Assembly: GCF_000687145.1 (NCBI RefSeq)
Contig: NZ_JMFG01000008.1
Span: forward strand, 26,045 to 90,044
Reading direction: 5' to 3'
Length of the DNA: 64,000 bases
From: Thermoanaerobaculum aquaticum
GTDB lineage: Bacteria; Acidobacteriota; Thermoanaerobaculia; Thermoanaerobaculales; Thermoanaerobaculaceae
Numbering within the stretch: position 1 is the stretch's first letter; every line of letters begins with the position of its first letter. Under the pieces are notes generated by a model. That model did no database searches, had not been told where the DNA came from, and worked only from the letters and a program-made list of their open reading frames with translations. Shown piece after piece: positions 1 to 64,000 of the stretch. The position numbers and the translations under genes are program-made.

Positions 1-654
1 ACGCAGTGGAGTTATGATGGGAATGGGAACAGGGTGATGGAGGTGAGGCCGAACGGCACGGTGGTCACTGGGACGTACGATGATCAAGACCGGCTCTTGA
101 CCTACGGGGACTTGAGCTTCACCTACACGGCCAACGGGGAGCTGATCAGCAAGTGCCAGGGAAGCGTGTGTCAGTACTTCGATTACGATGTGTTTGGCAA
201 CCTAAGGTATGTCATTTTGGACAACGGCATGGAAATCGAGTACGTCATTGACGGGAGAAACCGCAGAATCGGCAAGAAGATCAACGGCACGTTGGTGCAG
301 GGCTTCATTTACGACGATCAGCTGCGCATTGTGGCTGAACTCGATGGAAGCAATCAGGTGGTTTCCCGCTTCATTTACGCCGACCACATCAACGTGCCGG
401 AGGTTTTGGAGAAAGGAGGGAGAACGTATCGGATTTTGCACGATCATTTAGGCTCACCGAGGTTTGTGGTTGACACGGCTTCCGGGGAAATCGCCCAAGA
501 GCTCCACTACGACGCCTGGGGCAACGTGGTTTTTGATTCCAACCCCGGCTTCCAGCCCTTCGGCTTTGCCGGCGGAATTTTCGACGCCCACACCAAACTC
601 CTCCGCTTCGGCGCCCGCGATTACGACCCACAGGTCGGGAGGCAAACGAGTTAG
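1..654 (+). CDS. C-terminal part of an RHS/YD-repeat protein (5' end outside window)
   Basis: The frame is open from base 1 and runs to a TAG at 652-654, so the true start lies upstream of the window; the first in-window Met is at 34. The protein shows YD-type repeats (YDVFGNLRY, FIYADH) and then the RHS-associated core ending in FGARDYDP (about 607-630). RHS proteins form a large secreted or surface-exposed shell around a variable C-terminal domain, often a toxin. Here the stop comes a few codons after DYDPQVGR, where intact relatives continue with a W..(K)DPIG segment. No toxin tip and no immunity gene follow. I read it as a truncated, probably decaying RHS gene. The family call is secure; the function is not. 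Confidence 0.85.
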   Translation, partial: TQWSYDGNGNRVMEVRPNGTVVTGTYDDQDRLLTYGDLSFTYTANGELISKCQGSVCQYFDYDVFGNLRYVILDNGMEIEYVIDGRNRRIGKKINGTLVQGFIYDDQLRIVAELDGSNQVVSRFIYADHINVPEVLEKGGRTYRILHDHLGSPRFVVDTASGEIAQELHYDAWGNVVFDSNPGFQPFGFAGGIFDAHTKLLRFGARDYDPQVGRQTS

Positions 655-771
655 GAGCCGATTGGGTGTACGGGTGGAGTGTCCAATCTTTTTTACGCAC
701 TCGACAATCCTGAAACAGCCAAGATCTCTCGGGCCTGGATTTTCTTTTGCCGTTACCCCCACCTTATTTGA
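655..771 (+). pseudogene. Read-through remnant of the RHS core
   Basis: Reading on in the same frame past the TAG at 652-654 gives EPIGCTGGVSNLFYALDNPE and further codons to a TGA at 769-771. This matches what should follow DYDPxxGR in an intact RHS core: a DPIGF.GG..NLY.Y..NDP-like stretch. Frame and spacing are preserved, so a nonsense change rather than a frameshift ended the gene. The Trp usually found after GR is also replaced by Gln, which suggests further drift. The identification rests on my memory of the core consensus. Confidence 0.6.
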
Positions 772-1075
772 ACTGTGAGAAGAAGGCCAAAGTCTGGCCA
801 GGCACCGCAACAAAGACAGGTCAGGAGCAATACAAGGCATGGCTGCTGGCTTGAGGCTGTCTAAGGACGTTTCCGGGCCGAAAGGCATCGAATGCAGACT
901 TTTATGTCGGCCTGGCTTACAAACGCGCTCAGCGGTAGCGCAGCCCCGCCATCAGATAAATACGTGTCCCTGTGCGGGCCTTGGCTTGCTCTTGCAGTTG
1001 TCCCGTTCGCATCGCCGTGCCCTCCACATTTCCTCACCCAGCCCAAGTAGTCCAAAAGCGCGTAGAAACCCGGCC
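772..1075. other. Intergenic region between two convergent genes
   Basis: About 300 bases lie between the RHS remnant and the 3' end of the minus-strand gene at 1076. I see no convincing gene, RNA or terminator. The only coding-like trace is a minus-strand stretch at 929-1060, listed separately. Confidence 0.5.
929..1060 (-). pseudogene. Possible remnant of an outer-membrane beta-barrel C-terminus
   Basis: On the minus strand a short open stretch ending at TGA 931-929 translates to ...QAKARTGTRIYLMAGLRYR. The alternating hydrophobic/polar pattern and the near-terminal RYR resemble the last strand of outer-membrane beta-barrels, though the usual terminal aromatic residue is missing. No start codon or upstream barrel is visible; the frame hits a stop near 1060. 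It may be a gene relic or chance. Confidence 0.2.
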
Positions 1076-3880
1076 CTAGTCCATCCGTAGGGTGATCCCA
1101 AGGACCCGAACTTTTGTCACCCAGAATGTGCCAGGTGACGTTTCGCGAACCACTGCTCCATAGACCGTTCCAAAGGTGTCCGTTTCGACGACAAGTTCAA
1201 AAGCTAGCTCCCGCGCACCTGCAACGAGATCTTCCGGCCAAGGGAAGGAGTTGTTTTCCATGCTGGAGGCCCCTGTTCCTCCAGTTTTTTGGCGCACAGT
1301 GATCCGCGGCATGCCCAACGGCCCTGCCCTGGTCCCAAACTCAAGAAGCTCCTTCTCGGTCAAAACGATTACGGCGCTTCCCGGAACCTCGAACTCAAGG
1401 TGGCGCGGCCAAACCACGATCGCCGGTACATTGAGCGGCAAGAAAACGAAGAACTCCTTGAGCAGAGCTTTGACAGCGACGTCCTCGACGGTAGCCGCCC
1501 GGGAATTGCAGTTGGCGCACCAATCGTCCCCGTCGTAAATCCCGTCGCCGTCCGAATCGCGGGCGTCAGGCTTCAGGCCAAGGCGGCGCTCGAGTAGGTC
1601 AGTCAGCCCATCACCGTCAGTATCTTTGCCCAGCTCGAGCCAGCTCACAGCCGTGCAAGGCGCACCGTTGGCCGCCTCCTGCCAGCTCTCCGAGTTCTCC
1701 GACGTGCGTTCGGTTTCGCCTCCAGAATTGTCAGCACCCTCGAGCGGGCAAATGGCTAGCGATTCCGAGGTAATTTCCACCCGAAAACGCGCTCGACCTT
1801 CGTGAGCGTCAAAAACTGGTACCGAAAGCCCTGTAAAGCGCGGAGCCTGAAGGGCTTCGCCTTGCAACCGCGTAAGCCAGAGATCATGCGCTCCCCCGGC
1901 AAAGCTGGAGAAAAAAAGGAGATATTCTTGCCCTTCGTGTGCAACGCGGCGAGCTCCTCGCTGATCAAGAATCTTCGAATCGAAACCCGGGGCCGGACAT
2001 GTGCCCTCTCTGCACACCCGGAAAATTTCGTCCACCAAATGCGAATCCACCTCCCGATCCGGCGCCAGGAGTTGAGCCAGGACACGCGGCGGCTCTGGCC
2101 TGAAGCACTTTCCCCGGGGGAATTTCCGCAATCGCTTCGCCACCAAAGTTTCCAAATGTTCCAAAAGCTCCGAGTTACCTATTGACGCGACGCAACCGGA
2201 GGCGGTGAGCGCCACCCAGGGGTCGGCAGCTGGGTGCTCGGCCACCCTAAGGAGAACATCGCCCATGGAATCGGTAAGACCAAGCTGTTGCAAAGCAACC
2301 AACAGTTGGCTGAAAAACTCGCTGTCCCGGACTAGACTTTGCGGCCGTGCAACCTCCTTTTTGATCCATTCCAGGAGGTACGCTGTCGCTTTTTCCTTAC
2401 GCCAGCTCGCCAGGACTTTTGCGGAAGCCAACAAGGCTACAGGGCCGAGTCCCGGCAGACGCTCGGCAAGGAGAGGACCGATGTCCGATCCAAGACGATA
2501 CAAGGAGGCCTCTAGTTGGGCGGATCGTTGCTTGCTGACCTCATCGCAGCATGGCCAAGCGTTGGCTTCACGTAACAGCTCCAACGCCGTCCGCCAGCGC
2601 TCAGGCAACGCAGCTTGGGGGACCGGCTGCAAGCCCTTGAGCAAAACCCGCCTCGCCGTTTGGAAAAGCCAGCCCCCCGGGACCTGCCAAAACGCAGATG
2701 TCCCGAGGACTCCGTGAAACCCCTCCACCACGCGGCCCTCGCCGTCTAGTACCAAAAGGAAATCCGTTTGAGTTGTGGAAAACGCAACGGCAATACCCCT
2801 GTCATGGGGCGCCGCGATGGGAAACGAGTATTGGGGAAGCTCGTAGCACCAGGCATACTTTCCCTGCTCCCCCGACCGTTTGCAGAGCCTCTGCCTTGAA
2901 TAGTAACCCTCCCAAAGCTCAAACCCCTTGCTCGCCCACTTCGGCAAAAATTCATCCCCGCCCAGCTCCACCTCGGGGCCCAGCGTCCCGTCAACATGGA
3001 GCGGAAACCAGTGGCCACAATCCGCAAGGCCGTTAAGACAGCGCTTTACCCATGCACCTGAAGGGAGCACCTCGAGACGCACCAGCCCCGGTACCCTGAC
3101 CCGCCAGCGGGATCGCCAGTTGCCTCCGCCTATAAATCCAAGCTCAGCACCTTCCACCGTCCATGTATGCACAAGTATCCCGTCCAACCACGAAAAGCAC
3201 AGATCGACCTCGCCAGGGACAAACACCTGGCCTCTAATCCCACCGGTGGAAGCTTCGAGGAAGCTGACGAGCTCTGGCCTTCCAGGGGCGGAGTCGTCAA
3301 CAAGGCCGCTAACCAGCACAAGGGGATTCAACGAGGCCACCCGCTCCCCGTGGGAGAGAACCTTACTCCAGCGAATGCTCCCATTTCGGGGGTCGAAAGC
3401 CATGAGTAAAGCGTCGGTTTTCAGCAAGCCCACGTTGCCTACCATCTCGAGTTTCGAAATGGGAGGCCCCTCCCTTTCTGGAAGCGGGATTTCCCATACG
3501 GGCTCGCCGTCGGCGACCCTCAAGGCACGAAGAGAATGGGTAGCACCGAACAACTCGCAAATAACTACCTCTTCTTCCAGCATACACGTCGAAATCGTGC
3601 TGCCCTCGGGAGCCGCCCATTCCCACACCGTCGGGAGAAAAAGCAGCTTGCCGACCGGGGGGATCGGCAAGGGGGGAACAGATTGGGCGAGGGCGGGAAA
3701 ACAGAAAGCGGCCAACGCAAAGGCTTTCGCAAACCAACGAGCCTCAATCCAGTGAGCGAATATCCTGAGAATCTTGCTCCCTCCAATCCGACCCCTGCGC
3801 TCCACGTAAGGGGAACTCGCTTCGAGAGAGTCTAGAGCGCCCGGAAGAGGTCCCCACACACGCCACCTCAGCCGCTTCAC
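1076..3880 (-). CDS. Secreted protein: PQQ-type propeller, HEAT-like helices, calcium-binding repeats
   Basis: The product is 934 residues if it starts at GTG 3880-3878. A hydrophobic stretch ending in PALAQS (about 48-66) looks like a signal peptide, but it lies unusually far from this start, so the true start may be further in; GGAGGG precedes an ATT codon near 3772. Residues about 85-410 have the repeating W/G pattern of a PQQ-like beta-propeller. Residues about 430-600 look like HEAT-type helical repeats. Residues about 752-792 hold two thrombospondin-3-like calcium loops (DTDGDGLTD, DSDGDGIYDGDD) followed by CANC. A C-terminal beta-rich domain ends the chain. It is probably periplasmic or extracellular; its role is unknown. 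The neighbours give no functional hint. Confidence 0.75.
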   Translation of the reverse strand: MKRLRWRVWGPLPGALDSLEASSPYVERRGRIGGSKILRIFAHWIEARWFAKAFALAAFCFPALAQSVPPLPIPPVGKLLFLPTVWEWAAPEGSTISTCMLEEEVVICELFGATHSLRALRVADGEPVWEIPLPEREGPPISKLEMVGNVGLLKTDALLMAFDPRNGSIRWSKVLSHGERVASLNPLVLVSGLVDDSAPGRPELVSFLEASTGGIRGQVFVPGEVDLCFSWLDGILVHTWTVEGAELGFIGGGNWRSRWRVRVPGLVRLEVLPSGAWVKRCLNGLADCGHWFPLHVDGTLGPEVELGGDEFLPKWASKGFELWEGYYSRQRLCKRSGEQGKYAWCYELPQYSFPIAAPHDRGIAVAFSTTQTDFLLVLDGEGRVVEGFHGVLGTSAFWQVPGGWLFQTARRVLLKGLQPVPQAALPERWRTALELLREANAWPCCDEVSKQRSAQLEASLYRLGSDIGPLLAERLPGLGPVALLASAKVLASWRKEKATAYLLEWIKKEVARPQSLVRDSEFFSQLLVALQQLGLTDSMGDVLLRVAEHPAADPWVALTASGCVASIGNSELLEHLETLVAKRLRKFPRGKCFRPEPPRVLAQLLAPDREVDSHLVDEIFRVCREGTCPAPGFDSKILDQRGARRVAHEGQEYLLFFSSFAGGAHDLWLTRLQGEALQAPRFTGLSVPVFDAHEGRARFRVEITSESLAICPLEGADNSGGETERTSENSESWQEAANGAPCTAVSWLELGKDTDGDGLTDLLERRLGLKPDARDSDGDGIYDGDDWCANCNSRAATVEDVAVKALLKEFFVFLPLNVPAIVVWPRHLEFEVPGSAVIVLTEKELLEFGTRAGPLGMPRITVRQKTGGTGASSMENNSFPWPEDLVAGARELAFELVVETDTFGTVYGAVVRETSPGTFWVTKVRVLGITLRMD

Positions 3881-3959
3881 AGTTTAAACAATAACACACG
3901 CTTCCCCCAGGAAATAGCTCTGGTCAAAACGATGGTTTAGCCGGGAGCGCAGTTTCTTG

Positions 3960-4008
3960 GAAGATTTCCCAAGTGGTGTGCGGAACCGGTTTTTGGGAAG
4001 CAATCTTC
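3960..4008. repeat. Interrupted inverted repeat
   Basis: GAAGATTTCCCAA (3960-3972) pairs with TTGGGAA (3993-3999) plus ATCTTC (4003-4008), leaving a three-base bulge. The 20-base loop contains the palindrome AACCGGTT. It sits between two divergent promoters and could be a regulator site or an RNA structure. I recognise no family. Confidence 0.45.
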
Positions 4009-4252
4009 GAGTTCCTCTCAAAAACGCAAAGAACTGCGCTCAGTTTTTCGAAAAGAAAAGCTCGTCCCAAGCTGACGTCCGAGCGGAACCGTGGAGCCGC
4101 ACTGGTTTTAGCTGCGCGAGGGGGATACCCCTTGAGAAGCCGATGACACGCCGAAGGCAAGGCTGGAAAAACCCAGTTCTGGGTCCGCTTGCGATTCACC
4201 GCTTTCGTTACTGGGAAGGGGTAGGTGAGTGAGTCGAAGCTAGCAAATCCCG

Positions 4253-4258
4253 TACAAT
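4253..4258 (+). promoter_or_regulatory. Putative -10 box of a leaderless tolQRAB transcript
   Basis: TACAAT lies exactly six bases before the tolQ ATG (4265). No Shine-Dalgarno motif precedes that ATG. A start site seven bases after the box would fall on the start codon. No good -35 is visible at 16-18 bases. Confidence 0.5.
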
Positions 4259-4264
4259 GCCCCC

Positions 4265-4936
4265 ATGCAGGCGATTTGGGAGGCGTTCGCGCAAACGGGG
4301 CCGGTGGCCAAGCTGGTGCTGGCGATCCTTGCCGGCTTTTCCCTGGTTTCCTGGACGCTGATGCTCTTGAAGGTCCGCCAGCTCCGCCGTGCGGAAAGGC
4401 AAAACCAGGTTTTCCTTAGCGAGTTCCGCAAGGCCCAGAGGCTGGGGGAGGTGCAGCAAGCTGCTGCCAAAACCCCCCATGCGCCGCTGGCGGGGATGTT
4501 CCGGGCTGGCTACCTGGAGCTGGAGGCGCAGGTGCGGGTACTGCAGCGGGCCGGGGCTCCTCCAGGGCAAATCAAGAGTCTGGCCGCGGTGGAGCGGGCG
4601 TTGCAGCGGGCCATTGGCGTGGAGTCCGCCAAGCTGCACCGCTTTTTGCCGTTTTTAGCCACCACCGCTTCGGCCACGCCGTTCATCGGGCTTTTTGGTA
4701 CCGTATGGGGGATCATGACCGCCTTCCGGGACATCGCCGCCAAGGGCTCCACCTCCATTGTGACGGTCGCCCCCGGCATTGCCGAAGCGCTGGTGAACAC
4801 AGCGGCCGGCCTGGCCGCTGCCATCCCCGCGGTCATTGCTTATAACGCTTTTCTGGGAAGCCTCCGCCGCCACCGGGGGGTGATGGAGGACTTCCTTCTG
4901 GAGTTTCTAAACCTCACCGAACGAACGTTTACCTAG
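4265..4936 (+). CDS. tolQ: TolQ/ExbB-type proton channel subunit
   Basis: The 223-residue product has the MotA/TolQ/ExbB layout: a first membrane segment at about 13-36, a cytoplasmic stretch, then two membrane helices at about 130-153 and 172-196. The [15 protein letters not shown] and [18 protein letters not shown] signatures that line the proton path are intact. With TolR it uses the proton-motive force to drive the TonB/TolA-like protein and keep the outer membrane attached during division. It is the first gene of tolQ-tolR-tolA-like-tolB. TolQ and ExbB differ little in sequence; the TolB at the end of the operon decides for Tol. Confidence 0.93.
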
Positions 4937-4946
4937 GGAAAAGACC

Positions 4947-5360
4947 ATGGCCTTCCGAACCCACGCGGAGTTTGACAGCATCGCCGAAATCAACATCACG
5001 CCGCTGGTGGACGTGATGCTGGTGCTTTTGATCATCTTCATGGTCACCACCCCCATGCTCGTGCAGGGGCTTTCCGTGGAGCTGCCTAGGGAACAAGCGG
5101 CACCGCTCCCCCAAAAGGGTCCTGAGCCTCTGGTGCTGACGCTCACTAAAGATCGGCTGGTGATCGTGGACGATCGGCCGGTGCACCCGTCGCTTTTGCC
5201 GCAGACGCTGGCCCCGCTTATGAAAGGCCAGCCGCGGCCGGTGTACCTCAAGGCCGATCAAAACCTCCCCTACGGCTTTGTGGTGCAGGTGCTGGCTGCC
5301 TTAAACCGCATGGGCGTGGAGGAGGTGGGGATGGTGACCGTGCCGCCGGAGAAGCCATGA
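4947..5360 (+). CDS. tolR: TolR/ExbD-type proton channel subunit
   Basis: The 137-residue protein has a short cytoplasmic N-terminus, one membrane helix (about 20-36) and a periplasmic domain. The helix carries Asp22 within ITPLVDVMLVLLIIF, matching the essential proton-carrying Asp of TolR/ExbD. It starts ten bases after tolQ behind a weak AGGGA motif, and its stop overlaps the next start as ATGA. It should form the channel with TolQ in the inner membrane. Confidence 0.93.
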   Translation: MAFRTHAEFDSIAEINITPLVDVMLVLLIIFMVTTPMLVQGLSVELPREQAAPLPQKGPEPLVLTLTKDRLVIVDDRPVHPSLLPQTLAPLMKGQPRPVYLKADQNLPYGFVVQVLAALNRMGVEEVGMVTVPPEKP

Positions 5361-6085
5361 CCGATCCCGTGAGCGAGGAGCTTGCCCGGCGGGCCGCGGA
5401 GCCGATCCCCTGGCGGGGGGCCCTTGTGGTGGCGGTGGGCCTGCATTTCTTGGCCTTTGCCGCGCTGCTGGTAGCTTCGCGGCCGTCCCGCAAGGCGCTG
5501 AGCCTGCCGGCGGTGAAGGTGCACTTGGCCCCCATGGTGAGCGTTCCCGGGCCTGCCGCCGCCCCCGCAGGTGGGGAACCAAAAGCCGAACCTCTGATGC
5601 CTGCGGCTAAAACGGCACCACCGGCCAAGCCAGCAAAAACCACGCCACCGGCCAAGGTCGCGGCGGCCACCAAGGCCACGGTTGGCAAAAAAGCTGACCA
5701 AAGGCCTGCGGCGGTGGAAAGCGCGGCCGGAGGCAGCGGAACTGCTGCCTCAGCGGCCACTGCGGGTGCTGCTTCCGGCCTGGGGCTTGCCGAAAGCGAA
5801 GGGGAGGGGCCTCCGTTCCCGTACCAGTACTACCTGGAGCGGGTTCTGGGGGCCATCGAGCAAAACTGGTTTAAGCCGCCGGCCCCACCCGGCACCCGCT
5901 GCCGGGTGCGCTGCCGCATTGGCCGATCGGGAGAGCTCAAGGAAGCCGGGCTGGAGGAGCCCTCCGGGGTAGGCGCCTTCGACCGCGCCGCCCTGCGGGC
6001 GGTATACGCCGCTGCCCCGTTCCCGCCGCTGCCGCAGGGGTTCGGTGGCAGCGAGCTCATCTTGCATTTGGAGTTTGTGGAATGA
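5357..6085 (+). CDS. TolA/TonB-like energy transducer
   Basis: This 242-residue protein has one N-terminal membrane segment (about 21-41), an Ala/Pro/Lys-rich linker (about 65-150) and a C-terminal TonB-like domain (about 155-242) with a GAIEQNWFKPP core and a VRCRIGRSGEL strand. That layout matches TolA or TonB: the linker spans the periplasm and the C-terminal domain contacts outer-membrane partners. The position between tolR and tolB points to the TolA role. It overlaps both neighbours by ATGA, so translation is probably coupled. Confidence 0.85.
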   Translation: MTDPVSEELARRAAEPIPWRGALVVAVGLHFLAFAALLVASRPSRKALSLPAVKVHLAPMVSVPGPAAAPAGGEPKAEPLMPAAKTAPPAKPAKTTPPAKVAAATKATVGKKADQRPAAVESAAGGSGTAASAATAGAASGLGLAESEGEGPPFPYQYYLERVLGAIEQNWFKPPAPPGTRCRVRCRIGRSGELKEAGLEEPSGVGAFDRAALRAVYAAAPFPPLPQGFGGSELILHLEFVE

Positions 6086-7377
6086 CCCAAAAACCCGCAG
6101 TGATTGTTCTGGCGTTGGCGTTGGGGACGCTCCCCGTCATTGCCCTAGCCCAGGAAGAGGTGTACCTGCAGGTCACCCGTGCCGGCGTAAGCCAGGTGGT
6201 CATTGCTGCCACGCCTTTTGCTTTAAGTGGCGACGGCGCCGGCGAAGCCTACGCCTCCTTCTGGCAAACCCTCGCCAAGGACCTTTCCTCCACCCCGGTA
6301 ATGACGCTCCTCCCCGAGGAACGGGCGGCGTTGGTGGAGGTGGACCCGGCTCGCCCGGAGGTCACCCGCCAGCGCTGGCGCTCGGTGGGGGCGCAGTTTT
6401 TGCTTTCCGGCAGCTTCGCCACCTCCGGCAGCCAGGTGGCATGCGACGTGCGGCTTACCGATTTGGCCTCGGGAGAGGTGGCGTTTTCCCGCCGCTTTGC
6501 GGCCACCCGCAAAGCCCTCCCCACCCTGGCCCACACGGTGGCCAACGAGCTCTTTCACCTCTTCACCGGCAAGAGTGGGCCGTTTTTGTCGCGCATTGCA
6601 TTTGTTTCCGATCGCACCGGTGCCAAGGAGCTGTGGATCATGCGCTGGGACGGCAGCGAGCAGGAGCAGCTCACCCAGCACCGCTCCATTGCCTCCGCCC
6701 CGGCGTGGTCCCCCGACGGGCAGTGGCTGGTGTTTACCAGCTTCCTGCGCGGCCAGCCGCAGCTCTTCCTGCTGCGCCCCACCGAAGGCTACCTCAAGCC
6801 GCTGCCGGGCCTTCCCGGGGTGAACTCCTCCCCCAACTTTTCCCCGGACGGCAGCAAGGTGGTTTTTGCCGCCGGTGACGGCGGTTTCACCAACCTCTAC
6901 GTTTTGGACCTGGCCAGCGGCGAAACCGTGCGTCTGACCACCACCCGCGCCATTGACACCCAGCCGGCGTTCTCCCCCAACGGCCGGCAAATCGTTTTTA
7001 CCTCCACGCGGGCGGGAAGCCCCCAGCTTTACCTCATGGACGCCGAAGGCACCAACGTGCGGCGCCTCACCTTCGAGGACAGCTTTGCCGACGAGCCCAG
7101 CTGGGCGCCGGACGGGGTGCGCATTGCTTACACCACCAAGGTGGACAACCGCTTCCAAATTGCGGTGTTTGACCTGCGCACCGGCCAACGCACGGTGATT
7201 CCGGGGCCGGGGAACAACGAATCGCCCTGCTTTTCCCCCGATGGCACGCTTCTGGCGTTTACCTCCGACCGCAGCGGGCGCAAGCAGATTTACATCACCG
7301 ATGCCCAGGGCCACGCCCAGCCGCTCACCCGGGACGGCAACAACCTGCAGCCCGCCTGGGTGGGCGAAATTCGCTGA
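6082..7377 (+). CDS. tolB: TolB periplasmic beta-propeller protein
   Basis: The 431-residue product begins with a signal peptide (about 1-23, ending IALAQE), then an N-terminal TolB domain (about 25-155), then a six-bladed propeller. The blades repeat the WSPDG / FSPDG / SDRSG pattern typical of TolB. TolB binds Pal and peptidoglycan-associated partners in the periplasm and completes the Tol system. It is the last gene of the operon. No pal or cpoB gene follows; the next gene is convergent. Confidence 0.93.
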   Translation: MTQKPAVIVLALALGTLPVIALAQEEVYLQVTRAGVSQVVIAATPFALSGDGAGEAYASFWQTLAKDLSSTPVMTLLPEERAALVEVDPARPEVTRQRWRSVGAQFLLSGSFATSGSQVACDVRLTDLASGEVAFSRRFAATRKALPTLAHTVANELFHLFTGKSGPFLSRIAFVSDRTGAKELWIMRWDGSEQEQLTQHRSIASAPAWSPDGQWLVFTSFLRGQPQLFLLRPTEGYLKPLPGLPGVNSSPNFSPDGSKVVFAAGDGGFTNLYVLDLASGETVRLTTTRAIDTQPAFSPNGRQIVFTSTRAGSPQLYLMDAEGTNVRRLTFEDSFADEPSWAPDGVRIAYTTKVDNRFQIAVFDLRTGQRTVIPGPGNNESPCFSPDGTLLAFTSDRSGRKQIYITDAQGHAQPLTRDGNNLQPAWVGEIR

Positions 7378-7393
7378 GGTTTTTTCCCGGCGG

Positions 7394-8047
7394 CTACTTC
7401 ACCCGCTGGAAGCGCTCCAGCTCCTCCCGCCCCCCCAGCACCACCAGCACGTCAGAGTCCCGGATTTTGGCGTCAGGAGGGGGGGCCGGCGTGACGTTTT
7501 CGGTGAGCACGTCGCGGACGGCAATGACGTGCACCCCGAACCTCCGGCGGATGTCCAGCTCGGCTAAAGACCTGCCGATGAAGCTGGCGGGCGCCGCCAC
7601 CTCCACAATGGAAAACTCCGGGCCCAGGGAAACGAAGTCCAGAAGGTTCTTGGAGGATAGCCTTTCCGCCAAGCGCAGGGCCATGTCCCGTTCGGGGTAA
7701 ATGACCTCGTCCACCCCCAGGGCCTCCAGGATCTTGCCGTGGTCCTCGTTCACCGCCCGGGCAATCACCCTCACCCCCAGCTCCTTGCAGTACAGCGCCG
7801 CCAGGGTGGAAGCCTCCAGGTGCTCACCCACGGAAATGATGACGGTGTCGAAGTCCTTGAGCCCCAGGGCGCGCAGTTGCGCCTTGTCCCGGGCGTCCAC
7901 CACCGCCACCTCGCTCATGCGGTCCCGAAACGCCTGCACCAGCTCCTCGCTGGAGTCCACCCCCAGGACTTCGTGCCCGAGCTCGTAAAGACGGCTGGCC
8001 AGCGTGGCACCAAAACGGCCAAGGCCAATGACCGCAAAGCGAGACAT
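7394..8047 (-). CDS. RCK/TrkA-family potassium channel regulatory protein
   Basis: The 217-residue protein has an N-terminal Rossmann nucleotide-binding domain (FAVIGLGRFGATLA at about 3-16, with VDSSEE as the next strand) and a C-terminal RCK_C/TrkA-C domain (about 135-217). Such proteins gate TrkH/KtrB potassium transporters or RCK channels in response to NAD(H), ATP or c-di-AMP. No channel gene is in the window. It starts just two bases after the ppdK stop and is probably in the same transcript. Confidence 0.88.
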   Translation of the reverse strand: MSRFAVIGLGRFGATLASRLYELGHEVLGVDSSEELVQAFRDRMSEVAVVDARDKAQLRALGLKDFDTVIISVGEHLEASTLAALYCKELGVRVIARAVNEDHGKILEALGVDEVIYPERDMALRLAERLSSKNLLDFVSLGPEFSIVEVAAPASFIGRSLAELDIRRRFGVHVIAVRDVLTENVTPAPPPDAKIRDSDVLVVLGGREELERFQRVK

Positions 8048-8049
8048 GG

Positions 8050-10761
<2,712 letters not shown>

Positions 10762-10774
10762 GGCCAAACCCTCC

Positions 10775-12847
10775 TTAGCTTGCTACCTGCAGTTTGGAAA
10801 CATCGGCAAGCTGCAGGAACAGCCGTTGTATCTTTGCCAAAAGCCCCAACCTCGCTTGCCGCAGCTCCACATCCGGGCACATCACCAAAACGTCGGTGAA
10901 AAACCGATCCAGCGGCTCTGCCAGGCCCGCCAAAAGGGCCAGCGCCTGGCCCCACGCCTTGGCAGTGGCAAGCCGGCCCAGCTCCTCCTCCATACCGGCC
11001 ACCTGGTTGGCTAAAGCCTTTTCCGCGTCTTCTAATAGCCTTTCCGGCGCCCAGGTGCCTTCCCCTTCCTTGCCCACCATGTTGCGCACCCGCTTAAACG
11101 CCGTGGCCAGCTGCACAAACTGCGGGGTTTGCCAGAGGGAAGCCAAAGCCTGGCCCAAGGCCAGCTCGTCCGCCGGCATCCCCCAGCGGGCGGAAAGCAC
11201 GGCATCTGCCACCGGGCCGGGGAGCCCTTTTGATTCCAGGAAAAACCGCTCCCTTTCCCGCAAAAAGCCCGCAAGCTCCGTAACACCGGCCCCGCCGAAG
11301 GGTGCCGCCGCCCAGGAAGCTGCCTCGGGCAGCGAAAGGCTTAAAGGAAACTCCCCGCAAATCCGCACCACGCTCAGGGCGTGCCGGCGTAAGGCAAAGG
11401 GGTCCTTGCTGCCGGTGGGGATCTCCCCTACGGAAAAAAGCGCCGCCAAGGTGTCCAGGCGGTCCGCCACGCCCAAAAGAGCGCCGGTGAGGCTTTTGGG
11501 GATGGCCCCCTCTTGCCCTGCCGGCAGGTACTGCTCGGCAATGGCCTGCCAAACTTCCGGAGCGTGACCCTGCTTTTGGGCGTAAATGCCGCCCATGACT
11601 CCCTGCAGCTCGGGGAATTCCCCCACCATGTGGCTTGCCAGGTCGGCCTTGGCCAGGCGGGCCGCGGTTTGCAGGGGGCCACGCAGCTCGGCAAAGCCCA
11701 AAGCTTCGGCCAGCTGCACCACCAGCGCTTCCACCCGTTTGGCTTTGTCGGCGTAGCTTCCCAACTTGGCGTGGAAAGCCACACGGGTGAGCTTTTCCGC
11801 CATGGCCTCCAAAGGGTTTTGCAAATCCTGGTGGAAGAAGAAGTGGGCATCGGAAAGCCGTGCCCCCGCCACCCACTCGTTGCCCTGCCGCACGTGCCCC
11901 TGGGGATCATCGGGGCGATCGCACACCGCCAAAAAGTACGGCGCCACCCTGCCGTCCTTCTCCAGCACCAAGCACTTCTGGTGATGGCGCAGGGTAGTGA
12001 CGATCACCTCTTCCGGCAGGGAAAGCCAAGCGGAATCCAGCTCCCCGCGCACCAGACCCGGGAACTCCACCAGCTCCACGTGCTCCTCTTCCAGAGCCGG
12101 GTCCGGCCGCACCTGGCAACCCACTTCCGAAGCCAGCTCCCCCGCCTTTTGCCGGAAAAGCGCCCGCCGCCGGGAGGGGTCCAGCTCCACACCGGCCTGG
12201 CGCAAGCGCTGGAGGTAGCCCTCCAGGTCTCGCACCCCGGAAAGCAGCACCTCCCCCGGGTGCGTGACCCTGTGCCCCAGGGTGGCCGCGCCGCTGGGCA
12301 CACCAAAGATGGAAAAGCCCACCACCTGGTCCAAGGAATCAAGGCCCCAAAGCGCCACCACGCGGTGCACCGGCCGCACAAAGACGTACTGCCCTTCCCC
12401 CCAGCGCATGGTCTTGGGGAAGTGCAGGCTGGAAACCACCGCCGGCACGATCTCGGCGAGAAGCTCGGGAAGGGCCCGCCCCGGAACGTGTTTTTTGGCA
12501 GCCACCACCTTGCCCTTGGGCCCCTCCACCACCTGCAGCTCGGAAGGAGCAACGCCCTGGGCCCGGGCAAAACCCTCCCCCGCCCGGGTGAGCGATCCAT
12601 CGGGGGCAAAGGCCACGGAGGCCGGCGGCCCGAAAACCTCCTCCACCCGCGCCGGTGTTTCCGCGGGCAACCCCTCCACCCAGAGGGCCAGCCGCCGGGA
12701 GGTGGAAAAGCCCAAAGGCCGGGACGCAGTAACGCCGGCTTCATCGAGCTTGGCGGCCAACCCGGCAACCAGCTGCTCCCGCGCTTCCGGCAAGGCGTTG
12801 GCGGGGATTTCCTCGCACAAAAGCTCAAACAGGAACTTCCCGCTCAC
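10775..12847 (-). CDS. glyS: Glycyl-tRNA synthetase, beta subunit
   Basis: The beta chain of the bacterial alpha2beta2 glycyl-tRNA synthetase; it recognises tRNA-Gly. The chain starts with [18 protein letters not shown], the usual N-terminus of GlyS, so I place the start at GTG 12847-12845, which overlaps the glyQ stop as GTGA. This gives 690 residues, the normal length. A longer open frame upstream overlaps glyQ and is not real. The C-terminus has the anticodon-binding (DALR-like) helices with FFTDVLVM. Confidence 0.95.
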
Positions 12848-13779
12848 GCTGCACCCCCGGAAAGCAAGGGAAAGCCTGCCCTTTTTCGCTGCTCTACGTA
12901 CGCTTTTGCGGTGGCTACCGCCAGCTTGCGCACCCGGGCAATCATCGCCACGCGCTCGGTGGTGGAAACCGCACCCCGGGCGTCCAGGAGGTTGAAGAGG
13001 TGCGACATCTTGAGGGCTGCTTCCAAAGCCGGGATAACCAAGGGGTCGTCGCCCTCCAGGCAGCGAAAGCCCTCCCGCTCCCAGTCCTCGAAGTGGCGCC
13101 GGAGCATGCTCACGTCCGCCTGCTGGAAGGCGTAGCGGGAAAGCTCCACCTCGTCCCGGTGGCGAACCGCGCCGTAAGGCACCCCGGAAACCCACTCCAC
13201 CTCGTAAATGGAGGTTTTCCGCTGCAAGAACATGGCAATGCGTTCCAAACCGTAGGTGATTTCCGCAGAAATGGGCTTGAGGTCCAAACCTCCGGCCTGC
13301 TGGAAATAGGTGAACTGCGTTATTTCCATGCCGTCCAGAAGCACCTGCCAGCCCACGCCCCAGGCCCCCAGGGTGGGAGACTCCCAGTTGTCCTCTTCAA
13401 ACCGCACGTCGTGCACCGCCGGGTCAATCCCCAGCACCTGGAGGGAGCGCAGGTAAAGCTCCTGAACGTCGGCGGGGGAAGGCTTCAGGATCACCTGCAG
13501 CTGCAGGTGCTTGCCCAAGCGGAAGGGGTTTTCGCCAAAGCGCGCGTCGGCCGGCCGCCGTGAGGGCTGCACGTAGGCCACCCGGTAGGGCTCAGGACCC
13601 AAAACCCGCAGGAAGGTTTCCGGATGCATGGTGCCGGCACCCACCTCCATGTCGTAGGGCTGCTGCACCAGGCACCCCTGCTCCCCCCAAAAGCGCAGCA
13701 GGTTCAAAATGACCGCTTGCAGTTCCAAAGCCACCTCGCCCGTCCCGCGTGCGCGGGCACCGAAGGCGGAGTTTAGCAC
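12844..13779 (-). CDS. glyQ: Glycyl-tRNA synthetase, alpha subunit
   Basis: The alpha chain carries the catalytic class II core. [25 protein letters not shown] and [17 protein letters not shown], the hallmark of GlyQ, are intact. I report GTG 13779 (311 residues). A second GTG at 13734 would give 296 residues, also normal; neither has a good Shine-Dalgarno. It is translationally coupled to glyS by a four-base overlap. The gene lies downstream of tRNA-Pro on the same strand. Confidence 0.93.
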
Positions 13780-13911
13780 GCTGGACTCGTCATTGGCTCG
13801 CTACTGGCGGGGCGCCTTCAGCCTCAAGGTGGGACCCTTCACCGGCAGAAAAAAAAGCCGAGTGGTTAGCAGCCCATCACGAGAGGAAAAGCCCAAGACC
13901 TGCGGGAAAGA

Positions 13912-13988
<77 letters not shown>

Positions 13989-13990
13989 AC

Positions 13991-14371
13991 CTACGATGAC
14001 AGCTCCTCGACGATTTCCGCCAGCTCTCGCTTTACGTTCGCAAGCGCCTGGCGGAGCTTTTGTACTTGGTCGGAGGTGGTTTTGTCAAGTTTCGCCGGGG
14101 GTGCCGTCGCCGCCTGTCGTTCCTCAGCCAGCCTCTTTTTTGCGCCCGCAACGGTAAATTGCTCCTCGTAGAGGAGTTGCTTGATCCGCAGCACGAGCTC
14201 CACGTCTTCCCGGCGGTAAACCCTCTGCCCGCCCGGCTGCTTGGCCGGCGCCAGCTCCGGAAACTCCTGCTCCCAGTAGCGCAGCACGAACGGCTTCACC
14301 CCCGTGATCTCGCACACCTCGTTGATCTTGAACTCCTCCTTGTCGGGGATGGTGACCGGATCAGGGCTCAT
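13991..14371 (-). CDS. MerR-family transcriptional regulator
   Basis: A 126-residue protein with an N-terminal winged helix-turn-helix of the MerR type (about 14-75): [20 protein letters not shown], then [19 protein letters not shown] basic helical tail (about 80-126) should form the dimerising coiled coil. No metal- or drug-binding domain follows, so the effector is unknown. The start overlaps the end of the MglA-like gene by 11 bases, so the two are probably co-transcribed. Confidence 0.88.
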
Positions 14372-15962
14372 GGTTTTCCTCCTCCGGCACTAACGTGAGG
14401 CGGAGCTGCAGCGTCACCCGCCGGCCCCCCACCCAGGTGGCCGGCACCGGCACCTCCACCTCCAGCTCCCGCAGCTCGCCGTGCCTGGCCACCGCCCGGG
14501 GGATCACCCGCTCGATGGCGGCGGTTTCCGGCATGACCTCCACCGGTGGCCGCGGGACAAGGGCAAACACGTCGTCGCTGGCGCTGGCCGCCGGAAGCTC
14601 CTCCACCACGAACGGGTCGCCGGCAAGATCGGCAATGGGAGCAAGCGGTTCCTGCGGTTCGGCTGCAAAAACGCTGCTTTCTGGCGCAAAACCCGCTTCG
14701 CCCCTTTCCGCTGCCTCCAGCACCGGCGCTTCCTCGAAAGCCGGCGGTGCTAGCGGCTCGCTCTCTGGCAACTCCGGGGCAAAAGGCTCTTCGTTCGGGC
14801 TTGTGGAAGCCTCCGCACTGGGGAGCTGGACTGCGGGCTCACCCGGAAGGGCCACCTCTTCCTGGGGCTCCGCCCCAAAGGGCGGTGCATCCAGCGCCAG
14901 ACCGGCCTCCGCGGGGGGCAGCTCTGCGGGCTCTTCCCAGGGTGCTGCTGGAGGGGATTCAGCCAGGGGAGGAAGCTCGATTTCCATTGGCGGTTCTTCC
15001 CCCACGCCCGGCAGCGGGCCCAGCGACAGCGGTTCGCCGGCTTCCGGAAGAACAAACTCCGGTTCCGGTGGCAAGGTTTTCGGGGTTGGAGGTTCGGCGG
15101 CAAACACCTCGACAGCGGAATCGGGGTTGGCCACCGTGGGCCCTTGGGCAGCCACAGGGGAGGGTGGCGGCATTTCCAGCACCACCGCTTCCGGTTCGGC
15201 GGTGGGCACGAAGGGCAAAGTGGGAGGGGTGATTTCCGGTGGCGGCAAGGGCTCCGGTAGTACGGGCTCCTGGCGCGGCAGGGGCTGGGGGGCCACGGCC
15301 ACCGGCCGGGTCACCAGCTCTTCGGTCTTCGGAGGCGGCACCGCCTGCAGACCCGGCTGACCCTCCACCCCCAGGTTGAAGCGATCCCGCAGCGACCGCA
15401 CCACCAGCTTGACAATGGCCTGGAGGGTTTCCTCCACCCCGATGCCCTGGATGGCAATGGCTTCAAAAAAAGGAGCGTTGAACTCGTTAAGGGCCTGGTC
15501 AAGCTCTTCCACAGAAACGATGTCTTCCAGGTCCCGCTTGTTGTACTGCAAAACGTGCGGCAGGCGATCCAGGAAGAGCCCCTGCAGCGCCAGGTTTTTC
15601 TTCAAGTTGGCCCAGGAATCGCGGTTGGCCTGCATGGCTTCCCGCTGGGAGTCAGCCACGAACACCACGCCGTCCACGCCTCTCAGCACCTGCTGGCGGG
15701 TGTAGTCAAACCGCACCTGGCCGGGCACGGTGTAAAGCTGGATGCGGAGGTCCATGCCGCGCAGCTTGCGAAAGGTCAGCGGCAGGTAATCGAAGAAAAT
15801 CGTGCGGTCGTTCCCCGCCGGCAACTCGATGAGGTTGCCCCGCACCTCTTCGGGATACCCCGAATGGAGCATCCTGAGGTTGGTGGTTTTTCCGCCCAGG
15901 GGGGGGCCGTAGTACACGATCTTGGCCACGATTTCCCGGGCGGTGGGTCGAAATTGCACCAT
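14361..15962 (-). CDS. MglA-like small GTPase with a long Pro/Glu-rich C-terminal tail
   Basis: Residues 1-195 form a GTPase of the MglA/Arf-like class. The P-loop is [13 protein letters not shown]3 is YTVPGQVRF (the TPGQ-type signature of MglA in place of DxxG), and G4 is YNKRDL. MglA controls cell polarity and gliding in myxobacteria. MglA itself is about 195 residues; this protein adds about 340 residues of Pro/Glu/Ala-rich low-complexity sequence and ends in a compact segment with [14 protein letters not shown]. The tail is probably disordered and may bind partners. It lies nine bases downstream of der and overlaps merR. No MglB gene is visible. Confidence 0.85.
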
Positions 15963-15971
15963 GGGCCGCTC

Positions 15972-17273
15972 CTACGGCTTCCCCACAATCATAAACCGAA
16001 CCGGCACCCCGGCCAAGGGGAACGCCTGGCGCAGGGCGTTTTCCAAAAAACGCAGGTAGGAAAAGTGCAGCTCCCCTTTGAGGTTGGTAAAAAGCTTAAA
16101 GCGCGGTGGGGCGGTTCCCACCTGGGTGGCGTAGTACAGCTTGGCCGGGCCCTTTCCCCCCGGGGGCGGGTGGCTTTCCCAGGCGGCCCGTAGCACCCGG
16201 TTGAGCTCACCGGTGCCGATGCGGCGCTGGAAGTTTTCCCCCACCTTTAAAGCTTGCGGCAGGAGCTTGCCCACACCCGCACCGGTGAGGGCGGAGACAA
16301 AGAGGCAAGGGGTGTCCTTGAGGAACTTGAGCTTGAACTCCACGTCCTCCAAAAGGTGCTTTTTGCCTTCTCGGGTGAGGGTGTCGGCTTTGTTCACCAC
16401 CACCACCACGCCCTTGCCCGCCTCCTGGATCAAGCCCGCCACGTGCGCGTCCTGGGCGGTGACCCCTTCGCTGCCGTCCACCACCAAGAGGCAAACCTGC
16501 GCCCGCTCGATGGCCTTGCGGGCCATCACCACCGAAAGCACCTCCACCCCTCGCTCGGTGCGCCCTTTGCGGCGAATGCCGGCGGTATCCACCAGCAACA
16601 AACGCTTGCCCTGAAAGGTCACGGGGGTATCCACCGCATCGCGGGTGGTGCCGGGGATTTCCGAAACCAACACCCGCTCTTCGCCCAAAATTCGGTTTAA
16701 GAGCGAGGACTTGCCCACGTTGGGGCGCCCCACGATGGCCACCGCCAATTCAGGCGGTGACACCTCCACCGGCTCCGGAGGGGGGAGCAGGGCTTCCAGT
16801 TGCTCCCAAAGCTCTTCCACGCCGCTTCCATGCTCCGCGGAAACGGCCACCGCAGGAAAACCCAGCGAGAGAAAGTCGCTCACCGCAAAGCGGGCGTCGC
16901 GGCGATCCGCCTTGTTCACCACCACCAGCGTGGGTTTTCCCGAGCGCCGCAGCACCTCGGCCAGCTCCTGGTCGGCAGGCACCAGCCCCTCCACCCCATC
17001 CACCACCAGCAGGATCACCTGGGCTTGCTCCACCGCCAAAAGGGCTTGCTCCCGCACCATGGCGGGAATGGTGGCTTGCGATTCCGGATCGAACCCGCCG
17101 GTATCCACCAGCCACAGCCAGCCCCCGCTGGGCCGCCGGGCCTCGGCCACCACCCGATCCCTGGTCACCCCGGGCAAATCGTGGGTTAGCGCCTTACGCC
17201 GTCCCGTGAGGCGGTTGAACAGCGTGGACTTGCCCACGTTGGGCCGGCCCACCAGTGCCACCGTGGGGATCAT
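15972..17273 (-). CDS. der: Ribosome-assembly GTPase Der (EngA)
   Basis: Two tandem Era-type G domains followed by a KH-like domain. Both P-loops read GRPNVGKS (residues about 8-15 and in the second half), with DTGG/DTAG G3 and NKAD G4 motifs in each. Der is needed for 50S subunit maturation. I place the start at ATG 17273, giving 433 residues (normal); it overlaps the preceding stop as ATGA. A longer frame upstream would overlap the lipoprotein gene and is rejected. Confidence 0.96.
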   Translation of the reverse strand: MIPTVALVGRPNVGKSTLFNRLTGRRKALTHDLPGVTRDRVVAEARRPSGGWLWLVDTGGFDPESQATIPAMVREQALLAVEQAQVILLVVDGVEGLVPADQELAEVLRRSGKPTLVVVNKADRRDARFAVSDFLSLGFPAVAVSAEHGSGVEELWEQLEALLPPPEPVEVSPPELAVAIVGRPNVGKSSLLNRILGEERVLVSEIPGTTRDAVDTPVTFQGKRLLLVDTAGIRRKGRTERGVEVLSVVMARKAIERAQVCLLVVDGSEGVTAQDAHVAGLIQEAGKGVVVVVNKADTLTREGKKHLLEDVEFKLKFLKDTPCLFVSALTGAGVGKLLPQALKVGENFQRRIGTGELNRVLRAAWESHPPPGGKGPAKLYYATQVGTAPPRFKLFTNLKGELHFSYLRFLENALRQAFPLAGVPVRFMIVGKP

Positions 17274-17779
17274 GGCTTCTGCGCTTTCGGCGTGCGCACC
17301 AAAAAGCGCGGGCCGGTGGCGGTTTCCTCCACCTCCCGGTAGAGCACCACCCAGCGTTTTTCCACGAGCTTCATTTGGATGACGCTGTGCAACACCGAGT
17401 GGGGGTCGTGCCCTTTCAGTTGGCCGGAGGCCACATCCAGCCGCCGCGTGTCCCAGGTCTCGGTGCAAAAGACGTAAGCGTTGGCGTGGCGAAGCACCTT
17501 GAGGTCGGTGATCTCGAGGTTGACAAGCACCGGCTCCAGGCGATCGCCGTTGGCCCGCAGGGTCATGATGGCATCGTAGGTTTCGTTCACATAGCGAGGC
17601 GCTGCCAGCGGCTCAAGGTACTTGACGTCCATCTCGCTGTAGGACCTGGCCAACGACAGGAGAAACGCGCGGGTCAGCGAGGTGATGGCCTCCCGCTCCT
17701 CCGGCGTGGGCTTATCGGTCTCGCAGGCGGCCAGAGTCAAGCTCAAAGCCAGCGGCAAAAGCCAGGCTCTCCCCCTCAT
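17270..17779 (-). CDS. Putative lipoprotein
   Basis: The 169-residue product starts MRGRAWLLPLALSLTLAAC, a lipoprotein signal with the LAAC lipobox, so it should be lipid-anchored in the envelope. The rest is a small alpha/beta domain without a motif I know; its DPHSVLHSVIQMKLVEKRW segment resembles small NTF2-like folds but this is a guess. Start and stop both overlap the neighbours by ATGA, tying it to the GATase upstream and der downstream. Confidence 0.7.
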   Translation of the reverse strand: MRGRAWLLPLALSLTLAACETDKPTPEEREAITSLTRAFLLSLARSYSEMDVKYLEPLAAPRYVNETYDAIMTLRANGDRLEPVLVNLEITDLKVLRHANAYVFCTETWDTRRLDVASGQLKGHDPHSVLHSVIQMKLVEKRWVVLYREVEETATGPRFLVRTPKAQKP

Positions 17780-18462
17780 GAGCCCTCCCGCTCCCGGCAC
17801 GCGTTGCGAAAGCGGCGGAAAAGCTCCAGGTGCGGTTCAAAGAGCAGGTTTTCCGGGTGCCACTGCACCCCGAGAACGAAGCTGCCATCTGCGGCCTCCA
17901 CCGCCTCGATGACCCCATCGGGAGCGTAGGCCGCCACCGTCAAGCCCTCGCCCACCGAGTCCAAAGCCTGGTGATGCCGGGAGTTCACCCCAAACTCCTG
18001 GGGGAACCCCGCCAAAAGCCGTGAACGTGGAGAAACCCGCACCACGTGGGCAATGAAGTCCTTGGGATTGGAAACCCGATGCCCCTCCTTGCCCACCTCG
18101 GGCAGGTGCTGGATGAGGGTGCCGCCGTAAAACACGTTGAGCGCCTGGCAGCCGAAACAGACCGCCAAAACCGGCAGGTTTTCCGCCCGCGCCCGGGAAA
18201 GCAGGAAAAAATCCAGCTCCTCCCGCTCCGGCTGGGGTTCGGTGGTGGGGTGAGGGGCTTGTCCGTAGCGAGCTGGGCTTACATCCGGGCCGCCGGTGGT
18301 GAGCACCCCGTGAAACTCCGGGGTGGCACGCAAAACCGCCCGGTAGTTGGCCGGCGTCACCGGCACCAGCTCTTCCTTAAGGCCCCCCGCGGCCTGCCAC
18401 GCCGAGCCAAAGCGCTCCACCTCGAAGGGGCGATCGGTACTGTGAACCAAAAGCACACGCAT
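17776..18462 (-). CDS. Class I glutamine amidotransferase-like hydrolase (peptidase C26)
   Basis: A 228-residue protein with the class I GATase fold. The oxyanion segment TTGGPDVSPARYG (55-67) is typical of the PuuD/gamma-glutamyl hydrolase branch. The nucleophile is Cys102 in LAVCFGCQ, and the His-Glu pair is in GVQWHPENL. It should hydrolyse gamma-glutamyl amides. Nearby genes give no pathway. A TAGAAT box lies six bases before the ATG, suggesting a leaderless operon start for GATase-lipoprotein-der-MglA-like-merR. Confidence 0.82.
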   Translation of the reverse strand: MRVLLVHSTDRPFEVERFGSAWQAAGGLKEELVPVTPANYRAVLRATPEFHGVLTTGGPDVSPARYGQAPHPTTEPQPEREELDFFLLSRARAENLPVLAVCFGCQALNVFYGGTLIQHLPEVGKEGHRVSNPKDFIAHVVRVSPRSRLLAGFPQEFGVNSRHHQALDSVGEGLTVAAYAPDGVIEAVEAADGSFVLGVQWHPENLLFEPHLELFRRFRNACREREGS

Positions 18463-18468
18463 GCCGTC

Positions 18469-18474
18469 ATTCTA
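18469..18474 (-). promoter_or_regulatory. Putative -10 box of the GATase operon
   Basis: On the minus strand TAGAAT is followed by six bases and then the ATG at 18462. No Shine-Dalgarno is present. This box and the TACAAT of the GT2 gene face away from each other, 41 bases apart. Confidence 0.5.
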
Positions 18475-18515
18475 CGCCACCCCGAAGCTTTTCCCGGCAA
18501 AAAACGCCCGTAAGC

Positions 18516-18521
18516 TACAAT
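18516..18521 (+). promoter_or_regulatory. Putative -10 box of the GT2-LABN operon
   Basis: TACAAT is followed by six bases and the GTG start at 18528. The arrangement equals that of tolQ. No Shine-Dalgarno precedes the GTG. Confidence 0.5.
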
Positions 18522-18527
18522 CCCGCC

Positions 18528-19238
18528 GTGAGCGAGCTGGCCTATTCGGTGGTGGTTCCGGTGCACAACGAGCGCGAAAACGTAAAGCCGCTGGTGGAAG
18601 CGGTGTTGCCGGTGATGGAAAGCCTGGGAAAGCCGTTTGAGCTTCTTCTGGTGGACGACGGCTCCACCGATGGCTCTTCCGAGCTTTTGGACCAACTAGC
18701 TGCGGAGGAACCCCGCCTGCTGGTCTTGCACTTTGAGAAAAACTGCGGGCAATCGGCGGCGCTGGCCGCCGGTTTTGCCCACGCCCGGGGGGAGGTCATC
18801 ATCACCCTGGACGCGGATCTGCAAAACGATCCCCAGGACATCCCGGCCCTGCTGCCGCTCCTTTCCCAGTACGACGCCGTGGTAGGCATCCGTCAGGTGC
18901 GGCACGATTCTGCCTGGAAGCGCTTTTCCTCACGCTTTGCCAACGCTGTCCGCAACTGGCTTACCCGCGAAAACATCAAAGACACCGGCTGCCCCTTAAA
19001 GGTTTTTCGCGCCGAAGCCATCAAGAAGGTGCGCATGTGGAACGGCGCCCACCGCTTTTTGCCCACGCTTTTGAAGCTTGAGGGGTTCACGGTAACGCAG
19101 GTCCCGGTCCGCCACCGTCCCCGTCACGCGGGCAGGTCGCACTACGGGACTTGGGACCGCGCCTTCCGCGGCCTGCGGGACGCTCTCGGGGTTCGCTGGC
19201 TGCAGGATCGGGCTATTTCCTGGAGGATCAAAGGATGA
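18528..19238 (+). CDS. Family 2 glycosyltransferase, dolichol-phosphate mannosyltransferase type
   Basis: The 236-residue product has the GT-A fold: VVVPVHNERENV at the start, VDDGSTDGS, and the metal-binding LDADLQNDP. It has no C-terminal membrane domain, so it resembles soluble DPM1/ArnC-core enzymes that transfer a sugar to polyprenyl phosphate. The acceptor is not shown by sequence. The next gene encodes a LABN-domain membrane protein coupled by ATGA; the pair probably acts together in envelope lipid glycosylation. Confidence 0.88.
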   Translation: MSELAYSVVVPVHNERENVKPLVEAVLPVMESLGKPFELLLVDDGSTDGSSELLDQLAAEEPRLLVLHFEKNCGQSAALAAGFAHARGEVIITLDADLQNDPQDIPALLPLLSQYDAVVGIRQVRHDSAWKRFSSRFANAVRNWLTRENIKDTGCPLKVFRAEAIKKVRMWNGAHRFLPTLLKLEGFTVTQVPVRHRPRHAGRSHYGTWDRAFRGLRDALGVRWLQDRAISWRIKG

Positions 19239-19519
19239 ACGTGCCGCCCTTTTGGCTCATGGCCTTTGGCTTTCTGGGCCAGGCCCTGTTTTCCGCCCGC
19301 TTCATCGTCCAGTGGCTGGTTTCCGAAGCCAAAGGCAAGAGCGTCATCCCCATGGCCTTTTGGTACTTTTCCGTGGCCGGCGGGGCGGTGCTTTTGATTT
19401 ACGCCGTCCTTCGCCACGACCCGGTTTTCACCGTGGGCCAGGCCGCCGGCCTGGTGGTTTACATCCGCAATTTGGTGCTCATCCACCGGGAAAGGAAACA
19501 GCAGGCCCAGCCTGCGTAA
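19235..19519 (+). CDS. LpxB N-terminal-like (LABN) membrane protein
   Basis: A 94-residue membrane protein with three hydrophobic segments and the LABN signature: GFLGQALFSARFIVQWLVSE, then PMAFWYFSVAGG. In larger proteins this domain precedes lipid-A-disaccharide synthase; as a free unit it often accompanies a polyprenyl-phosphate sugar transferase, as here. A membrane scaffold or flippase-like role is an inference. The start ATG overlaps the GT2 stop. Confidence 0.82.
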   Translation: MNVPPFWLMAFGFLGQALFSARFIVQWLVSEAKGKSVIPMAFWYFSVAGGAVLLIYAVLRHDPVFTVGQAAGLVVYIRNLVLIHRERKQQAQPA

Positions 19520-19541
19520 AGAAAACCGGCAGAGCTTTCCG

Positions 19542-20243
19542 TTACAAGCCTAAAAACAGCACCGCCAGGCCGGAAAGGGCAATCACCGAGCCGGCCAGGG
19601 CGTGGGACCAGCGCTCCAGGCCGGCCAGGGGCAGGCGCTCCACACCGGCCCGGAGCAGCAGCACCGCAGTCACCATGGTCACCAGCGTCACCAGCGAAAA
19701 CACGGCGCCGGCGGCAGCGGCCACGTCCCACCGGCCGCGGCTGGCCGGCACCATGAAAAGCGGGATGAGCGGCTCACAGGGGCCAAAGGCAAAGATCAAG
19801 AAGAGCGACCAGAAGGTCAAAGGCGAACTATGGCCGTTTTGGTGCTGGTGGGGATCGGTCCCCCGGGGGTGGATGTGCACGTGGTGGTCGTGGGCATGCA
19901 AGGCCAGGCGATGGTGATGCACCAGAGCCCTCCTCGTGCCCCAAACCGCGTAGGCCAGGCCAAAGGCCACCAGACCCCAGGCTGCCACGCTGCCGCGCAC
20001 TTCCTCCAGAGCCGTCACATGGGCCAGCCCCGCGCCCAGCGCGAGCCCCAGAAGCCCCAGAAGCAGCGAGGAAAACACATGCCCCACGCCGCAAAAAAGC
20101 GTCACCCAAAAGGTCTTCACCCCGCTCCAGCGCTGGGCCCGGGCCAGCATGACAAAGGGAACGGTGTGGTCGGGCCCCGCCAGCACATGGACGAAGGCCA
20201 CCCCGGCGGAAGCCAAAAGCAAGTTCAACGTGAGCCCTTCCAC
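19542..20243 (-). CDS. Nickel/cobalt-type membrane transporter with His-rich loop
   Basis: A 233-residue membrane protein with about six helices. The first helix region carries HVLAGPDH, a metal-binding motif of HoxN/RcnA/UreH-type transporters. A central loop at about 110-132 is crowded with His. GPCEPLIPL lies in a later helix. It is the last gene of the hydrogenase-hyp cluster, with its Shine-Dalgarno overlapping the hypE stop, so delivery of Ni2+ for the [NiFe] centre is the likely job. The start is GTG at 20243. Confidence 0.8.
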   Translation of the reverse strand: MEGLTLNLLLASAGVAFVHVLAGPDHTVPFVMLARAQRWSGVKTFWVTLFCGVGHVFSSLLLGLLGLALGAGLAHVTALEEVRGSVAAWGLVAFGLAYAVWGTRRALVHHHRLALHAHDHHVHIHPRGTDPHQHQNGHSSPLTFWSLFLIFAFGPCEPLIPLFMVPASRGRWDVAAAAGAVFSLVTLVTMVTAVLLLRAGVERLPLAGLERWSHALAGSVIALSGLAVLFLGL

Positions 20244-20252
20244 GGTTTCCTC

Positions 20253-21257
20253 CTAGCAAATGCGCGGTAACTCGGCCCCGGAAAGCAAATCCAGGGGGCG
20301 AAGGGTGCCGAAGGCGGTGCGCAGCACCACCGGTGCCTCCCCGGACTGCCGCTGCCGCACCGCTCCCACCACCTGCGCCTGCTGGCCCAGGGGGTGCTCC
20401 CGCAGGACCGAAAGCGCCTTTTCCCCTTGCCCTGCCGCCACAAAAGCCAAGAAGCGCCCCTCGCAGGCCACGTAGAGGGGATCCAAACCCAAAACCTCCA
20501 TGACGGCTTTGACCGGCGGTCGCACGGGAATCGCTTCTTCCTCCAGCTCCACCCGCAACCCCGTGCGTTCGGCCACCTCGTAGCACACGGTGGCCACCCC
20601 ACCGCGGGTGGGGTCATGCAGGGCGTGAACCTCCACACCCGAGGCCAGAAGGCGCTCCACCAGCGGCCAGAGGGGAGCCACATCCGAGGCCAGCTCCCCG
20701 CCCAAACCGTGGCGGGCCGCCAGAACGGTGGCGCCGTGGTCCCCCACCGGGCCGGAAACCAGCACCTCGTCGCCGGGGACTACCAGGCGGTCGGAAAGGG
20801 GAACGCCCTGCACAGCGCCCACACCGGCGGTGGTGACAAAGGCGCGGTCGCCCTTGCCCCGGGGCACCACCTTGGTGTCCCCGGCCACAATGCTCACGCC
20901 CGCTTCCCGGCAGGCCCGCGCCGCCCCTTCCACAACGGTGCGCAAAAAGCCCTCCTCGGCCCCTTCCTCCAGGATCAGGGCCCAGGAAAGCGCCAGGGGT
21001 TTGGCCCCCACCATGGCCAGGTCGTTTACTGTGCCGCACACCGAGAGGTAGCCCAAATCGCCCCCCGGAAAGATGGGTGGGTCCACCACAAAGGCATCGG
21101 TGGTGAACGCCAGGTGTCCGGAAACCGGCGGCAGCACCGCGGCGTCAGCCAGCTCGTTTAAGCAGTCGTTGGCCAGAGGGGGCAAAAAGAGCGATTTGAC
21201 CAGCTCCCGGGTGAGCCGGCCACCACCACCGTGGGCCAGGACGATCTTGCCGCTCAT
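20253..21257 (-). CDS. hypE: Hydrogenase maturation protein HypE
   Basis: HypE dehydrates the thiocarboxamide on its own C-terminal Cys to thiocyanate and gives CN to the iron centre. The 334-residue chain has the PurM-like ATP-binding fold (HGGGGRLTREL near the start) and ends in LPRIC, the required terminal Cys motif. I place the start at ATG 21257, overlapping the hypD stop as ATGA. Its partner HypF is encoded in the same operon. Confidence 0.96.
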   Translation of the reverse strand: MSGKIVLAHGGGGRLTRELVKSLFLPPLANDCLNELADAAVLPPVSGHLAFTTDAFVVDPPIFPGGDLGYLSVCGTVNDLAMVGAKPLALSWALILEEGAEEGFLRTVVEGAARACREAGVSIVAGDTKVVPRGKGDRAFVTTAGVGAVQGVPLSDRLVVPGDEVLVSGPVGDHGATVLAARHGLGGELASDVAPLWPLVERLLASGVEVHALHDPTRGGVATVCYEVAERTGLRVELEEEAIPVRPPVKAVMEVLGLDPLYVACEGRFLAFVAAGQGEKALSVLREHPLGQQAQVVGAVRQRQSGEAPVVLRTAFGTLRPLDLLSGAELPRIC

Positions 21258-22348
21258 GCTGCCCCCGCAAACCGCTCGTGGCGGTACCAGGCCGCACAGG
21301 CCCCTTCTGCGGAAACCATGCACGCCCCCACCGCGGTGTCGGGGGTGCAGGCGGTGGCAAAAAGCGGGCACTGGGGAGGGTCAATAAGCCCGCGCAGCAC
21401 GTCCCCACACCGGCACCCGGCCGGTTCCCGCGGGGTGGGCCAAGCCACCGGGAACTGCCCGGCATCACGGGTTGAAAACCTCTCCTGCAGCGCCAGGCCG
21501 GAGCCCGGGATGTCGCCAAGCCCCCGCCAGCGGGCATCGCAGGGTGCAAATACCTCCTGCACCATGGACCAGGCCGTGGGGTTGCCCTCCTCCCGCACCA
21601 CCCGGCCGTAGAGGTTTGCCAGCTCCGCCCGCCCTTCCACCACCTGCCGGGTGAGCTCCCGCACGGTGCGCAAAACGTCCACCGGCGTGAAACCGGAAAT
21701 CACCGCAGGGATCGGGTACTTGGCCAGCACCGGCCGGTAAGCCCGCGCCCCAATGATCACCGAAACGTGACCGGGGAGGATGAGCCCGTCCAGGCGCAAC
21801 GTGGGATCGGCCAAAAGCGCCTCCAAAGCCGGCGGCATGACCTTATGGCCGGAAAGCACGAAAAAGTTCGCCAGGCCCCGCTTTTCCGCTTCCAGCACCG
21901 CCGCCGCCACGGTGGGGACCGTGGTTTCAAAGCCCACGCCCAGGAAGATGACCCGGCGGTCGGGGTGCGCGGCTGCCAGCTCCACCGCATCCCGCGGGCT
22001 GTACACCACCCGCACGTCGCACCCGGAAGCCCGGGCTTGTTCCAAGGACCCCGAGCTGGCCGGCACCCGCAAGAGATCGCCAAAGGTGGCCACCAGGTTT
22101 TTGGCCTCCTGGGCCAGGGCCATGGCGTGGTCCACGTAGCCCACGGGGGTGACGCACACGGGACACCCCGGGCCGGAAATCAAGCGCACGTTGGCCGGCA
22201 GGAGCCTCCGCAAGCCCGCCGCAGCAATGGCGTTGGTGTGGGTGCCGCACACCTCCATGAAGGTCACCGGGTGGGGGAGCTTCTCGGCCAAAGCCGCAAT
22301 GTCCCGGGCCAGGGAACGGACCAGCTGGGGGTCAGAAAAGCCGTTCAT
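21254..22348 (-). CDS. hypD: Hydrogenase maturation protein HypD
   Basis: HypD is the Fe-S scaffold on which Fe(CN)2CO is built with HypC. The 364-residue product shows the family Cys motifs FMEVCGTHTNA, GPGCPVCVTP and, near the C-terminus, CRCGDVLRG. Start and stop overlap hypC and hypE by ATGA, consistent with tight co-translation of the complex. Confidence 0.96.
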   Translation of the reverse strand: MNGFSDPQLVRSLARDIAALAEKLPHPVTFMEVCGTHTNAIAAAGLRRLLPANVRLISGPGCPVCVTPVGYVDHAMALAQEAKNLVATFGDLLRVPASSGSLEQARASGCDVRVVYSPRDAVELAAAHPDRRVIFLGVGFETTVPTVAAAVLEAEKRGLANFFVLSGHKVMPPALEALLADPTLRLDGLILPGHVSVIIGARAYRPVLAKYPIPAVISGFTPVDVLRTVRELTRQVVEGRAELANLYGRVVREEGNPTAWSMVQEVFAPCDARWRGLGDIPGSGLALQERFSTRDAGQFPVAWPTPREPAGCRCGDVLRGLIDPPQCPLFATACTPDTAVGACMVSAEGACAAWYRHERFAGAA

Positions 22349-22569
22349 GCTTCCTCCGCCGCCAGCGCTTCCCGCAGGAGGGCAAGCGTTTCTTCGGCTT
22401 CCCGCTCATCTACCTGGGCAATGGCGTAGCCCGCATGCACCAGGACGTAGCTCCCCACTTCCGCTTCCGGCAGCAGCATGAGCGAAACCTCCCGCCGCAC
22501 ACCGGAAAGCTCCACTTCCCCTTTCAGCTCCTGGCGACTCACCAGCTTCATGGGCACCGCTAAGCACAT
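22345..22569 (-). CDS. hypC: Hydrogenase maturation chaperone HypC
   Basis: A 74-residue HypC with the invariant N-terminal MCLAVP, whose Cys2 binds iron, and the central VGSYVLVHAGYAI. It carries the Fe(CN)2CO group from HypD to the large subunit. The first ten bases overlap the end of hypF. Confidence 0.96.
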   Translation of the reverse strand: MCLAVPMKLVSRQELKGEVELSGVRREVSLMLLPEAEVGSYVLVHAGYAIAQVDEREAEETLALLREALAAEEA

Positions 22570-24872
22570 GGGCCACCTCCTTGGAATACTGGGCGCGTGC
22601 CGCGCGCCAAAGCTACCGCCGCCACCACCGCCTGACCGTAGCTTAAACCCCCGTCACCCGCCGGCAGGTTTTCCGGGAAAAGCACGGTAAAGCCCCGGGA
22701 TTCCAGCTCCCGCCGGAGGAAGCTGCGAAGCAGGCGGTTGACCATGCACCCGCCGCCGCAGGCCACAAGCCTCCTGCCAGCAAAAACCCGCTCGGCCAGC
22801 GCTGCCAAAAGCCAGGCGAAGCTGGCATGAAACTCCGCCGCCAGGCGTCGCCGGGAAAGGCCAGCAAGACGCCTTTTTGCCAGCTCCACCAAAAGCCCAT
22901 CGCTGCGAAGGACCGGTTCCCGCAGCAGCTCCTGCAGATGGGGCCAGGGTTTGGCCGGCCCGCGAAAGAGGCTTGCTACCGCTTCCAGCCGCAAGGCCTG
23001 CTCCCCTTCATAGCGGTTCACCTCCCCCAGCCCCAGGATGGCCCCCGCCGCCTCAAATACCCGGCCAGCACCGGAGGCCAGAGGCCAGGGGTTCTTGACC
23101 AGCGGCACCAGCTTTTCCAAGCGCTCCCGCTCCCGGGGGAAAAGCTTCCACGCCAGCTTTTCCTCGCCCGCACAGGCAAGGGCCGCCACCGCCACCCGAA
23201 AGGGTTCCCGCACCGCGGCCTCTCCCCCCAGAAGCGGCAGGGGCCGCAGGGACCCCAGCCGCCACCATCGCAAATCCCCGGAAAGCGCCAAAAGCTCCCC
23301 ACCCCAGGCGGTGCCATCCTCCCCGTAGCCGGTGCCGTCAAGGGTGATGGCAGCCGCTTCCTGCCCTTCCCGGGGAAAAGCCCGGTGCTCCCCCAAAACC
23401 GCTGCCGCGTGGGCCAAATGGTGCTGCACCGCCAAAACCTCCCCGCCCCGGGAGGCGGCAAGCCTCTCCCCCCACAGCCGCGAGGGGTAGTCGGGGTGGG
23501 TGTCCACCGCCACCACCTTGGGCTGCACCTGGAGGAACTCCTCGAGATTGGCAGCCACCTCGGCCAAAAAGAGGCGGGCCAGCTCAGTGTCCAAATCCCC
23601 CACGTGCTGGCTTACGAAAGCCTCCCCTTCCACAGCTACGGCCACCGTAGCCTGCAGGAAGCCGCCGGCGGCCAAAACCGGTTCGGGGGTAGGCTCCGGC
23701 AAAGGCAAAGGTGCCGGCACGTAGCCCCGGGAGCGGCGAACCAGGTAGGGCCCCTGGGGGTGGCTGCGGGCCACCGAATCATCCACCCGCCGCACCACAT
23801 CGCGGTTGTGCACGAGAAAAGCGTCGGCAATGGTGGCCAGCCGCGCCAAAGCCTCGCGGTTGGTGCGGCAAATGGGCTCATCGGAGGCGTTTCCCGAGGT
23901 CATGACCAGCGCTTCGTAAGGGGCATCCCGGAAGAGCTCCACGTGGAGCGGCGTGGTTGGCAGCATCACCCCCAGATCCGCAAGCCCCGGGGCCACCGCC
24001 GGGGCCACCCGCGCCTGGCGGCGCCGGGGAGCCAGCACAATGGGGGCTTCCGGCGAGGTGAGTAGCGCTTCTTCCGCAGCTTCCAGCGCCACCAGCTCCC
24101 GGGCCACCGAAAGCTCCCGCACCATAAGGGCAAAGGGCTTGGCCTGGCGGTTTTTCCTCTGGCGCAGCCGGCGCACCGGGCCTTCCCGGTCGGCCCGGCA
24201 GGCCAGCTGAAACCCGCCCAGCCCCTTGACCGCCAAAATCTTCCCCGCCGCCAGAAGCTCCCTGGCTTTTTCCAAAGCGCTTTGTTCTTCCGCCAAAAGC
24301 CTCCCATCCGGCGCCAGCAACGTGAGCCTGGGGCCACAAGCGGGACAGCACAGAGGTTCGGCGTGAAACCGGCGGTCTTGCGGATCGGTGTACTCCCGCT
24401 GGCAGTCTGGGCAAAGGGGGAAGCAGGCCATGGCCGTCCGGGAGCGGTCATAGGGCAGCGAGATGGCCAGCGAGTAGCGCGGCCCGCAGTTGGTGCAGGT
24501 GGTGAAGGGGTAGTGAAAGCGGCGGTTTTTGGGGTCCTCCATGTCCTGCCGGCAATCCCGGCACAGCGCCAAATCCGGGGGGACCAGGGCTTGCTTTCGC
24601 CTCCCGGGGAGGCTTTCCACCACCGAAAAGCCCTCCTCACCGCGGAGGGGAAGCTCCTCGCGCTGCACGCGCTCCAACCGCGCCCGGGGGGGCAGGGCAG
24701 CGGGAAGCGCGCGGACAAACCCTTCCACCAGCTCCGCTTCCCCCTCCACCTCAATCACCGCCCCTTCCGGCGAGTTGGCCACAAAGCCGGAAAGACCCCA
24801 GGCCACGGCGTGGCGGTACACCGCCGGGCGAAAGCCCACCCCCTGCACCACGCCGGTGCAGGTGAGGCGCAC
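22560..24872 (-). CDS. hypF: Carbamoyltransferase HypF
   Basis: HypF makes carbamoyl-AMP from carbamoyl phosphate and passes the carbamoyl group to HypE. Domains in order: acylphosphatase-like (VVQGVGFRPAVY), two Cys4 zinc-finger units (CTNCGPRYS; CPACGPRL), a YrdC-like domain, and a Kae1-like C-terminal domain (VQHHLAHAAAVLGEH, ACGGGCMVNRLL). I prefer GTG 24872, two bases after the hypB stop (770 residues). A start further up at 24920 would add 16 residues and overlap hypB by 46 bases. Confidence 0.94.
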   Translation of the reverse strand: MRLTCTGVVQGVGFRPAVYRHAVAWGLSGFVANSPEGAVIEVEGEAELVEGFVRALPAALPPRARLERVQREELPLRGEEGFSVVESLPGRRKQALVPPDLALCRDCRQDMEDPKNRRFHYPFTTCTNCGPRYSLAISLPYDRSRTAMACFPLCPDCQREYTDPQDRRFHAEPLCCPACGPRLTLLAPDGRLLAEEQSALEKARELLAAGKILAVKGLGGFQLACRADREGPVRRLRQRKNRQAKPFALMVRELSVARELVALEAAEEALLTSPEAPIVLAPRRRQARVAPAVAPGLADLGVMLPTTPLHVELFRDAPYEALVMTSGNASDEPICRTNREALARLATIADAFLVHNRDVVRRVDDSVARSHPQGPYLVRRSRGYVPAPLPLPEPTPEPVLAAGGFLQATVAVAVEGEAFVSQHVGDLDTELARLFLAEVAANLEEFLQVQPKVVAVDTHPDYPSRLWGERLAASRGGEVLAVQHHLAHAAAVLGEHRAFPREGQEAAAITLDGTGYGEDGTAWGGELLALSGDLRWWRLGSLRPLPLLGGEAAVREPFRVAVAALACAGEEKLAWKLFPRERERLEKLVPLVKNPWPLASGAGRVFEAAGAILGLGEVNRYEGEQALRLEAVASLFRGPAKPWPHLQELLREPVLRSDGLLVELAKRRLAGLSRRRLAAEFHASFAWLLAALAERVFAGRRLVACGGGCMVNRLLRSFLRRELESRGFTVLFPENLPAGDGGLSYGQAVVAAVALARGTRPVFQGGGPCA

Positions 24873-24874
24873 CC

Positions 24875-25537
24875 TCAGGCGCGCTTGGCGACCAGCGCGT
24901 GCTCGAGCTTCCGACACCACGCCTCCATGCCCTCGCCGGTTTTGGCCGAAACCCGCAAGATTTCCCCGTGGGGGTTTAAGGTGCGGATTTGCCGTTCCAC
25001 CGCCTCCACATCGAAGTCCACGATGCCCAAAAGGTCAACCTTGGTGAGCAAAGCCACGCTGGCCCGGGCAAAGATGGCCGGGTACTTGAACGGCTTGTCA
25101 TCCCCTTCGGTTAAGGAAAGCAGCACGACCTTAAAGTCCTCGCCCAAATCGTAAGAGGTGGGGCAAATGAGGTTGCCCACGTTTTCGATGAAGAGGATGT
25201 CCAGCGCCCCGAAGCCGGCTTTTTCCAAAGCCCCTTGCACCTGCCGGGCATCCAAATGACACGCCCCGCCGGTGAGGATTTGGTAGGCGGGAAGCCCCAG
25301 CTTCCTGATACGATCGGCATCCCGCTCGGTGGCAATGTCCCCCACCAGCACCGCGGTTTTGAGCTTGCCGGAAAGCCGCGCCAGGGTGGCTTCCAAAAGC
25401 GTGGTCTTGCCCGACCCCGGCGAGGAAATCAGGTTCACCACCAGGGTTTTTTCCTGCAAAAAGCGGGTGCGCAACGCTTCCGCCGCCTGGCGGTTGGCCT
25501 CCAGAATTTGCGCGCGTACGTCTGCCGTGGGACTCAT
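24875..25537 (-). CDS. hypB: Nickel-inserting GTPase HypB
   Basis: The 220-residue GTPase has a P-loop SSPGSGKTTLLE, the GDIATERDA strand, GGACHLD, and NVGNLICP. It delivers Ni with HypA. It lacks the N-terminal His-rich stretch and CxxCGC metal site of some HypB proteins, so nickel storage must occur elsewhere; the downstream His-rich transporter may compensate. The start overlaps the hypA stop (ATGA). Confidence 0.96.
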   Translation of the reverse strand: MSPTADVRAQILEANRQAAEALRTRFLQEKTLVVNLISSPGSGKTTLLEATLARLSGKLKTAVLVGDIATERDADRIRKLGLPAYQILTGGACHLDARQVQGALEKAGFGALDILFIENVGNLICPTSYDLGEDFKVVLLSLTEGDDKPFKYPAIFARASVALLTKVDLLGIVDFDVEAVERQIRTLNPHGEILRVSAKTGEGMEAWCRKLEHALVAKRA

Positions 25538-25893
25538 GGCTTTTCTCCATCCACCTCAAACTCCACCTGCACCAGGTCCAGCTCGTTGCCCCCTTCCACC
25601 AAAAGCGGGGCCCCGCAGGAAAGGCACAGGGGAACCCAGGCCCCGGGAGCCCGGGCAACCGGTCCGCAGGTGGGGCAAAACTGCCTGGCTGGCAAAAAAT
25701 CCACCTCCAAACGCGAGCCCTCCGCCGGACCCCCAACGGTGACCGCTTCCCAGGCGTAGCGCAAAAGCTCGGGCTCCACCGCCGAAAGCTCCCCCACCGC
25801 CACCTTCACCCGCAGGATCCGACTGCCGCCGTGCTGGGCAAGGACGGTTTCGCTGGTTTTCAGGATTTCCAGGGCAATGGAGGTCTCGTGCAT
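25534..25893 (-). CDS. hypA: Hydrogenase nickel chaperone HypA
   Basis: A 119-residue HypA. It starts MHETSIALEI, where Met1-His2-Glu3 form the conserved Ni site, so I choose ATG 25893. The zinc domain has CPTCG and CLSCG. HypA carries Ni to the large subunit with HypB. A TAGCAT box lies eight bases before the ATG; an internal promoter for the hyp genes is possible. Confidence 0.95.
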   Translation of the reverse strand: MHETSIALEILKTSETVLAQHGGSRILRVKVAVGELSAVEPELLRYAWEAVTVGGPAEGSRLEVDFLPARQFCPTCGPVARAPGAWVPLCLSCGAPLLVEGGNELDLVQVEFEVDGEKP

Positions 25894-25934
25894 GCCGCCC
25901 CATGCTAGCGAAGCCCGGCCCTCGCTGCCAAGCG

Positions 25935-26456
25935 TCAAAGCTTGCTCGCCCCGGAGCTGGGAATTTCCACCCCGATGGAGCGCGCCAGCTCAAGGACAAA
26001 GGCCTCAACCTTACGAAGCAAGCTCGGAAAGCGCTCCTGCAGGGCTTGGGAAAGGCCTATTCGCGTTGACACCTCACCGGCAGTGACAACCCCCAGCCAG
26101 ACTTTCGGTGGTAACGCGCCGGTAAGCTCGGCGGCAGCCAGCAGCTCCAGCGCACTGCCCTCGTGGGTGGAAAGGCCCCGCGCCCGCCCCCAGTGGGGCG
26201 GAAGCGGCCAGGAAAGCCATTGGAGCTCTCCGGGGACCTCACCCCGCATGGCATCCAAAAGCACCAGGGCCTGTCGCCCTTCAAGATAGGGCAGCAAGGC
26301 CAAACCCAAAGTACCGCCGTCAAGCACCTCCGCGTGCGGTAAGCAGCGCGTGGCCAGCTCCCTGGCCAGCAGAACACCCACGCCGTCGTCCGCCAAAAGC
26401 ACGTTGCCCACCCCCACCACCAAAATGGGAGCCGGAGGCGGGGGTGGGCCCATCAT
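25935..26456 (-). CDS. hyaD: Hydrogenase maturation endopeptidase (HyaD/HupD type)
   Basis: The 173-residue protease has the family start VVGVGNVLLADDGVGV, with the conserved Asp that senses Ni, and the following LDGGTLGLALLPYL. It trims the C-terminal extension of the large subunit once nickel is in place. The extension to be removed here would be the 15 residues after DPCLACASH. It lies 15 bases downstream of the cytochrome gene. Confidence 0.92.
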   Translation of the reverse strand: MMGPPPPPAPILVVGVGNVLLADDGVGVLLARELATRCLPHAEVLDGGTLGLALLPYLEGRQALVLLDAMRGEVPGELQWLSWPLPPHWGRARGLSTHEGSALELLAAAELTGALPPKVWLGVVTAGEVSTRIGLSQALQERFPSLLRKVEAFVLELARSIGVEIPSSGASKL

Positions 26457-26471
26457 TGACCGACAGGAGCT

Positions 26472-27215
26472 TCAGGAGAGCCAGGTGTCGTGATCAATAT
26501 CCCCCTCCTGGTAGAACTTCTCACCGGAAATCATGGCGGAAATCAAACCGTTTTTGTACTGGAGGCCGTCGTAGAAGACGATGTACACGTGCAGAATGGC
26601 AAACACCACAAAGCCCCAGGCAAAGAAGTGGTGCCACGTGCGGGTCGCCATGGACCCGCCCAACAGCGGAATAACCCAACCCACCAGCTTGTCCCAGAAC
26701 CCTCCAGGGTTGGACTCCGAGTACAGGGCAAGGCCGGTGAAGATCTGCGCCCACCCCAGGGCAATCACGAAAACCGTGTACACCAGCCCACCCAGGGCGT
26801 TGTGACCCAGGTGAACGTGGCCCTTTTGCAACTTCAGGTAATCGGTGGTCTGGCGCCAGAGGTCTTTCCACCACTGTCGCCGCCAAATGAAGGGGAAACC
26901 CGAACGGGCGTAGTTGTTGCCCATCCAAAACCAGTAAATACGCCACAGGAAGTTGACCAAGAAGATGAACGCGGTGGTGAAGTGGATCTTGCGGACCCAT
27001 GCCATCACGAAGTTGCCGTAGGGCTCGCCGGCGGGGGCCAAAAGCGGGGCGGCAATGTAAAGGCCGGTGAGGAACAAAACCGTCAGGCACACCGCGTTAA
27101 CCCAGTGAAACACGCGGATGGGCCACTCCCACACGTACTTGCGGCGAAAGTAGCGGTGTGGTCGTGCCACCACATCGTTGGGATCCAGAGGCTCCACGTA
27201 GGTCGTCATAGACAC
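26472..27215 (-). CDS. hyaC: Ni/Fe-hydrogenase b-type cytochrome subunit
   Basis: A 247-residue membrane protein with four to five helices; it passes electrons from the hydrogenase small subunit to the quinone pool. His residues for two b hemes are in helix contexts such as WPIRVFHWVNAVCL and HHFFAWGFVVFAILHVY. It sits five bases after the large-subunit gene. The length and pattern match HyaC/HupC of group 1 enzymes. Confidence 0.92.
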   Translation of the reverse strand: MSMTTYVEPLDPNDVVARPHRYFRRKYVWEWPIRVFHWVNAVCLTVLFLTGLYIAAPLLAPAGEPYGNFVMAWVRKIHFTTAFIFLVNFLWRIYWFWMGNNYARSGFPFIWRRQWWKDLWRQTTDYLKLQKGHVHLGHNALGGLVYTVFVIALGWAQIFTGLALYSESNPGGFWDKLVGWVIPLLGGSMATRTWHHFFAWGFVVFAILHVYIVFYDGLQYKNGLISAMISGEKFYQEGDIDHDTWLS

Positions 27216-27219
27216 CTCC

Positions 27220-28944
27220 CTACCGCACCACCACTTCGCTCAAAAGCTCGCCTTCGGGTCCCAAAAGGTGCGACGCGCACGCCAGGCAGGGGTCAAAGGA
27301 GTGAATGGTGCGCAGGATTTCCACCGGCTGCTTGGGATCGGCCACCGGTGTGCCCAAAAGCGCGGCTTCGTAAGCCCCGTGCTGCCCCTTGCTGTCCCGG
27401 GGCGAAGCGTTCCAGGTGGAGGGCACCACGATTTGGTAACGGGCAATCTTGCCGTCCTGGATGTGCACCCAGTGCGCCAGGGCCCCGCGGGGAGCCTCGG
27501 TAAAGCCAAAGCCCTTGCAGGACTGCGGCCAGGTGCTGGGATCCCAGCGCTCGGTGTTGGCCACCGCCCGGTCCCCGGCCTTGAGGTTGGCCACCAGGCG
27601 GTTGTACTCCTCCATGAGCCAATGGACGGCCAGCTTGGTCTCCAAACCCCGGGCCGCGGTGCGACCCAAGGTGGAGAACAGCGCCCCAGGAGGCACACCC
27701 AGCTTGCCCAGGGCTTCGTGCACAACCTCCTTGAACTCTTCCTTCCCCGAGGCGTAGCCCACCAGCACCCGGGCCAGAGGTCCCACTTCCACCGCGTGCC
27801 CTTTCCACCGCGGGGACTTTAGCCACGAGTAGGCTTTGCTCTCGTCCAGGTACTCGTAAGGCGGCCTGGGCCCGGTGTAGTGGGGCTGGGTTTCGCCCTC
27901 GTAGGGGTGCAGCGCCTGTTTGCCTGCGGGGTACTGGTACCAGGAATGAGCCACCTCCTCGCGGATTTGGTCGGGGTCCTCCAAATCCACCGGCAGCACC
28001 TCGTTAAGGTTGCGGTTGAGGATGACCCCCCGGGGGAAGCGGAAGCTGGCCGGATCCGACGGGTGGGTGAGGGGCAAGTCGCCGTAAGCCAGGTAGTTGC
28101 CCAGCCCGGCACCGATGCCCGCCCATTCCGGATAGAAGGAAGCCACAGCCAGCAAATCCGGCAAGTAGAGGTGCTCGACAATAGCAAAAGCCTCTTCGAT
28201 TTTTGCCTTTACCAGGTTGAGCCGCTCCACGTTGATGGCGTTGTCGCTTTCCAGGTCAATGGCACAGGCCATGCCGCCCACCAGGTAGTTGGGGTGCGGG
28301 TTTTTGCCACCGAACACGGTGTGGATCTTGATGATTTCCTTTTGCCAGCGCAGCGCCTCCAGGTAGTGTGCCACCGCCATGAGGTTGGCTTCCGGCGGCA
28401 ACTTGTAGGCGGGGTGACCCCAGTAGGCGTTTTGGAAGATCCCCAGCTGCCCCGATTCCACAAAGCGCTTGAGTGTGGCCAGCACATCGCTGAAGTAGCC
28501 CGGCGACGAGTAGGGCCATTTGGGCGAAACCTTCTGCGCCAGCTCCGCCGTGGCTTTGGGATCCGCCTTGAGCGCCGACACCACATCCACCCAGTCCAAA
28601 GCGTGCAGGTGGTAAAAGTGAATCACGTGGTCCTGCACGTACTGGGTGAGCTCCATGATGTTTCGAATGATTTCCCCGTTGGGGGGAACCACGATGCCCA
28701 AGGCGTTTTCCACCGCTCGCACCGAAGCAAGGGCGTGCACCGTAGTGCAAACCCCGCAAATGCGCTCACAAAAAGCCCAGGCGTCGCGGGGATCGCGGCC
28801 CTGAAGGATGATCTCCAGCCCCCGCCACATGGTGCCCGAGGACAGCGCCTCGCGGATCCTGCCATCCTCACCCAAAACCGCTTCAATGCGCAGGTGACCC
28901 TCAATGCGGGTCACCGGATCCACCACGATCCGTTCTTTGGCCAT
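27220..28944 (-). CDS. hyaB: [NiFe] hydrogenase large subunit, group 1 type
   Basis: The catalytic chain of 574 residues. The nickel ligands are Cys63/Cys66 in ERICGVCTTVHALASVRAVE and Cys553/Cys556 in DPCLACASH. A C-terminal extension of 15 residues follows that His and should be cut by HyaD. The motifs fit respiratory uptake (group 1) enzymes that oxidise H2 at the membrane. It lies 15 bases downstream of the small-subunit gene. Confidence 0.96.
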   Translation of the reverse strand: MAKERIVVDPVTRIEGHLRIEAVLGEDGRIREALSSGTMWRGLEIILQGRDPRDAWAFCERICGVCTTVHALASVRAVENALGIVVPPNGEIIRNIMELTQYVQDHVIHFYHLHALDWVDVVSALKADPKATAELAQKVSPKWPYSSPGYFSDVLATLKRFVESGQLGIFQNAYWGHPAYKLPPEANLMAVAHYLEALRWQKEIIKIHTVFGGKNPHPNYLVGGMACAIDLESDNAINVERLNLVKAKIEEAFAIVEHLYLPDLLAVASFYPEWAGIGAGLGNYLAYGDLPLTHPSDPASFRFPRGVILNRNLNEVLPVDLEDPDQIREEVAHSWYQYPAGKQALHPYEGETQPHYTGPRPPYEYLDESKAYSWLKSPRWKGHAVEVGPLARVLVGYASGKEEFKEVVHEALGKLGVPPGALFSTLGRTAARGLETKLAVHWLMEEYNRLVANLKAGDRAVANTERWDPSTWPQSCKGFGFTEAPRGALAHWVHIQDGKIARYQIVVPSTWNASPRDSKGQHGAYEAALLGTPVADPKQPVEILRTIHSFDPCLACASHLLGPEGELLSEVVVR

Positions 28945-28959
28945 GGTCCTCCCCCTTTC

Positions 28960-30069
28960 TTACTCTTCCTTGCTGGCGGCTTGTGCCCGCTCTTTTCTTA
29001 TTTGCGCGATCCTTTTCACCGCAAAAGAGGCAAAGTGCGCGGCAACACCCACACCGGCGGCCACCGCCACGGTCTTGCCGATTTCATCGGCGGTAGCTTC
29101 CACCCCTGGCAACGGCACCGCGGTCAACCGCTCGTAAAACGGTCCGTTGTCCCAAAAGTTGGCCTCGGAGCAACCAATGCAGCCATGGCCAGAACCAATG
29201 GGGAACGAAACTCCATTGTTCCACTTGAACGTGGAGCACGAGTTGTAGGTCATGGGGCCCCGACAACCCATTTTGTACAGGCACCAGCCCTTCCGCGCAC
29301 CTTCGTCGTCCCAGCTTTCCACGAACTGACCGGCGTCAAAGAAAGCCCGGCGGTAACACTTGTCGTGGATGCGCTGGCCGTAAAACATCTTGGGTCGTCC
29401 AAAGCGATCTAACTCCGGCAGGCGATCAAAGGTGAGGATGTAAGTGAGCACCCCGGTCATGACCTCGGCAATGGGTGGACAGCCGGGGACGTTGATCACC
29501 GGCTTGTCTTTGATGAGCTCATGGACCGGCTTGGCGCCCGTGGGGTTGGGCTTGGCCGCCTGCACACAGCCGTTGGACGCGCAGGAACCCCAAGCAATCA
29601 CCGCCATGGCGCCTTTTGCCGTTTCTTGCAGGATTTCCAAAAACGTCTTCCCCGCCACGGTGCAGTAAATGCCCCCATCCTTTGTGGGCGCATTCCCTTC
29701 CACCGCCAGCACGTAGCGCCCGGGATACTCCCGCATGATCCGCTCGCGGATTTCTTCCACCTGATGCCCTGCCGCGGCTTGCAAGGTATCGTCGTAATCC
29801 AGCGAGATCATGTTGAGCACGATATCCGCGGCAATGGGATGGGAGGAGCGAATGAAGGACTCACTGCAGCAGGTGCACTCCAGGCCGTGCAGCCAAATGA
29901 CCGGCAGCCGCGGCTTGGTCTCCAGCGCTTCCACCACCCGCGCCACCTGCGAAGCGGGTAGGCCCAGGGCAGCCGCGGTGACGGTGCAAAAGCGCAAGAA
30001 GTCCCGGCGGCTAACCCCATGACTGGAAAGAACCTCATAGGTCGTTGGCCACTTTCCCTTTTCCCCCAT
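28960..30069 (-). CDS. hyaA: [NiFe] hydrogenase small subunit with O2-tolerance cysteines
   Basis: A 369-residue Fe-S subunit starting at ATG 30069, with AGGAGG five bases upstream. A Tat signal (SRRDFLRF, 20-27) exports it. The proximal-cluster ligands Cys65, Cys68, Cys163 and Cys197 are present, and so are the two extra Cys of O2-tolerant enzymes: Cys67 in ECTCCSES and Cys168 in WGSCASNGC. Subtracting 48 gives exactly the Hyd-1 numbering 17/19/20/115/120/149. A C-terminal membrane anchor (about 320-345) binds the cytochrome. This points to a group 1d-like membrane-bound uptake hydrogenase. Confidence 0.96.
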
Positions 30070-30095
30070 AGGCACCTCCTGAACTTGTCTTTAAG

Positions 30096-30125
30096 GCTAA
30101 GACCCGGCCAGACTCTTGTCAAGAG
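30096..30125 (-). promoter_or_regulatory. Hydrogenase operon promoter region
   Basis: Two readings overlap. A sigma54-like element on the minus strand is TGGCCGGGTCTTAGC (30110-30096), with GG and GC ten bases apart; it would start RNA about 16 bases before the ATG. A sigma70-like reading is TTGACA (30123-30118) with a poor -10, TAGCCT, 17 bases on. A perfect 6+1+6 palindrome, CTCTTGTCAAGAG on the plus strand (30113-30125), overlaps the -35. I cannot decide between them from sequence alone. Confidence 0.45.
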
Positions 30126-30149
30126 CTTGTATGTCACATCAGATCGTCA

Positions 30150-30206
30150 TTAAAACGTAAATTAAGTCGCAACGACCTCAGTTAAAAGCATCTCTTTTGG
30201 TTAAAA
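30150..30206. repeat. Three spaced TTAAAA elements upstream of the hydrogenase promoter
   Basis: TTAAAA occurs at 30150, 30182 and 30201, spaced 32 and 19 bases, close to whole helical turns. A GTCG-CAA-CGAC palindrome lies at 30166-30176. These AT-rich elements stand out in GC-rich DNA and could be activator sites or UP elements. Confidence 0.35.
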
Positions 30207-30266
30207 TAGCTTGCACTTTTGACCGGCGATTTTGACCTAGCGCACCGAAGCCCGCAAAAGCTCGCG

Positions 30267-31079
30267 CTAGTTACGTCCGGGCTGGCGGCGGGCCTGTGAG
30301 CGGGAAACCAGAGCCCGGGTAAGTCGGGGGAAGTGCCGGGCCAAAAAGACCGCCAACTTCCCGTGCCCGGTGACCACCAGCTCGGGCTTCCGTTTCAAAA
30401 TCGCCCGCACCATGAGCTTGGCGGCCTTTTCCGCCGGCATGATCAGCCACGGTGGCACAGGATCGGGAGCTTCCGGGCGCAGGATGCCGCGGTTGTCCAC
30501 GCGGCGAATGTTGCTTTCCACAAACCCCGGGGAAATGAGCACCACGCTTACCCCGTAGGGACGCAGCTCTCCCCGCAGGCTTTCCGCCAACGCCCGCACC
30601 GCAAACTTGCTCATGGCGTAAGCTGAAGCCCCCGGAGTTGGAAAGTAACCGGAAACCGACCCCATGATGGCCAGGACCCCGCGGCTTTCCTTGAGCGCCG
30701 GTAAAGCGGCCTTCACCGTGCGGATGACCCCGTACACGTTGGTTTCAAACTGGCGCTCAAAGTCCTCGAGGGTTAACTCCTCCACCCTCCCCACCACGCC
30801 AAAGCCGGCGTTGGCCACCACTACGTCCAAACCCCCGAGGCTTTCCCTAGCAAAGGCCACCGCTTTCTCCACCGAAAGGGAATCGGTCACGTCGCACACC
30901 ACCGCTTGCGCCCAGCCACCCTGGGCGCGAATGCCCTGGCAAACCGCCTCCAGGCGCTCTTGGGAGCGAGCCGCAATGACCACTTTGGCCTTGAGCTGAG
31001 CAAAACGCCGGGCCAGAGCTGCCCCTATCCCCGATGACCCTCCGGTAATAAAAACCCGCAAACCCGCTGCGTTTCTCAT
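30267..31079 (-). CDS. Short-chain dehydrogenase/reductase
   Basis: A 270-residue classical SDR: cofactor loop TGGSSGIG, the NAG motif (VVANAGFG), the catalytic Ser in MGSVSGYF and YxxxK as YAMSK. The start at ATG 31079 gives the normal length; a longer frame upstream has no motif. Substrate is unknown; the closest feel is to the DltE/YqjQ-type ketoreductases. It is likely a single-gene unit, divergent from the diguanylate cyclase. Confidence 0.88.
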   Translation of the reverse strand: MRNAAGLRVFITGGSSGIGAALARRFAQLKAKVVIAARSQERLEAVCQGIRAQGGWAQAVVCDVTDSLSVEKAVAFARESLGGLDVVVANAGFGVVGRVEELTLEDFERQFETNVYGVIRTVKAALPALKESRGVLAIMGSVSGYFPTPGASAYAMSKFAVRALAESLRGELRPYGVSVVLISPGFVESNIRRVDNRGILRPEAPDPVPPWLIMPAEKAAKLMVRAILKRKPELVVTGHGKLAVFLARHFPRLTRALVSRSQARRQPGRN

Positions 31080-31172
31080 GAAAGCATTCTTTCGGAAAAG
31101 GCACGGTTTGGCAAGAACACAACCGCCAGCAAACGAATCTTGCAACCCTATTAGGCAAAACCAGCATCCCTG

Positions 31173-31200
31173 TTGACAAATTGTCTTGTGTGGATAGCAT
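31173..31200 (+). promoter_or_regulatory. Promoter of the diguanylate cyclase gene
   Basis: TTGACA (31173-31178) and TAGCAT (31195-31200) are 16 bases apart. RNA would start near 31207, only about five bases before the ATG at 31212, again almost leaderless. Confidence 0.5.
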
Positions 31201-31211
31201 GTGCCCTGAGG

Positions 31212-34046
31212 ATGCACACGAGGTCCTGGGTCGCGGTCATCGCAGCCTGGTCTCTTTGGGTGTTCCCCAAAGGACAGGCGATCGGTGAGCGATTGAACTT
31301 TTCCCTGTACACCAACACCGAGGGCCTGCCGCAGCGACAGGTGCTGGCTGTTACCCGGGACGAGCAGGGCTACCTGTGGGTGGGCACCTACGGCGGGCTT
31401 TCCCGCTTCAACGGCCGCAGCTTCCTCACCCTACGAACCCACCATGGCCTTTCGTCCAACGGCATCCAAGATATCGTGGCAGTGGGTAGCGGCCGGCTTT
31501 GGGTGGGCACCTCCGGTGGCGGCGTGTGCCTGGTGGAAGCCCTCAGGGCTACCCGCTGCTTTCACGCTCCAAACACGCTGACCTCCGAGGACGTCCTGGA
31601 TTTGGAAATGGACGGCGAAGAGAGCGTGTGGGTGGGGGGCTTTGACGGGGTCACGCGGCTTTTTGCGGACGGCTCAAGCCAAAAGTTTGGCGATGCCGAC
31701 GGTAAGGTCCTCCGTAACGTTTGGAGCATCAAAAAGGTTGGGCAACGAATCATCGTGGGCTTTTCCGGGGGTCTGGCGGAAATCCGCGGCGACCGCGCCC
31801 ACCTCCTTCCGGTGCAAGTGTCCGATGGGGGCGTCCGCGCGCTGCTCCCCACCCAGCGGTGGCTTTACGTAGGTTGCGAGCGCGGCCTTTTCCGGCTGCC
31901 GGCCAGCCTCGAAGCGCCACAACCGGAGCTTCTGGTGCCGAACATCACGGTGCAAGACCTCTCCGGTGGCGAAGACAACGTGTGGGCCGCGACACGCACC
32001 GGCCTCCTCCACTGGGATGGCCAGACGCTCCGCACGTTGACAACCAAAAACGGCCTGCCCACGGAGGTGGTGCACCGGGTCCTCTTGGACCACGAAGGCA
32101 TCCTGTGGATGGGGACCGAAGAGGGGCTCGGCAAGCTGGTCCCGGGACCTTTCTTGACCTTCACCACAGCTGATGGCCTTCCCCACAACTTCGTGCGGGC
32201 CATTGCCGAGGATGCCAAGGGGCGGCTGGTGGTGGGCACCCGAAACGGACTGGCGGTAGGCGAAAGGGACGGTTCCCTTCCACGTTTCCATTCGGTTTTT
32301 ACAGAACGGCGGGTTTACTCGATCCTTCCGCACCCCAGCGGGGATCTATGGGTTGCTACCAACGGTGGCGTCGTTCAGCTCCGCAACGACCAAACTGCAC
32401 GCATTTGGCAGGAAAAGGATGGGCTTCCCGATCGCTTCACCTTTGCTTTGGCGTACGATGCCACCACCGACGAGCTTTGGTTGGGGACCTGGTCGGGGAC
32501 CGCCTGCCTCAAACAGGGAAAGCTGGTCTCGCTGCCGCCGCCGTTGGCCTCCGCTCGCCCCCTTTCCATGCACGTGGACCAGCGCGGGCGGCTCTGGATT
32601 GGGTTGCGGGACGGCAAGGTGTTGGTGCGCGAACGAAACGGCAATACGAAGGTGCTGGGGGCAGCCGAGGGTTTTTCTGACCAGGTGGTGTGGTCCATTG
32701 CCTCCGACGAGCAAGGGGTCTGGCTGGGAACCAACGGGGACGGGGCCTTTTACGTGAGCGACCACGGCATCAGCCGATGGGACACCAGCAAGGGGTTAGT
32801 TGACGACTTTGTCTGGCAGGTGCTGCCCGACAAGAAAGGGCGGGTTTGGTTTTTCACCTCCCAGGGGCTCGATCGCTTGGAAGCTGGAAACATCAGGCAC
32901 TTTGGCGCCCACGACGGCCTTCCGGACCTGGAGGGTTCGGCCAACGCCTGCTGGCAGGACTCCCGCGGCAACCTCTGGTTTGGTACCGGCTCGGGGCTGG
33001 TGCGCTACGACCCGCAGGCGGAAAACAAAGCCCTGGCCCCGCCTCAGGTGTTGTTGGAATCCGCGACCTTTGGAAACGGGGTTGCTGTTCAGCCGGGCAT
33101 GCAACTCCCCTCCACCCACGGACGGGTGGTTTTTTCCGTGGTTTCCCTGGCGCTCCGCAACGAAAAAGCCCTCCGTTACAGCTACCGCTTGCTTCCGGCC
33201 CAGCCCTCCTGGTCGCCGCCCCAAGCCCAGGGGGAGATCGCCTTTGCCGCCCTGGGACCCGGCAGCTACCGCTTTGAGGCGGTGGCGCTGGACGCCGACG
33301 GTCAGCGCTCCGAAACCCCCGTGGCCTTTGAGTTTTCCGTGGCTCGCCCCTGGTGGCAAAGCCCCCTCTTCTTGATGGCCTTGGTCCTGCTGGCGGTAGG
33401 GCTCACCGTGGCCTACTCCCGCTGGCGGCTGGCCCGGGTGCAGGCCCGCGCCCGGGAGCTTGAACGGCTGGTGAACGAACGCACCCGGGAGCTGGCGGAA
33501 AAAGCCCTGGAGCTGGCCCGTTTGGCTGAAACCGATGAGCTCACCGGCCTTCCTAACCGCCGGAAGTTCTTTGAAACGCTGCGTTCTGAACTGCAGAGGC
33601 TCTGGCGGGCCCCCCAGGAAACCCGCCTGGCCCTGCTGCTGGTGGACCTGGACAACTTCAAGGACATCAACGACACCCTGGGCCACAGCGCCGGGGATTT
33701 GGTGCTTAAAGCGGTGGGCGCGGCTCTGGCCGCTTCGGTGCGCACCACCGACACCGTGGCTCGCATCGGCGGCGACGAGTTCGCCGTGATTTTGCCCATG
33801 ACCGATCGCTTAGGTGCGGCAGTGGTGGCGCGCAAGGTCCTGGACGCTGTGGGCGGGGTGCGGGTTGATTTCGCCGGCCGCACCTTGAGCGTCACCGCCA
33901 CGGCCGGCCTGGCGGTGGTGGCCCCAACGGCGGCGTTTGCCGAGGAGGAAATCACCCGCCTGGTGCAGCGGGCCGACGTGGCCCTTTACGCCGCCAAGCG
34001 ACGGGGTGGCAACATCTTCCTGGAAGACACGGAGACCTTAGCGTAG
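31212..34046 (+). CDS. Propeller-sensor diguanylate cyclase (Reg_prop, Y_Y_Y, TM, GGDEF)
   Basis: The 944-residue product begins with a signal/anchor segment and then holds many Reg_prop blades (LWVGT.GGL.R patterns, about 30-615), a Y_Y_Y domain (about 620-705), one membrane helix (about 718-738), a coiled coil and a GGDEF domain. The active site reads GGDEF (about 853) with RTTD five residues ahead, the inhibitory I-site, so it should make c-di-GMP and be product-inhibited. The periplasmic propeller suggests sensing of an external polymer or ligand. The start at ATG 31212 follows the promoter at 31173-31200. Confidence 0.9.
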   Translation: MHTRSWVAVIAAWSLWVFPKGQAIGERLNFSLYTNTEGLPQRQVLAVTRDEQGYLWVGTYGGLSRFNGRSFLTLRTHHGLSSNGIQDIVAVGSGRLWVGTSGGGVCLVEALRATRCFHAPNTLTSEDVLDLEMDGEESVWVGGFDGVTRLFADGSSQKFGDADGKVLRNVWSIKKVGQRIIVGFSGGLAEIRGDRAHLLPVQVSDGGVRALLPTQRWLYVGCERGLFRLPASLEAPQPELLVPNITVQDLSGGEDNVWAATRTGLLHWDGQTLRTLTTKNGLPTEVVHRVLLDHEGILWMGTEEGLGKLVPGPFLTFTTADGLPHNFVRAIAEDAKGRLVVGTRNGLAVGERDGSLPRFHSVFTERRVYSILPHPSGDLWVATNGGVVQLRNDQTARIWQEKDGLPDRFTFALAYDATTDELWLGTWSGTACLKQGKLVSLPPPLASARPLSMHVDQRGRLWIGLRDGKVLVRERNGNTKVLGAAEGFSDQVVWSIASDEQGVWLGTNGDGAFYVSDHGISRWDTSKGLVDDFVWQVLPDKKGRVWFFTSQGLDRLEAGNIRHFGAHDGLPDLEGSANACWQDSRGNLWFGTGSGLVRYDPQAENKALAPPQVLLESATFGNGVAVQPGMQLPSTHGRVVFSVVSLALRNEKALRYSYRLLPAQPSWSPPQAQGEIAFAALGPGSYRFEAVALDADGQRSETPVAFEFSVARPWWQSPLFLMALVLLAVGLTVAYSRWRLARVQARARELERLVNERTRELAEKALELARLAETDELTGLPNRRKFFETLRSELQRLWRAPQETRLALLLVDLDNFKDINDTLGHSAGDLVLKAVGAALAASVRTTDTVARIGGDEFAVILPMTDRLGAAVVARKVLDAVGGVRVDFAGRTLSVTATAGLAVVAPTAAFAEEEITRLVQRADVALYAAKRRGGNIFLEDTETLA

Positions 34047-34118
34047 CCGCTGGCCAACTACAGTCCATGAACCCCAAAGCAGCACCTTGCGTTATTGACA
34101 AGCGAGGAGGGCATGAGC

Positions 34119-34391
34119 ATGGCGATGGCATGTCGGGCTTGCGGGCGGGAAATCCCGGAGGGCAGCACGTACTGCAACTTCTGCGGGGCCGCACAGGCGT
34201 TGGGCTTCCGCAAGCTCTTCCGCTCGTCTACGGAACGTCAGCTCCTGGGGGTATGCGGAGGGTTCGCCGAGTACTGGGAGCTGGATCCCACGGTCATCCG
34301 CGTGGCGTACGCCGTGCTGACGTTTCTTACCGGCGTTCTTCCCGGTGTTCTGCTTTACTTCGTGCTGGCCCTCATCATGCCCAAGCGGTAA
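34119..34391 (+). CDS. Zinc-ribbon PspC-domain membrane protein
   Basis: A 90-residue protein: a CxxC...CxxC zinc ribbon (CRACGREIPEGSTYCNFCG) and a PspC domain with the signature LGVCGGFAEYWELDPTVIRV plus one or two membrane helices. PspC-like proteins take part in envelope stress responses. AGGAGG at 34105-34110 is best spaced for ATG 34119; ATG 34113 is an alternative. The stop directly abuts the stop of the convergent gene. Confidence 0.83.
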   Translation: MAMACRACGREIPEGSTYCNFCGAAQALGFRKLFRSSTERQLLGVCGGFAEYWELDPTVIRVAYAVLTFLTGVLPGVLLYFVLALIMPKR

Positions 34392-36077
34392 TTAGGGCCG
34401 CCCTGGGTTTTTTGGCGCTGGCCTCAGGACCTTTCGGGGCTGTGCCGGCAGGATTGAAGCGAAGCTCAGCCGGTTGTTTTCGAGGCTTTGCTCTGCGGTA
34501 CTGGTGGAAACCAGAGCAAACCCCTGTCGCAACGCCAAAAGGCTTCCGCGAAGGACAAAGTCCAGACTCACCTTGCTGCCCGGCTCCAGGGTTCCCAACT
34601 GGCACCACGCTCTGTTTTTCGTTCCCGAAGTCTCGCAGGAAAAGCCGCTGGGAACGCTTTGAACTACCCCTCCGCCCCCGGCCAAAACCTCGATTTGGCT
34701 TTCGAAAGCCGGAGCTTCGCCCTGGTTTTTGACCCGCAGGGAAACCACCACAGAGTGGGCGCCCAGCTCCTCATCGAAGCTGGCCTGGCCCTCCAGGGCC
34801 AGGTCTGCCGCCGGGCTACTGCGGGCCGTGCAGCGGAGCTCCCGCTCGGGAAGCTCACCCCCGTGGGGCGTCACTGTCCAATACACCGGGTACAGCTCCT
34901 CGGTGGAAAAGGCCAATGAAAACGATTGCAGTTGTTCCTGAGCATCCGCCAGCCCGAGCTGCGCTGCGGTGAGCCCGCGACACTCCCAAAAATCCTCTCG
35001 CCGGCCGGCGCTTCTCACCATGAAAAGCTCCCTGGACACGGAAGTAGCGTCGGTTCCCGCCAGCAGCACGGTGCCATCGGGAAATGGGGCGACCCCCGCA
35101 GGCCAAACCCCGCGGCCCCCGCGATAGCCCAGGGCGGAAAGCCCGGAAAGGTCCCAGGGAAGCTGAAGCATCAGCGCCTCCCCGTAAGCCAAGCCCTGCT
35201 GCGCTGCTACCAGCCAGCCCGACCCGGCTGCCGCCGCGTATCCCCACAATCCCTCGTCGCCAACCACCTTCTTTTGCGCCACTAACTGCCCTTCCCCGTC
35301 AACCGTGGCCAACCATAGATCGGTCGGGCTTTCCCGGTGTTCCAGCGTCCCTACCAAAAGCCACCGTCCTTGCGGGCCAAAGCTGCAAACATCCAGCGTC
35401 CTCCCGGCGGGCAGGCGAACGGTCCATCGGGGCTGGCCCTGGGGGTCCCAGAGGCTTGCGAAACCGTAGCGGGATTCGCCCTCCCCGACCGAACCCACCA
35501 CCAGAAGCGATCCATCCGGCGCTGAACACACGTCGTTGAGCCGCGCCAAAGGCAGGGAAAGCACCCGTACCCACTCCAGCTCGCCCGAAGCGCTCACCCG
35601 CGCTACTGCGGGCCCTGCCAGCTGCGAACGGTCCTGGCGGTTAAAGCTTACGTAGAACCCACCTTGGGGCGCCGGGGCCAGCCGTACCGGTTCATGGCCC
35701 CAGGTCACCCGGGCTTGCCAAAGGAAGTTTCCCGCCCCATCGAGCTTGGCCACAAAGGCGCCGCCGTAATCGTGAGGCCAAAAGTCCGCACCCCCTGCCA
35801 CCACCCAGCCATCCTCCTGCGGAAGCGCCCGCTCCAAGGACCCGGTTCCATCGGTCACCAGCGTCCATTGCGGCTCACCTTGGGCAGACACCAAAACCGC
35901 CAGCGGCCACCCCTCAACTTTTCCAAGCAGCAACGCCTCCCCGGCGGGGTTTACCGACAAACCGGAAGCTTCAGCCCATTGCCCTCCGGGAAAGCTCAGG
36001 GTTTGCACGTACAGCTCCTGGCCTGGCAGCCCCGATGCGACCGCACCCAGGACCAGAGCCAACCAGTGGTTCTTCAT
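34392..36077 (-). CDS. Secreted propeller-like protein with a C-terminal CARDB-like domain
   Basis: A 561-residue protein from ATG 36077, which has GGGAGGG upstream; a signal peptide covers about 1-20 (ending GLPGQ). Residues about 25-370 repeat G-x-W/L-x-V-x-x-x-D patterns typical of quinoprotein/delta-60-like propellers that report on stored values. Residues about 425-530 look like a CARDB or DUF11-type beta-sandwich (VVVSLRVKNQGEAPAFES). The function is unknown; surface binding is likely. Confidence 0.7.
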   Translation of the reverse strand: MKNHWLALVLGAVASGLPGQELYVQTLSFPGGQWAEASGLSVNPAGEALLLGKVEGWPLAVLVSAQGEPQWTLVTDGTGSLERALPQEDGWVVAGGADFWPHDYGGAFVAKLDGAGNFLWQARVTWGHEPVRLAPAPQGGFYVSFNRQDRSQLAGPAVARVSASGELEWVRVLSLPLARLNDVCSAPDGSLLVVGSVGEGESRYGFASLWDPQGQPRWTVRLPAGRTLDVCSFGPQGRWLLVGTLEHRESPTDLWLATVDGEGQLVAQKKVVGDEGLWGYAAAAGSGWLVAAQQGLAYGEALMLQLPWDLSGLSALGYRGGRGVWPAGVAPFPDGTVLLAGTDATSVSRELFMVRSAGRREDFWECRGLTAAQLGLADAQEQLQSFSLAFSTEELYPVYWTVTPHGGELPERELRCTARSSPAADLALEGQASFDEELGAHSVVVSLRVKNQGEAPAFESQIEVLAGGGGVVQSVPSGFSCETSGTKNRAWCQLGTLEPGSKVSLDFVLRGSLLALRQGFALVSTSTAEQSLENNRLSFASILPAQPRKVLRPAPKNPGRP

Positions 36078-36131
36078 CGCGGAAGCCCTCCCACGCAATG
36101 TACGGTGGGAAAAGCCCGCGCGTTGGGTAGC

Positions 36132-36554
36132 CTAGGCTTCCACGAGCTCGTGGGTGGAGAAGAAGAAGCCCACCTCGATTTTGGCGTTTTCGGGGGAATC
36201 CGAGCCGTGGATGGCGTTGCGCTCAATGGAGGAACCGTACAAAGCCCGGATGGTGCCCGGCGCCGCTTTGGCGGGGTCGGTAGCCCCCATCACTTCCCGC
36301 AAGTACGCCACGGCGTTGTCCCGCTCCAGGGCCATCACCCACACCGGCCCCGAGGTCATAAACGCCACCAGCGAGCTGTAAAACGGCCGCTCCCGGTGCA
36401 CTTCGTAGAACTTTTTGGCTTGCGCTTCCGTAAGCCGCAAGCGCTTGACCCCCAAGATGGCGAAACCTTCCCGCTCCAAACGGTCAATGATGGCTCCCAC
36501 GTGGCCAGCAGCCACCGCATCGGGCTTGATGATCGTCAACGTGCGCTCCACCAT
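36132..36554 (-). CDS. ndk: Nucleoside diphosphate kinase
   Basis: A 140-residue Ndk. The catalytic His is in NAIHGSDSPENA and the N-terminus reads ERTLTIIKPDAV, as in the family. It exchanges phosphate between NTPs and NDPs. It lies 11 bases downstream of sucD, and the GTP made by SucCD could feed this enzyme. GGGGGGAG precedes the start. Confidence 0.97.
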   Translation of the reverse strand: MVERTLTIIKPDAVAAGHVGAIIDRLEREGFAILGVKRLRLTEAQAKKFYEVHRERPFYSSLVAFMTSGPVWVMALERDNAVAYLREVMGATDPAKAAPGTIRALYGSSIERNAIHGSDSPENAKIEVGFFFSTHELVEA

Positions 36555-36565
36555 GCTCCCCCCTT

Positions 36566-37441
36566 TTACGCTCGGCCTAAAACTTTGGCCATGGTGATAC
36601 CTATTTCCGCCGGCGTGGGCACCACGTGGATGCCCGCCGCTTGCAGGGCTTCCATTTTTTCCTTGGCGGTGCCCTTGCCTCCGGAAATGATGGCGCCGGC
36701 ATGGCCCATACGCCGCCCCGGAGGTGCCGTTTGTCCGGCGATAAATGCCACAACTGGCTTGGAAAAATGGGCCTTGACGTATTCAGCCGCTTCTTCTTCG
36801 GCGGTGCCGCCAATTTCGCCAATGAGCACCACCGCTTCGGTTTGCGGGTCGTCTTTAAACGCTGCCAGTACGTCCACGAAGGTGGTCCCGGGTACCGGAT
36901 CGCCGCCAATCCCCACGCAGGTGGACTGGCCCAGCCCCAACTTGGTGAGCTGGTCCACCGCTTCGTAAGTCAGGGTTCCCGAGCGGGAAACCACGCCAAT
37001 GCTGCCTTCCCGGTGAATGTGCGCCGGCATGATCCCCAGCTTGGCTTTCCCCGGCGAGATGATGCCGGGGCAGTTGGGACCGATGAGCCGCACCTTGCTT
37101 CCGGAAAGCGCCTGCTTCACCAGCACCTCATCCCGGGCGGGGATGCCCTCGGTAATGCAAACGATGAGCTCAATGCCGGCATCGGCCGCTTCCAAAATGG
37201 CGTCGGCGGCCAAAAGCGGCGGCACGAAGATCAAGGAAGCGTTGCAGTTGGTGGCCTTTTTGGCCTCGGCCACGGTGTTGAACACCGGAACCCCGTCCAC
37301 CTCCTGGCCGCCCTTGCCGGGGGTGACACCGGCCACGATTTGGGTGCCGTACTCGCGGCAGCGAGCGGCGTGGAACTGCCCCTCTTTCCCGGTAAGACCC
37401 TGCACCACAACGCGCGTGTTTTGATCCACCCAAATGGCCAT
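36566..37441 (-). CDS. sucD: Succinyl-CoA synthetase, alpha subunit
   Basis: A 291-residue SucD with the CoA-binding Rossmann domain ([15 protein letters not shown]), [16 protein letters not shown] and the phosphorylated His in [14 protein letters not shown]. With SucC it makes ATP or GTP from succinyl-CoA in the TCA cycle. It follows sucC by ten bases, with GGGAGG ahead of its ATG. Confidence 0.97.
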
Positions 37442-37451
37442 ACAAGCCTCC

Positions 37452-38609
37452 CTATCCCGCCAACGCCACCACTTTTTGTGCGGCTTCCGCCATGGTGCTC
37501 GCCGGATGCAAAGGCAAACCGGAGCTTGCCAGGATTTCCTTGCCGGCCTCCACGTTGGTGCCTTCCAAACGCACGACGATGGGCAGCTTCACGTCGAGGT
37601 TTTTGGCGGCGGCCACCACGCCGGCAGCAATCATGTCGCAGCGGACGATGCCGCCAAAGATGTTGATAAGCACCGCCTTGACGTTGGGATCCGAAAGCAA
37701 GATGCGAAACGCGTTTTCCACCCTTTCCTGGCTGGCACCGCCACCCACGTCCAGGAAGTTGGCCGGGTTGCCACCGTAGTGTTTGATGATGTCCATGGTG
37801 GCCATGGCCAGCCCGGCGCCGTTCACCATGCAGCCGATGGTGCCGTCCAGCTTGATGTAGTTCAAATCGTACTTGGAGGCCTCCACCTCGAAGGGGTCCT
37901 CCTCGTCCACATCGCGCATGGCGGCAATATCGGGGTGCCGGGAAAGGGCGTTGTCATCAAAGTTCATCTTGGCGTCGAGAGCCAAAACCCGCCCATCCTC
38001 GGTGATCAAAAGCGGGTTGATTTCCGCCAGTGAAGCGTCGGTTTCGTTGTAAGCGCGGGAAAGCGCCTGGGAAAACGTCACAAACTCCTTAAAGGTGTTG
38101 CCTGAAAGACCCAGGGCAAATCCCAGCTTGCGAGCCTGGAACGGGCGCAATCCCAAGACCGGATCAAAGTGTTCCTTGAGGATGGCCTCAGGGTGTTCTT
38201 TCGCCACCTCCTCGATTTCCATACCCCCAAAAGCGGAGGCCATCATCACCGGCAAACCGCGGCTGCGGTCCAAAACCACGCCAAGGTAAAGCTCCCGGTC
38301 AATGGGAAGCGCCTCCTCCACCAGCACCTTCCGCACCAGCTTGCCTTCCGGGCCGGTTTGCACCGAAACCAGCTTCATCCCCAGGATCTGCGAGGCCACC
38401 TGGAAAGCTTCCTCCGGGGAATTGGCCAGCTTCACGCCCCCCGCCTTCCCTCGCCCACCGGCGTGGACCTGGGCCTTCACCACCACGCGGCCACCCAGCT
38501 CCTGGGCGATGCTCTTGGCCTCTTCCGGAGTGGTCGCCAGCCGTCCCCGGGGAACCGCCACCCCGTAACGCGCCAGGATTTCCTTAGCTTGGTATTCATG
38601 AACCTTCAT
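37452..38609 (-). CDS. sucC: Succinyl-CoA synthetase, beta subunit
   Basis: A 385-residue ATP-grasp subunit. It begins [17 protein letters not shown], with [16 protein letters not shown] as the nucleotide loop and FLDVGGGA and [10 protein letters not shown] near the C-terminus. It is the first gene of sucC-sucD-ndk. GGAGG lies seven bases before the start. Confidence 0.97.
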
Positions 38610-38625
38610 GGGTGCCTCCAGAAAG

Positions 38626-38679
38626 GCTCGACGTTGAGTCGAGCTTGTGGATTGTGCACGAAATCACGTTCCCTTGCAA
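38626..38679 (-). promoter_or_regulatory. sucC promoter with a 5' stem-loop
   Basis: On the minus strand TTGCAA (38679-38674) and CACAAT (38656-38651) are 17 bases apart. RNA should start near 38644, which is the first base of a perfect hairpin, GCTCGAC-TCAAC-GTCGAGC (38644-38626), that ends 16 bases before the ATG. The mRNA may thus begin with this stem-loop. Confidence 0.5.
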
Positions 38680-38761
38680 GGTGCCGGCTTTTTCTGGTTT
38701 GAAGGGCCAAACTACGGCAGGCAACGCAAGGGGGCACACGGTTTTTTCGTTGGACGGCGGA

Positions 38762-38767
38762 TACAAT
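38762..38767 (+). promoter_or_regulatory. Putative -10 box upstream of the TauE-like gene
   Basis: TACAAT lies about 84 bases before the ATG at 38851. AAGGAGA precedes that ATG, so this mRNA would have a normal leader of about 77 bases. No -35 matches well. Confidence 0.35.
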
Positions 38768-38850
38768 GGCGCGCGAGTTCGGGGGTACGGGTGGAAAAGC
38801 CGCCGGTCCCCCCAGATCGCCAGTGAATTTAGAAGGAGAATCAAAGCGCC

Positions 38851-39726
38851 ATGCCAGGACCCCAGTGTTGGTTCTCGCGGTCACCGCGGCACCCTAGCCT
38901 GCTTCCCCTGGGGATTCTGGGAGGCGCCGCCGTGCTGCTTTCCTCCTGCTCACTGGCCACCTCGGCAAGCACATCCCCCTGGTTCAGCTTTCTGCTTTTT
39001 GCTTTGGTGGGTTTTATTGCTCAGCTCATTGATGGAGCTTTGGGCATGGCCTACGGGGTGAGCTCCAACAGCCTTCTTTTGAGCCTCGGGGTACCCCCTG
39101 CTGCGGCCTCCGCCAGCGTCCATACCGCGGAGGTGGTGGTGACCGGGATTTCCGGGGCCTCCCACTGGAAACTGGGAAACCTCGATCGGGAGCTGGTCAA
39201 GCGCTTGCTGGTGCCCGGGGTTCTGGGTGGTGTTTTGGGAGCCTACGCCCTCACCTCGGTGAACGGCGAGAAGATCAAGCCTTTTATTGCCGCGTACCTC
39301 CTGCTCATGGGGCTGCGCATCGTGCTCAAAGCTCGCAACCACCGAGGGCAGCACCGGCGCGCCTACCGTCACACCAGCCTTTTGGGTTTTTTCGGTGGCT
39401 TTTTAGACGCCATGGGCGGCGGGGGCTGGGGCCCCATCGTCACCACCACGCTTGTGGCCAGGGGCAATCATCCTCGCTACGCCATTGGCTCGGTGAACTT
39501 TTCGGAGTTTTTTGTGACGCTGGCGCAAACCGCCACGTTCATCGTTAGCTTGAGCTACGCCGAACACTGGCGGGTGATTGCCGGTCTAACCCTCGGGGGC
39601 ATGATCGCAGCGCCGCTGGCGGCCCGGATGACCAGGAAGCTGCCTGCAAAGCCCCTCATGATCCTCGTCGGCTCGCTCATCGTGGCTCTCTCGCTGCGAA
39701 CGCTTTGGGTCAGCCTGGCGCGGTAA
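38851..39726 (+). CDS. TauE/SafE-family membrane permease
   Basis: A 291-residue membrane protein with about eight helices and the family repeats: QLIDGALGMAYGVSSNSLL in the first half and GFLDAMGGGGWGPIVTT in the second. This family exports sulfite, sulfoacetate or other sulfur-containing or organic anions. The substrate here is open. It stands alone, divergent from sucC and upstream of a kinase gene. Confidence 0.85.
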   Translation: MPGPQCWFSRSPRHPSLLPLGILGGAAVLLSSCSLATSASTSPWFSFLLFALVGFIAQLIDGALGMAYGVSSNSLLLSLGVPPAAASASVHTAEVVVTGISGASHWKLGNLDRELVKRLLVPGVLGGVLGAYALTSVNGEKIKPFIAAYLLLMGLRIVLKARNHRGQHRRAYRHTSLLGFFGGFLDAMGGGGWGPIVTTTLVARGNHPRYAIGSVNFSEFFVTLAQTATFIVSLSYAEHWRVIAGLTLGGMIAAPLAARMTRKLPAKPLMILVGSLIVALSLRTLWVSLAR

Positions 39727-39772
39727 GCTCTGCCCGCAAGAAACCGGAAGGCAATCGGCGTTGCGTGGCCCG

Positions 39773-39803
39773 GCCCGCGAACCAGGGGCGGGCTTGGGGC
39801 CGG
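39773..39803. repeat. GC-rich nested inverted repeats between permease and kinase genes
   Basis: GCCCGC (39773-39778) can pair with GCGGGC (39788-39793), while CCGGCCC just to its left (39770-39776) can instead pair with GGGCCGG (39797-39803). The two stems exclude each other. No T-run follows, so a plain terminator is not supported. Confidence 0.35.
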
Positions 39804-39861
39804 CAAAAACCGTGCTTAAATCCTATAAGCGGAACGCGCTACCTACGCAGTTCAAAAAGCG

Positions 39862-42378
39862 TTGGCCAAACGATACCCAAGGCCCTACTATGTTCCTGTG
39901 AACCCGGGAACGGTGGTTGGTCACTTCCGCTTGCAAGCTCTCCTGGGGCGTGGCGGCATGGGGGAGGTTTGGCGAGCCAAGGACCTGGTTTTAGGCCGGG
40001 AGGTAGCTTTAAAGTTTTTGCCCGACAAGCTCCTCCACGACCAAGATGCGGTGACGCGGTTTCGTCGTGAAGCGCGGGCGCTAGCGGTGATCAACCACCC
40101 TGGGGTGGCTGCGGTTTACGAGCTGGAGGAAATCCCAAACCCGGAAGCCCCCGAGCAGCCAATTCGCATCATCGTCATGGAGCTTGTGAAAGGCGAGAGC
40201 CTGGACCGCATGGTGGCCCGGGGACCGCTGCCCCTGGAAAGGGTCGTTCCCTTAGCTGAACAGCTGGCTGCGGCGCTCCAAGCGGCGCACGCCGAAGGCG
40301 TTGTTCACCGAGACCTTAAGCCCTCCAACGTAATGGTGGACCAAGCAGGCCACGTCAAGATTTTGGACTTTGGCTTGGCTCGCTTTAAGCCCATGGTCCG
40401 CCCAGGGGATCACGACCGCACCTGGGAGCAGTCCGACTCAGGCGTGGCGGTGGGAACGGCGGCCTACATGCCGCCGGAGCAAATTCTCGGGCAGGAAGCC
40501 GACGAAAAAAGCGACGTCTGGGCCTTTGGTTGCACCGTGGCCGAAATGCTGTGCGGACACCCCCTGGTGCAAGGGGCCAACATCCCGGAAATTGTGGGCC
40601 AAGTGCTCAAGGGGCAGCTCAACTGGAGTGCCCTTCCCAGGGGCGTGCCAAGGCCACTGCGGAGGCTTCTGCAGGCCTGCTGCTCCCTCGAAAAGGAAAA
40701 GCGGCCTTCAACCCAGGACATCATTGCCACCTTGCGACGCTTGCAGCAGCGGCGCCAGGTGCGGCTTCGGGCGCTGGCGGCGGTGGCGGTTTTGGCGTTG
40801 GGGGTTTTGGCCAGTCGGTTGCTTTGGCCCCCAAAACAAGCTTCCCTGTTGGACCCGGACCGCCGCCTCACCGTAAGCGTGAGCTGGAATCCGAAGGAGC
40901 CTTCCCTGGCCACCATGGCTCAGGCCCTGGAGCGAGAAGTTGCCAAGGTGAGCTGGCTTTCCCTGGCCGCACCCCCAGAGGTTGGGGTGCTCCTCAGCTT
41001 GGAGCAAAAAAACGGGGCGGTGGCGCTTTCGGCGGAGAGCCAGGAGGGCCGCCACCGGCGCCGGCTGGCCCGCTGGGAAGCTGAACCGGGCACCTTCGAG
41101 ATGGGCGTGCTGCCTCAGGTCATGAATGTGCTGGAACGGGAGCACATTCGCCGGGACTTGGCCAGCGATGACGCGTTTTTTGGCTTTCTCGTGGAACGGA
41201 CGAGCGACAGCGGAGCCGCCCGCAATTTCCGGGATGCGCTCAGGCTTTACGAGCGCACGCGTTATCGGGAGGCCCGGGAGAAGCTCTCTGCGTCTTTGAA
41301 GGCCGATCCCCAGTTCTGGCCGGCATCGCTGTTTTTGGCCCTGGTGGCCAAGGGCACCGGCGATTTTGCTGAAGCTCCGCGCCGTTTAGCTGAAGCCCAC
41401 AGCTTGTGCCCCCGGCCTTCCAGCACCGAGGCCGTGATCCTGGAAGCGGCGGACGCTTTAGTTTTCGAAGATCACAAGCGACAGGGGGAGGCTCTTACCA
41501 AGGCGCTGGCGCTATTTCCGGACTCCGGCTACCTGCTGTACCGCCTGGCGTTGCTGTACCGGCTGGAGGATCGGCCGGAAAAGGCCATCCCTTTGGCCAA
41601 GAAACTCATCAGGCAAGGTTGGCGCCCCGATTTCAGCCCCACCTGGGAGCTTTTGGCCCACTGCCAGTTGCAGGCCGACCAGGCCAAAGACGCCTTAGAA
41701 ACCTGCTCCGAAGGGCAACGGCGTTTCCCCACCCGCTACCGCCACTGGCTTTACGCGGCCTTTGCTTACCACCGGTTAGGGGAGGAAAGCCAAGCGCGGG
41801 CGACCCTCGAAGAGGCGCTCCGCAAGTATCTGGATTACTCCACGGCTCCGCGACTGACCGCCTATCAGTTCGGCCAGTACTGGGCTTCGCTTTTGCGCTG
41901 GGAGGAAAAGCGTCGCGAGCTCTGGCAGCAGGTGCTAGCGGAAGCGGAAAGGCTTTTGAAGGAGGACCCCAACGATAGCGAGGCGTTGCAGGCCAAAGGG
42001 GACGCGCTTACGGCTTTGGGCAAGCCGGAAGAAGCGCTGGCGGTGTTAAGCACCTTGGCCCAAAGCGAAGGGGCCGGTGCCTACACGTTCATTGGCCTTG
42101 CCCGCGCTCACGCGGCTTTGGGCAACCGGGAAAAGGCGCAGCAAGCCTTAGCCCAAGCCGAAAAGCTCTGGCGGGAGGGAAGCGAGGTGGCCCGGGGAAC
42201 GCTGGCCTATAACATTGCCGCGGCCTGGGCCGTTATGGGCGAGCGGGAAAAAGCAACCCTCTGGCTTGCCCGTAGCAAGGACCTTTACGGCTTCGACCGC
42301 TTGGACCTGCGTCTGGATCCCGATTTCGACCCCCTCCGCCAGGCCGGCTTGCTCCGCCAGTTCGAAGCGCCCCGTTAA
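39862..42378 (+). CDS. Membrane Ser/Thr protein kinase with TPR repeats
   Basis: An 838-residue protein if started at TTG 39862; GTG 39898 is an alternative with 12 residues fewer. The kinase domain (about 20-290) is complete: glycine loop GRGGMGEV, ATP-Lys51 in VALKFL, HRDLKPSN near 150 and DFGLA near 170. A membrane helix lies at about 303-321, and TPR-type helical repeats fill about 450-830. This layout is common in Acidobacteria and Myxococcota. The TPR domain is presumably on the other side of the membrane and may bind ligands. Targets are unknown. Confidence 0.87.
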   Translation: MAKRYPRPYYVPVNPGTVVGHFRLQALLGRGGMGEVWRAKDLVLGREVALKFLPDKLLHDQDAVTRFRREARALAVINHPGVAAVYELEEIPNPEAPEQPIRIIVMELVKGESLDRMVARGPLPLERVVPLAEQLAAALQAAHAEGVVHRDLKPSNVMVDQAGHVKILDFGLARFKPMVRPGDHDRTWEQSDSGVAVGTAAYMPPEQILGQEADEKSDVWAFGCTVAEMLCGHPLVQGANIPEIVGQVLKGQLNWSALPRGVPRPLRRLLQACCSLEKEKRPSTQDIIATLRRLQQRRQVRLRALAAVAVLALGVLASRLLWPPKQASLLDPDRRLTVSVSWNPKEPSLATMAQALEREVAKVSWLSLAAPPEVGVLLSLEQKNGAVALSAESQEGRHRRRLARWEAEPGTFEMGVLPQVMNVLEREHIRRDLASDDAFFGFLVERTSDSGAARNFRDALRLYERTRYREAREKLSASLKADPQFWPASLFLALVAKGTGDFAEAPRRLAEAHSLCPRPSSTEAVILEAADALVFEDHKRQGEALTKALALFPDSGYLLYRLALLYRLEDRPEKAIPLAKKLIRQGWRPDFSPTWELLAHCQLQADQAKDALETCSEGQRRFPTRYRHWLYAAFAYHRLGEESQARATLEEALRKYLDYSTAPRLTAYQFGQYWASLLRWEEKRRELWQQVLAEAERLLKEDPNDSEALQAKGDALTALGKPEEALAVLSTLAQSEGAGAYTFIGLARAHAALGNREKAQQALAQAEKLWREGSEVARGTLAYNIAAAWAVMGEREKATLWLARSKDLYGFDRLDLRLDPDFDPLRQAGLLRQFEAPR

Positions 42379-43601
42379 GCCTCGTCGTGAATGAGCTCGA
42401 AAACTTCCCCTTCGTCCAAGGGCTCGCGACGCTTTTTGGCTTCCGCCAGGATCTTTTTGACTCGTTCCGGTGTGGGTTTGATACCGCGGGTGAGCAGGAA
42501 GTAGCGGACGTTGGAAGCGCCGGAGAAAGGCCCAATGACCACTTCCAGCTTTTGCCCCAAAAGCGACGGGGGAAACGGGCAGTACACCACCTCCGCCCGG
42601 CGCTGGTCCCCTTTTTCCCAGGCCTTCAGGATGGCCGCGGCGTGCACACCGCTAGCCGTGGTAAAAGCATCCCGGCCTGCAACAGGCTGATAGGCAGGGA
42701 TGGAAAGGCCCAAAAGCTCGGCGCCCCGGCGCACAAAGGCCACAAGGTGCTCCAGCTGGCGACGGTGGCTGCCCAACAGGTACAGGTTGAGGAGGAGTTG
42801 CTCCACCGGCGCGTTGCCGGTCCTCTCGCCAATGCCCAAAAGGCTTCCGTGCACCCGGCTGGCGCCGGCCCGGGCTGCCGCCAAGGCGCAGGCCACCGCC
42901 AACCCCCGATCGTTGTGGCCGTGCCAGTCAAGACCCACTTGCGAAAAGCCGTGATGATCCAGAATGCGGCGGGCAAAGGCGGTGAGCGCCTCGGCCCCCC
43001 AGGGACTCAGGCAACCGGTGGTATCGGCCAGACACACCCGGCTGGCGCCGGCCCGCACCACCGTCAGGATGAGGCTTTCCAAATCCTCGGGTGAGGTGCG
43101 AGAGGCATCCTCGGCCACAAAGGTCACCAAAAGCCCGTTTTTTGCGGCAAAACTCACCGCCTCAAAAGCCTTGCGCAAAAGGTGCTCCCGTGCCCAGCCT
43201 TCCACCTGCCGACGGAGGGCCGAAAACCCCAAAAACAGCATGACCTCCAGCGGCACCCCCAGGTTTTGGCTCATGCGCACCAAAGGAGTGATGTCCCGCT
43301 CCAGGGTTCGAGCGGCGCAGTTGGGGGTCAAAGGGAGCTTGGCCCGGGCTATTTCCCGCAAGAGCTCGGTGACCTCCGCTTCCACCCGGGGGCTTGCGGA
43401 GGGCATGCCCAAATCCGCCGCGCTCACACCCGCCTGCGCCGCCAGGTGCAGGTACTCCAGCTTGCCTTCCAGGGGAGGCTCGCGCACCGAGGGACCCTGG
43501 AGGCCGTCCCTCAAGGTTTCGTCGTCAACCTGCACCGCGCCCAGCGGTGGAGCGCCGGCGTCCCAGTGGAAGATCTCTTGGGGCTTTTCGAAAAAAGCCA
43601 T
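42375..43601 (-). CDS. DRE-TIM (LeuA/HMG-CoA lyase family) enzyme
   Basis: A 408-residue Claisen-type lyase or synthase. The barrel starts DDETLRDGLQGPS, close to the DRE motif but with Leu where LeuA has Glu (RDGEQ); HMG-CoA lyase also has RDGLQ. WHGHNDRGLAVA supplies metal-binding His, and GIGERTGNAPVE resembles LeuA. The C-terminal leucine-binding domain of LeuA is absent. It may be a 2-isopropylmalate synthase relative. The crotonase gene lies directly upstream. Stop codons overlap with the convergent kinase gene (TTAA, 42375-42378). Confidence 0.75.
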   Translation of the reverse strand: MAFFEKPQEIFHWDAGAPPLGAVQVDDETLRDGLQGPSVREPPLEGKLEYLHLAAQAGVSAADLGMPSASPRVEAEVTELLREIARAKLPLTPNCAARTLERDITPLVRMSQNLGVPLEVMLFLGFSALRRQVEGWAREHLLRKAFEAVSFAAKNGLLVTFVAEDASRTSPEDLESLILTVVRAGASRVCLADTTGCLSPWGAEALTAFARRILDHHGFSQVGLDWHGHNDRGLAVACALAAARAGASRVHGSLLGIGERTGNAPVEQLLLNLYLLGSHRRQLEHLVAFVRRGAELLGLSIPAYQPVAGRDAFTTASGVHAAAILKAWEKGDQRRAEVVYCPFPPSLLGQKLEVVIGPFSGASNVRYFLLTRGIKPTPERVKKILAEAKKRREPLDEGEVFELIHDEA

Positions 43602-44381
43602 TTAGTAACCGGGGAAGCGGGCAGGACGCTTTTCTAGAAAGGCACTCACGCCTTCCTTGAAGTCCTCGGTGCCGGCGCACAAGCCAAACAGCGCTGCTTC
43701 CATTTGCAGGCCTTCGGCCAGCGGGCCTTCAAGGCCCACGTTCACCGCTTCCAGGCATCGGCTTACCGCCGTGGGCGCTACCGCCAGGATGTCTTCCGCC
43801 AGCTTCTGGGCGATGGCCGAAAGCTCCGCCTGCGGGACCACCCGGTTAACCAACCCCCAGGAGAGGGCGGTGGCGGCGTCAATCATGGCGCCGGTGAGCA
43901 AGAGCTCCAGCGCCCGCCCTTTGCCCACAAGGCGCGGGAGCCGCTGGGTCCCCCCGTAGCCCGGGATCAAGCCGAGCTTGACCTCCGGCTGGCCGAATTT
44001 GGCGTTTTCCGCTGCCACCCGAAGGTGGCAGGCCATGGCCAGCTCCATGCCCCCACCCAAAGCAAAGCCGTTCACCGCAGCAATGACCGGTTTGGGGGCT
44101 TCTTCGATGGTGGAAAACAGCGCTTGCCCACGCCTTGCCAGGGCTTGCGCCTGGGCAGGAGAAAGGCCTTGGAACTCCGCAATGTCCGCACCGGCCACAA
44201 AGGCCTTCTCGCCGGAACCCGTGATCACCACCGCCCCCACGCTGGGCTCCGCCACTGCCTCGGCAAAAGCCCGCTCCAGCGCCGCCAGCACCTCGCGGTT
44301 TAAGGCGTTGAGCTTTTCCGGGCGGTTGATGGTGAGCCAACGAACCCTGCCGCGATCCTCCACGAGCACCACATCCGCCAT
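43602..44381 (-). CDS. Enoyl-CoA hydratase/isomerase family protein
   Basis: A 259-residue crotonase. FVAGADIAEFQ forms the oxyanion hole region, and FALGGGMELAMACH plus GQPEVKLGLIPGYGGTQRLPR carry the two catalytic Glu positions. It hydrates 2-enoyl-CoA or acts on related thioesters. The gene lies directly before the LeuA-like gene (no gap), and GAGGAGGG precedes its start, so both form one operon. The pathway may be acyl-CoA or amino acid breakdown. Confidence 0.88.
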   Translation of the reverse strand: MADVVLVEDRGRVRWLTINRPEKLNALNREVLAALERAFAEAVAEPSVGAVVITGSGEKAFVAGADIAEFQGLSPAQAQALARRGQALFSTIEEAPKPVIAAVNGFALGGGMELAMACHLRVAAENAKFGQPEVKLGLIPGYGGTQRLPRLVGKGRALELLLTGAMIDAATALSWGLVNRVVPQAELSAIAQKLAEDILAVAPTAVSRCLEAVNVGLEGPLAEGLQMEAALFGLCAGTEDFKEGVSAFLEKRPARFPGY

Positions 44382-44446
44382 AGAACCCTCCTCAAGGGCA
44401 AGATGATGCTCCTGTCTTGAACTTTGGGCAACCCCCCACCGCCAGC

Positions 44447-44475
44447 TTGACAGCCGCGGCGAGAGGCAATATATT
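44447..44475 (+). promoter_or_regulatory. Strong sigma70-like promoter for the DUF1858-PDO operon
   Basis: TTGACA (44447-44452) and TATATT (44470-44475) are exactly 17 bases apart, the best match in the window. RNA would begin near 44482, with GGAG (44489-44492) eight bases before the ATG at 44501. Confidence 0.7.
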
Positions 44476-44500
44476 ACCGTTTGGTGATGGAGTTATGAAT

Positions 44501-44713
44501 ATGAAACCGCTCACGCCCGACATAACCGTTGAAGAGCTCATCGAGCAAATCCCCGAAGCACCAGGGGTACTGCGGCGCTTCGGGATCATCTGCATCCAGT
44601 GCGGTGAGCCCGTGTGGGGCACGCTTGGGGAGCTGGCCAAGGAAAAAGGCATCACCGATTTGACCGAGGTTCTCCGGGCCCTGAACGAAGCAGGAAAGAC
44701 AAAGGAGGGTTAA
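44501..44713 (+). CDS. DUF1858 domain protein
   Basis: A 70-residue protein with the DUF1858 pattern: MKPLTPDITVEELIEQIPEA at the N-terminus and then a CIQCG dithiol. This small domain occurs with hybrid-cluster and redox proteins and is thought to have redox function. ATG 44501 fits the Shine-Dalgarno spacing; ATG 44495 is an alternative. It lies three bases before the PDO gene in one operon. Confidence 0.82.
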   Translation: MKPLTPDITVEELIEQIPEAPGVLRRFGIICIQCGEPVWGTLGELAKEKGITDLTEVLRALNEAGKTKEG

Positions 44714-44716
44714 GGC

Positions 44717-45361
44717 ATGGCATTGCTTTCCGAAAAAGACGCCAAGAAGGTTCAAGAGATCCTGAACGCGCTTCCGGCCACGGTGGAAGTGCATTTTTTC
44801 ACCCAGGAGCTGGAGTGCCAGTTTTGCCGGGAAACCGGCGAGCTGCTGCGGGAGCTGGCCGCCCTTTCGCCAAAATTGAAGCTCATGGAGCATGACTTCC
44901 TGCTGGATAAAGACGCGGCGTCGGCGTTTGGTGTAGAGATGGTGCCGGCCATCGTACCGGTGGGCCCCGCCGGGGATTTGGGGCTGCGCTTTTACGGCAT
45001 TCCCGCCGGCTACGAGTTCGCCAGCCTCCTGGAAAGCTTCAAGCTGGCTGCCGGGGCCGATCCCGAGCTTGCCGACGAGACAAAGGAGTTCCTGTCTCAG
45101 CTGGCCCATGAGCTGGAGCTGGAGGTTTACGTCACCCCCACCTGCCCTTACTGCCCCGGGATGGTGGTGAACGCCTTCCGCCTGGCCGCCGCCTCGCCGA
45201 AGGTGAAAGCCGCCATGGTGGAGGCCACGGAGTTTCCCCATTTGGCCATCCGCTACCAGGTGCGGGGGGTACCGCGTACCGTCATCAACCGGGGACAGGC
45301 CTACATCGAGGGGCTGGTGCCGGAGTCCCATTTGGTGGAAACGCTCCAAAGCCTCTCCTAA
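44717..45361 (+). CDS. Glutaredoxin-like protein disulfide oxidoreductase (PDO type)
   Basis: A 214-residue protein with two thioredoxin folds. The active sites are CQFC (34-37) and CPYC (143-146), and cis-Pro motifs are at VPAIVP and VPRTV. Such double-fold PDOs occur in thermophilic archaea and bacteria, where they form intracellular disulfides or reduce peroxiredoxins. Coupling to DUF1858 suggests a shared redox route. There is no signal peptide, so it is cytosolic. Confidence 0.9.
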   Translation: MALLSEKDAKKVQEILNALPATVEVHFFTQELECQFCRETGELLRELAALSPKLKLMEHDFLLDKDAASAFGVEMVPAIVPVGPAGDLGLRFYGIPAGYEFASLLESFKLAAGADPELADETKEFLSQLAHELELEVYVTPTCPYCPGMVVNAFRLAAASPKVKAAMVEATEFPHLAIRYQVRGVPRTVINRGQAYIEGLVPESHLVETLQSLS

Positions 45362-45391
45362 CGTGCAGCCCTGTCGTGGCATGATGGGAGG

Positions 45392-46510
45392 GTGAGAGCA
45401 CTCGCCCGGGGTTTTCTGGCGGCGGCTTGCCTGATCGCCCTTTGCTGCCAAACGGCGCGGACTCCAATTTTTCTTTCCCACGAGCAGTGGGTGGAGGAGG
45501 TTCGCAAGCGAGGGGTGGATCCCAGCCGCATTCCCAACCCCTTGCAGGTCACCGACTCCATGCGGCAAGCCGCCAACCTGTGGGCGGGACCGGGCGATCC
45601 GCCGGTTCGTTTGGAGAGGCTTCAGCGGGCACTTTTCGACCCCGACCAGTTCCCGTTCACCTACTTCACCCGCGGAACCCTCACTGCCGCCGAAGCTTTT
45701 TTCCGCCGGGAAGGCAACTGCCTTTCGTTCACGAACCTCTTTGTGGCCCTGGGGCGGTCGCTGGGGATCCCGGTAACCACTGCCCTCGTCCAACGGATCA
45801 TTGGCTCCGAACGGGAAGGCGATTTGATCGTGGTGAACACTCACGTGGTGGCGGTGCTGGAGTACGGTGGCGGTTTCTACACTTACGATTTCGACCGCTC
45901 GCGCCAGGTTAAGCCGGTGCGAATCAAGCCCCTGGACGACATGTGGATCACCGCGCTTTACCTCAACAACCGGGGCGCTGACGAGCTGCGGGCCGGGCAC
46001 CCCGAGGTGGCGCTCCGCTTCTTCCAGGATGCGGTGGCCCTGGCTCCCACCTTTGCCCCGGCCTGGGCCAACCTGGGGGTAGCCTACCGGCGCGTGGGCG
46101 ATACCCCCCAGGCGCTTTCCGCCTACCGCCGGGCCTTGGAGTTGGAACCCTCAAACCCCACGGTGCTTTCTAACCTGGCTTCCCTCTTCCGGTCCTTAGG
46201 CCGGGAGCAAGAAGCCCAGCAAGCCCTCCGCGCTGCCAACCTCGCCCAGGCTAGCCCCCACCAGCTCCTGGTGAGAGGCGACGTGGAGCTGGCCGCCGGC
46301 CGCTTTGCCGAAGCAAAAAAACTCTACCGTCGGGCCCTGCGCCTGAACCCCCAGCTGGTGGACGCTGTCCTCGCCCTGGCCCGCGCGGAGCTGGCCGAAG
46401 GGCATCTGGAAAAAGCCAAACGGCTGGTGAACAAGGCCTCCAAGTTAAGCCCTCAGGACCCGCGGGTGCAAGCTCTCAAAGAGGAGCTCGCCGGGCGTCC
46501 CAACCGGTAG
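45392..46510 (+). CDS. TPR protein with an N-terminal transglutaminase-like domain
   Basis: A 372-residue protein beginning with a hydrophobic leader that ends CCQ, perhaps a non-canonical lipobox. A transglutaminase-like domain (about 60-185) has the triad Cys in GNCLSFTNL, His in NTHVVAVL and Asp in YDFD. TPRs follow (about 190-372; AWANLGVAYRRVGDTPQALS). GGGAGG directly abuts the GTG, and CATGAT lies six bases before it, matching the leaderless layout. It may act on peptides at the envelope. Confidence 0.8.
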   Translation: MRALARGFLAAACLIALCCQTARTPIFLSHEQWVEEVRKRGVDPSRIPNPLQVTDSMRQAANLWAGPGDPPVRLERLQRALFDPDQFPFTYFTRGTLTAAEAFFRREGNCLSFTNLFVALGRSLGIPVTTALVQRIIGSEREGDLIVVNTHVVAVLEYGGGFYTYDFDRSRQVKPVRIKPLDDMWITALYLNNRGADELRAGHPEVALRFFQDAVALAPTFAPAWANLGVAYRRVGDTPQALSAYRRALELEPSNPTVLSNLASLFRSLGREQEAQQALRAANLAQASPHQLLVRGDVELAAGRFAEAKKLYRRALRLNPQLVDAVLALARAELAEGHLEKAKRLVNKASKLSPQDPRVQALKEELAGRPNR

Positions 46511-46552
46511 TACCCTTTATAGCGCCGGGTAGCAACGAAAGGAGCGAGCAAC

Positions 46553-47830
46553 ATGCGCCAGCAAACACGCCCAGCAGTTTCCGGCCCGCCTTCGCCGAAA
46601 TCCCTGTTCCGCCGCGTGGCGAAAACCCTTTCGGCCATCGAGCAGGGGGAAACGCCCCTTGCGACCATCAGGGCTGCTGCTGACCACATGATCCGCCATT
46701 TCCACAACGAACTGGGGTTAGTGGGGGGCCGCGTCTACCGCCTGGAGGGCGTCAACTATGAGCTGGTGGAGACCTTTGGGCAAACGCCCAGCGCTCCCGT
46801 GGGCGCCCGCGTGCCCATCTCCTACCCGCCCATCCAGGAGCTTTTGGAGCGAGGCCTGGTGGTCATGGACCGCAACGCCCCGGGCCTCGATCCGGCATTG
46901 GAGGACGCCCTGGGCACCGGTGAGCGCTTTGCCGCCATTGCCCTGAGCGACGGCGAGTACATCATTTCCTTCGATGTCACCCCCGGCCGGGGCAGCGACG
47001 AGGAGCTAGCCGCCTCGCTCAACATCGTCAGGCTGGCGTTGAGCCAAAAGCTACGCCAGGAACGCTTCGACGAGATCCTGCAGGATGCCCTCCGCATTCA
47101 GAACTCCATCCTGCCGAAGAGGGTTCCCGAATATCCGGGGTTTGATTTGGCCGGCGATTCCCGCCCGGCCGAAGTGGTAGGCGGCGATTTTTACGACTTC
47201 ATCCCCGTTTCCCCGGAAATCTTCGACTTGGCCATTGCTGACGCTTCCGGCCACGGTTTGCCCGCAGCGTTGCAGGTTCGCGACGTGTACGTGGGCTTGC
47301 GCATGGGCCTGGCCAGGGATTTCAAGATCGTGCGCACCGTGGAGCGCCTGGCCACCATCATCAACCGCTCCAAGCTCACCTCAAAGTTTGTTTCGCTGTT
47401 CGTGGGTGAGCTGGAGTCCAACGGCAATTTGGTTTATGTGAACGCCGGTCACGTGCCGCCTTTCGTCCTCAAGAAAGACGGCAAGCTGCTCTTCCTGCGG
47501 GAAGGTGGCATGGTGCTTGGCCCATCCGACAAAGCCACCTACGTCCGGGGTTTCGTGCGACTAGAACCCGGCGATGTGCTGGTGATGTACACCGACGGCA
47601 TCACCGAATGCCTCCACCACCGCACCGGCGAGGAGTTTGGGGTCGAACGCCTGGTCCGCCTGGTGCGCCGCCACCGCCACGCGCCCGCCAGCCACATTGT
47701 GAAGCTGATCTTCGATGCCACCGCCAGCTTCTCCGGCCAACCCACCCCCAGCGATGACCAGACGGTGGTGGTGGTGAAACGCACCTCCAACGCCGAGCCC
47801 TCGCCCGAAGCCAGGTATACTGCCCGCTGA
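46553..47830 (+). CDS. PP2C-type (SpoIIE/RsbU) serine phosphatase
   Basis: A 425-residue protein. The N-terminal half (about 40-165) looks like a GAF-type sensor domain; the C-terminal half (about 195-410) is a PP2C_SIG domain with EVVGGDFYDF, IADASGHGLPAAL, NAGHVPPF and YTDGITE. These hold the metal-binding Asp residues. Such phosphatases control anti-sigma antagonists or other switches. No partner antagonist or kinase is nearby. AAAGGAG precedes the ATG, and its stop overlaps the next ATG by one base. Confidence 0.88.
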   Translation: MRQQTRPAVSGPPSPKSLFRRVAKTLSAIEQGETPLATIRAAADHMIRHFHNELGLVGGRVYRLEGVNYELVETFGQTPSAPVGARVPISYPPIQELLERGLVVMDRNAPGLDPALEDALGTGERFAAIALSDGEYIISFDVTPGRGSDEELAASLNIVRLALSQKLRQERFDEILQDALRIQNSILPKRVPEYPGFDLAGDSRPAEVVGGDFYDFIPVSPEIFDLAIADASGHGLPAALQVRDVYVGLRMGLARDFKIVRTVERLATIINRSKLTSKFVSLFVGELESNGNLVYVNAGHVPPFVLKKDGKLLFLREGGMVLGPSDKATYVRGFVRLEPGDVLVMYTDGITECLHHRTGEEFGVERLVRLVRRHRHAPASHIVKLIFDATASFSGQPTPSDDQTVVVVKRTSNAEPSPEARYTAR

Positions 47831-48522
47831 TGATTGCACTTACCGCCGAGCACTTCTTCGATCTTTCTGGCTTTTCCCACCGCGGGTTGTTCCCAGATAA
47901 CGAGCCCGTCTGGACAGCGCTGGCCAGCGGCCTTGCGCGTTATTTGGAAAGCTGGAGCTGTTGGGAAATCCGCTCCCCGCTCCCCGAGGGGGTGCACCTG
48001 CTTTCCGGCCCGGTGTTCATAGCCGAGGACGTGGAGATCGAGCCGGGGGTGGTCATCCGCGGGCCGGTGCTCTTGGACCGCGGGTGCCGGGTGCGCACCG
48101 GCGCTTACCTGCGGGGGCCGGTGTTGTGCGGCGAAGGCGCGGTGGTGGGAGCCCACTCCGAGCTTAAGAACGCCATCCTCTTGCCGCAAGCCCACGCGCC
48201 GCACCAAAACTACGTGGGGGATTCCATCCTCGGACGGGGCGTTAACCTCGGTGCGGGAACCATCCTCTCCAACGTTAAAAACGTGGGCGGCGAAATCACG
48301 ATTCCGGTGGGCGAAGAAAAGGTCCGCACCGGCCTGCGAAAGCTGGGCGCGATCCTCGGTGATGGGTGTAAGACGGGATGCAACACCGTCACCAACCCGG
48401 GGGTGCTCATGGGCCCCGGCTGCGTCACCTACCCCAACGCCACCCTTCGCTCAGGCTATTACCCGCCCAGAACCGTGGTGAAGGTTCGCCAGGTCCAGCA
48501 GCTGCTCAGGCTCGACAGCTAG
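47830..48522 (+). CDS. Left-handed beta-helix (hexapeptide) acyl/nucleotidyltransferase-like protein
   Basis: A 230-residue protein with hexapeptide turns from about 60 to 215. The segment HQNYVGDSILGRGVNLGAGT matches the acetyltransferase half of GlmU-like sugar-phosphate enzymes, but no uridylyltransferase domain is present. It may be an acetyltransferase acting on sugar phosphates. The start overlaps the phosphatase stop by one base. Confidence 0.78.
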   Translation: MIALTAEHFFDLSGFSHRGLFPDNEPVWTALASGLARYLESWSCWEIRSPLPEGVHLLSGPVFIAEDVEIEPGVVIRGPVLLDRGCRVRTGAYLRGPVLCGEGAVVGAHSELKNAILLPQAHAPHQNYVGDSILGRGVNLGAGTILSNVKNVGGEITIPVGEEKVRTGLRKLGAILGDGCKTGCNTVTNPGVLMGPGCVTYPNATLRSGYYPPRTVVKVRQVQQLLRLDS

Positions 48523-48569
48523 CACTTGGCACGGGTATTGCATGTGCGTGAAGGCGGAGGGAGGTAGCC

Positions 48570-50546
48570 ATGAGCACCCGCAGCCACTGGCAGCTTAAAG
48601 CCGCAAGCTTCTTGATGGTGGCTATGGTGTCCTGGGCGCAAGAGGGCGCGGATGAACTGACCTCTCTAAGCTACATCTCGTACCTTGAACGGTACGCCAC
48701 CCTCAAACCCGCCACCCAAGGGGAAACCCTGGATGCGGTGGTGAACATGCCGGTGCTCCCCGGGGACCGGGTGGAAACCGCCCGCGGCGCGCGCCTGGAA
48801 ATTCAACTTTCCGACGGCTCCACGGTTTGGCTCGACCAGTTCACCACCGTGGACTTTGACAGCATCGCCAAAAGCCGCGGTTATTCGGCCCCGCGCACGG
48901 CCCTCTACCTGGCCGCCGGTGGGATTGCCGTGGAGGTAGCCGCGGAAGCCGCATCGGTACGGGTGGACTCTCCCGCCGGCACCGTTTACCTTGCCCGGGG
49001 CGGCCTGTACCGCCTGCAGCTGGATGGGGACCAGCTCAAGGTGGCTGCCCACCGGGGTTCCGCAGAGCTCCCGGCAGGGATGGGCTCGGTCTTGCTACGG
49101 GCAGGTTTTGCCGCCTGGGTTGCCGACAACGAGGAGCTCCAGCGGGTGGAATGGAGCGGCGATAGCGACGATTTCTGGCAGTGGGTCTTGGAGCGCCGCA
49201 TGCCCCCCAGCCAATCCCCCACAACCCGCTACGTGCAGGGGGCTCCGCGGGCCTACGTCCTGGACACCTACGGAGAATGGGTGTACTTGACCGACCTCTC
49301 GGCCTGGGGTTGGCGGCCGCGGGTGAGCGTCACCTGGGTTCCTTACTCCTACGGCCGTTGGTACTGGACGCCCGCGGGCTGGTGTTGGGTTTCCTACGAA
49401 CCGTGGGGCTGGTACCCCTACCACTACGGCTCCTGGTACTTTTCCGTAAGCTTCGGCTGGGTTTGGTTTTACGACCCAGTTTGGGCCCCGGCGTGGGTTC
49501 ACTGGGTTTACACCCCCGGGTATGTGGGCTGGTGCCCCCGGGGGTATTACGACTGGTGGTGGTGGAAACAAGGGCATCATCACTACGATCGGCCGCACCG
49601 GTGGTCGGAAGTGAGCTTCGATTTTTCAGGACGGGTTCGCCTAGGGCACATTGATCACCGGCCCTGGACCTTCGTCCCCGAGGATCGCTTTACCTCATCC
49701 CATATTGAGCGGGTTCGGCTGGATCCCGGCCGGATCATCCGCTCCATCGGCGACCGCGAAGCCATCGTGCGCTCGGGGCCTCTGGTGGGACCCGCACCGC
49801 GAGACCTTGGGCGACCGGCGGAGCTCCGCGAGCTGTTCCGCGACCAGGCACCCCGGGAGGTTACAAACTACCTCCGGCGTGAGACGCGTGGTCCAGCGGA
49901 TAACGACGTGTCCCCCCTGCCGTTAACGCGCACCTCAGAAGCGGTGCGTTTGGCCAGGCCTTTCCCCGTCCGCCCCTCCGACGGAGGGGATGAAGCGCGC
50001 CCACGGACCGAGCCTTCTTTCTCCCGCGGACGTCAACCCGGCGCTGATACCTCCAGGCCCTCCGGAAGGGAGCCGGACGTCACCCGGTTGCCGGACCGAC
50101 GCCGGGAGCCGGAAAGGGTGGAGCAACCGGAGCGCACCTCTCGTCCCCCATCCTCCTGGCAGCCGCGGGTGCCTCGCCCCGAAGCCCCAGAGGTTCCCAG
50201 GGCTCCAAGCCGGCGGGAAAACCTCGTGCCTCGCCCCTCGCCCGATTCCTCCGAGTCCTGGCGGTGGGAACAACCCCGCTTCTCTGCCCCGGATCGCTCC
50301 GCACCGCCAGCTTCCCCCCAGCCGCGCCAGATCATCCCCAGGGAAAGCCCTCGCCTGCGGGAAATCCCCGCCGAACCCGCCCCCAGGACCCGCTCCAGCT
50401 TCCCCTCCAGCCCGCCTTCAGGGGTGAGCAGACCACAATCCCCGCCGCGAGAGAACATAGCGCCACGCAGCCCCGCAAGCAGCGCCCCGCGCTCGGAAGG
50501 CCAGGCGCCCCGCGGAAGACCCCACGCCGATCGTCCCCGGCATTGA
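48570..50546 (+). CDS. FecR-domain protein with W/Y-rich (DUF6600-like) region and P/R-rich tail
   Basis: A 658-residue secreted protein. A signal peptide (about 1-24) leads to a FecR domain (about 57-177; NMPVLPGDRVETARGARLEI), then a striking Trp/Tyr-rich stretch (about 230-345; WVPYSYGRWYWTPAGWCWV), then a Pro/Arg/Ser-rich disordered tail. FecR-domain proteins can bind surface glycans or sense ligands. It lies 47 bases downstream of the hexapeptide gene, behind GGGAGG. The function is unknown. Confidence 0.82.
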   Translation: MSTRSHWQLKAASFLMVAMVSWAQEGADELTSLSYISYLERYATLKPATQGETLDAVVNMPVLPGDRVETARGARLEIQLSDGSTVWLDQFTTVDFDSIAKSRGYSAPRTALYLAAGGIAVEVAAEAASVRVDSPAGTVYLARGGLYRLQLDGDQLKVAAHRGSAELPAGMGSVLLRAGFAAWVADNEELQRVEWSGDSDDFWQWVLERRMPPSQSPTTRYVQGAPRAYVLDTYGEWVYLTDLSAWGWRPRVSVTWVPYSYGRWYWTPAGWCWVSYEPWGWYPYHYGSWYFSVSFGWVWFYDPVWAPAWVHWVYTPGYVGWCPRGYYDWWWWKQGHHHYDRPHRWSEVSFDFSGRVRLGHIDHRPWTFVPEDRFTSSHIERVRLDPGRIIRSIGDREAIVRSGPLVGPAPRDLGRPAELRELFRDQAPREVTNYLRRETRGPADNDVSPLPLTRTSEAVRLARPFPVRPSDGGDEARPRTEPSFSRGRQPGADTSRPSGREPDVTRLPDRRREPERVEQPERTSRPPSSWQPRVPRPEAPEVPRAPSRRENLVPRPSPDSSESWRWEQPRFSAPDRSAPPASPQPRQIIPRESPRLREIPAEPAPRTRSSFPSSPPSGVSRPQSPPRENIAPRSPASSAPRSEGQAPRGRPHADRPRH

Positions 50547-50664
50547 TTCGAGGTTGCCCCCAGCGGGAAGAGACGTAGTTTCGCGCACAGCCCTTCGCGT
50601 CCGTTGCTCAGGGGCAAGGGCAGACAGCGGCCAAGCGTCGCGGGGTTAAACCGTTCCGCGAAGC

Positions 50665-50694
50665 TTGGCAAGGCCTTCTTCAGTTTGCTATACA
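50665..50694 (+). promoter_or_regulatory. Leaderless promoter of the membrane-protein gene
   Basis: TTGGCA (50665-50670) and TATACA (50689-50694) are 18 bases apart. The ATG at 50701 follows six bases later. No Shine-Dalgarno is present. Confidence 0.55.
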
Positions 50695-50700
50695 GTGCCT

Positions 50701-52212
50701 ATGAGGTTTTGCTCAAAGTATTTTTGGGTACTCATCTCCCCAACCTTAATTTTTTTACTGTTTGCCCGGGTCTTTTCGTTTTCCCTCATGGGGGACGATT
50801 TCCAGCTTCTCCAGCATGTTCACCAGGCACTCCATCAACCTCGCTTGCTGGTAAGTGACTTCGACACGTCTTACCGCCCCACCACAATTTGGACGTTGGC
50901 CCTGGACCGTCTTCTTTGGGATCGCTGGGCAGGGGGCTTTCACCTGCAGAGTGTGCTGCTGCACAGTATTGTGGCGTGTGCGTTGGTTCTGGTTGGTGCG
51001 AAACTAGGATTGTCCAAACCCGTTTCCCTTGCCCTTGGCCTGCTTTGGGGCTTATCGCCGTTTGCGTCCGAAACAGCTACGCTGGTTTCCAGCCGTTTCG
51101 ATGATCTTCTCCTTTTGTGCTGGTTTTGCCTAGTTTTGGCCTGGCCGCGCCCGGGGATGCGCAGCCACCCATGGCTTCTGGCTCTGCTAACGGTGCTGGC
51201 CATGCTCAGCAAGGAAACGTGGGTGGTGACCCCGGTTCTCGTTTTCGCGCTGGCCTGGGGGTTTGCCCGGGATTCGCTGGCCGCAAGCTTCAAAAAAGCC
51301 CTGGTCTTTTTCGCCGGGGCTTTGCTGTACGTTGGGATTTATTTCCTCTGCTTTCCGGGAGACAAGAACTACTTCCGCTACGACCTCCGGGTGCTGGCCA
51401 AGGTGCCCCACAGCTTGGCCTCCTTTTTGCACCTGGAACAACCGGTGCCTCTGGAGTTTCCGTTCACGCTTCGTGGGGGCCTGGCCACTGTGGTGGTGCT
51501 TTTGTTGGTGGTTTTAGCGGTGAAAACCCGTCATCCGGCAGGGATTTTCGGTGCCAGCTTGCTTTTTGCGCCCATGCTTCCCACCCTGCTCGTGCCCTAC
51601 CAGCCCTCCCGCTACTTGGTTGCCCCGTACGCTGGCTTTCTTCTCCTGATTTTGGCGAGCCTTGCCGTCTTCTTCCAGAAGTTGGGAGAACGCAGCCGCC
51701 GGATTGCCAGCGTGGCAGCAGGCTTCGTGGGTTTTCTGGTGCTCCTCGCCCACGTTTTTACCGTGCGGGCGGACCTACGGGATTGGGCCCGCGTTTCCGA
51801 CGCCCATGCCCGGCTCGTAAGACAGGCCGAGGCGGTTGCCGGTGAGTTTCCCCTGGATCGCCCGGTGGCGGTGGTCCGCGCCGACGGCACCAACGTGCTC
51901 CGGGATATTGCCCTTTCGGTGGAAGGGTGGCCCAAGCTCTTTTACGTTCGCGGCAGCGATCCGGCCGGGCTCATTGACGCCGCCGCGCTCTTCGAGTGGG
52001 TGCTCCACCGGGAAGACCTGCAAGTCAGGCCTGTTCCGGAGTCACCGGGATCCCTGAACCGCCGGGGAGCGGTGCTGCTTTACACCCGCGACGGGTTTCG
52101 GTGGGTGAGCAGGGACGAACCCAACCTCCGGGTGGCGGTGGAAGCCTGGCGCGGGCGTGGCTTTCCGGTGCGGGTCATCGAGGTGCGCCCACTCCCCCGG
52201 TTAACCCTCTAA
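50701..52212 (+). CDS. Multi-spanning membrane protein, glycosyltransferase-like
   Basis: A 503-residue protein with about ten membrane helices (to about residue 365) and a soluble C-terminal domain of about 140 residues. The loop FSLMGDDFQLLQHVHQAL between the first two helices has acidic residues as in ArnT/PMT (GT-C) sugar transferases. I therefore infer a polyprenyl-phosphate-dependent glycosyltransferase, without proof. The stop overlaps the asnB stop by four bases. Confidence 0.7.
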   Translation: MRFCSKYFWVLISPTLIFLLFARVFSFSLMGDDFQLLQHVHQALHQPRLLVSDFDTSYRPTTIWTLALDRLLWDRWAGGFHLQSVLLHSIVACALVLVGAKLGLSKPVSLALGLLWGLSPFASETATLVSSRFDDLLLLCWFCLVLAWPRPGMRSHPWLLALLTVLAMLSKETWVVTPVLVFALAWGFARDSLAASFKKALVFFAGALLYVGIYFLCFPGDKNYFRYDLRVLAKVPHSLASFLHLEQPVPLEFPFTLRGGLATVVVLLLVVLAVKTRHPAGIFGASLLFAPMLPTLLVPYQPSRYLVAPYAGFLLLILASLAVFFQKLGERSRRIASVAAGFVGFLVLLAHVFTVRADLRDWARVSDAHARLVRQAEAVAGEFPLDRPVAVVRADGTNVLRDIALSVEGWPKLFYVRGSDPAGLIDAAALFEWVLHREDLQVRPVPESPGSLNRRGAVLLYTRDGFRWVSRDEPNLRVAVEAWRGRGFPVRVIEVRPLPRLTL

Positions 52213-54032
52213 CCCCACCGGGAAAGCCAGTGCTCCAGGGTGAGGAGCGTAAACACCGCCCGGGCGTGGCGTGGGGGATCGGCTACAGCTAATTTGCTAA
52301 GGGTTTTGGCCAAAGGCCCCATACGCAAGAAACCACGCAGGGAGCACCGCGGATCGTGTAACACCCGTTGCACTTCCCCGACCCAGGGTCCAGCCAGCCA
52401 CTGGCGAAGCGGCGGCTCAAACCCCCTCTTGGGACCCCGTCGTACCTCCGTGGGAAGAAGCCCGCGGGTAGCCCGGCGCAGCAAGCGCTTGGTGCGGAAG
52501 GGCGATAGCAAGAGCTTGGGGGGAACGGTGAGCAAGAAGCGCACCACCTCCTGATCCAGGAAAGGCGACCGCGCCTCCAGGGAACAGGCCATGGTGGCGC
52601 GGTCCATTTTTACCAGCAAATCTCCAGGCAAAAAGAAGAAAAGCTCAAGGGCACGCAAGCGGTTGACCGCTGAATCTTCCGGCGCCTGCGCCAGAACCCG
52701 GTGGAAAGAAGCCAAATTCGGCTCCCGACCCAAAAACGATGCCACTTCCCCGGGTGTAAACTTCACCGGCCCCCAAGCCAAATACCCCCCGGTGGGATCT
52801 CTCAGCCCCTCACGAAACCGCCGGGATAGCCACGGCTTGCCAGAAACCAGCCCCAAAGCGGCCAGTCCCGCCGCCAACGCCCACCGGGTCGGCAGCCTTT
52901 CCGCCGCAGCTGCCAGGAGGAAGCGGCGATAGCCAGCTAAAAGCTCGTCTCCGCCGTCCCCGTTGAGCACCACTTTCACCGCGGCCGAGGCGGCTTGCGC
53001 CACAAAATAGGTGGGGACCACCGAGGGGTCGGCCAAAGGCTCATCAAAGACCTCCGCCAGTTTGGGGAGAAGCTCAGGGCTCGGCGCCCCCTCCCCGGGA
53101 AGCACGTCCAGAGGCAAACCCAGGCTTGCCGCGGTGGCCAAGGCCCGGTGCTTTTCACCGGCATCACCTAAATCCACGAACAAAAGCTTGGGCTCCTCCC
53201 CAAGCCGCCGGGCAAGCGCCGCAATGCTCGCGGAATCCAAACCACCCGACAAGAACACCGCCACCGGCACATCGGCGCGCAACCGCAACGCGGTCGCCTC
53301 GGCCAAAAGCTCCACCAAGCGCTGAGCTGCGTCTTCCTCGCTGAGCGTGGGATCCGGGGAAAACTCAAAGGTGGAGTAACAGCCGCTACGGATTTCTCCG
53401 GTGGGAATGTCCAGTTCCAGCCAATGCCCGGGCGGGAGCTTTTCCACCCCCCGCACAAAGCAGCTCCCCTCGGGGACAAAGCCGAAAGTTAAAAACGCCT
53501 CCAGGGCCGGAGGGTCCACCACCCAGGATTGGGCAAAGGGCCGGAGCGCCTTTAGCTCGGAAGCAAAAAAGAGCCCCCCGTGGGAGCGCATCCAGTACAG
53601 CGGCTTTTTGCCCAATCGGTCCCGGGCCAAAAAGAGCTTTTGCGTACGCTCATCCACAACCGCCAGGGCGAACATCCCCCGAAGGTGCGAGAGCAGAGCC
53701 TTCCCGTGCTCCTCCCAAAGGTGGGCCAAAAGCTCGGTGTCCCCCGAGGAGCGGAGGCGGTGCCCATGGCCCCGCAGCTCCTCCTGCAGCTCCCGGTAGT
53801 TGTAAATCTCGCCGTTGAGCACCACATGAATGGTGCCGCTCTCGTTCCTCACCGGTTGGTCCCCGGCCACCAAATCCACGATGGCCAGGCGACAAGCCCC
53901 AATCCCCCATCCCGGGCCTGACACAAAGCCGGTGGCATCGGGACCCCGATGGCGCAAAAGGGCGAGGGCCCTCTCCGCATCCCGGGAGGAGCACACCACT
54001 CGGCTGCCGGCGTAGCCAAAGATCCCGCACAT
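52209..54032 (-). CDS. asnB: Asparagine synthase (glutamine-hydrolysing)
   Basis: A 607-residue two-domain enzyme. The N-terminal Ntn-type glutaminase starts MCGIFGYAG with nucleophile Cys2 and has RHRGPDATG and LNGEIYNYREL. The synthetase domain has the ATP loop FLSGGLDSASI. It converts Asp to Asn, or, in the wider family, amidates other acids. It diverges from the aminotransferase-fold gene across 62 bases with a palindrome. Confidence 0.93.
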   Translation of the reverse strand: MCGIFGYAGSRVVCSSRDAERALALLRHRGPDATGFVSGPGWGIGACRLAIVDLVAGDQPVRNESGTIHVVLNGEIYNYRELQEELRGHGHRLRSSGDTELLAHLWEEHGKALLSHLRGMFALAVVDERTQKLFLARDRLGKKPLYWMRSHGGLFFASELKALRPFAQSWVVDPPALEAFLTFGFVPEGSCFVRGVEKLPPGHWLELDIPTGEIRSGCYSTFEFSPDPTLSEEDAAQRLVELLAEATALRLRADVPVAVFLSGGLDSASIAALARRLGEEPKLLFVDLGDAGEKHRALATAASLGLPLDVLPGEGAPSPELLPKLAEVFDEPLADPSVVPTYFVAQAASAAVKVVLNGDGGDELLAGYRRFLLAAAAERLPTRWALAAGLAALGLVSGKPWLSRRFREGLRDPTGGYLAWGPVKFTPGEVASFLGREPNLASFHRVLAQAPEDSAVNRLRALELFFFLPGDLLVKMDRATMACSLEARSPFLDQEVVRFLLTVPPKLLLSPFRTKRLLRRATRGLLPTEVRRGPKRGFEPPLRQWLAGPWVGEVQRVLHDPRCSLRGFLRMGPLAKTLSKLAVADPPRHARAVFTLLTLEHWLSRWG

Positions 54033-54046
54033 GGCTGACCTTGCAC

Positions 54047-54059
54047 TTTACAGTGTAAA
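54047..54059. promoter_or_regulatory. Palindromic operator candidate
   Basis: TTTACA-G-TGTAAA is a perfect 13-base palindrome in the 62-base gap between asnB and the class V gene. On the minus strand its TGTAAA could serve as an asnB -10, 16 bases from TTGTCC. A bound regulator would block this promoter. Confidence 0.5.
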
Positions 54060-54094
54060 CGCCAGCCAGGACAAGCTTCTATACTGGCCCTGCC

Positions 54095-55180
54095 ATGGAG
54101 TTCTCCGCCATCTTTCCCATCCGCGAGCGCTGCCTTTACCTGGACCACGCCACCCTTGCCCCCCTGCCGCAGCCGGCGGTGGCCGCCGTTGGCGAAGCGC
54201 TGAGGCTCTACCAGCAGGAAGGTTTTTGGCAGTCGCGGGAGCTCAACCAGCTGGACCAAAAGGTCCGCATGCTGGTGTCGCAAATAGCAGGGTGTCAGCC
54301 CAGCGACGTGAGCCTTTTCCCCGATGCTGCCACGGCGCTGGCGGCCCTTTTTGCCGGGCTAGACCTTCCCCCAGGCACCGAGTTTTTTCTCACCGCAGAA
54401 GATCCCGACGAGGCCCGCTCCCTGGTCCTGCTCCTTCAGCGGTTGGGACGCCCTGCCACCCTCCTGGAGCCGGCCCGATGGGCACAGCTCGCTCACATTC
54501 TCGAGGCCAGGGCACCAGAACGCGCTGTGGTTTACCTCCCCTGGGTGGATGCTGCGGGGTGGGTGGGAGATTTTCCCGCCGTGGCCAAGGAGCTCAAGGC
54601 CCGGGGGTGCTTGGTGGTTCTGGACGGCAGCCAGGCCGTGCCCTGTCGGCCCGAAAGCTTTCCCGAACTGGAGGTGGAGGCGCTCTTGCTGCCCAGCCAC
54701 ACCTGGCTTTTGGGCCCGCAGGGGGCTTGCTCCTTGATCACCACGCCAGAACTGCGGGAACGCTGGCACCCCGTCTTTTCCCCCTGGCGTAAGCCTCTGG
54801 CCGAGGGCGCCAGCGACGCGGCGTGCTTTGAAGGCCAGGGTGTTTCCCCTCTTGTTTTGGCCGGCTGGGCGACAAGTTTGGAGTTGATCTTGGCCGAAGG
54901 CCTGGTGGCCGTGCGAAACCGCATCTTTGCCCACCAGCGGACCATGACCTCCTTTCTCCTCCAGCTGGGCTGGAACGTGGCCTCTCCGGGGGCCTCACAA
55001 CCAGTGGCCGGCATCGTTTTGGCCCAGCATCCGTTCTTTCCTGCCGAGGAAGTCCAGCGGCGCTTGCAAGCGCGGCACGTGCGGGTAGGCACCCTCGGTT
55101 CGTGGGTGCGCTTTTCCCCTCACTTTTACACCACCCTCGCCGAGCTGGACGCCCTCCAGAAGATCCTGAGCTCACTCTAG
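54095..55180 (+). CDS. Class V aminotransferase-fold protein lacking the PLP lysine
   Basis: A 361-residue protein with the fold of cysteine desulfurases: it starts LYLDHATLAPLP, where family members have a YLD/N.A..G..P pattern, and has VVLDGSQAVPC with the Asp-x-x-Gln that holds the cofactor. The lysine that should bind PLP is missing: relatives have a HKWLLGP-type motif, but here the segment reads SHTWLLGPQGA with Thr203 (codon ACC, 54701-54703). Asp and Gln are kept, so loss of the Schiff base is specific. It may be a pseudoenzyme. A TATACT box precedes it by nine bases. Confidence 0.82.
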   Translation: MEFSAIFPIRERCLYLDHATLAPLPQPAVAAVGEALRLYQQEGFWQSRELNQLDQKVRMLVSQIAGCQPSDVSLFPDAATALAALFAGLDLPPGTEFFLTAEDPDEARSLVLLLQRLGRPATLLEPARWAQLAHILEARAPERAVVYLPWVDAAGWVGDFPAVAKELKARGCLVVLDGSQAVPCRPESFPELEVEALLLPSHTWLLGPQGACSLITTPELRERWHPVFSPWRKPLAEGASDAACFEGQGVSPLVLAGWATSLELILAEGLVAVRNRIFAHQRTMTSFLLQLGWNVASPGASQPVAGIVLAQHPFFPAEEVQRRLQARHVRVGTLGSWVRFSPHFYTTLAELDALQKILSSL

Positions 55181-55331
55181 GCCCGTTCCAGCTCCAAACC
55201 ACGAACTGGCTTCGCGGGACCGAGTGTGGGGATTTGGCGCATTCGCGGCGGAGCAAGGACGAAAATTGCGGAACCGCGCTCAATCGCAACGTTAAAGGAA
55301 AACTGAGGAACCCGCACGAAAAATGTGGGAC

Positions 55332-55355
55332 CTGCGCTCCGTCGCAGTCTTTTTT
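55332..55355 (+). terminator. Weak terminator candidate after the class V gene
   Basis: CTGCG-CTCCGT-CGCAG is followed by TCTTTTTT. The stem has only five base pairs and the site is about 150 bases after the stop codon, so this is tentative. Confidence 0.35.
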
Positions 55356-55361
55356 CTGTTA

Positions 55362-55381
55362 GCCGGCGCAGGAGCGCCGGC
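55362..55381. repeat. Perfect GC-rich hairpin, REP-like
   Basis: GCCGGCGC pairs with GCGCCGGC around an AGGA loop. Such short GC palindromes are often scattered REP elements in GC-rich genomes. I see only one exact copy in this window. Confidence 0.4.
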
Positions 55382-55560
55382 CCCACACGCGGAGCGGCGG
55401 CCCCACATCCAACGCGGGGGGCCAAGCCGGCCACGCATGGGCGGGGGAGCGTGGCCGTGCCCCCCGCAAAAGAAGCGGCCGGACTCGCCACTCCGCGGGC
55501 GGTGGGGCCGGGGGGCGGAGAACGAGTCGTAGGCCGTATGGCCCAAACTCGCTTTGGGCA

Positions 55561-55639
55561 TGGCGGGGCTGGCCGGACTCGAACCGGCGACACGCGGTTT
55601 AGGAAACCGCTGCTCTATCCGTTACTGAGCTACAGCCCC
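55561..55639 (-). tRNA. tRNA-Arg(CCT)
   Basis: On the minus strand the acceptor GGGGCTG (55639-55633) pairs with CAGCCCC (55571-55565), followed by discriminator G and encoded CCA (55563-55561). The anticodon stem GCGGT/ACCGC holds TTCCTAA, so the anticodon is CCT, an arginine codon reader (AGG). The T arm is GCCGG-TTCGAGT-CCGGC. It lies 51 bases downstream of the acylphosphatase gene. Confidence 0.95.
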
Positions 55640-55690
55640 GCCGCAATGGTAGCCTCGAAACCCCGTGGGCACAAGGGCGAAGCCCGAAGG

Positions 55691-55990
55691 TTACGAACGG
55701 CGGGATGAGAGAATCACAAAACCTTGGTTGGCGGGTGGTTCGGTTTCTTCCACTTCCACCATGGTGACGTTGGCCATCACCGGCCCTCGCCATAGCAAGG
55801 CTTCTAAGCGGTTCAAGGCGCCCTCGTCACCGGTGGCCACCACTTCCACCCGTCCATCCCCCAAGTTGCGGACAAAACCCGACAAACCCAGGCGTTGAGC
55901 TTCGCGGTACACGAAATAGCGAAAGCCCACACCTTGGACGCGCCCCGCGACCAAAAAGCGCCGTGTGCGAATCGTGTCGCTCACCGTCAC
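55691..55990 (-). CDS. Acylphosphatase
   Basis: A 99-residue acylphosphatase if started at GTG 55990; GTG 55984 is an alternative. The active-site signature [16 protein letters not shown] includes the catalytic Arg, and the catalytic Asn lies in [13 protein letters not shown]. It hydrolyses acyl phosphates. TACAAT lies four bases before GTG 55990, so its mRNA may be nearly leaderless. A longer frame upstream is not supported by any motif. Confidence 0.9.
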
Positions 55991-56088
55991 AGCAATTGTA
56001 ACAAGGCCGCGCTTCAACCGTGCCACCCATGAACCGCTCCGGCTCCCTACGGCGCCGACCTTGCGTTGCCGTAGGCCCTGTGGCAAAC

Positions 56089-56106
56089 TGAACGAGTGTT
56101 CATTCA
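56089..56106. promoter_or_regulatory. FadR-like (TetR) operator upstream of the fatty-acid oxidation genes
   Basis: TGAACGAGTGTTCATTCA fits the Bacillus-type FadR consensus TGAATGAMTANTCATTCA at about 15 of 18 positions (from memory), with arms TGAAnGA and TCnTTCA. It lies about 110 bases upstream of the fadN-like ATG. Such sites repress beta-oxidation genes until long-chain acyl-CoA binds the repressor. No tetR gene is in the window. Confidence 0.55.
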
Positions 56107-56216
56107 GCCCTTTTTCCGCCAGCCCCCGAGACCCCAAAGCCCCGAGGCAAGCGCGCTTGCAAGGCGTCTGGAGGCTCGTTTGGGGGCGCGTGAGATTGCC
56201 ATGAAAGGAGGAGCCC

Positions 56217-58631
56217 ATGCATAAACCCATCCGCAAAGTGGCCGTTCTGGGCGCCGGTGTGATGGGATCGGGCATTGCTGCCCATCTCGCTAACGCCGGC
56301 GTTCCCTCCCTGCTTTTGGATATCGTTCCCAAATTCACACCCGAGGACGAAAAAGCAGGGCTCAAGCCGGAAGATCGAGCCTTTCGCAACAAGCTCGCCC
56401 TTCAAGGCTTGGAGAACATCAAGAAATCCAAGCCGGCGTTGATTTACTCCCAAAGGTTCCTCCCGCTAATTGAGGTGGGGAACTTCGAGGATGACTGGGC
56501 CCGCCTTTCCGAATGTGACTGGATCGTGGAAGCGGTGGTGGAGCGGTTGGACATCAAGCAGCAGCTCTTTGCCCGGGTGGAGCAGGTTTGGCGCCCTGGG
56601 GTGATCGTTTCCTCCAACACCTCCGGCTTGCCCATCCGCAAGATGGTGGAAGGGCGGTCGCCCGAGTTCCGCAAGCACTTTTTGGTCACCCACTTCTTCA
56701 ACCCCGTGCGCTACATGCGGCTTTTGGAAATCGTTGCTGGCGAGGATACCGACCCGGAAGTGGTGCGCACCATGGCCGATTTTGGCCGCTTCCGGCTGGG
56801 CAAGGGCATCGTTTACGGGAAAGACACGCCCAACTTTGTGGGCAACCGCATTGGCGTGTACGCGCTCATGGCCACCCTGCATGCAATGATCGAGATGGAC
56901 TACCAGGTGGACGAGGTGGACGCCATCACCGGTCCCGCCATGGGGCACCCCAAGTCGGCTTCCTTTGGCACCGTGGACCTGGTGGGCCTCGACACCATGG
57001 TGCACGTGGTGCGCACGCTGCGCGAAGACCTGCCCAACGATGAGGGGCAACCCTACTTCCAGGTCCCCGAATTCGTCACCCGCATGGTGGAGCAAAAGAT
57101 GCTGGGGCGGAAGTCCGGCGCTGGCTTTTTCAAGCGCGAAAAGGGCGCCAACGGGGAAAAGCAGGATTTCGTGCTGGATTGGAAGACCTTCAACTACCGT
57201 CCCAAGCAGCGCTATGACTTTCCTTCGCTCAAAGCCACGAAGAACATTCACGATCCGGGGGAGCGCATCAAGACGCTGGCTTTTGCTGAGGACCGCGCCG
57301 GCAAGTTCGCGTGGCGGGTGCTGCGCGACACGCTGGCCTACACCTCCCGCCGGCTTTTCGAAATTGCCGACACCATCGTGGACATTGATAACGCCTTAAA
57401 GTGGGGGTTCAACTGGGAGCTGGGGCCGTTCGAAACCTGGGACGCCCTGGGCGTGCGCACGGTGGTGGAGCGCATGAAGGCCGAAGGCGTGAGCCCGGCG
57501 CCGTGGGTGGAGGAAATGCTGGCCTCCGGAGCGGAGAGCTTCTACCGGCCAGGAGAGCTGAGGCGAGAGTACTGGGATGCCGCCAAGAAGGCGTACCTCC
57601 CCGAGCCGCGGCCGGACACCTTCCTGGTGCTTCCCGAAATCAAAAGGCGAAACCGCATCGTTTACGAAAACCCCGGAGCCTCGCTTATTGACCTGGGGGA
57701 CGGCATTGGCTGCGTGGAGTTCCATTCAGCCATGCAGCCCAAGCTCAACCCCATTGATGACCAAATCATGGAGGTCATGCACAAGGCCCTGGAAATCGGT
57801 CCCCGGGAGTTCCGCGGTTTGGTCATCCACCACCAGGCGGAGCAGTTCTGCGCCGGCGCCAATTTGCTCATGATTCTGGAAGGCGCCACGTCCCAAGCGT
57901 GGAAGGCCATTGACGAAATGATCCGCAAGTTCCAGGGGATGACCATGGGCATGCGCTACGCTCCCATTCCGGTGATTACCGCCCCCTTTGGCTTTACCTT
58001 CGGTGGCGGCGCAGAGATCACCATGGGCGGCGACCGGGTTTGCGCTTTGGCCGAAACCTACATCGGTCTTGTCGAGGTGGGAGTGGGCTTGGTCCCCGCC
58101 GGTGCCGGGCATGTTTTCATGTTGGAGCGCGTCTTGGAAGGGATTGACGAGCCTATCCTCGACAACCTCCCCTTCATCCGCAAGGCCTTTGAAACCATCG
58201 CCATGGCCAAGGTGGCCACTTCCGCCGAGGAAGCCCGGGAGCTCAAGTACCTGCGGCCCTGCGATCACGTGGAGCTCAACCGCGACCAGCAGCTGTGGAC
58301 CGCCAAGCGCATGGCCATTGCCATGGCCGAGGAGGGCTACAGGCCACCGGTGCCCAAGACCTTCCGTTTGCCGGGGCGTTCCGGAATCGCCACCCTGCGC
58401 ATGATCCTGCACAACCTCAAGCTCACCCACAACATCTCCTCCCACGACGAAAAGATCGCCACGCACATTGCCACCATCCTCTGTGGTGGCGACACCACCA
58501 TCAACAACCCGGTTTCGGAGCAAACCATCCTTGATTTGGAACGGGAAGCGTTCCTGTCGCTGTGCGGCGAGCCCAAGACCCAGGAACGCATCAAGTACAT
58601 GCTTTTGAACAACAAACCGCTGCGCAATTAA
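56217..58631 (+). CDS. fadN: 3-Hydroxyacyl-CoA dehydrogenase / enoyl-CoA hydratase (FadN type)
   Basis: An 804-residue fusion. The N-terminal NAD domain has [19 protein letters not shown] (about 9-27), the catalytic [10 protein letters not shown] (His-Asn) and FVGNRIG. The C-terminal part (about 490-690) is a crotonase: [16 protein letters not shown] and [19 protein letters not shown]. The order (dehydrogenase first) matches FadN of Bacillus, not FadB. It runs two steps of fatty acid beta-oxidation. AAAGGAGGAG precedes the ATG; fadA follows 12 bases after the stop. Confidence 0.93.
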
Positions 58632-58643
58632 AAGGAGGCGAGC

Positions 58644-59807
58644 ATGAGACAAGCCGTGATCGTCAGCTACGCCCGAACCCCCATCGGCCGAGCCAAAAAA
58701 GGGAGCCTCAAGGACACCAGACCCGAGGAGTTCGCGGCGGCGGTTCTGAAGGACCTGGTACGCCGCACCCCGGGCTTGGACCCCGCCATGGTGGATGACT
58801 TCGTCGTGGGCTGCGCCATGCCTGAAGGCGAACAAGGCATGAACATGGCGCGGCTCATCTGGCTTCTGGCGGGCTTCCCGGTGGATGTTCCGGCCACCAC
58901 CATCAACCGCTTCTGCTCCTCCGGTTCGCAATCCATCGCTTGGGCGGCGGATGTAATCAAGGCCGGCTCCGCCGACATCATCATTGCCGGCGGGGTGGAA
59001 TCCATGTCCATGGTGCCCATGGGGGGCAACAAGCTCACCGCTGACCCCGAGCTCATGGACCTCCTGCCCAACGCGTACATCGCCATGGGCACCACAGCGG
59101 AAGTGGTGGCTCGGCAGTTCGGCATTACCCGGGAAGATCAGGACGCCTTTGCCCTGCGCTCCCATCAGAAGGCTTCCGCCGCCATTGCCGCCGGCAAGTT
59201 CAAGGATGAAATCGTCCCCCTGAAGGTCCGCACCATGGACGACGGCGTGTGGCGGGAGTTTGTGTTTGACACCGATGAAGGCCCGCGACCGGACACCTCC
59301 TTGGAGGCTTTGGCCAAGCTCAAGCCGGTCTTTGACCCGCGGGGCACCGTCACCGCGGGGAACTCCTCGCAGATCAACGACGGTGCGGCTTTCGTGGTGG
59401 TCATGTCCGAGGAAAAAGCCAAAGAAATGAGGCTGGAAATTCAAGCGTACGTGCGGCAGTGGGCGGTGGCGGGGGTCCCTCCGGACATCATGGGCATTGG
59501 TCCGGCCAAGGCGGTACCCAAGCTTTTAGCCAAGGCCAACCTCTCGCTTAAAGACATTGACCTGGTGGAAATTAACGAGGCTTTTGCTTCGCAATCGGTC
59601 TACTGCGTACGGGAACTGGGGCTTTCCGACGAGCAATTCAACGTGAACGGCGGCGCCATTGCCACGGGACATCCCCTGGGGGCTACCGGTGCGATTTTGA
59701 CGTGCAAGATCATCGGCGAAATGAAACGACGCAACGCCAAGCGGGGCATCGTCACCATGTGCATCGGCGGCGGCATGGGCTTTGCCTACCTTTTGGAAAG
59801 GCCGTAA
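58644..59807 (+). CDS. fadA: Acetyl-CoA acyltransferase (3-ketoacyl-CoA thiolase)
   Basis: A 387-residue thiolase. The nucleophile Cys is in NRFCSSGSQSIAWAA, with EINEAFASQSV, GGAIATGHPLGATGA and the second Cys in TMCIGGGMG. It cleaves 3-ketoacyl-CoA in the last step of beta-oxidation. It starts 12 bases after fadN behind AAAGGAGG. A strong terminator follows. Confidence 0.96.
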   Translation: MRQAVIVSYARTPIGRAKKGSLKDTRPEEFAAAVLKDLVRRTPGLDPAMVDDFVVGCAMPEGEQGMNMARLIWLLAGFPVDVPATTINRFCSSGSQSIAWAADVIKAGSADIIIAGGVESMSMVPMGGNKLTADPELMDLLPNAYIAMGTTAEVVARQFGITREDQDAFALRSHQKASAAIAAGKFKDEIVPLKVRTMDDGVWREFVFDTDEGPRPDTSLEALAKLKPVFDPRGTVTAGNSSQINDGAAFVVVMSEEKAKEMRLEIQAYVRQWAVAGVPPDIMGIGPAKAVPKLLAKANLSLKDIDLVEINEAFASQSVYCVRELGLSDEQFNVNGGAIATGHPLGATGAILTCKIIGEMKRRNAKRGIVTMCIGGGMGFAYLLERP

Positions 59808-59832
59808 GGCAGAAGTCCAGGAAAAAACTGCG

Positions 59833-59864
59833 GGGCGGGGGGTCTCCCTCGCCCTTTGTTGTTT
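59833..59864 (+). terminator. Intrinsic terminator of the fadN-fadA operon
   Basis: The stem GGGCG.../...CGCCC (59833-59854), extended by inner G-C pairs around a GTCT loop, is followed by TTTGTTGTTT (59855-59864). It begins 25 bases after the fadA stop. Confidence 0.7.
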
Positions 59865-59919
59865 GCGCACGAGTCACAACAGCCTTTCTTTTTTGTTGTT
59901 GAATGGCTACCATACAGTT

Positions 59920-60717
59920 GTGCTGGACCACGTGGCGCAACTCGAGTACAACGTGGCATCGCTTGTCACATTTCTTTCGCAGTGGCCGGGCTGGCGCGTT
60001 TACACCGAGCCTGGTCTTGTCTGGTGCGAAAGCGCCATCGCCAACGAGGCCTTCAATAAGGTCATTCGCTGCGAGCTCGCCAACGTTGACGCCGCTTTAC
60101 GGCTGGTTCGCTTACGGGATGAAGCTTTCGGAAGGGGTGCTCCACTGGCCTTTTGGGTAGGACCCCGGTCAAAACCCGCAAACCTCACCCACATTTTGGA
60201 GGAGCTGGGCTTTCGCCCCACCGCCCAAGCCTGGGGCATGGTGCGCTCCACGGAGCTTGAGCTTCAACGTCACCACCTTCCCGATGTGGAGGTTCAAATC
60301 CTCAGCGGGTACAACCTCTGGCCCTCCTGGCTTGCAGTTTTCGGCCAGGGCTTTGGCTTACCTTGGGAGGTGGCCGAAGCGTACGGCGAACAACTGGCCA
60401 TAGGTTTGGGCGCAGAACAGCCCCTCATGCACCTGGCCGCCTTCATTCAGGGCAAGCTGGTAGGCACCGCCAGCATGTTTGTAGACGACGACCAGGTGGC
60501 GGGCATTTACAACCTGGCCACCGCCGCTTCCGCCCGCGGGCAAGGTGTGGGCGAGGCGCTGGTCAGCCACATCCTCTCCCAGGCCAGGGCCAGGGGTTGC
60601 CGGTGGGCGGTTCTGCGTTCCACGGCGTCTGCGTACGGCTTTTACGTTGGCGTTGGCTTCCAGCCGGTGGCCCGTTACCAAATTTACGCGGCCACGCCAC
60701 CGGCAACCCTGCTCTAG
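59920..60717 (+). CDS. Tandem GNAT-family N-acetyltransferase
   Basis: A 265-residue protein if started at GTG 59920. The C-terminal half (about 130-255) is a GNAT domain: VAGIYNLATAASARGQGVGE has the acetyl-CoA R/Q-x-x-G-x-G loop, and AYGFYVGVGFQPV is typical of the last strand. The N-terminal half looks like a degenerate GNAT copy with FLSQWPGWRVYTE and HILEELGFRPT. TACCAT lies six bases before the GTG, again a leaderless layout. A TSS there would miss the frame further upstream. Substrate unknown. Confidence 0.78.
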   Translation: MLDHVAQLEYNVASLVTFLSQWPGWRVYTEPGLVWCESAIANEAFNKVIRCELANVDAALRLVRLRDEAFGRGAPLAFWVGPRSKPANLTHILEELGFRPTAQAWGMVRSTELELQRHHLPDVEVQILSGYNLWPSWLAVFGQGFGLPWEVAEAYGEQLAIGLGAEQPLMHLAAFIQGKLVGTASMFVDDDQVAGIYNLATAASARGQGVGEALVSHILSQARARGCRWAVLRSTASAYGFYVGVGFQPVARYQIYAATPPATLL

Positions 60718-60772
60718 CGCCGGGAAAAAGCGACAATTTGGAGAATCCTTTGCTCCCCTTCCCAGGACGCCC

Positions 60773-61777
60773 TCAGGCGTTCCGGAGCACCGCTCGATAC
60801 CGCACGCGGTTTTGCCGTACGTGCTCCAGCGCTTGGTTTACGGAAGCCATGGGAAACACCTCCACCTTCGGGGTAATCCCCAAACGCGCGGCTAGCTCCA
60901 GCGTTTCCTTGAGGATGGCCCGGCCGCCGATGGGCGACCCCATGATCCTACGGCGTTTGGTCAAAAGCGCCCAAAAGGGAATTTCCAGCGGCTTGGGTCC
61001 GCCAGCCACCAGCACCAAGGTACCGTCGGAATCCAGCCAGTGGAGGTAAGCCACCCAATCCTGGGGGTAAGGCACGGTGCTCAAAAGCAGGTTCAAACGA
61101 TACGGAGGCGCCGGCGGACTTTGCCCAGGTTCCACCACAAAGGCCCGGGTGGCTCCAAGCTTTTCCGCTTCCTTGGCCTTCTCCGGGGTGGTGGTGAACA
61201 CCGTCACCTCGTTACCCAACCGCGCAGCAAACAGCACCGCCAGGTGGCCTAACCCACCCAGGCCAATCACCCCGACCCGCTGGCCCGAGCTCATGCCGGC
61301 GTGACGCAGGGCCGAGTACACGGTCACCCCGCCGCACAGGAGCGGCCCCGCTTCCACCGGCAGCTTTTCCGGGAACGGCAAGGCAAAGCGTCCGTCCACC
61401 TTCACATGGGAGGCAAAGCCACCCTTGCCCGTGACGATGAGCCCCTGGTGGTGATCGCAGAGGTTTTCGTTGCCGGAAAGGCAGTCGGGGCAGGTCATGC
61501 ACGCGGAAGCCTGCCAGCCAATGCCCACCCGCTGGCCCACCTCCAGCCCTTCCACCGCAGCCCCCTTTTCCACCACCCGACCCACCACTTCGTGGCCAGG
61601 CACCAACGGGTAGGTGGACATCTGCCAGTCGTTGTCAATCATGTGGATGTCCGAATGGCAAATGCCACACGCCTCCACAGCCACCAAAACCTCGTGGGGT
61701 GAGCTCACCTCCAGCTCGTACTCCAAAGGCTCAAGTTGCGCTCCTTTTTCTTTTGCAGCCCAACCTCGAACCTTCAT
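60773..61777 (-). CDS. Zinc-dependent alcohol dehydrogenase (CAD/AdhP-like)
   Basis: A 334-residue medium-chain dehydrogenase starting at ATG 61777 behind AGGAGG. The catalytic zinc site has GICHSDIHM and GHEVVGRVVEKG; the structural zinc loop is CMTCPDCLSGNENLC. The Rossmann loop reads GLGGLGHLAV. It fits the cinnamyl-alcohol/aldehyde reductase subgroup (NADP-preferring). The response-regulator gene lies just upstream (11 bases), so they may share a transcript. Confidence 0.92.
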   Translation of the reverse strand: MKVRGWAAKEKGAQLEPLEYELEVSSPHEVLVAVEACGICHSDIHMIDNDWQMSTYPLVPGHEVVGRVVEKGAAVEGLEVGQRVGIGWQASACMTCPDCLSGNENLCDHHQGLIVTGKGGFASHVKVDGRFALPFPEKLPVEAGPLLCGGVTVYSALRHAGMSSGQRVGVIGLGGLGHLAVLFAARLGNEVTVFTTTPEKAKEAEKLGATRAFVVEPGQSPPAPPYRLNLLLSTVPYPQDWVAYLHWLDSDGTLVLVAGGPKPLEIPFWALLTKRRRIMGSPIGGRAILKETLELAARLGITPKVEVFPMASVNQALEHVRQNRVRYRAVLRNA

Positions 61778-61788
61778 CGCAGCACCTC

Positions 61789-62487
61789 CTAGCTTTTTTG
61801 GGGGGAACCCCCCTCTTCCCAGCACAACCGATATCCTAAACCACGGACCGTGACCAAAAATTGGGGGTTCTCCGCATCCTGCTCCAGCAGCCGGCGCAGC
61901 TCCATCACCGCGTTGTCCACGATGCGGCGGGAGCCAAACTTCTTCCCCGGCCGGGCAGCGGCAAACAGGTCCTCCCGGGAAACCACCGCCCCTTTGGCCC
62001 GCACCAGGGTAAAGAGCACCGTACGAGCGGTGGGGGAAAGGGCAAGGACCTCCTCACCCCGCCGCACCACCTGACGCCCCAGGTCCACGGTAAGAGGGCC
62101 CACCTGCAGGACCTCCGGGGTCTGGGCCCGACGCAACAGAGCCCGCAAGCGGGCGGCCAGCTCCGCCGGAGCAAAGGGCTTGGTCATGTAATCGTCGGCG
62201 CCCAAATCCAGGGCCATCACCTTGTCCAGGGGATCGCTTTTGCCCGAGAGCACCAGCACCGGGGTGCGGATGCCCTCCGCACGGAGCGCCGTAAGCAGCT
62301 TGAACCCGTCCACGCTGGGGAGGGTCAAATCCAACACCACCGCGGCAAAATCGCCGCGAAGTGCCAGCGCCAGGCCGCGGGAACCATCCTGCGCCGTAAC
62401 CACCTCGTAACCTTCCCGGCTGAGAAAGCTCTGGAGCGCCTGCAAAAGCTCGCTGTCGTCCTCCACCGCTAAAACCCGCAAGCTCAT
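61789..62487 (-). CDS. OmpR-type response regulator
   Basis: A 232-residue regulator with a receiver domain (VEDD at 8-11, phosphoacceptor Asp53 in LDLTLPSVDG, Lys in MTKPF) and a C-terminal winged helix (about 130-225; PTARTVLFTLV, RRIVDNAVMELRRLLE, VRGLGYRL). It starts at ATG 62487, overlapping the kinase stop as ATGA. It acts with the histidine kinase encoded just before it. Confidence 0.93.
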   Translation of the reverse strand: MSLRVLAVEDDSELLQALQSFLSREGYEVVTAQDGSRGLALALRGDFAAVVLDLTLPSVDGFKLLTALRAEGIRTPVLVLSGKSDPLDKVMALDLGADDYMTKPFAPAELAARLRALLRRAQTPEVLQVGPLTVDLGRQVVRRGEEVLALSPTARTVLFTLVRAKGAVVSREDLFAAARPGKKFGSRRIVDNAVMELRRLLEQDAENPQFLVTVRGLGYRLCWEEGGSPQKS

Positions 62488-63377
62488 TCCCGCTGCCCCC
62501 GGCGAAACCACAGGGTAAAGCACGAGCCTTCCCCGGGCTTTGAGTAGAGCGTCACCTTCCCGCCCTGGGCGGCCATGACCTGGGACACAATCGCCAAACC
62601 TAAGCCAAAGCCCTCCACCCCCTGGGATTCCACAAAGGGGAGGCGGAAAAAGGGGCGGAAGATCTTGCGCTGTAAGCCAGGGGCAATGCCCACCCCCTGG
62701 TCCCGCACCCATACGGTGACCCACTCCCCCTTTTCCCCAATGCCCAGCTCCACGGTGCTCCCCGGGGGGCTGTACTTGCTGGCGTTGGTGAGGAGGTTGA
62801 CCAGCGCGGAAACCGCTGCTTCCTGGTCCGCCCAAACTGAGGCATCCTCAAGGCCGGATCTCACAACCCGCTGCCCCCTCGCTGCCAAGCTGGCTTCAGT
62901 ACGCCGCAGCGCCTCCCCCACCACGTGAGCCACCGACACCGGCAGCAAACGCAAGTGCAGCTGCCCGCCGGTGAGGCGCCCCCAGTCAATGAGCCGGTGA
63001 ATGCCGGCCTCCAGCACGGCCACCGCGTTTTCCAGGGCGCGGGCCTTTTCCCGATCCTCCAAGCCCGAAGCCAAAAAACGCAAGGTGGTGAGCGGCGTGC
63101 GCAGCTCGTGACTGGCTTGCGCCACAAACAAAGCCTGGTTCTTGCTCATGCGGGAAAGCTCCCGGGAAGACAAGAGCAAAAGCACCCCGCCTGCCAATAG
63201 GGCCGCTGCCAGAGGCACCAGAAAAAGAGGAAACAGCAGGGAGCCGGGTTCCGGCAGGAGCTGCACCATGGCGAAGCTCAAAGCCAAAATCGCCACCGCC
63301 GGGATGAGCACCAACCCCACGGCAATACGCACCACATCCCGGGGCAGGGAACCCGCCGGCAACCCCCGCCAGCTCAC
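62484..63377 (-). CDS. Sensor histidine kinase
   Basis: A 297-residue membrane kinase. Two helices (about 17-41 and 46-70) with almost no periplasmic loop leave no obvious ligand domain. The phosphorylated His90 is in ASHELRTPLTTLR; LLTNASKYSPPG, VRDQGVGIAP and GFGLGLAIV form the ATP-binding domain. The stimulus may be sensed in the membrane or through the small membrane protein encoded just before it. Start and stop overlap both neighbours by ATGA. Confidence 0.92.
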   Translation of the reverse strand: MSWRGLPAGSLPRDVVRIAVGLVLIPAVAILALSFAMVQLLPEPGSLLFPLFLVPLAAALLAGGVLLLLSSRELSRMSKNQALFVAQASHELRTPLTTLRFLASGLEDREKARALENAVAVLEAGIHRLIDWGRLTGGQLHLRLLPVSVAHVVGEALRRTEASLAARGQRVVRSGLEDASVWADQEAAVSALVNLLTNASKYSPPGSTVELGIGEKGEWVTVWVRDQGVGIAPGLQRKIFRPFFRLPFVESQGVEGFGLGLAIVSQVMAAQGGKVTLYSKPGEGSCFTLWFRRGQRE

Positions 63378-63742
63378 GACGCCACACCCTCAAAGCGCCG
63401 CCAAAGGGACACCCCCCAAAAGGCGTAAGCCGCACCAAAGAAACCATGAAAGAAAACCACCGCTGGAGGCAAGCGGAACTGGGAGGGATCGGGGATCTTT
63501 GCGGCCAGGTAAAAGCCGTAAAGAGCGTCAGCCAGGGCGTAGAGAATGAAAACCACAAAAAACCACGGGGAAAGTCCCCGGCGCAAACTCACCACCAGGC
63601 CTACCAGGCAAAAAAGCAACCAAAGGTAGGAAAACACGCCCAACCAGGCCCATCGAGACGAAGGACCAAAGCTGGCCACCGCCACTGCTTCTCCCAAAAG
63701 TAGCAACCCAACGGCCGCTCCGCCCAGGTAATACCAGCGCAT
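63374..63742 (-). CDS. Small membrane protein, first gene of the two-component operon
   Basis: A 122-residue protein with about four helices and few charges. Charged residues flank the helices. I do not know the family. AGGAGG precedes ATG 63742, and its stop overlaps the kinase start by ATGA. Strict coupling suggests a sensor or accessory partner for the kinase, which has no input domain of its own. Confidence 0.75.
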   Translation of the reverse strand: MRWYYLGGAAVGLLLLGEAVAVASFGPSSRWAWLGVFSYLWLLFCLVGLVVSLRRGLSPWFFVVFILYALADALYGFYLAAKIPDPSQFRLPPAVVFFHGFFGAAYAFWGVSLWRRFEGVAS

Positions 63743-63771
63743 GGTCCCCTCCTGCCTGATGCAAGCCTAGC

Positions 63772-63800
63772 AAAAAAAGGCCCGGGGATGACCCCGGGCC
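63772..63800 (-). terminator. Intrinsic terminator of the gene entering from the right
   Basis: GGCCCGGGG-ATGA-CCCCGGGCC (63779-63800) is a perfect nine-pair stem, followed on the minus strand by seven T's (63778-63772). It sits 23 bases after the stop at 63823. Confidence 0.8.
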
Positions 63801-63822
63801 CGGAAAAAGAGGAGGCCAGGTT

Positions 63823-64000
63823 CTATTGCACGGTAAGGGCGGTGTCATCAATGAGGAAGCCGGTGGCTAAGCTCGAGTCCTCAGCGCCGTAGAAGTAAAT
63901 CCGCAAGGTTTGACCCTTGTACTGGGTGATGTCAAAGCTCTTCTGCACGTAGGTGGAGGTCTTGTTGAGGTTGGAGTAAATGGCCAGCGTCTTGATCAGC
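63823..64000 (-). CDS. C-terminal fragment of a secreted protein with a jelly-roll-like domain
   Basis: The frame enters from the right edge on the minus strand and ends at TAG 63825-63823. It reads ...YVQKSFDITQYKGQTLRIYF and later GFLIDDTALTVQ. This F-D-x-T-x-Y-K-G-Q-T pattern and the FLIDD ending are common at the C-terminus of secreted peptidases and other exported enzymes as a MAM-like or carbohydrate-binding-like domain. The catalytic part lies outside the window. Confidence 0.65.
   Translation of the reverse strand, partial: LIKTLAIYSNLNKTSTYVQKSFDITQYKGQTLRIYFYGAEDSSLATGFLIDDTALTVQ

Follow-up and report, generated by a model that had tools for sequence, protein, structure and literature searches.

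What becomes of a PLP enzyme once its lysine is gone? PLP enzymes are recognised by this lysine, and its natural loss under selection is uncommon. The question is raised by a gene in a stretch of 64,000 nucleotides from the hot-spring bacterium Thermoanaerobaculum aquaticum (hereafter the window, in whose positions coordinates are given), which encodes a protein with threonine at the Schiff-base position. A preliminary description, made from the sequence alone, had presented the product as a cysteine-desulfurase-like pseudoenzyme, otherwise full length, with a new binding or regulatory role perhaps tied to the divergent asnB gene.

A full-length gene with an incomplete active site

The open reading frame is intact, running from an ATG at 54095 to a TAG stop at 55178-55180 and encoding 361 amino acids. 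The features that concern the active site, all on the forward strand, are the following.

54095..55180, + strand: lysine-less class V aminotransferase-fold protein, 361 aa (Pfam Aminotran_5, 1.7e-11; AlphaFold2 pLDDT 91.6)
54623..54634, + strand: D177-G-S-Q180, cofactor-holding Asp and Gln, kept (both invariant in 64/64 aligned relatives)
54692..54700, + strand: P200-S201-H202, preceding Thr203 (position 200 altered in every Thr form)
54701..54703, + strand: codon of Thr203 (ACC), at the position of the Schiff-base lysine (Thr in 3/3 genus members)
54788..54826, + strand: residues 232-244, about 10 residues fewer than in Lys-bearing orthologs (alignment)
55109..55111, + strand: Arg339, kept (invariant in 64/64 relatives)

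Thr203 lies in the motif SHTWLLGP and aligns with K223 of the L-cysteine/L-cystine C-S lyase C-DES; in the alignment with PDB entries it stands opposite HKW in 1elq and opposite HAW in 1n2t, the engineered K223A mutant. The reading frame, this alignment and the orthologs within the genus thus agree in placing a threonine where the PLP lysine is expected, as had been proposed. The kept Asp and Gln of VVLDGSQA had likewise been described correctly: D177 and Q180, together with H202, W204 and R339, are invariant across all 64 aligned relatives, Thr forms included. Arg339 aligns with the Arg that precedes S-x-H-x-Y in class V lyases, a residue that in this family holds the substrate carboxylate.

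The rest of the pocket, which is described here from alignments, has fared less well. Among 96 columns that are invariant in the 24 Lys-bearing members of the order on which they were defined, 31 are altered in all three Thermoanaerobaculum proteins. About 10 residues following W231 are absent in the genus, and the corresponding region 232-244 is the weakest part of the structural model (block mean pLDDT of 62 for residues 231-240). The EEF of Lys-bearing orthologs has become ED-, EE- or EQ-, so that the ring-stacking aromatic is gone (the residue that packs on the PLP ring is His, or in this family Phe/Tyr), and FHTG has become DAAG, or DALG in one member. Further alterations affect T78, which aligns with the Thr of the phosphate cup in SufS, position 106, and position 200, an Asp in Lys-bearing orthologs. 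The gene is therefore full length, as the preliminary description had it, but the protein is not otherwise intact.

A nearby lysine taking over the role of the lost one can be rejected. Of the five lysines of the window protein, K56 alone recurs in the other genus members, and Lys-bearing orthologs have a different residue there; the two Thr proteins of a sister family, L020 and L028, have one lysine each, at unrelated positions.

Fold and family assignment

The window protein scores 44.2 bits against Pfam PF00266 (Aminotran_5; gathering cut-off 21.5). The Thr forms of the genus lie between 40 and 46 bits, those of the sister family between 149 and 172 bits, and two Lys-bearing orthologs reach 153 and 182 bits. 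AlphaFold2 modelling predicts an intact fold, of PLP fold type I (pLDDT 91.6). The model matches C-DES with a VIA Z of 40.5 (rmsd 2.4 over 359 residues) and PvdN with a Z of 38.9; the wild type and the K223A mutants of C-DES tie as top fold match (Z 40.4-40.5). A Lys-bearing ortholog modelled in the same way (pLDDT 94.9) is closer to C-DES than the window protein is, with a Z of 46.2.

C-DES and PvdN are also the nearest solved relatives by sequence, and PvdN (5i90, 5hh9) is the best match in both Foldseek and phmmer. Both differ from the window protein: PvdN is a periplasmic, pyoverdine-tailoring PLP enzyme with its Lys, while C-DES, at 20% identity, is an active enzyme that has the Lys and a stacking His. 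SufS and IscS have the superfamily and the fold in common with the window protein, which however has neither the Lys nor their catalytic Cys loop. The profile alignment lacks the stretch of about 13 residues that carries HHC in 5b7s, and there is no Cys at the corresponding place before the C-terminal R-x-S-x-H-x-Y region. The score against NCBIfam sufS (21.5 bits, cut-off 475) falls below the cut-off, and that against NCBIfam PvdN (27.7, cut-off 650) far below. The name cysteine desulfurase is accordingly too specific.

Distribution of lysine and threonine

One strong ortholog is carried by 34 of 37 Thermoanaerobaculales genomes. Threonine occupies position 203, within SHTWLLGP, in all three Thermoanaerobaculum genomes, whose proteins are 61-74% identical, with the codons ACC, ACG and ACC; in the other Thermoanaerobaculaceae, every ortholog whose site was readable has Lys, in the motif HKW. 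The change is thus fixed at the level of the genus. The presence of Thr in three diverged genomes, with two different codons, also disposes of a read error at 54701-54703, which the preliminary description had proposed to check: two further genus assemblies independently give Thr, and an error of sequencing or assembly can be regarded as practically excluded.

In a column of 110 aligned rows, in which some genomes appear twice, 103 have Lys and 7 have Thr. Outside the genus, HTWLLGP recurs in two proteins of the sister family, L020 (genome G020) and L028, which equals L048 (genome G018). The tree requires three Lys-to-Thr changes; a single origin of all five Thr forms is rejected (AU p = 0.015), and one origin for both sister-family forms gives an AU p of 0.16. 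A parallel, independent change has therefore taken place in the sister family. The preliminary description had counted Lys-bearing orthologs against a pseudoenzyme; they exist outside the genus, but do not speak against one, since Thr is fixed within the genus and has arisen separately elsewhere.

L020 and L028 are each altered at only four of the 96 invariant columns, three of which, D200, K203 and G212, they have in common. The genus is altered at the same three positions, so that positions 200 and 212 have changed wherever the lysine was lost. Across the 396 genomes of the phylum that were searched at the DNA level, the pattern HTWLL[GA]P[EQ]G matched only within the three Thr lineages, although it misses the second genus member, whose motif differs at one more residue. 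The wider pattern HxWLL[GA]P[EQ]G gave 14 matches with Lys, 3 with Thr and 2 odd ones (Cys and Leu), possibly due to chance. It is tempting, if doubtful, to see in a Lys-to-Thr change that arose twice or three times in the order, with positions 200 and 212 altered too, a repeatable route from a PLP enzyme to a ligand-binding protein independent of the PLP aldimine, or to a new lysine-free catalyst.

Orthology and selection

In Lys-bearing genera of the family the gene order is SpoIIE, hexapeptide protein, FecR, the divergent asnB, the class V gene, an FAD oxidoreductase and an ABC transporter; the first four of these, from SpoIIE to asnB, are neighbours of the window gene as well. A second member of the ortholog group was not found in any of the three genus genomes; the next class V gene in T. 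aquaticum lies in a suf operon and encodes an ordinary, Lys-bearing SufS. The conserved locus and the single copy disfavour a paralog or a transferred copy.

52209..54032, - strand: asnB, glutamine-hydrolysing asparagine synthase, divergent neighbour of the class V-like gene (Pfam; NCBIfam asn_synth_AEB, above cut-off; synteny)

The divergent asnB pair is present in the three genus members and in four genomes of Lys-bearing genera (G003, G004, G005 and G010). The arrangement is therefore older than the loss of the lysine, and asnB can be neither its cause nor the special partner that the preliminary description had suggested.

The Thermoanaerobaculum stem branch amounts to 1.75 changes per site. 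The window protein is 37% identical to its orthologs in other genera, as against 69% among the other genera. The corresponding values differ little for the neighbours (asnB 53 and 58%, hexapeptide protein 64 and 71%, SpoIIE 66 and 73%, FAD oxidoreductase 61 and 60%), so that the class V-like protein has been accelerated alone among the genes compared. Within the genus, dN/dS is 0.13-0.22, values that are rough because synonymous divergence is near saturation, and 138 of the 194 residues identical in the three genomes use different codons. Acceleration on the stem followed by low dN/dS and synonymous codon change suggests that the protein took on a new role and was then constrained, rather than that the gene decayed. 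Indeed, a gene heading for loss, which the long stem and the many lost invariant columns might suggest, is very unlikely in view of the reading frame kept intact in three diverged species, the low dN/dS and the conserved residues maintained through synonymous change. The pseudoenzyme of the preliminary description is borne out to this extent: the Lys-to-Thr change is fixed in the genus, the protein is full length and under purifying selection, and no other lysine substitutes.

What the lysine-less protein may do

We consider it fairly probable, judging from sequence comparisons, that the window gene encodes a maintained pseudoenzyme: an ortholog still in its original place that lost the PLP lysine on the stem of the genus and acts by binding a ligand in a half-kept pocket. 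The ancestor would have been a PLP enzyme of class V aminotransferase fold, of a kind that occurs across the order. On the Thermoanaerobaculum stem, the lysine was lost along with other parts of the active site, after which purifying selection maintained the gene, probably as a pseudoenzyme. The protein could presumably no longer form the internal aldimine and hence would not be a normal PLP enzyme. It might still bind a small ligand, such as an amino acid, PLP or PMP, or a PLP-amino-acid adduct, through Asp177, Gln180, His202 and Arg339, and its function would then lie in binding, whether as a sensor or as a partner subunit, instead of in PLP lyase or transferase chemistry. With T78, the stacking aromatic and position 106 altered, the protein may have ceased to bind the cofactor at all, and a structural role is conceivable for the Asp, Gln and Arg that it retains.

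Alternatively, the protein may be a lysine-free enzyme that holds PLP or PMP non-covalently and leaves proton transfers to a different side chain, perhaps that of His202. Within the superfamily, sugar dehydratases that depend on PMP have His in place of the Lys. The retention of D177, Q180, H202 and R339 in the Thr forms agrees with this explanation, as does the existence of C-DES K223A structures in which PLP is still present as an adduct with an amino acid. The sister-family Thr forms, otherwise canonical both in their invariant columns and in their Aminotran_5 scores, would fit catalysis kept without Lys. However, Thr is not a plausible acid/base stand-in for Lys, and the genus lacks the aromatic stacker, T78 and the residues after W231, and has low Pfam scores. 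For the window protein we regard a lysine-free enzyme as unlikely; non-covalent catalysis would be a possibility mostly for the sister-family forms.

It is also improbable, to about the same degree, that the protein is a structural or regulatory subunit pairing either with a further class V protein, for instance SufS, or with some other enzyme. The high-confidence prediction of an intact fold and the intact SufS encoded elsewhere in the genome would be compatible with such a pairing. On the other hand, the genome yielded no close Lys-bearing paralog, which speaks against a heterodimer with a member of the same ortholog group, and no class V gene adjoins the window gene at its locus.

The maintained pseudoenzyme that we favour may be compared with several known systems. 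LCB1 of serine palmitoyltransferase and the alpha subunit of glycine decarboxylase are Lys-less subunits of PLP fold type I. They too have lost the PLP lysine naturally, but each is paired with a Lys-bearing paralog, whereas in T. aquaticum no such paralog from the present ortholog group was found. In C-DES, the engineered K223A exchange (1n2t, 1n31) parallels the natural K-to-T change. Closest in kind is Rv3778c of Mycobacterium tuberculosis, which, as far as the account in PMC12910592 (2026) extends, is a class V, cysteine-desulfurase-related protein without the PLP lysine, expressed, presumably non-catalytic and possibly functional; it belongs to a distant bacterium, and the likeness is one of description. 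Rv3778c was the sole case of a Lys-less class V pseudoenzyme that our literature searches turned up, and by this precedent the kind of protein is already known. What seems new here is that, within an order, a single ortholog has exchanged Lys for Thr at the same position repeatedly, with positions 200 and 212 changing in step.

T. aquaticum and its closest relatives keep the lysine-less gene under selection, and this retention, together with at least one separate loss in a related family, points to a repurposed protein rather than a broken gene. The order offers intermediate Thr forms (in the sister family) and advanced ones (in Thermoanaerobaculum) alongside Lys-bearing orthologs; those of the family share the locus of the Thermoanaerobaculum gene. 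It thus provides a direct comparative series for following the loss of the catalytic lysine from a PLP enzyme and the fate of the protein afterwards.

The FAD oxidoreductase and other neighbouring genes

In the Lys-bearing contigs of the family that were examined, the FAD gene lies directly 3' of the class V gene and is followed by the ABC transporter gene, as in the two examples below.

L118:8239-9540 and 9560-11425: FAD oxidoreductase and ABC transporter
L146:4308-5588 and 2477-4269: FAD oxidoreductase and ABC transporter

In both T. aquaticum and G002, these two genes are together on a contig other than that of the class V-like gene; they became unlinked from it on the stem branch on which the lysine, too, was lost. 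In the sister family, a match to the FAD gene was not found at 1e-30. The best NCBIfam relatives of the FAD oxidoreductase, all below their cut-offs, are the halogenase CmlS and the maturases QhpG, LodB and GoxB. The pairing of a flavoprotein with an ABC transporter recalls quinone-cofactor maturation genes, and may serve as a lead.

Most Lys-bearing genera also encode, between FecR and either asnB or the class V gene, a protein of about 290 amino acids with no Pfam match (L120:5258-6124), of which no counterpart was detected at the Thermoanaerobaculum locus. In its place, the window has a protein of 515 amino acids (50665-52212), likewise with no Pfam match. The second genus genome has two reading frames matching the latter (L114:10605-13668, at 10605-12116 on the - strand and 12166-13668 on the + strand), possibly the result of a duplication. 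The FecR protein of the window (48570-50546), which occupies the same place family-wide, combines FecR and DUF6600; its middle is rich in Trp and Tyr, its tail in Pro and Arg. Just downstream of the class V-like gene lies a tRNA-Arg (CCT) gene, at 55561-55639 on the - strand.
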